From an uncultured Mycoplasma sp. (GTDB taxonomy: Bacteria > Bacillota_I > Bacilli_A > RF39 > UBA660), in contig CANOGG010000002.1 in NCBI GenBank assembly GCA_947565485.1, positions 1 to 15,988 of the forward strand: a stretch of 15,988 nt of DNA. Reading direction: 5' to 3'. A model generated the notes under the pieces. That model saw only the letters and a list, made by a program, of their open reading frames with translations, had not been told where the DNA came from and searched no databases. Numbering within the stretch: position 1 is the first letter of the stretch; each line of letters opens with the position of its first letter. Made by a program: the position numbers and the translations under genes. Positions 1 through 15,988 of this stretch are shown here, in pieces.

Positions 1-624
1 CCCATGCTCATGCTCATTAGCCGAAATAACATCAATCCTATCACCCCGGCATCTAAAAGTTCCCCGATGAAAATCTAAGTCATTTCGCTCATATGTCATA
101 TCAACTAATCTATTTATAATATCATTTCTTTTAATTTTATCATCTACCGTTAGTATTAGCATAGACTTTTTATATTCTTCTTTTTCTCCAATGCCATAAA
201 TACATGAAACACTAGAAACCACTATTACATCATTAAAATTAATAAGTGCCGATGTCGCCCCATGTCTAAGCTCATCAATCTCATCATTAATAGATGAATC
301 TTTTTCAATATAAGTATCACTTGAGGGTACATAAGCCTCTGGTTGATAATAATCATAATAACTAACAAAATATTCTACATGATTATTTGGAAATAACTCT
401 TTAAATTCACTGTAAAGCTGCCCCGCTAAAGTTTTATTATGTGCTAAAACTAAAGTTGGCTTGTTTACTTCCTTAATAACATTTGCAATCGTAAATGTCT
501 TACCAGTTCCTGTTGCTCCCAGTAAAACCTGTTCTCTCTTACCATTTTTAATTCCATCAACTAATTCTTTTATAGCCTCCGGCTGGTCGCCACTAGGACT
601 ATATTTTGATACTAATTCAAACAT
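1..624 (-). CDS. uvrB: UvrABC excinuclease subunit B, N-terminal 208 residues (gene runs off the left edge)
   Basis: UvrB is the damage-verifying helicase-like subunit of nucleotide excision repair. UvrA loads it at lesions, and it then recruits UvrC to cut either side. The visible part starts [18 protein letters not shown]. It contains Walker A GATGTGKT (about residues 36-43), [20 protein letters not shown], and the [12 protein letters not shown] segment (about 89-100) at the start of the DNA-gripping beta-hairpin. The hairpin loop, [12 protein letters not shown] and SCIYGIG follow. All are UvrB hallmarks and the frame is open to base 1. I chose the ATG at 624 because a GGAG ribosome site lies a few bases upstream and the family begins here. 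It lies 33 bases after the ATPase gene and may be partly cotranscribed with it. Helicase motifs IV-VI and the UvrC-binding tail are outside the window. Confidence 0.97.
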
Positions 625-657
625 CAAAAATGCTCCTTTCTATCATATTATTGTTTT

Positions 658-1860
658 CTAGAAAACAACTGAAATAGGATAAGATTTATTTTTTTCATCT
701 AAAGGCAGAATTTCTGGATAAAAACATAATATTCCGCCATTTCCCACTTTCAAATTCTTATTTTCTAATATTTTAAAATTATTTATCATTGAAACAGTTG
801 GATTAGCAGTCTTTTTTATCTCAAATGGATAAATAACATTATCAAGTTCTATTATTAAGTCGATTTCTTTTTTATCTCTATCTCGGTAGTAGTAGATATT
901 GTAGTTTATATCATTTTTGTTGTTTCTTTTATTTTTAATCAATTCACTTATGACAAATGTTTCTAAATAATGGCCTGATGTGCTAGAATTTATGAGGGTT
1001 TCTTCACTATTCCACCCACATAAATAAGCGCATAATCCTGTATCTAAAAATATTATTTTAGGTGACTTAGTAACTCTATTTAACTGTTTTGAAAAATATG
1101 GTTGCAATAAATATATTATATCGCTTGCTTCTAATATCGATATCCATCTTTTGGCAGTCGTTGCATCAACATCAGCATCTTCACTCAATGAATTGTAATT
1201 TAATACTTCTCCATTACGTGCTGCGACTGCACTTAAAAATCTTTTGAATTTTATAAGGTCACCAACTTGAGACAACTGCCTTACATCTCTTTCTAAATAT
1301 GTTTTAACATAATCTTCAAAAAAAGTATTTCTGTCAATGTTGCTTACTATATATTCTGGCATTCCGCCTTTAAAAATATGTGTAAATACTTCATCAAATT
1401 CTAAATTTACTCTTTTTTCAATTTTTGTTGGATTAAATAATTTACTATTAAACCCTTTTTTTTCCGCCAAACTTAATGGTGATAATTCCAGAATAGATAT
1501 TCTACCAGCTAGCGATTCAGTTACATTTTTCATTAGTTCAAATTTCTGAGAACCAGTGAGCCAGTATTTTCCTTTTTCATCAGAATTGTCGACTTCCATT
1601 TTAATATATGTAAATAACTTTGGAGCATATTGCACTTCATCAATAATTAATTTTCCTTTATAATTTAATAAGAATAATTTTGGATCACTTTGAGCAAGTT
1701 CTCTCAAATTAAAGTCATCTAAAGTTATATAAGTACGATCTTTTTCACACAATTCCTTTACTAATGTTGATTTCCCTACTTGTCTAGCGCCCGTAACCAA
1801 TACAACTTTTCTAGTATTAGATAGTGTTTTAAATTTTTCTTTAATTTCGCGATTTATCAC
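658..1860 (-). CDS. AAA-family ATPase with DUF4143 C-terminal domain
   Basis: This 400-residue protein belongs to the widespread, poorly understood AAA_14/DUF4143 ATPases, which are common in accessory DNA. Walker A is GARQVGKST (about 24-32), Walker B is LIIDEVQ (about 71-77), and a sensor-like WLTGSQ follows at 100-105. The second half has the DUF4143 pattern: a winged-helix-like stretch containing TAKRWISILEASDIIYLL, then LETFVISELIK. The end, KKEIDLIIELD...YPFEIKKT, has the D...ExK layout of a PD-(D/E)XK nuclease-like fold. Whether that end cuts DNA is unknown. The start codon is GTG, with GAGG a few bases upstream; the ATG just before it runs straight into TGA in another frame. A near-consensus promoter precedes the gene. 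Its place directly before uvrB is probably an insertion rather than a functional link. Confidence 0.9.
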   Translation of the reverse strand: MINREIKEKFKTLSNTRKVVLVTGARQVGKSTLVKELCEKDRTYITLDDFNLRELAQSDPKLFLLNYKGKLIIDEVQYAPKLFTYIKMEVDNSDEKGKYWLTGSQKFELMKNVTESLAGRISILELSPLSLAEKKGFNSKLFNPTKIEKRVNLEFDEVFTHIFKGGMPEYIVSNIDRNTFFEDYVKTYLERDVRQLSQVGDLIKFKRFLSAVAARNGEVLNYNSLSEDADVDATTAKRWISILEASDIIYLLQPYFSKQLNRVTKSPKIIFLDTGLCAYLCGWNSEETLINSSTSGHYLETFVISELIKNKRNNKNDINYNIYYYRDRDKKEIDLIIELDNVIYPFEIKKTANPTVSMINNFKILENKNLKVGNGGILCFYPEILPLDEKNKSYPISVVF

Positions 1861-1879
1861 ATGACCTCACCTCAAAATG

Positions 1880-1908
1880 ATTATAACTTAATATCATATA
1901 ATAGTCAA
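1880..1908 (-). promoter_or_regulatory. Sigma-A promoter of the AAA/DUF4143 gene
   Basis: On the minus strand the -35 is TTGACT (1908-1903), the spacer is 17 bp and the -10 is TATAAT (1885-1880). This predicts transcription start near 1873 and a very short leader before the GTG at 1860. The spacer resembles that of the promoter at 4573-4601. Confidence 0.8.
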
Positions 1909-2012
1909 TGGCAAAACCAGCATCAATCCTATTTTTGCCAAACTCGTATTACCGATTGCATTATCCCTTAAATTTAAAAGTTTATTCTTTGAAGCTTTTC
2001 TTATAAAAAAAT

Positions 2013-2990
2013 TTAAAATTTCTCTAAGACTTTCACCTTTAAATAACTTAACAAACTATCTTCTGTAAATTCCTCTTGATACATTTTCGCACTTTCTTGA
2101 TATTTTTGATACAAATATTCCTTATATTCTAAAAATGTTTTATAACCTGCAAGTTTATAATTAACCATTTCTGGTTTCAATTCTTTAAAAGGAAAAATCT
2201 CTTCTCTCACAACTTCTAAAGTCCCACAATATTCATTATCCATATTTACTACCATATAACAATTGCCTATTTCTTCTTTTTTGTCAAACGAATATTTTCG
2301 CTTCAAAATATAATCCTTTTGACCAGTTAAAAAAGCTTCCGCTGTTCCCTCATTCTCAGTATATAGAGGATAGTAAGAGCTATATAATAACGCCTTTTCA
2401 TTAGCACATCTTTTTAAATTTTCTTTTTCTCTTAACTTTTCCCATTTTTTTGTATATCTTAATAAGAATAGATAATCTTTTAAACTTTTTCTCTTTTTGC
2501 TATCTATTATTTGCCATTCTTCATTTAACGCTGTAATTTCATGGCTCTCCTTTTTATCTGGTAAACCAATCGCTTTTAAATAACTTTGCATTTTCTTTAA
2601 ACAACGTAATTCCTGTTTACTATATTCTACAAAACAATCATCTGGAATATGAAATGATTCGGGATAATTATAAACATATCTTACTACTTCATCAAAAGAA
2701 TGACAATGACTCTCCATCATTTGATACTTAGCTTCTTTTTCTTCTGAACTTTTTCGCCCATACATAAAAGCTTCAAAATGATAAGTAACCCCACTACAAG
2801 AGACATTTCCAAGCGCTTCATATAAACTTGTTTGTATATCATAACCTAATTGCCTATATTCATCATAATACACCCACTCAAAAGTATCTCTTTTCTTATC
2901 CCAAAAAGGATAAGGTAAACTACAATTTTTAAATTTTCTATATCTTTTTTTCTGTCTCCATAAATAATATTTATTCCAAAAACTTTCCAT
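2013..2990 (-). CDS. Unknown protein with an ASCH-like C-terminal domain
   Basis: This is a soluble protein of about 325 residues that I cannot name. The first two thirds are rich in Tyr, Lys and Glu and match no family I recognise. Visible patches are SLPYPFWDKKRDTFEWVYYD near the start and a lysine-rich middle. The last third, from about AEAFLTGQKDYILKRK through GNCYMVVNMDNEYCGTLEVV and FPFKELKPEMVNYKLAG, resembles ASCH domains. These are PUA-like folds that bind RNA or nucleotides, and they typically show a Lys/Arg-rich strand, then a D-x-x-x-x-G-x-x-E-V strand and an acidic helix. The similarity is by eye and moderate. I prefer the ATG at 2990 to the upstream in-frame TTG at 2999, because the AAGGA site is too close to the TTG. 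No membrane segment or signal peptide is visible. Confidence 0.7.
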   Translation of the reverse strand: MESFWNKYYLWRQKKRYRKFKNCSLPYPFWDKKRDTFEWVYYDEYRQLGYDIQTSLYEALGNVSCSGVTYHFEAFMYGRKSSEEKEAKYQMMESHCHSFDEVVRYVYNYPESFHIPDDCFVEYSKQELRCLKKMQSYLKAIGLPDKKESHEITALNEEWQIIDSKKRKSLKDYLFLLRYTKKWEKLREKENLKRCANEKALLYSSYYPLYTENEGTAEAFLTGQKDYILKRKYSFDKKEEIGNCYMVVNMDNEYCGTLEVVREEIFPFKELKPEMVNYKLAGYKTFLEYKEYLYQKYQESAKMYQEEFTEDSLLSYLKVKVLEKF

Positions 2991-3064
2991 AATTATCAAA
3001 CATCCTTGCTAATTTTCTTTTTTTATACTCCAATAACCCCCATTAACCAATCCCATTCTCATTA

Positions 3065-3235
3065 TCAATCAATACTAGCTAGTTCATTTCTTGTAATTTT
3101 AGGATTAGCCTTTATTAATTCTATAATCTTTAATTGGTTTGTATTTAATTTAATTTTTTAGGTAGTTTTTTCTAATGAAGAACAAATGCATTTTAACATA
3201 AAATCAATAAAAACATTTCGCATTCCCATAGGAAT
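3065..3235 (-). pseudogene. Relic of a Fic-like protein C-terminus (helix plus winged-helix tail)
   Basis: This stretch holds no intact gene. Read on minus from 3235 it gives IPMGMRNVFIDFMLKC, then SSLEKTT, a TAA stop, and in the same frame LNTNQLKIIELIKANPK and ITRNELASID before two more stops. An FIxFxL helix followed by LTxNQxKIxELIKxNPxIT resembles the end of Fic-family AMP-transferase-like proteins, where a small winged helix follows the Fic fold. Divergent AAA_4 regulators have similar tails. The Fic core motif HxFx(D/E)GNGR is absent, so only a tail survives, broken by at least two stop codons. The parent family assignment is uncertain. Confidence 0.45.
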
Positions 3236-3336
3236 ATATAGAAATTATATATTCTAATTAGTTAAAATCAAGTTTACCCAAAATCAAGCCATTCTCTCTT
3301 TACCATCTGCAAATGATACCTTAATAAATTGAAATA

Positions 3337-4290
3337 TTAATAAGATGTAGTTCTAGTTAAATGATAAGTTTTATAACTTATACCCTTATCTTGCCCTTTA
3401 CTCCATATAAAATCATTAATATCAATTCTGGCAATTGATTTATCTATTTGTTCCCAAATATGATTTATCACAACAATCATACTTGCTCTAATTTCAACTT
3501 CATATTCACTATTCTCTTTTATTTCGGTTTTAGTATCTAACAACTGTGATAATTCATTATCATATTCTAGAATTCCAAAGCCCTGCATTACCTGTGGTAT
3601 TTTATAATCTGCACAACCTAAAAGATTGGAATAATCAATAACTTTATGTTCTTTATTTTTAATTACATGTAAAATATCAGAAGTAAGTAATTGAGCTAAT
3701 TTATAAAAGTATATAGTTTTACCATTATAAGTTCTTGTATCTTCAAAACTAATAAAATTATTAATTATAGAATTAAAAATTTCTTTATCGCTCTTCATTG
3801 CATTAATATATCCATAAAAATTACCATTCATTTTTTCATTCACTATTTTTGCAATTCCTCTCACAATTTTATACCTGTCTTCTAAAAGCGGTATATCTAT
3901 ATTCCCTTTAAGAATATCTTTAAATTCTTCTAACGTCATATTCTCTAATTTCTTAAACACCTCTACACTATCGTGACCATTAAATAAATTAAATATACAA
4001 TGTAAAAGTGCTATCCCACCATCTAAATTTTTACCATTTGCATCAATAGTCCATTTGGGATTACCCCAAAAAGAAAAATCAATTGAATCGTATATAAGTA
4101 AAAAATTAACTATGTCTTTTGTATCCATATCATAAACAGCATATGGAACTTTAGTTAAATAATGAACATTATCAAATTTCAATAATTCATCTATTAATTT
4201 ATTTACTTTATTATAATTAATCTTAACATGTCTTGCCCTATCTACTACATATTTGCTTGTCTCTAAAATCTTGTTTAATTTATTATCCAT
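3337..4290 (-). CDS. Queuosine-salvage protein, Qng1/DUF2419 family (queuosine 5'-phosphate N-glycosylase)
   Basis: Members of this family (Q_salvage, DUF2419) release the queuine base from queuosine 5'-monophosphate. Cells can then reuse queuine to modify tRNA wobble position 34. At 317 residues the length is close to the known enzymes. Diagnostic blocks in order are SIDFSFWGNPKW (about 69-80), LDGGIALLHCIF, IPLLEDRYKIVRGI, YFYKLAQLLTSDI, CADYKIPQVMQGFGILEY, the acidic EVEIRASMIVVINHI helix, and the terminal HLTRTTSY, equivalent to the HRTRTxxY end of the family. The ADYxIPQV block and the aromatic FSFWG strand help form the base pocket. No tgt, queuine transporter or other salvage gene is visible nearby, so the partner genes must be elsewhere. 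It lies between two gene relics, which suggests an acquired accessory gene. Confidence 0.88.
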   Translation of the reverse strand: MDNKLNKILETSKYVVDRARHVKINYNKVNKLIDELLKFDNVHYLTKVPYAVYDMDTKDIVNFLLIYDSIDFSFWGNPKWTIDANGKNLDGGIALLHCIFNLFNGHDSVEVFKKLENMTLEEFKDILKGNIDIPLLEDRYKIVRGIAKIVNEKMNGNFYGYINAMKSDKEIFNSIINNFISFEDTRTYNGKTIYFYKLAQLLTSDILHVIKNKEHKVIDYSNLLGCADYKIPQVMQGFGILEYDNELSQLLDTKTEIKENSEYEVEIRASMIVVINHIWEQIDKSIARIDINDFIWSKGQDKGISYKTYHLTRTTSY

Positions 4291-4304
4291 AATATTACTC
4301 CAAT

Positions 4305-4548
4305 CTAGTTATCTATTCCCTCGTTTTCTATTTCAATCATAAATTTACCAAAATCAGATTCAAATAATTTATCTTGTATAACTCTATATTTTTCAAGCAG
4401 TATGTAAAAAATCCTTACATACTGGATTTCTTTCTAATTCGTGGTCCAAAGTCCACAATAATTCAATTGTTTTCTCATTATTCTGGTTAGTAAAAATTAA
4501 AAATTCTACTGTTGAATTTCTTATTTGTAAAGTTTTGTATTAGTTCAC
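4305..4548 (-). pseudogene. Decayed RhuM-family (virulence RhuM/DUF) gene with internal deletions
   Basis: Three pieces of one family remain in order. The frame from about 4548 reads RNSTVEFLIFTNQNNEKTIE, the usual first strand of RhuM proteins. It runs directly into ELERNPVCKDFLHTA and a TGA; this second piece matches the block that normally lies some 50-60 residues further on. After a frame change comes LEKYRVIQDKLFESDFGKFM, the typical RhuM C-terminus, then a TAG at 4305. About 240 bp thus retains only the start, one middle motif and the end of a gene normally near 1 kb. The original start codon appears lost. The role of RhuM proteins is unclear; they often sit in islands with restriction or Fic genes. 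Confidence 0.7.
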
Positions 4549-4572
4549 CTCTTGAATATTTTTTATAATAAA

Positions 4573-4601
4573 ATTATAACTTAAATCATATATAATTTCA
4601 A
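4573..4601 (-). promoter_or_regulatory. Sigma-A promoter upstream of the RhuM relic, possibly now serving the Qng1 gene
   Basis: On minus, -35 TTGAAA (4601-4596), a 17-bp spacer and -10 TATAAT (4578-4573). The promoter is intact although the gene it was built for is not. The same transcript would run on through the relic into the Qng1 gene starting at 4290. Confidence 0.7.
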
Positions 4602-4750
4602 AAGAATAATTAAAAATCACATTACAACATAATGAGAACTCCTAACCAAATTAATAAACTTTAGAAGTAAAAAAATTATTAACATTAAATATAACCAACA
4701 ACCATTTTTCCACTTACAAAAACAACTGTTTTTCATATTTTTAATTAAGT

Positions 4751-5194
4751 TTAAATAAAAGTATCTCTTTCTAAATAATTTTGCTTTTCCCGAACTAAGC
4801 CTCTCTTATCTTCTCTCAAAGTATTTCTAAGCTCGTCTCTTTTCGTCTCTAATTCTTGTAGTTTTACTTCATACAACGAATTAATATATTCCTCTCCAAA
4901 ACGCTTGGTCATAAATAAATGAAGAATATTCGAAAAATCTATCTCTGGACACACCACCGAGTCATAAGTCTTTAAAGTATAATCTGTAATCATATAAGCT
5001 TGGCTATTAGCATAAATGAGTGCATATCTCTGATTATTAATATCTACTCTATCATCCTCCGCATAAACCTTAAACTGACTTATATTTGGCTTTCCAACTT
5101 TAAGCTTTAAAATATCACTTTCATATTGAATGCAAGCATTTATAAGCTCTACTATTTCCTCATCACTCAAATTTTTAAAATATGTTAAATTCAT
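4751..5194 (-). CDS. Small protein of unknown function with a charged helical C-terminus
   Basis: This is a 147-residue soluble protein that I do not recognise. It begins MNLTYFKNLSDEEIVELINA, an acidic helical start. A mixed alpha/beta middle follows, with DINNQRYALIYANSQAYMIT and VVCPEIDFSNILHLF. It ends in a strongly charged, probably coiled helix from about residue 108, with repeated Glu/Lys/Arg. The ATG at 5194 has a good AGGAGA ribosome site and a promoter upstream, so it is probably expressed. About 440 bases separate it from the Qng1 gene; that gap holds only the RhuM relic, its promoter and AT-rich sequence. A short A/T-only hairpin at 4718-4733 may act as a weak terminator. Confidence 0.65.
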   Translation of the reverse strand: MNLTYFKNLSDEEIVELINACIQYESDILKLKVGKPNISQFKVYAEDDRVDINNQRYALIYANSQAYMITDYTLKTYDSVVCPEIDFSNILHLFMTKRFGEEYINSLYEVKLQELETKRDELRNTLREDKRGLVREKQNYLERDTFI

Positions 5195-5223
5195 GTTTTT
5201 TTCTTCTCCTCTTGTCTAAATAT

Positions 5224-5251
5224 ATTATATTAAAGAAAAATATAGTCACAA
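5224..5251 (-). promoter_or_regulatory. Probable promoter of the 147-residue protein gene
   Basis: On minus, -10 TATAAT (5229-5224) with TTGTGA (5251-5246) 16 bp upstream as a weaker -35. It lies about 30 bases before the ATG. Confidence 0.5.
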
Positions 5252-5344
5252 AACCACTATTAGATTTCTTTAGAAATATCATATAACATTTTTAAAAATA
5301 TTACAACAAAAGTCACTAAAAAAGTAAATATCCTCAAATAATAT

Positions 5345-5373
5345 TTACTAAATAACCTTTACCATGATATAAT
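5345..5373 (+). promoter_or_regulatory. Extended -10 promoter of the HAD pseudogene
   Basis: TGATATAAT at 5365-5373 gives an extended TGn element joined to a perfect TATAAT (5368-5373). A weak -35 (TTACTA, 5345-5350) lies 17 bp upstream. A good GGAGG ribosome site follows at 5388-5392. Confidence 0.65.
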
Positions 5374-5397
5374 ATTATTCATTATTTGGAGGATAAT

Positions 5398-6348
5398 ATG
5401 CAAAAAATTTTAGTTTCTGACTTAATAGGTACTCTAATTCCCCGCGATTATTACTTGATAAATTATTTATATGGTGATGAAACTCTAACAGCAAATGAAG
5501 AAAATCACACCAAAAGTTTAATCCGAGCTTTTAATGCTTAAAAAAACAGTCTTATTCCCTATCTATCTTGTGGCAATGAGCTTAAAATAGTTACCGCGGT
5601 CGAAAATCATGACAGCCCTCATTACATTCTAAATATCTTAATTAGAAATATTTACTTTAGTCTTATTAAATATCAAAATCAAATTGATTTCTATTTTCAA
5701 ACCTTTAATAAACAGAGGACTCTCGCATCTTTAATGGGTAACACTACTATCACAGAAGAAAATAATCTCACTACCGTTACTACCTTTGAGGGAATAAAAG
5801 TAATCCTTTTAGAAGAGAAAAAGGATATCTTTAAATATATCAATCCTGGACTCTCTCTAATTTATGCTTTAGGCGATAGTTACAATGACTTAGATATGCT
5901 TATGACCTGTCTTTTTCTTGGTGGTCGCTCAAGTGTTATTAATAATGAATTTTATCGAACTACTGAAAACTTTAATAAAATATTAACTAATATCCTTGGA
6001 CGCGAAGAAAAAATTTTAATAGATAAACTAGCTTATGAAAGATATCCAAACTATCCCACTTTAAGTCCCCCCAAAAAAAGCGAACTAAAACATAAAATCG
6101 CTCAAGAAATAATAACTAACGACTATATCTCCAACCAGCGAATAAAAATCTTTAACAAAGCCCTTAAAGGAGAAATCGACTTAAATAGAGAGCAAGCCAT
6201 AAATTATATCCATAACATGATTGTCTCCAACAACGACATTAGTAATCTTTTTTATAGTACAAATAGTGCTTTTCCTGAAAATAAAGCCTACGACATAGAT
6301 GTTTATCCCACCTTTTATGACTATTACGAAAGAGTCTTAAAGTATTAA
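5398..6348 (+). pseudogene. HAD-superfamily (Cof-type-like) hydrolase, broken
   Basis: The frame from the ATG at 5398 to the TAA at 6348 would give about 316 residues, but a TAA at 5539-5541 stops it after 47 codons. The same frame then continues open for the rest of the gene, so the lesion is a simple nonsense change and no frameshift is needed. The start reads MQKILVSDLIGTLIP: HAD motif I should be D-x-D-G-T, yet the second Asp (the acid/base) is Ile here (ATA). Motif IV, ALGDSYNDLDML, is intact downstream, as is the helical C-terminal region. HAD enzymes dephosphorylate sugar phosphates and other small metabolites; this copy should be inactive. Promoter and ribosome site look sound, so the loss is probably recent. 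An internal ATG at 5734 could start a fragment without the active site. The gene converges with the TudS-like gene, one base away. Confidence 0.8.
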
Positions 6349-6349
6349 T

Positions 6350-6871
6350 TTAACTCTTATATCTATCTTTTATCACTTCTTCCAGTTCTCTTAACGATCT
6401 ATTAATATACTTTCTATTTATCCCAATTACTGGTATCTTAAATTGTTCTATTTTTCTAGTTAGTTTCTCCATAAACAACCCTTGTCTCTTTTCCATTCCT
6501 TTATTCGTATAAATATAATTTACACAACAAGATGGCGACTGCTCAATTCCGAGTATTGCTATAACTTTATAACCACTATTAATAACTTCACGGGTCATAT
6601 TGGCAACACTTTCCGCTAATTCTTCACAGTGCCCATTAAACTCTTTCGTATTATACTTAGTAATACCTTGAGGTTCTCGAACTAAACTATTTTGAAAACT
6701 TGCCTCAGCACAAGGCATCTGAATAATATTAATATCTTCTTTTATTAACATCTCCATAAATGGCTTAATACTATCCCTCCATTCATACTTCACAATCCCT
6801 TTAGCTTGAAAACTTTGCGCCATCAGACAAAAGGGAACAAAAATAAAAAACTTACTTCGATTATCATCCAT
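6350..6871 (-). CDS. TudS-related (DUF523-type) putative desulfidase
   Basis: This is a 173-residue soluble protein. It resembles the DUF523/TudS group, in which three cysteines hold a [4Fe-4S] cluster that removes sulfur from thiolated bases such as thiouracil. Here the candidate ligands are Cys15 (VPFCLMAQ), Cys54 (IQMPCAEA) and Cys115 or Cys116 (EQSPSCCVN). The spacing suits that family. Other family-like blocks are ILGIEQSPSC, GLFMEKL and IPVIGINRKY. The MPCAE block followed by REPQGITKY looks closest to the CD3072-like branch with unproven substrates. The ATG at 6871 has AAAGGAG upstream. An A/T-rich inverted repeat (AAGAGT 6330-6335, ACTCTT 6353-6358) at the junction with the HAD relic could be a weak shared terminator. 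Confidence 0.72.
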   Translation of the reverse strand: MDDNRSKFFIFVPFCLMAQSFQAKGIVKYEWRDSIKPFMEMLIKEDINIIQMPCAEASFQNSLVREPQGITKYNTKEFNGHCEELAESVANMTREVINSGYKVIAILGIEQSPSCCVNYIYTNKGMEKRQGLFMEKLTRKIEQFKIPVIGINRKYINRSLRELEEVIKDRYKS

Positions 6872-7019
6872 AAAACCATAACTCCTTTATATTTTCATTT
6901 TACCAAATTTTATCATCGAAGTCTTTATTTTTCTTCTAAAACATCATATCTTAACTCTCCATAATTCCAATACTATATCTACATTTCTAAAATTTTCTGT
7001 ATATTTTTCCCTCATTTAG

Positions 7020-7028
7020 TGATATAAT
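7020..7028 (+). promoter_or_regulatory. Extended -10 promoter of the 39-residue protein gene
   Basis: TGATATAAT (TGn plus TATAAT at 7023-7028) lies 25 bases before the ATG, with no clear -35. The same TGATATAAT element occurs in front of the HAD relic. Confidence 0.55.
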
Positions 7029-7052
7029 AAGATGCAAGTGGAGGTGGAACTC

Positions 7053-7172
7053 ATGAAAACTATTAAGAAAAATTTACCTGAAGGTGTTAAAAAACAATTT
7101 GGTAAAGTAAAAGGTGTTAAAGTTAGATTCATTAACAAAAATTTAGATAAAAAGAAAAAAGCTAGCAAATAA
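7053..7172 (+). CDS. 39-residue highly basic small protein
   Basis: The ATG at 7053 opens a 39-codon frame: MKTIKKNLPEGVKKQFGKVK, then GVKVRFINKNLDKKKKASK, and a TAA at 7170-7172. Roughly a third of its residues are Lys or Arg, and there is no membrane segment. It has an extended -10 promoter, a GGAGG site (7040-7044) nine bases or so before the ATG, and a strong hairpin terminator over its last codons. This complete set of signals makes it a convincing gene despite its size. The basic composition suggests binding to RNA, ribosomes or DNA, but this is inference; I know no named family. It converges with the glycosyltransferase gene, which shares the terminator. Confidence 0.65.
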   Translation: MKTIKKNLPEGVKKQFGKVKGVKVRFINKNLDKKKKASK

Positions 7173-7193
7173 TTATTTATAAGCTAGCTTTTT
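7156..7193. terminator. Bidirectional hairpin terminator
   Basis: The perfect 11-bp arms are AAAAAGCTAGC (7156-7166) and GCTAGCTTTTT (7183-7193). A U-run follows on either strand, so it can end both the small plus-strand gene and the minus-strand glycosyltransferase, whose stop codon overlaps it at 7192. Confidence 0.85.
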
Positions 7194-8139
7194 AGTTATC
7201 AATAATGTTCTCAATTATATATCTCGGCCTTGCTTTCGTCTCATTATATATCTTTCCCACATACTCGCCAATAATCCCTATCGAAATCATTTGTAGTCCT
7301 CCAATAAACCAAATTGAGATTGTAATAAAAGTCCAGCCTGGAACTGTTTTACCAATTAATTTCACTACTAATGAATATATCATAATCACAATACTAATAA
7401 ACAAAATCAAAAAACCCAATCCCAAAATCAATCTCAGAGGCTTAATACTAAAAGAAGTTATCCCATCAAAAGCAAACGCGACCATTTTTTTAAAAGGATA
7501 TTTTGATTCTCCTGCCATTCTCTTATTTCTTTCATAATAAGCAATTGTACTTTTATAACCAACCAGTGGCACTAATCCTCTTAAAAATAAATTTACTTCT
7601 TTAAATCCTTGAAGTGCATCTAAAGCCTCTTTACTCATCAAACGACAATCAGCATGATTATAAACAATATCTACTCCTAAAAACTTCATCAATTTATAAA
7701 AAGTTTGCGCCGTTGCTCTCTTAAAAAACGTATCTTTCTTTCTACTACTTCGAACGCCATAAACAACTTGATACCCCTCATTATTTAACTCCACCATCTT
7801 ATCAATCACATTGATATCATCTTGCAAATCAGCATCCATCGAAATCACAATTTGCGCTTTTTCTTTTGCTACCATAAGTCCTGCTAGTAGTGCATTTTGA
7901 TGTCCTCTATTTCGTGATAATTTCACTCCTGCAAATATCTTATCTTTTTCGCTAAATTCTCGAATCATTTCCCAAGTCTTATCTTTTGACCCGTCATCGA
8001 CAAACATAATCTTACTTTTCTTAGAAATACTCCCATTCTTCACTAAAGTATTTAACTTATTCTTAAGTTGTTTTGCACTCTCCTCTAATACTTCCTCTTC
8101 ATTATAACATGGTAGGACCACATACAATACTTTCGCCAT
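7192..8139 (-). CDS. Family 2 glycosyltransferase, membrane-anchored (GtrB/DPM1-like, undecaprenyl-phosphate type)
   Basis: It probably moves a sugar from a nucleotide donor to undecaprenyl phosphate on the inner face of the membrane. The GT-A domain shows VVLPCYNEEEVLEESA (about 6-21), FVDDGSKDKTW, NRGHQNALLAGL and the donor/metal site SMDADLQDD. The acceptor-side block HADCRLMSKEAL follows, then ERNKRMAGESKYPFKKM, typical of this subgroup. Two membrane helices close the protein, LGLGFLILFISIVIMIYSLV and the GWTFITISIWFIGGLQMI region, before the IGEYVGKIYNETKARPRYII tail. The reading frame also allows a TTG start at 8148. I chose the ATG at 8139 (315 residues) because AAAGGA and GAGG lie at proper distances and homologues start near VxPxYNEE. 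The gap to the upstream membrane gene is five bases, so they are translated together. Confidence 0.9.
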   Translation of the reverse strand: MAKVLYVVLPCYNEEEVLEESAKQLKNKLNTLVKNGSISKKSKIMFVDDGSKDKTWEMIREFSEKDKIFAGVKLSRNRGHQNALLAGLMVAKEKAQIVISMDADLQDDINVIDKMVELNNEGYQVVYGVRSSRKKDTFFKRATAQTFYKLMKFLGVDIVYNHADCRLMSKEALDALQGFKEVNLFLRGLVPLVGYKSTIAYYERNKRMAGESKYPFKKMVAFAFDGITSFSIKPLRLILGLGFLILFISIVIMIYSLVVKLIGKTVPGWTFITISIWFIGGLQMISIGIIGEYVGKIYNETKARPRYIIENIIDN

Positions 8140-8144
8140 TATCC

Positions 8145-9662
8145 TCAATCCTTTCTTTTAAATAAATAAGCATTAAACTCTTCATCTTCAAATTTATGCC
8201 TTGCTTTATCTACTAACTCATAATTTAAAAATAACTGTGTCTCATTTTCTCGTAACTTTTTTTCTCTATAAGTCGTATAATAAACAATAAACATCGTCTC
8301 TTTATTTAGGATATACTCTCTAAATGCTTCTATTATATTCGGATAATTTTCATAAGGAATATTTTGCAGTTCAAAATAATAAGTACTAGGCACAATATCA
8401 GCCATCGTAAATATACCACAATCCAAAAATCCCATATTAACTAAAGTTGGAGTTTCTTCTATCTTGATTATATTAGCAAACCTATACTGAAACAAATCTT
8501 TTTTCTTTGTAAAACGCATCTCTTTATAATTTGCCCCCCAGACTGAAATAAGAATTGCCCCCATAAATGATACTATAAAAAGCCATCTTACTTTTATCTC
8601 ACTTAAAGTTATCTTTTTCTCTAACCATTTAATCATCCAAATAATTGTCAAAAGCCCTAAAATAAATACTGGAAATAAATAATACTTGTAAAGTTTCAAA
8701 CCATAATATATGCCCCCAATAGTTAAAACATACAATAAAATCAAGGCTAACTTTAAATGTTTATCTTCCTCCAACTTCAATAAAAATAGGGGGAATCCCG
8801 CTAGTAAAACGATACCTATTAACCCATTTTGATAACAAGCAATATAAAAATAACCAATAATCTTTAACAAACGTATTAAAGAATTAGATGTTATCGTTTT
8901 GTAAACTCCTATATTAACTCTAAAATAAACTTCTAAAAATTCCTTCAACGCATGATTATAACTCAAATACGCAAAAGCTATTATAATTGGTATTACCATA
9001 CCTAAAAGAAAATATAAACTAGACTTTAAAGCTCCCTTATAGTCTCTTTTTAAAAAATAAGATAACAGAATTCCTCCCATAAACCCGAGCCAAAAACCCA
9101 GGAGGGTATACTTAACTAAAAAAATACATCCAGCATTAAAACCTGCCATTAAAAGTCTTTTCTTCGAAATAGTCCTTTCTTTAAAATGACTTATCAAGAA
9201 ATAAAGTGTCATACTAAAAAGTGGTAAACATAACTCTTCCGCACTTCCGCCATGGGCAAAAGACGTTGATGTACAAACTAAACTCATAAATAAAGGAATG
9301 ATAACAAAACTCCACTTCTTATCTAAAAATAAAGTAATTATTTTATAAACATAATATAAACTAATTGTCCAAAATAAAACTTCTATTATAAAAATACCTA
9401 AAAACGTTGTCTTAGAAATTAAATAACCTATCCCATAAACCGCATAAAGTAAAGGACCTTTCTGTTCAAATATATCAAGATAGGGAATTTGTCCATGCAT
9501 CATACTCTTACCCACTGTAAAAAAAGCATTAGCATCTACCCAATCATTAAAAGGATAAAAAATAGAACACTTACTCGTTAGTAAAAGAATACTTAAAGCC
9601 ACTATAAAGCAATAAAATAATATCATAATTAGTGATTTTCTCTCTTTAAAGAATTGCTTCAT
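8145..9662 (-). CDS. Multi-membrane GT-C-like glycosyltransferase (ArnT/PMT-type)
   Basis: This is a roughly 505-residue integral membrane protein with about ten hydrophobic helices and a soluble C-terminal part from about residue 400. The first outside loop, NDWVDANAFFTVGKSMMHGQ followed by IPYLDIFEQKGPLLY, has the acidic DxxDA pattern and the IPYxDxFExKGPL block of GT-C enzymes. These take sugars from undecaprenyl-phosphate carriers and add them to surface glycans. The next gene in the operon encodes the GT2 enzyme that would charge the carrier, so the two probably form one glycosylation route; the final acceptor is unknown. I moved the start from 9701 to the ATG at 9662. The longer form begins inside the promoter spacer and has no ribosome site, while MKQFFKERKSL has GGTGAG upstream. 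Confidence 0.82.
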   Translation of the reverse strand: MKQFFKERKSLIMILFYCFIVALSILLLTSKCSIFYPFNDWVDANAFFTVGKSMMHGQIPYLDIFEQKGPLLYAVYGIGYLISKTTFLGIFIIEVLFWTISLYYVYKIITLFLDKKWSFVIIPLFMSLVCTSTSFAHGGSAEELCLPLFSMTLYFLISHFKERTISKKRLLMAGFNAGCIFLVKYTLLGFWLGFMGGILLSYFLKRDYKGALKSSLYFLLGMVIPIIIAFAYLSYNHALKEFLEVYFRVNIGVYKTITSNSLIRLLKIIGYFYIACYQNGLIGIVLLAGFPLFLLKLEEDKHLKLALILLYVLTIGGIYYGLKLYKYYLFPVFILGLLTIIWMIKWLEKKITLSEIKVRWLFIVSFMGAILISVWGANYKEMRFTKKKDLFQYRFANIIKIEETPTLVNMGFLDCGIFTMADIVPSTYYFELQNIPYENYPNIIEAFREYILNKETMFIVYYTTYREKKLRENETQLFLNYELVDKARHKFEDEEFNAYLFKRKD

Positions 9663-9678
9663 AATTCTCACCAGCTTA

Positions 9679-9707
9679 ATTATAACATCATTTAATACCA
9701 TTGTAAA
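9679..9707 (-). promoter_or_regulatory. Promoter of the two-gene glycosylation operon
   Basis: On minus, -35 TTTACA (9707-9702), a 17-bp spacer ending in TGT (extended -10) and -10 TATAAT (9684-9679). Transcription would start near 9672, leaving a leader of about 10 bases. This supports the ATG at 9662. Confidence 0.75.
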
Positions 9708-9716
9708 ATTATTATC

Positions 9717-10913
9717 CTAAAATATATAAGTAACTGGAATAAATAATTCTTCTCCTACCTCCAAAAGTTCATCTTCTAAATTATTTATTACTTTAAGTTC
9801 ATAAAGTTCCACATTATAAGCTAAAGCAATATCTTTTAGATTATCATTATCTCTAACCTGATATCTAATTAGATGCTCATTTTTCGTCGGTTTTATCTCT
9901 ATTCTTTGTTTCGGATAAATTAAATTAGAGTTCTTAATCTTATTCCAACTCACAATATTTGTCACGTTAACTTTATATTTATACGCAATCTTTGTTAAAT
10001 TTTCACCCTTTTTAACTATATGGACACTATTACTTCCTTTACTTGTTGTCTTATATTTATAATCAGTTTCAATTTTCAAAACTCTATCTGGAAAAATTAA
10101 ATTAGGTCTTTTAATATCATTCCACTTTATCAAATCACTTACCGTTACCCCGTATTCTCTAGCAATATTTGTTAAGGTATCTCCTCTTTGAATCCGGTAA
10201 TAAACTATTTTTTTCTTCTCTTCATCCCTCAAGTCAGGTTCTTTAATTTCCATCTTATCATCTAACAAAATTCCCTCTTTAAATATATCTCTATCGACAT
10301 CGCCTCTAATACCCTTAACTCTTCCTCTATCGGTATACTGCCATCCTAGATAATCTCGCGGGTTAGCAACTTCTGGTCTTTCGACTCCATATTCTGCCAA
10401 CCACAAAGGATAATTCTCATATATATCTCTTAAAAATGTTTCTTTCGCATTATAAACATCACTATAAACAATTGTTTTTTTATTTGTAAGTCTCTCTACT
10501 GTCTCTAAAAATTCTTTTGATATCGCATTTATTTCTTCCCTATTTAACCCCGGAAATCTCTCAAAATCCATCGCTAGTAAACAATCTATTTCTTTCCCTG
10601 CTAAAACATGGGCAAAAAACACCGCTTGCTCATGGGCCTCTTCTACAGTTCTTGCTGTCACATAATGATATACTCCAATCTTTAAATTATTAGCTTTAGC
10701 TTCCCTGTAATTCCTCTCAAAATTAGCATCAACATAAGAATTACCTGCACTACTCCTAATATAAACTACTTCTATTCCCTCACTCTTAACTTCCTTAAAA
10801 TTAATATCACCTTGAAATTCACTAACATCAATACCTTCATAAGCTAAAGCTGTACCACTAAATGCAAATAACCCCACTATTCCAACTAACAAACCTTTAC
10901 CTAAATTTCGCAA
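9717..10913 (-). CDS. Secreted GH25 lysozyme with three LysM repeats
   Basis: This is a 398-residue exported muramidase. A Sec signal peptide (residues 1-24) ends ...SGTALA before YEGIDVSEFQG, the standard start of a GH25 domain. The domain runs to about 215. The acid pair sits in LLAMDFERF (Asp116, Glu118), with HYVTART and LWLAEYG further on and GWQYTDRGRVKGIRGDVDRD closing the barrel. Three LysM domains follow at about 238-282 (RIQRGDTLTNIAREYGV), 297-341 (HIVKKGENLTKIAYKYKV) and 350-393 (more divergent: QVRDNDNLKDIALAYNV). They hold the enzyme on peptidoglycan. The role is probably wall remodelling or attack on competitors. The start codon is TTG at 10913, with a strong GAGGAGGT nine bases upstream; the nearby ATG is out of frame. 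A TATACT -10 inside a 12-bp palindrome (10931-10942) lies just upstream. Confidence 0.93.
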   Translation of the reverse strand: MRNLGKGLLVGIVGLFAFSGTALAYEGIDVSEFQGDINFKEVKSEGIEVVYIRSSAGNSYVDANFERNYREAKANNLKIGVYHYVTARTVEEAHEQAVFFAHVLAGKEIDCLLAMDFERFPGLNREEINAISKEFLETVERLTNKKTIVYSDVYNAKETFLRDIYENYPLWLAEYGVERPEVANPRDYLGWQYTDRGRVKGIRGDVDRDIFKEGILLDDKMEIKEPDLRDEEKKKIVYYRIQRGDTLTNIAREYGVTVSDLIKWNDIKRPNLIFPDRVLKIETDYKYKTTSKGSNSVHIVKKGENLTKIAYKYKVNVTNIVSWNKIKNSNLIYPKQRIEIKPTKNEHLIRYQVRDNDNLKDIALAYNVELYELKVINNLEDELLEVGEELFIPVTYIF

Positions 10914-10977
10914 TTTTTCATCACCTCCTCATACTATAGTATAAGTTGGCATAAAAAAATAGTTTTTGCTAATGACT

Positions 10978-11006
10978 AAAAAAAGAAAATCCCTATCGAC
11001 TTTCTT
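10978..11006 (-). terminator. Weak hairpin terminator after the 238-residue protein gene
   Basis: On minus, AAGAAA (11006-11001) and TTTCTT (10988-10983) pair around a 12-base loop, followed by a run of T (10984-10978). It lies a few bases after the stop of the upstream gene. The stem is all A/T apart from two G-C pairs. Confidence 0.4.
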
Positions 11007-11011
11007 AAATT

Positions 11012-11728
11012 TTATTTTCTATCAAATATTTTATAGTTTATACTCCTTGTTCTTGTTTTAACAAAATTAATTTTCTCAATTTGTTCTAAACAATCTTCTA
11101 TAAAATCAGCTATATCATTGAGAACAAAATCTCCTCCTATAAATTCCCTCTTCTCCATTTCTTTAGCTTGCTCTATTAAGTTATAAGCCTCATCTAGATA
11201 CATATTACTTATAAGCCATCTTATTATAGCTTCTATTTCTAGTATACTTTTTCCATCAACAGTCAATTTCTGAACAACATTCTCATAAATATAATGATAT
11301 TGACCAATATACAAATCATTATTAGGTAAATATACAGCCTGATTAAAATTTTCTCCTTCTGTTTTATAATCAGGTTCTATAAATAGTTTATCTTGCGGAC
11401 AATCAGCTAAATTAACATAACCATGCTTTAATTCATAATCACCTATTTTAGCATAAAAATACTCATTCATAATCGGTAAATATTTTTTAGGATACTCCGT
11501 AGTACTTTCTAAACCATTAAGAAATCTTCTTAATTCCTCATCCAAGTCTAATCTAGACTCAAGATAATCCAATTTATTTAACAATAAAATCAAATCACCA
11601 GAATCCAAAAATTTCATGTAGTATTCTCCCGCTTCATCTTGATAAACTACATTTAAGTCTTTTGGACCAAAACTATTTTTCCTCAAAAAATTAAATCCAC
11701 AAGGATTACTGACTCCAACTATTTTCAT
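11012..11728 (-). CDS. Soluble protein of unknown function
   Basis: This is a 238-residue acidic protein that I do not recognise. It has no signal peptide or membrane helix. The first part (MKIVGVSNPCGFNFLRKNSF) leads to a beta-rich stretch with DEAGEYYMKFLDSGDLILLL. A helix follows, then a region with NEYFYAKIGDYELKHGYVNL and PNNDLYIGQYHYIYENVV that looks like repeated strands. The last third is helical, with LEIEAIIRWLISNMYLDEAY and a probable TPR-like pair. The frame opens at 11743, but AAGGAG lies just before the ATG at 11728, so that is the better start. It has its own extended -10 promoter. It lies between gatD and the lysozyme gene, which proves nothing about its role. Confidence 0.65.
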   Translation of the reverse strand: MKIVGVSNPCGFNFLRKNSFGPKDLNVVYQDEAGEYYMKFLDSGDLILLLNKLDYLESRLDLDEELRRFLNGLESTTEYPKKYLPIMNEYFYAKIGDYELKHGYVNLADCPQDKLFIEPDYKTEGENFNQAVYLPNNDLYIGQYHYIYENVVQKLTVDGKSILEIEAIIRWLISNMYLDEAYNLIEQAKEMEKREFIGGDFVLNDIADFIEDCLEQIEKINFVKTRTRSINYKIFDRK

Positions 11729-11753
11729 ATTTTCTCCTTCCATATAATTGTAT

Positions 11754-11782
11754 ATAATAGCATCAAGTATATCTCTTGTAAA
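11754..11782 (-). promoter_or_regulatory. Promoter of the 238-residue protein gene
   Basis: On minus, -35 TTTACA (11782-11777), a 17-bp spacer ending TGC (extended -10) and -10 TATTAT (11759-11754), about 26 bases before the ATG at 11728. Confidence 0.6.
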
Positions 11783-11795
11783 TATAAATTATAAA

Positions 11796-12386
11796 CTATA
11801 AACTATTTTTTAATAAACCCACAAAGTATGTATTTAACTTTTCATTTCTTGCAAGTATTGGTCCAATCAAAGTGGTCACATAAAAATTATTTAACATAAA
11901 ACCCTCCATCCTGGTCTTATCATTCCCATATCCCGCATCGATATTAAATAATATTTTATTAGTTGACTTAATTAAATACTCTGTATTTTGAAATCCTAAA
12001 ATATTTCCTTGGCATAACGAACAAGTCGCTACTACATCAGAGACTCTCCTCTCTTGATATTCCTCTACTTCATATAAATCTAAAAACTTTAAAATACTAA
12101 CTGCATTTCCTGTCACTAACATAATTTTATCTTTTTTAATATACTCTAAAATATCCTCTTTATATGGTTCTAATCTAACTGCCACATCTTCCAAAAATTG
12201 TTTTCTTCCACTTCCCATATAAACCATGTCATACTCTTTAAAATTTAATTTATCTTCTTTATCCACATTTATTATTTCATAATTAATATTCTCTTTATCT
12301 AAAGCATATTTCAATGCCTTTATATTACCATTCTCACCATATAAAGCCAGTTCCTTTGGATAAAGGTGTGCTATTTTTAATTTCAT
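11796..12386 (-). CDS. gatD: GatD-like glutamine amidotransferase subunit, catalytic residues not seen
   Basis: GatD supplies ammonia from glutamine to MurT, which amidates the D-glutamate of lipid II. This 196-residue protein follows the family: KIAHLYPKELALYGENGNI at the start, a YMGSGRKQF oxyanion-side loop, GFQNTEYLIKSTN in the FENHxGRT position, and IDAGYGNDKTRMEGFMLNN leading to GPILARNEKLN. The nucleophile elbow, normally a CGG sequence, reads VTGNAVSIL (about 91-99). The family His, usually in an LHGPLL block, reads LIGPIL (about 173-178). The only cysteines are Cys122 and Cys125, and the only His is at position 7. Glutaminase activity is therefore doubtful. The ATG at 12386 overlaps the murT stop codon (ATGA) and has GGAGG upstream, so the two are translationally coupled. 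Confidence 0.85.
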   Translation of the reverse strand: MKLKIAHLYPKELALYGENGNIKALKYALDKENINYEIINVDKEDKLNFKEYDMVYMGSGRKQFLEDVAVRLEPYKEDILEYIKKDKIMLVTGNAVSILKFLDLYEVEEYQERRVSDVVATCSLCQGNILGFQNTEYLIKSTNKILFNIDAGYGNDKTRMEGFMLNNFYVTTLIGPILARNEKLNTYFVGLLKNSL

Positions 12387-13714
12387 TGTTCTTCCTCCCA
12401 AAATGTTTCTTTAAAAGGATAGGGGTTTCCATAATCATAATTTAATATTGCATAAACTACTTTAGCTTTATCATTCTTTATCTCATCTCTAACTTCTTCT
12501 AAAGATGAAATAAGCTTGATTTTCTCTTCTTCTATATTAGCTAGTACCAGTCTCTTTTTCAAATCATTTTTACTTTTACCTATCACATATATATTATTTA
12601 TATTACTAGATTTTAGGACTTCAAATGTTATATCATATATCCACGAAACATCCGCATGAGGATATCTTTTTGTAATCTCTCTCCACCCAATAATCACATC
12701 TTTCAAATCATCATCATTTATTATTTTAAATAACGCCTGATTAAAGGTTGTCGCATTCTCGCACTTACAATTTAAGAGATTATACACTTTATTACCAGCC
12801 CTAAATGTTTCTTTGGTTTTAGTCTCAATTGTTTCGTTTAATGATTCCACTATGGGTTCCTCTTCAATCCCAATTTCTTTTAAAGTTGTAAAAGCTGCTA
12901 GTGTATTATACGCATCATATAACATATCACCATTTATATGAGTTTTTAAACCATTTATAATTATCTCTTTTGTATCTAAATTTAACTTAGTTCCCAAAAC
13001 ATTAGGCTTAACATATTTAAAATCACAGTTCGTACAACTATATTTTCCAAGAGTCTCAAAATTATAATAATCATAATCTAATCTCCACCCACACATTGGA
13101 CAATAATAAATATTCAAATTCTCAAATATTTGCTTTTTATACGAATATCTATTTTTATCTAAACTAAAATAAACATTTTCATTTGGCAAATCTTTCGCAA
13201 AATTCCTTAAATATGGGTCATCCATAGTAGTAATAATAGTACTATTTTTAGGAATATTATTTAGTATATCTTGATAAACAAAATCTACATGATAATTTCT
13301 TGGTGGTTGGTCTTTAGTTAAATTAGTTATCACCATATGTGTCGGGTTTAAAGCCCATACAACTGTACATAAAAAACGCTCATCAACCTCAATTACAAGG
13401 TACTCATCTTTTATCTTTCCTCCAAAAGTACATGATGCGAGAAAGCCAGTCATGACTCCCCAATCGAGATTAGACCCTCCAATATTACAACAAACACTCT
13501 TTTTATTATGAACTAACGCATTATAAATAAGCTTCGTTGTACTACCTTTACCTGAAGAACCTGTAACTATTATCTTAATCTTTGGATATTTAAGCTTATA
13601 TAAAAGTCTTTTATCTATTTTTAATGCCAGCTTCCCTGGAAGAGAACTACCCCGTTTAAGTATCTGCCCTACTTTTAAAGTTAATTTCCCTAAAAAAATT
13701 GCTACATATTTCAT
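12383..13714 (-). CDS. murT: Lipid II isoglutaminyl synthase, Mur-ligase subunit MurT
   Basis: MurT uses ATP to activate the alpha-carboxyl of D-glutamate in lipid II so that it becomes isoglutamine. This tightens wall cross-linking in Gram-positive bacteria. The 443 residues have the family order. A short N-terminal helix comes first, then the ATP loop VTGSSGKGSTTKLI (about 50-63), IGGSNLDWGVMTGFLASC, the Mur-ligase acidic site VIEVDERF and TNLTKDQPPRNYH. A MurT-specific zinc ribbon with Cys205, Cys208, Cys227 and Cys230 (YYCPMCGW...YSCTNCDF) follows. The C-terminal domain contains HADVSWIYDI (about 353-362), the place of the Asp that completes the GatD active site, and ILNYDYGNPYPFKETFW. 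The ligase itself looks intact although its partner lacks the usual catalytic residues. The ATG at 13714 has GGTGAG upstream. Confidence 0.95.
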   Translation of the reverse strand: MKYVAIFLGKLTLKVGQILKRGSSLPGKLALKIDKRLLYKLKYPKIKIIVTGSSGKGSTTKLIYNALVHNKKSVCCNIGGSNLDWGVMTGFLASCTFGGKIKDEYLVIEVDERFLCTVVWALNPTHMVITNLTKDQPPRNYHVDFVYQDILNNIPKNSTIITTMDDPYLRNFAKDLPNENVYFSLDKNRYSYKKQIFENLNIYYCPMCGWRLDYDYYNFETLGKYSCTNCDFKYVKPNVLGTKLNLDTKEIIINGLKTHINGDMLYDAYNTLAAFTTLKEIGIEEEPIVESLNETIETKTKETFRAGNKVYNLLNCKCENATTFNQALFKIINDDDLKDVIIGWREITKRYPHADVSWIYDITFEVLKSSNINNIYVIGKSKNDLKKRLVLANIEEEKIKLISSLEEVRDEIKNDKAKVVYAILNYDYGNPYPFKETFWEEEQ

Positions 13715-13733
13715 ATTGTCTCACCTATTATTT

Positions 13734-13762
13734 ATTTTAGCATTAATTTATTTATTTTTAAA
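13734..13762 (-). promoter_or_regulatory. Probable promoter of murT-gatD
   Basis: On minus, TGC-TAAAAT (extended -10, hexamer 13739-13734) with TTTAAA (13762-13757) 17 bp upstream. The signal is modest in a region of nearly pure A/T. Confidence 0.4.
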
Positions 13763-13794
13763 TAAAAAAAGAATATTAAAAGATATTTAGACAA

Positions 13795-13826
13795 TAAAAA
13801 GGAATAGAACTCTTAATCCCATTCCT
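13795..13826 (-). terminator. Hairpin terminator of the surface-protein gene
   Basis: On minus, AGGAAT (13826-13821) and ATTCCT (13805-13800) pair around a 15-base loop and are followed by T residues (13799-13795). It lies 17 bases beyond the stop of the pseudogene, as expected for a once-working transcription unit. Confidence 0.7.
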
Positions 13827-13842
13827 AAATTTCACGTATTTT

Positions 13843-15076
13843 CTAAGTTCCATGAACGACATATGGATTATTTGAAAGTCCAGTTCCACCCCCTTCAAAG
13901 AGAGAGGAAGATTTGAGGTTGATGACAGGTCTCACACCAGTGTTGTTAGAAATAATATCATTCCAACTAAGATATCCTGGTGAACGTACATAAAACATAC
14001 CAGCCTCATCATAGTACCATAGTCATATGGAGATATGGTCCAGTAACTGCTATTCGTATATAAGTACGAACTGGTATTTACAGGCGAATTATATACTATT
14101 CCTCCCATTTGCACTTCATCCGCAGTTATTAAACCAATTGGCGTCTTAAATATATCTTCTTCATTTGAACATAACAAACTTGGAGTTTTATTGATAATCA
14201 ACCTAGCATATGTTGCATAATATGTTTGCATAGTTCCTATTCCACTTCCACTATGTATTGTTCAATCATTACAGAAGCCAGCTTCTATATCTATATTTGA
14301 TGAATAATTATTTTTTAATGTAGCATTATACCAGCCATATAAAGTTGTTTTATCCGCAGAATTTTTTTCTCCAAGTATGGTAGAATTTGTGCCATTTCCA
14401 TGAACTTCGCCACTTGTATATTTAAAACCTACATACTTATTATCATATATCATTCTAAGTGAGCCATTAGAATTGTTTCTAATAATTCTCCACCAAATAT
14501 ATTTAGAGCCATCTTTACCAAACACAACCCAGTTATTATCGACATTTCCTCTAAAGTATTTTATTGATTGACTTCCTCCTGAATAATCACCTTTGGTCCA
14601 TTCGTAAATACCATCACCTGTTATTCCAGCAAACATATTATCTTCAGTAGGTTTACCATCAGGTATTTTATCCGCGGCATTTACTTTCTTATCTAAATAA
14701 ACATAGCATTTAACTCCTCCATTTACTAATTTAGAAAATGTTAAACCTCCATTCTCATAAGTAATTGTAATATCAACAAGGCTTCCATTTTTATTCTCAC
14801 ATCGTGTTTAGTAGTATCTTCATTTAAAACATAACCACTCTCAGGTACTTCACTTGCAAGCTCGTACTCACCAGCATCATTTTCAACATACGCTTCTGCC
14901 AAATACAAGTCAGGTCGATTATACTTGATTGTACCTTTTGCAATATTGATACTGTTAGTACTTCGATATTTAGCTAAGCTTAGAGATAGTATTAATACAC
15001 TAAATAAGAAAATACTTATAGTTACACCTATTGCTATTCTTTTAAAACTCTTATTATTTAAAGTTTCAAAATTCAT
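13843..15076 (-). pseudogene. Anchored surface protein with DUF6273-like C-terminal module, broken by three lesions
   Basis: The 1234 bases become a 412-codon frame if two single bases are restored. Lesion one is near 14788-14792, where a run of five A (minus strand) needs a sixth to join HDVRIK to NGSLVDITITYENGG. Lesion two is an in-frame TGA at 14262-14264, between EAGFCND and TIHSGSG. Lesion three is a one-base loss near 14017, between SPYDYG and YYDEAGMFYVRSPGYL. The rebuilt protein has an N-terminal membrane helix (FKRIAIGVTISIFLFSVLIL...SLA, about 12-34), a strand-rich stalk, a domain with KYIWWRIIRNNSNGSLRMIY, and a C-terminal module ending NNTGVRPVINLKSSSLFEGG. This last pattern resembles DUF6273-type surface proteins. 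The function is unknown, perhaps binding. Ribosome site (AAGGAGG), promoter and terminator are all intact, which points to recent decay or on/off switching. Confidence 0.75.
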
Positions 15077-15134
15077 TTTCTTTTATACCTCCTTGAATTT
15101 GAGGCATAATAAAAATAGCTTACTTTTCCTTAAT

Positions 15135-15163
15135 TTTATAAACTGAACGTTCTAGTTTATAAA
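15135..15163. repeat. Inverted repeat at the transcription start of the surface-protein gene (operator candidate)
   Basis: Perfect 10-bp arms, TTTATAAACT (15135-15144) and AGTTTATAAA (15154-15163), enclose GAACGTTCT, of which GAACGTTC is itself a palindrome. The element covers the predicted start point (about 15160) of the minus-strand promoter. A bound repressor would block initiation; alternatively the RNA would begin with a hairpin. Confidence 0.7.
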
Positions 15164-15166
15164 TAA

Positions 15167-15195
15167 ATTATAAAGACATTTACACTTATTGTCAA
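15167..15195 (-). promoter_or_regulatory. Perfect consensus sigma-A promoter of the surface-protein gene
   Basis: On minus, -35 TTGACA (15195-15190), exactly 17 bp, then -10 TATAAT (15172-15167). The leader to the ATG at 15076 is about 84 bases and ends in AAGGAGG. So strong a promoter normally needs a repressor; the adjacent inverted repeat and divergent XRE gene fit that. Confidence 0.85.
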
Positions 15196-15231
15196 TATAT
15201 TATTCCGTATTGCGACCGTTTTTATACATTT

Positions 15232-15266
15232 TCATTTAATAAATGAGAAAATCATTTTGGTGATTT
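15232..15266. repeat. Two small palindromes in front of the XRE gene (operator or RNA hairpin candidates)
   Basis: TCATTTA-A-TAAATGA (15232-15246) is a perfect 15-base palindrome. AAATCA (15249-15254) and TGATTT (15261-15266) then form a second inverted repeat overlapping the GGTGAT ribosome site. They could be autoregulatory sites for the XRE protein or an RNA hairpin that limits its translation. Confidence 0.45.
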
Positions 15267-15269
15267 AAC

Positions 15270-15773
15270 ATGGACTTTGGAAAAAAGTTAAAAGATATGA
15301 GAACTTATGAGTTAATCACTCAAGAACAAATAGCAAAAGAACTAGGTATAAAAAGAAGTACCTACAAAGGTTATGAAAATCATAATAGAATTATCCCAGT
15401 AAACAGACTAAATGACTTTTGTAATTTATTTAACATTTCCTTAGACCATTTCTTTGAAATATCAAAACAACCAACATATAATCTAACAAATAAAACGATA
15501 AATAATCAAAAATATCATTCTAGAATAAAAAGTGTACGCATAGAAAATAATTTAACACAAGCCCAAATGGCTAAAATATTAGGCATCGGCAAGTCTACAA
15601 TTTCCCAATATGAGAATGGAGATATCCCTATATCAACATTTATACTGTATAAAATATGTAAAAACTTTCATGTGAGTGCTGATTATCTTCTTGGTAAAAT
15701 AGATAGTGACCCAATAAAAACAACAACTGAAGATATCATAAAAAATATTTTAACAGTTTTTGACCAAGAATAA
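15270..15773 (+). CDS. XRE-family transcriptional regulator with two helix-turn-helix domains
   Basis: This 167-residue DNA-binding protein has two Cro/C1-type HTH domains in tandem. The first (about 4-64) contains LITQEQIAKELGIKRSTYKG and YENHNRIIPVNRL. The second (about 84-142) contains NLTQAQMAKILGIGKSTISQ, YENGDIPIS and the typical domain end FHVSADYLLG. A short Asn/Lys-rich linker joins them, and a short acidic helix ends the protein. There is no peptidase or ligand domain, so it is a simple regulator; two HTH units in one chain could bind two half-sites without dimerising. It is divergent from the surface-protein gene, whose promoter region carries several palindromes, so control of that gene and of itself is the natural inference. 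The ATG at 15270 has GGTGAT upstream. Confidence 0.9.
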   Translation: MDFGKKLKDMRTYELITQEQIAKELGIKRSTYKGYENHNRIIPVNRLNDFCNLFNISLDHFFEISKQPTYNLTNKTINNQKYHSRIKSVRIENNLTQAQMAKILGIGKSTISQYENGDIPISTFILYKICKNFHVSADYLLGKIDSDPIKTTTEDIIKNILTVFDQE

Positions 15774-15777
15774 TATC

Positions 15778-15806
15778 TTTAAAATTTAATATAGTAGAGT
15801 TATAAT
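15778..15806 (+). promoter_or_regulatory. Promoter-like sequence between the XRE gene and the right-edge segment
   Basis: TTTAAA (15778-15783), a 17-bp spacer, then TATAAT (15801-15806). Transcription would start near 15813, about 26 bases before the GC-richer segment. In DNA this AT-rich such matches also arise by chance. Confidence 0.5.
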
Positions 15807-15838
15807 TTCACTAGGGCTAATCTATTATAATAATATGT

Positions 15839-15952
15839 AGTTTGTCTCCGTATAACTTCGAAAGTGGTTGGGCTAACGTGTTCTTTGTGCATTCGTCTGG
15901 CTATCTGAACAACAACAACGTGGACAACACTCGTGGTGTGCGCCCAATATCC
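15839..15952 (+). other. Start-less DUF6273-like module with an AAC run: candidate retroelement template repeat
   Basis: Read in the frame of 15839, this segment gives SLSPYNFESGWANVFFVHSS, then GYLNNNNVDNTRGVRPI and a short unrelated tail to a TAG at 15971-15973. That is only the last module of the DUF6273-like fold seen in the nearby pseudogene (SPYDY...FYVRSPGYLS...NNTGVRPVI). The frame is closed upstream by a TAA at 15818-15820 with no start codon in between, so it is not a gene. It is about 46% G+C over 15841-15950, clearly above its surroundings, and holds seven AAC codons, four in a row (15908-15919). Length, lack of a start, AAC richness and fold match template repeats of diversity-generating retroelements. 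A silent recombination cassette or a gene relic would also fit. Confidence 0.5.
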
Positions 15953-15988
15953 TTTTACCACTCATATATTTAGGCTAAGGCTTATATA

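Follow-up and report, generated by a model that had tools for sequence, protein, structure and literature searches.

The AAC-rich segment at the right edge of the window, which is the entire contig C2 (15,988 bp) of assembly G000, is very probably, on sequence comparison, the template repeat (TR) of a stand-alone RNA gene serving a diversity-generating retroelement (DGR) in trans. As part of the same explanation, we consider it highly likely that the layout seen here represents a DGR in which a single cis cassette has been opened out, so that an enzyme operon, numerous templates and numerous targets stand apart. The case for such a dispersed-template DGR is strong at the level of the genus and indirect at the level of the window. 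G000 is an assembly of 1.30 Mb in 219 contigs and is 79.8% complete, and as the window is a whole contig, its template element breaks off where the contig stops. The genomes named in comparison are MAGs, and the promoter and terminator described here are predicted.

The original prediction of a DGR template repeat had started from a terminal SPYNF...GVRP module without a start codon, which is indeed present and translates as SPYNFESGWANVFFVHSSGYLNNNNVDNTRGVRP. The run of four AAC codons that it reported was found as well, and so was the deviant base composition, the GC content being 49% in the TR (15845-15946) versus 29% in the window and 18% directly upstream (15774-15838); a GC content as high as that of the TR occurs in 0.025% of the contig's 102-nt stretches. 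The window's list of open reading frames contains none of at least 60 aa covering the segment. The feature exceeds the module first described, with a -10 box, an RNA start at about position 15,814 and a structured tail (Table 1). The conserved GGTGTGCGCCC(A) at the end of the TR is common to TRs and variable regions (VRs) and has an IMH*-like position; together with the tail it lies, by position, at the expected place for IMH/IMH* and cDNA priming. The assignment as a DGR template repeat is upheld by matching VRs, by an adenine bias in congeners and by the presence of the same RNA beside avd and RT in related genera, but an ordinary cassette with an adjoining reverse transcriptase (RT), as had been implied, is not supported: the templates are scattered, separate RNA genes, and no RT operon was found beside them in the genus.

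Table 1. Features of the template RNA gene and of the neighbouring target-family gene in the window (positions on contig C2 of G000)
Feature	Position	Strand	Basis or remark
Target-family (DUF6273-like) gene, several frames and a stop	13852..15076	-	Broken or misassembled
VR end (...GVRPVINL) of the split target gene	13927..14055	-	66% identical to best known template (C12)
-10 promoter box TATAAT of template RNA gene (predicted)	15801..15806	+	Exact; 7 nt before 5' motif GGGCTAATC
Template RNA gene, cut by contig end	15814..15988	+	Alignments A1/A2 of 8 complete own-genome copies; RNA model matches
5' strand (GGGCTAATCT) of template-loop closing helix	15814..15823	+	3' strand falls past contig end
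Template repeat (TR) ending in conserved GGTGTGCGCCC(A)	15845..15946	+	TR-VR comparison
Four AAC codons, typical mutable template codons	15908..15919	+	Sequence
Structured 3' tail, first 42 nt, truncated	15947..15988	+	Alignment with complete copies; tail model R1; covariation

Near-identical copies of the segment had been anticipated at the 3' ends of DUF6273-like genes. A blastn search of G000 returned 11 further places (E 3e-39 to 1.3e-7), two of which, on C138 and C47, are such 3' ends; the other nine stand alone, eight of them complete (two on C101 and one each on C161, C12, C187, C111, C48 and C90) and the ninth, on C10, truncated. The complete units align from the 5' GGGTTA(A/G)TCT to the terminator hairpin and are 251-291 nt long. 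A covariance model of the tail, R1, made from these eight own-genome sequences over 156 positions, matches nine places in G000 at E < 1e-12, giving ten template RNAs with the cut copy of the window; four weaker matches (E 0.004-0.6) were set aside.

The same RNA is present in 32 of the 36 genomes of the genus, with 0-25 copies in each (the maximum being that of G013), often in tandem at a spacing of about 300 bp. When 60 genomes were scanned, own included, none of the 24 from outside the genus had an R1 match at E 0.001. In a sample of 288 genomes of the order, 32 match R1 at E 0.01, namely 13 of this genus and 19 from 11 other genera, so that 12 of 102 genera are positive overall; these are low estimates, owing to stricter filters and to the few candidates scored per genome. 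One or two copies were found in 15 of the 19 genomes from other genera. The remainder are G097 (five copies on five contigs) and G140 (three on three), both of g54 in the same family, G143 (four on three) and G235 (three on one), and their copy numbers indicate that template dispersal is not strictly limited to this genus. Several contigs (C2, C10, C12, C90, C138 and C47 of G000 and C2, C24 and C50 of G035) end within or close to a template RNA or VR; these repeats therefore probably fragment the assemblies, and template counts from MAGs are probably low. Phages were rejected as carriers, the single exact-motif match in viral_contigs appearing by eye to be a chance match in a GC-rich phage-like locus.

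Conserved structure and a promoter box support the view that these units are RNA genes. In a tail alignment of 91 matches (89 distinct), which was fitted to R1 and therefore favours the structure, 97.2% of 3019 cells are paired, 29 of 36 pairs show two-sided changes, and the covariation score is 0.428, versus 0.179 when shuffled and at most 0.111 with slid partners. Independently of this alignment, we compared the ends of the unit in the 96 distinct copies that have both a recognisable 5' motif and at least 120 nt of tail. In 94 of them, versus 12.5 expected from shuffled 5' strands, at least 9 of the 10 bases at the 5' end can pair with a downstream stretch, whose distance from the start of the conserved GGTGTGCG is 64-72 nt; compensatory variants such as GGGTTAGTCT/AGACTAGTCC and GGTTTATCTT/AAGATAAATC keep the pairing. 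Thus, a helix closes the loop in which the TR sits.

Of 100 distinct template RNAs in which the 5' motif is recognised, 71 have an exact TATAAT at 4-11 nt upstream of it (5.8 expected from shuffles) and 38 have TGNTATAAT (0.4 expected), whilst complete copies have a predicted terminator hairpin at the 3' end. A looser criterion for the box (five of six bases anywhere in 22 nt) was discarded as uninformative, with 75 of 83 copies carrying the 5' motif (of 87) counted as positive at a shuffle expectation of 0.70. Rfam contains no family matching the window at gathering score, and none matched four other loci at E 0.01.

The targets of these templates are DUF6273-like genes with a matching VR at the 3' end. 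With target profile A4, built from ten full-length targets, G000 gives 58 matches and each of seven further genomes 47-105; these are counts of matches, fragments and the templates themselves included, and not of genes. The 20 VRs read in G000 are very diverse between SP and GVRP. PF19789 (DUF6273) gave a sub-threshold match (22.3 bits, cut-off 23.5) for one of three family targets scanned, and the AlphaFold2 model of a target has a pLDDT of 39.8, too low to be of use. The fold associated with DGR targets is of the C-type lectin type, and one paper, in the part available, notes a resemblance to C-lectin for the DUF6273-like domains that phage DGR targets carry (PMC10743442). In related targets of L248 and L252 we noticed by eye a type IV pilin-like N-terminus (FTLVELLAVIVIL and FTLIELLAVIVIL, respectively), which suggests surface display of the variable domain.

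The target-family gene of the window is split into the pieces C2:13852-14016, 13989-14444 (with one TGA), 14445-14807 and 14807-15076; stops are also found in other target matches of G000 (C47, C138 and C102), which are pseudogenes or assembly errors. Proteins of about 155-170 aa with a double HTH adjoin templates or targets at several places (15270-15773 (+) in the window, where HTH_19/HTH_3 are matched in two stretches; 115-582 in L018; 11121-12289 in L100) and could possibly be regulators of the target family.

RTs of several kinds were found by an RVT_1 search in 34 of the 36 genus genomes. RTs of the DGR type carry the motifs [LIV]GxxxSQ and YxDD. The RT class of interest in the congeners, about 370 aa long with GLPIGNMTSQ and YMDD, has these motifs. 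In the loci read, the operon runs from a MutS_I protein (MSL, about 135-140 aa; MutS domain I match, E 7.6e-6) through a bAvd-like protein (about 117 aa) to the RT. The bAvd-like proteins, from congeners only, match PF22296 at 40.2 bits in G015 (cut-off 40) and, below the cut-off, at 34.5 bits in G016; NCBIfam DivGenRetAVD matches that of a congener at E 1.3e-9, with 38.3 bits versus a cut-off of 80. A survey by Wu et al. 2018 reportedly names an MSL accessory gene. Several class RT or MSL matches occur in some genomes (e.g. G007, G032 and G033), one enzyme being usual.

The operon and the template RNA tend to be found together: at E < 1e-40, a cut-off picked after seeing the table, MSL is present in 25 of the 32 genomes with template RNA and in none of the four without. 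Two of the latter, G002 and G031, have weaker MSL matches, and G031 also has a divergent MSL-like/Avd-like/RT set; such a set occurs in G034 too, a genome with a single template RNA. An empty operon site, its flanking genes about 380-460 bp apart, is seen in the template-free genomes G002, G021 and G031 and also in G014. The latter genome (L304-L306) has three template RNAs despite its empty site, and the RVT_1 search found no RT in it; these templates may be orphans, or the RT may lie elsewhere. In G000, G010, G011 and G029 neither of the operon-flanking genes was found, so that a lost operon is there indistinguishable from a missing region; in G004 the operon is present even though the first flanking gene was not found.

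A TR in cis near the RT is common among DGRs and is not mechanistically required. GTDB genomes were scanned with an RT profile, and 80 loci were kept of 509 encoding a relative, mostly from uncultured Bacilli with names that include Candidatus Caccenecus, Faecimonas and Onthousia. None of the 23 loci with at least 70% RT identity had a template RNA in the flank, the flanks being unequal and some of them short. Among the 57 loci with less than 70% RT identity, 23 have a template RNA 0.2-2 kb from the RT (E < 0.01) and 34 have none at this threshold; these matches at distant loci arise although R1 was trained on the window's genome. Within the genus, one contig of G035 carries both the RT and, about 40 kb from it, a partial template RNA. 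Two of the distant loci, L239 and L240, are classical cassettes composed of target, template RNA, MSL-like gene, Avd and RT. In L216 and L238, two to four different templates stand in tandem before avd and RT, and L218 also has tandem templates, with weak R1 matches just above the threshold (E 0.011-0.017). Together these arrangements suggest a progression in which a single template in cis was followed by an array in cis and then by dispersed trans templates, in an order of events that we infer.

If the units are DGR templates, the differences between TR and VR should fall on template adenines. We compared 69 distinct TRs and 86 VRs from nine genomes (G000, G001, G004, G010, G015, G016, G019, G033 and G035; G013 was left out). 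Each VR was paired with the best-scoring TR of the same genome by a base-neutral score, which gave 84 pairs after two VRs without a usable anchor had been dropped; the match list is complete for G000, and VRs of the other genomes are the best among the matches listed or come from loci otherwise read. When the 84 pairs are taken together, TR adenines account for 1037 of 2441 mismatches (odds ratio 2.9). For the 32 pairs with at least 75% identity, which derive from six of the nine genomes and include one own-genome pair, the figure is 432 of 663 (odds ratio 8.0), with mismatches at 432/933 (0.463) of TR adenines versus 231/2365 (0.098) of other positions. The adenine effect is directional, since only 68 mismatches of these pairs have A in the VR, versus 432 with A in the TR.

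Split by genome, the mismatches at TR adenines in pairs of at least 75% identity number 125/173 in G001, 120/204 in G004, 140/200 in G019, 17/20 in G015, 18/43 in G010 and 12/23 in the single pair of G000, and G016, G033 and G035 have no such pair. The bias is weak in G010 (6 pairs, odds ratio 1.9) and absent in G035 (6 pairs, odds ratio 1.2). The best TR-VR identity reaches 80-87% in G001, G004 and G019 and at most 79% in the own genome (C138 with C12); two VRs (locus L110 of G001 and locus L147 of G004) have their best template at a distance of about 0.5 kb, whereas in other cases it lies elsewhere. In most detected DGRs, 75% or more of the differences are at A, as stated in the available part of a survey (PMC8144416); the lower share of 65% found here would be expected if the exact template is often missing, and may also reflect drift.

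The predicted concentration of substitutions at template adenines thus holds for several congeners and hardly for the own genome, where TR adenines account for 188 of the 661 mismatches in all 19 pairs (odds ratio 1.4, symmetric). In that genome no more than two VRs have the TR of the window as their best template, with identities of 66 and 58%. This near absence of bias is what would be seen if the own lineage were a relic that has lost the RT operon and keeps templates and targets as drifting leftovers, a reading that we take seriously and nevertheless think doubtful. Other observations fit it too: no MSL or RT of the class was found in G000 or in G010, which is 90% complete; among the nine own-genome copies with an upstream end, an exact TATAAT is present in only five (C2, C101 at 387-541, C111, C48 and C161) and not in C90, C12 (5 of 6 bases), C101 at 1053-1209 and C187; the target gene within the window is broken; and G014 retains its three templates although its operon site is empty. 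However, the closing helix is kept in all eight complete own-genome copies, and with only nine own-genome TRs known for 19 VRs the true templates may be missing. The two operon-flanking genes are also missing from G000, and the absence of the operon there is therefore no proof of loss.

The same consideration applies to the two results that had been named in advance as contrary to a DGR template. No fitting RT was found in G000, the next 1-2 kb suggested for such a gene lying beyond the contig end, and the differences among the own-genome copies are spread over all four bases. As the assembly is 79.8% complete and lacks both operon-flanking genes, neither result is decisive.

The many partial 3'-end copies and the many paralogous targets could also be those of a system of silent gene-conversion donors, as in pseudogene-type antigenic variation, which would work with no reverse transcription. 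Consistent with this, differences among TRs involve every base, and A is mildly over-represented: in a control in which each TR was compared with its nearest other TR (66 pairs of at least 75% identity), 401 of 1041 mismatches were at A (odds ratio 1.8), that is 401/1831 at A versus 640/4800 elsewhere, with a weak asymmetry (401 and 320, p 0.003). Gene conversion nevertheless predicts donor-identical tracts without base preference, whereas the VRs differ from their templates at TR adenines and do so asymmetrically; moreover, the supposed donors are structured RNA genes whose relatives adjoin a DGR-type RT. We therefore regard this explanation as very unlikely.

We think it similarly improbable that another RT of G000 serves the templates in trans. 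The assembly contains three RTs, on C158 and C38 (group II type) and on C174 (phage type). The first two (L026 and L027, respectively) were rejected as partners because they have the GIIM domain; the frame of the C158 RT has an internal TAA. The third belongs to a phage-type DGR-like locus (L028; C174, 190-1248 (-) and 1865-3481 (-)) with an RT of 352 aa and a target that ends in VGARL, of which two further partial copies lie alongside. Of the three, it alone has IGNxTSQ and lacks the group II maturase domain, and a similar RT, with phage-like neighbours, occurs in G010 (L275), where the class RT was likewise not found. However, it has 32% identity to the class RT, the VGARL module of its own target, with its repeats alongside, is unlike GVRP, and the tail RNA is tied to the msl-avd-RT class in relatives. 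Finally, an accidentally duplicated 3' end of a DUF6273-like gene, since decayed, would also encode the family's terminal module without a start codon, but such fragments would share no conserved non-coding tail, and as a unit of TR, tail and terminator, mostly with a promoter box and with covarying structure, recurs in 32 of the 36 genus genomes, this reading is refuted at the genus level and almost certainly wrong for the window.

Returning to a DGR with templates acting in trans, its cycle can be outlined by analogy with the Bordetella phage BPP-1. An msl-bAvd-RT operon elsewhere in the genome, usually with one full-length copy and sometimes more, would supply the enzyme. By the BPP-1 mechanism, as described in the available part of PMC12875486, RT-Avd would bind the tail of the template RNA and prime in it, and the RT would copy the TR with errors at adenines. 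The cDNA would then replace the VR of whichever target matches (mutagenic retrohoming), and one might speculate that the MutS-like protein guides mismatch handling during integration. Beyond this, we tentatively propose that a trans RT operon, a genome-wide and expandable library of templates that differ in framework, and paralogous targets of surface type, numbering in the dozens, form a many-to-many repertoire generator. Its template unit of promoter, TR, tail and terminator may multiply and gain new TRs, possibly copied back from targets, and may have spread at least within the genus and perhaps in g54 as a second genus.

If true, small-genome gut Bacilli would devote a large gene family to directed hypermutation by one or a few enzymes. 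A template RNA of about 270 nt, with a structure supported by covariation, would be a minimal and modular trans template and would make the recognition by RT-Avd, the matching of template and target, and the role of the MutS-like partner directly testable. DGR surveys start from the RT and then seek repeats around it, as described in the available parts of PMC8144416 and PMC3521204, which means that they would overlook or underestimate templates that stand alone and targets that lie far off.

In comparison with known systems, the elements described here share with BPP-1 (mtd/avd/TR/brt) the DGR-type RT, Avd, the adenine-directed TR-VR differences and the C-terminal VR. They also share a structured RNA downstream of the TR, and in BPP-1 this spacer recruits bRT-Avd, according to the part of PMC12875486 that was available. 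Unlike BPP-1, which has one cis TR between avd and brt, they have many TRs, each in an RNA gene of its own; most of these genes have a promoter box, the complete ones have a terminator, and none was seen beside the RT operon of the genus. An example of a likeness in cis is the cassette L239 of Candidatus Onthousia excrementipullorum, which has the same template RNA family (R1 E 1.1e-6), an MSL-like gene, recognised by eye, preceding Avd-RT, and a target ending in RPVIN. Related Bacilli differ from the present genus in that their cis cassettes have a single template, or two to four in tandem (L216, L238 and L218), adjoining the operon.

Targets located away from the RT are also known from the DGRs of Thiohalocapsa PB-PSB1 (PMC10907252), Treponema denticola (PMC4891356) and Trichodesmium (PMC8867640). 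As far as the available parts of these papers go, PB-PSB1 has targets thought to be diversified in trans (PMC10907252), T. denticola in metagenomes is said to have more than one TR in an individual (PMC4891356), and none of the three systems as described has dispersed stand-alone template genes like those found here. The MetaCSST survey, likewise available in part, reports more than one TR per system, for example six TRs on a contig or two TRs with six VRs, and deems the six-TR case atypical because of its few substitutions at A (PMC6642488); unlike these cases as described there, the templates presented here are stand-alone RNA genes and arrays. In a literature search of limited coverage, with few subscription papers, we found no account of dispersed, individually promoted DGR template RNA genes. 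Thus, DGRs, remote targets, activity in trans and several TRs per system were already known, and what the present genus adds to them is the trans, many-template layout.
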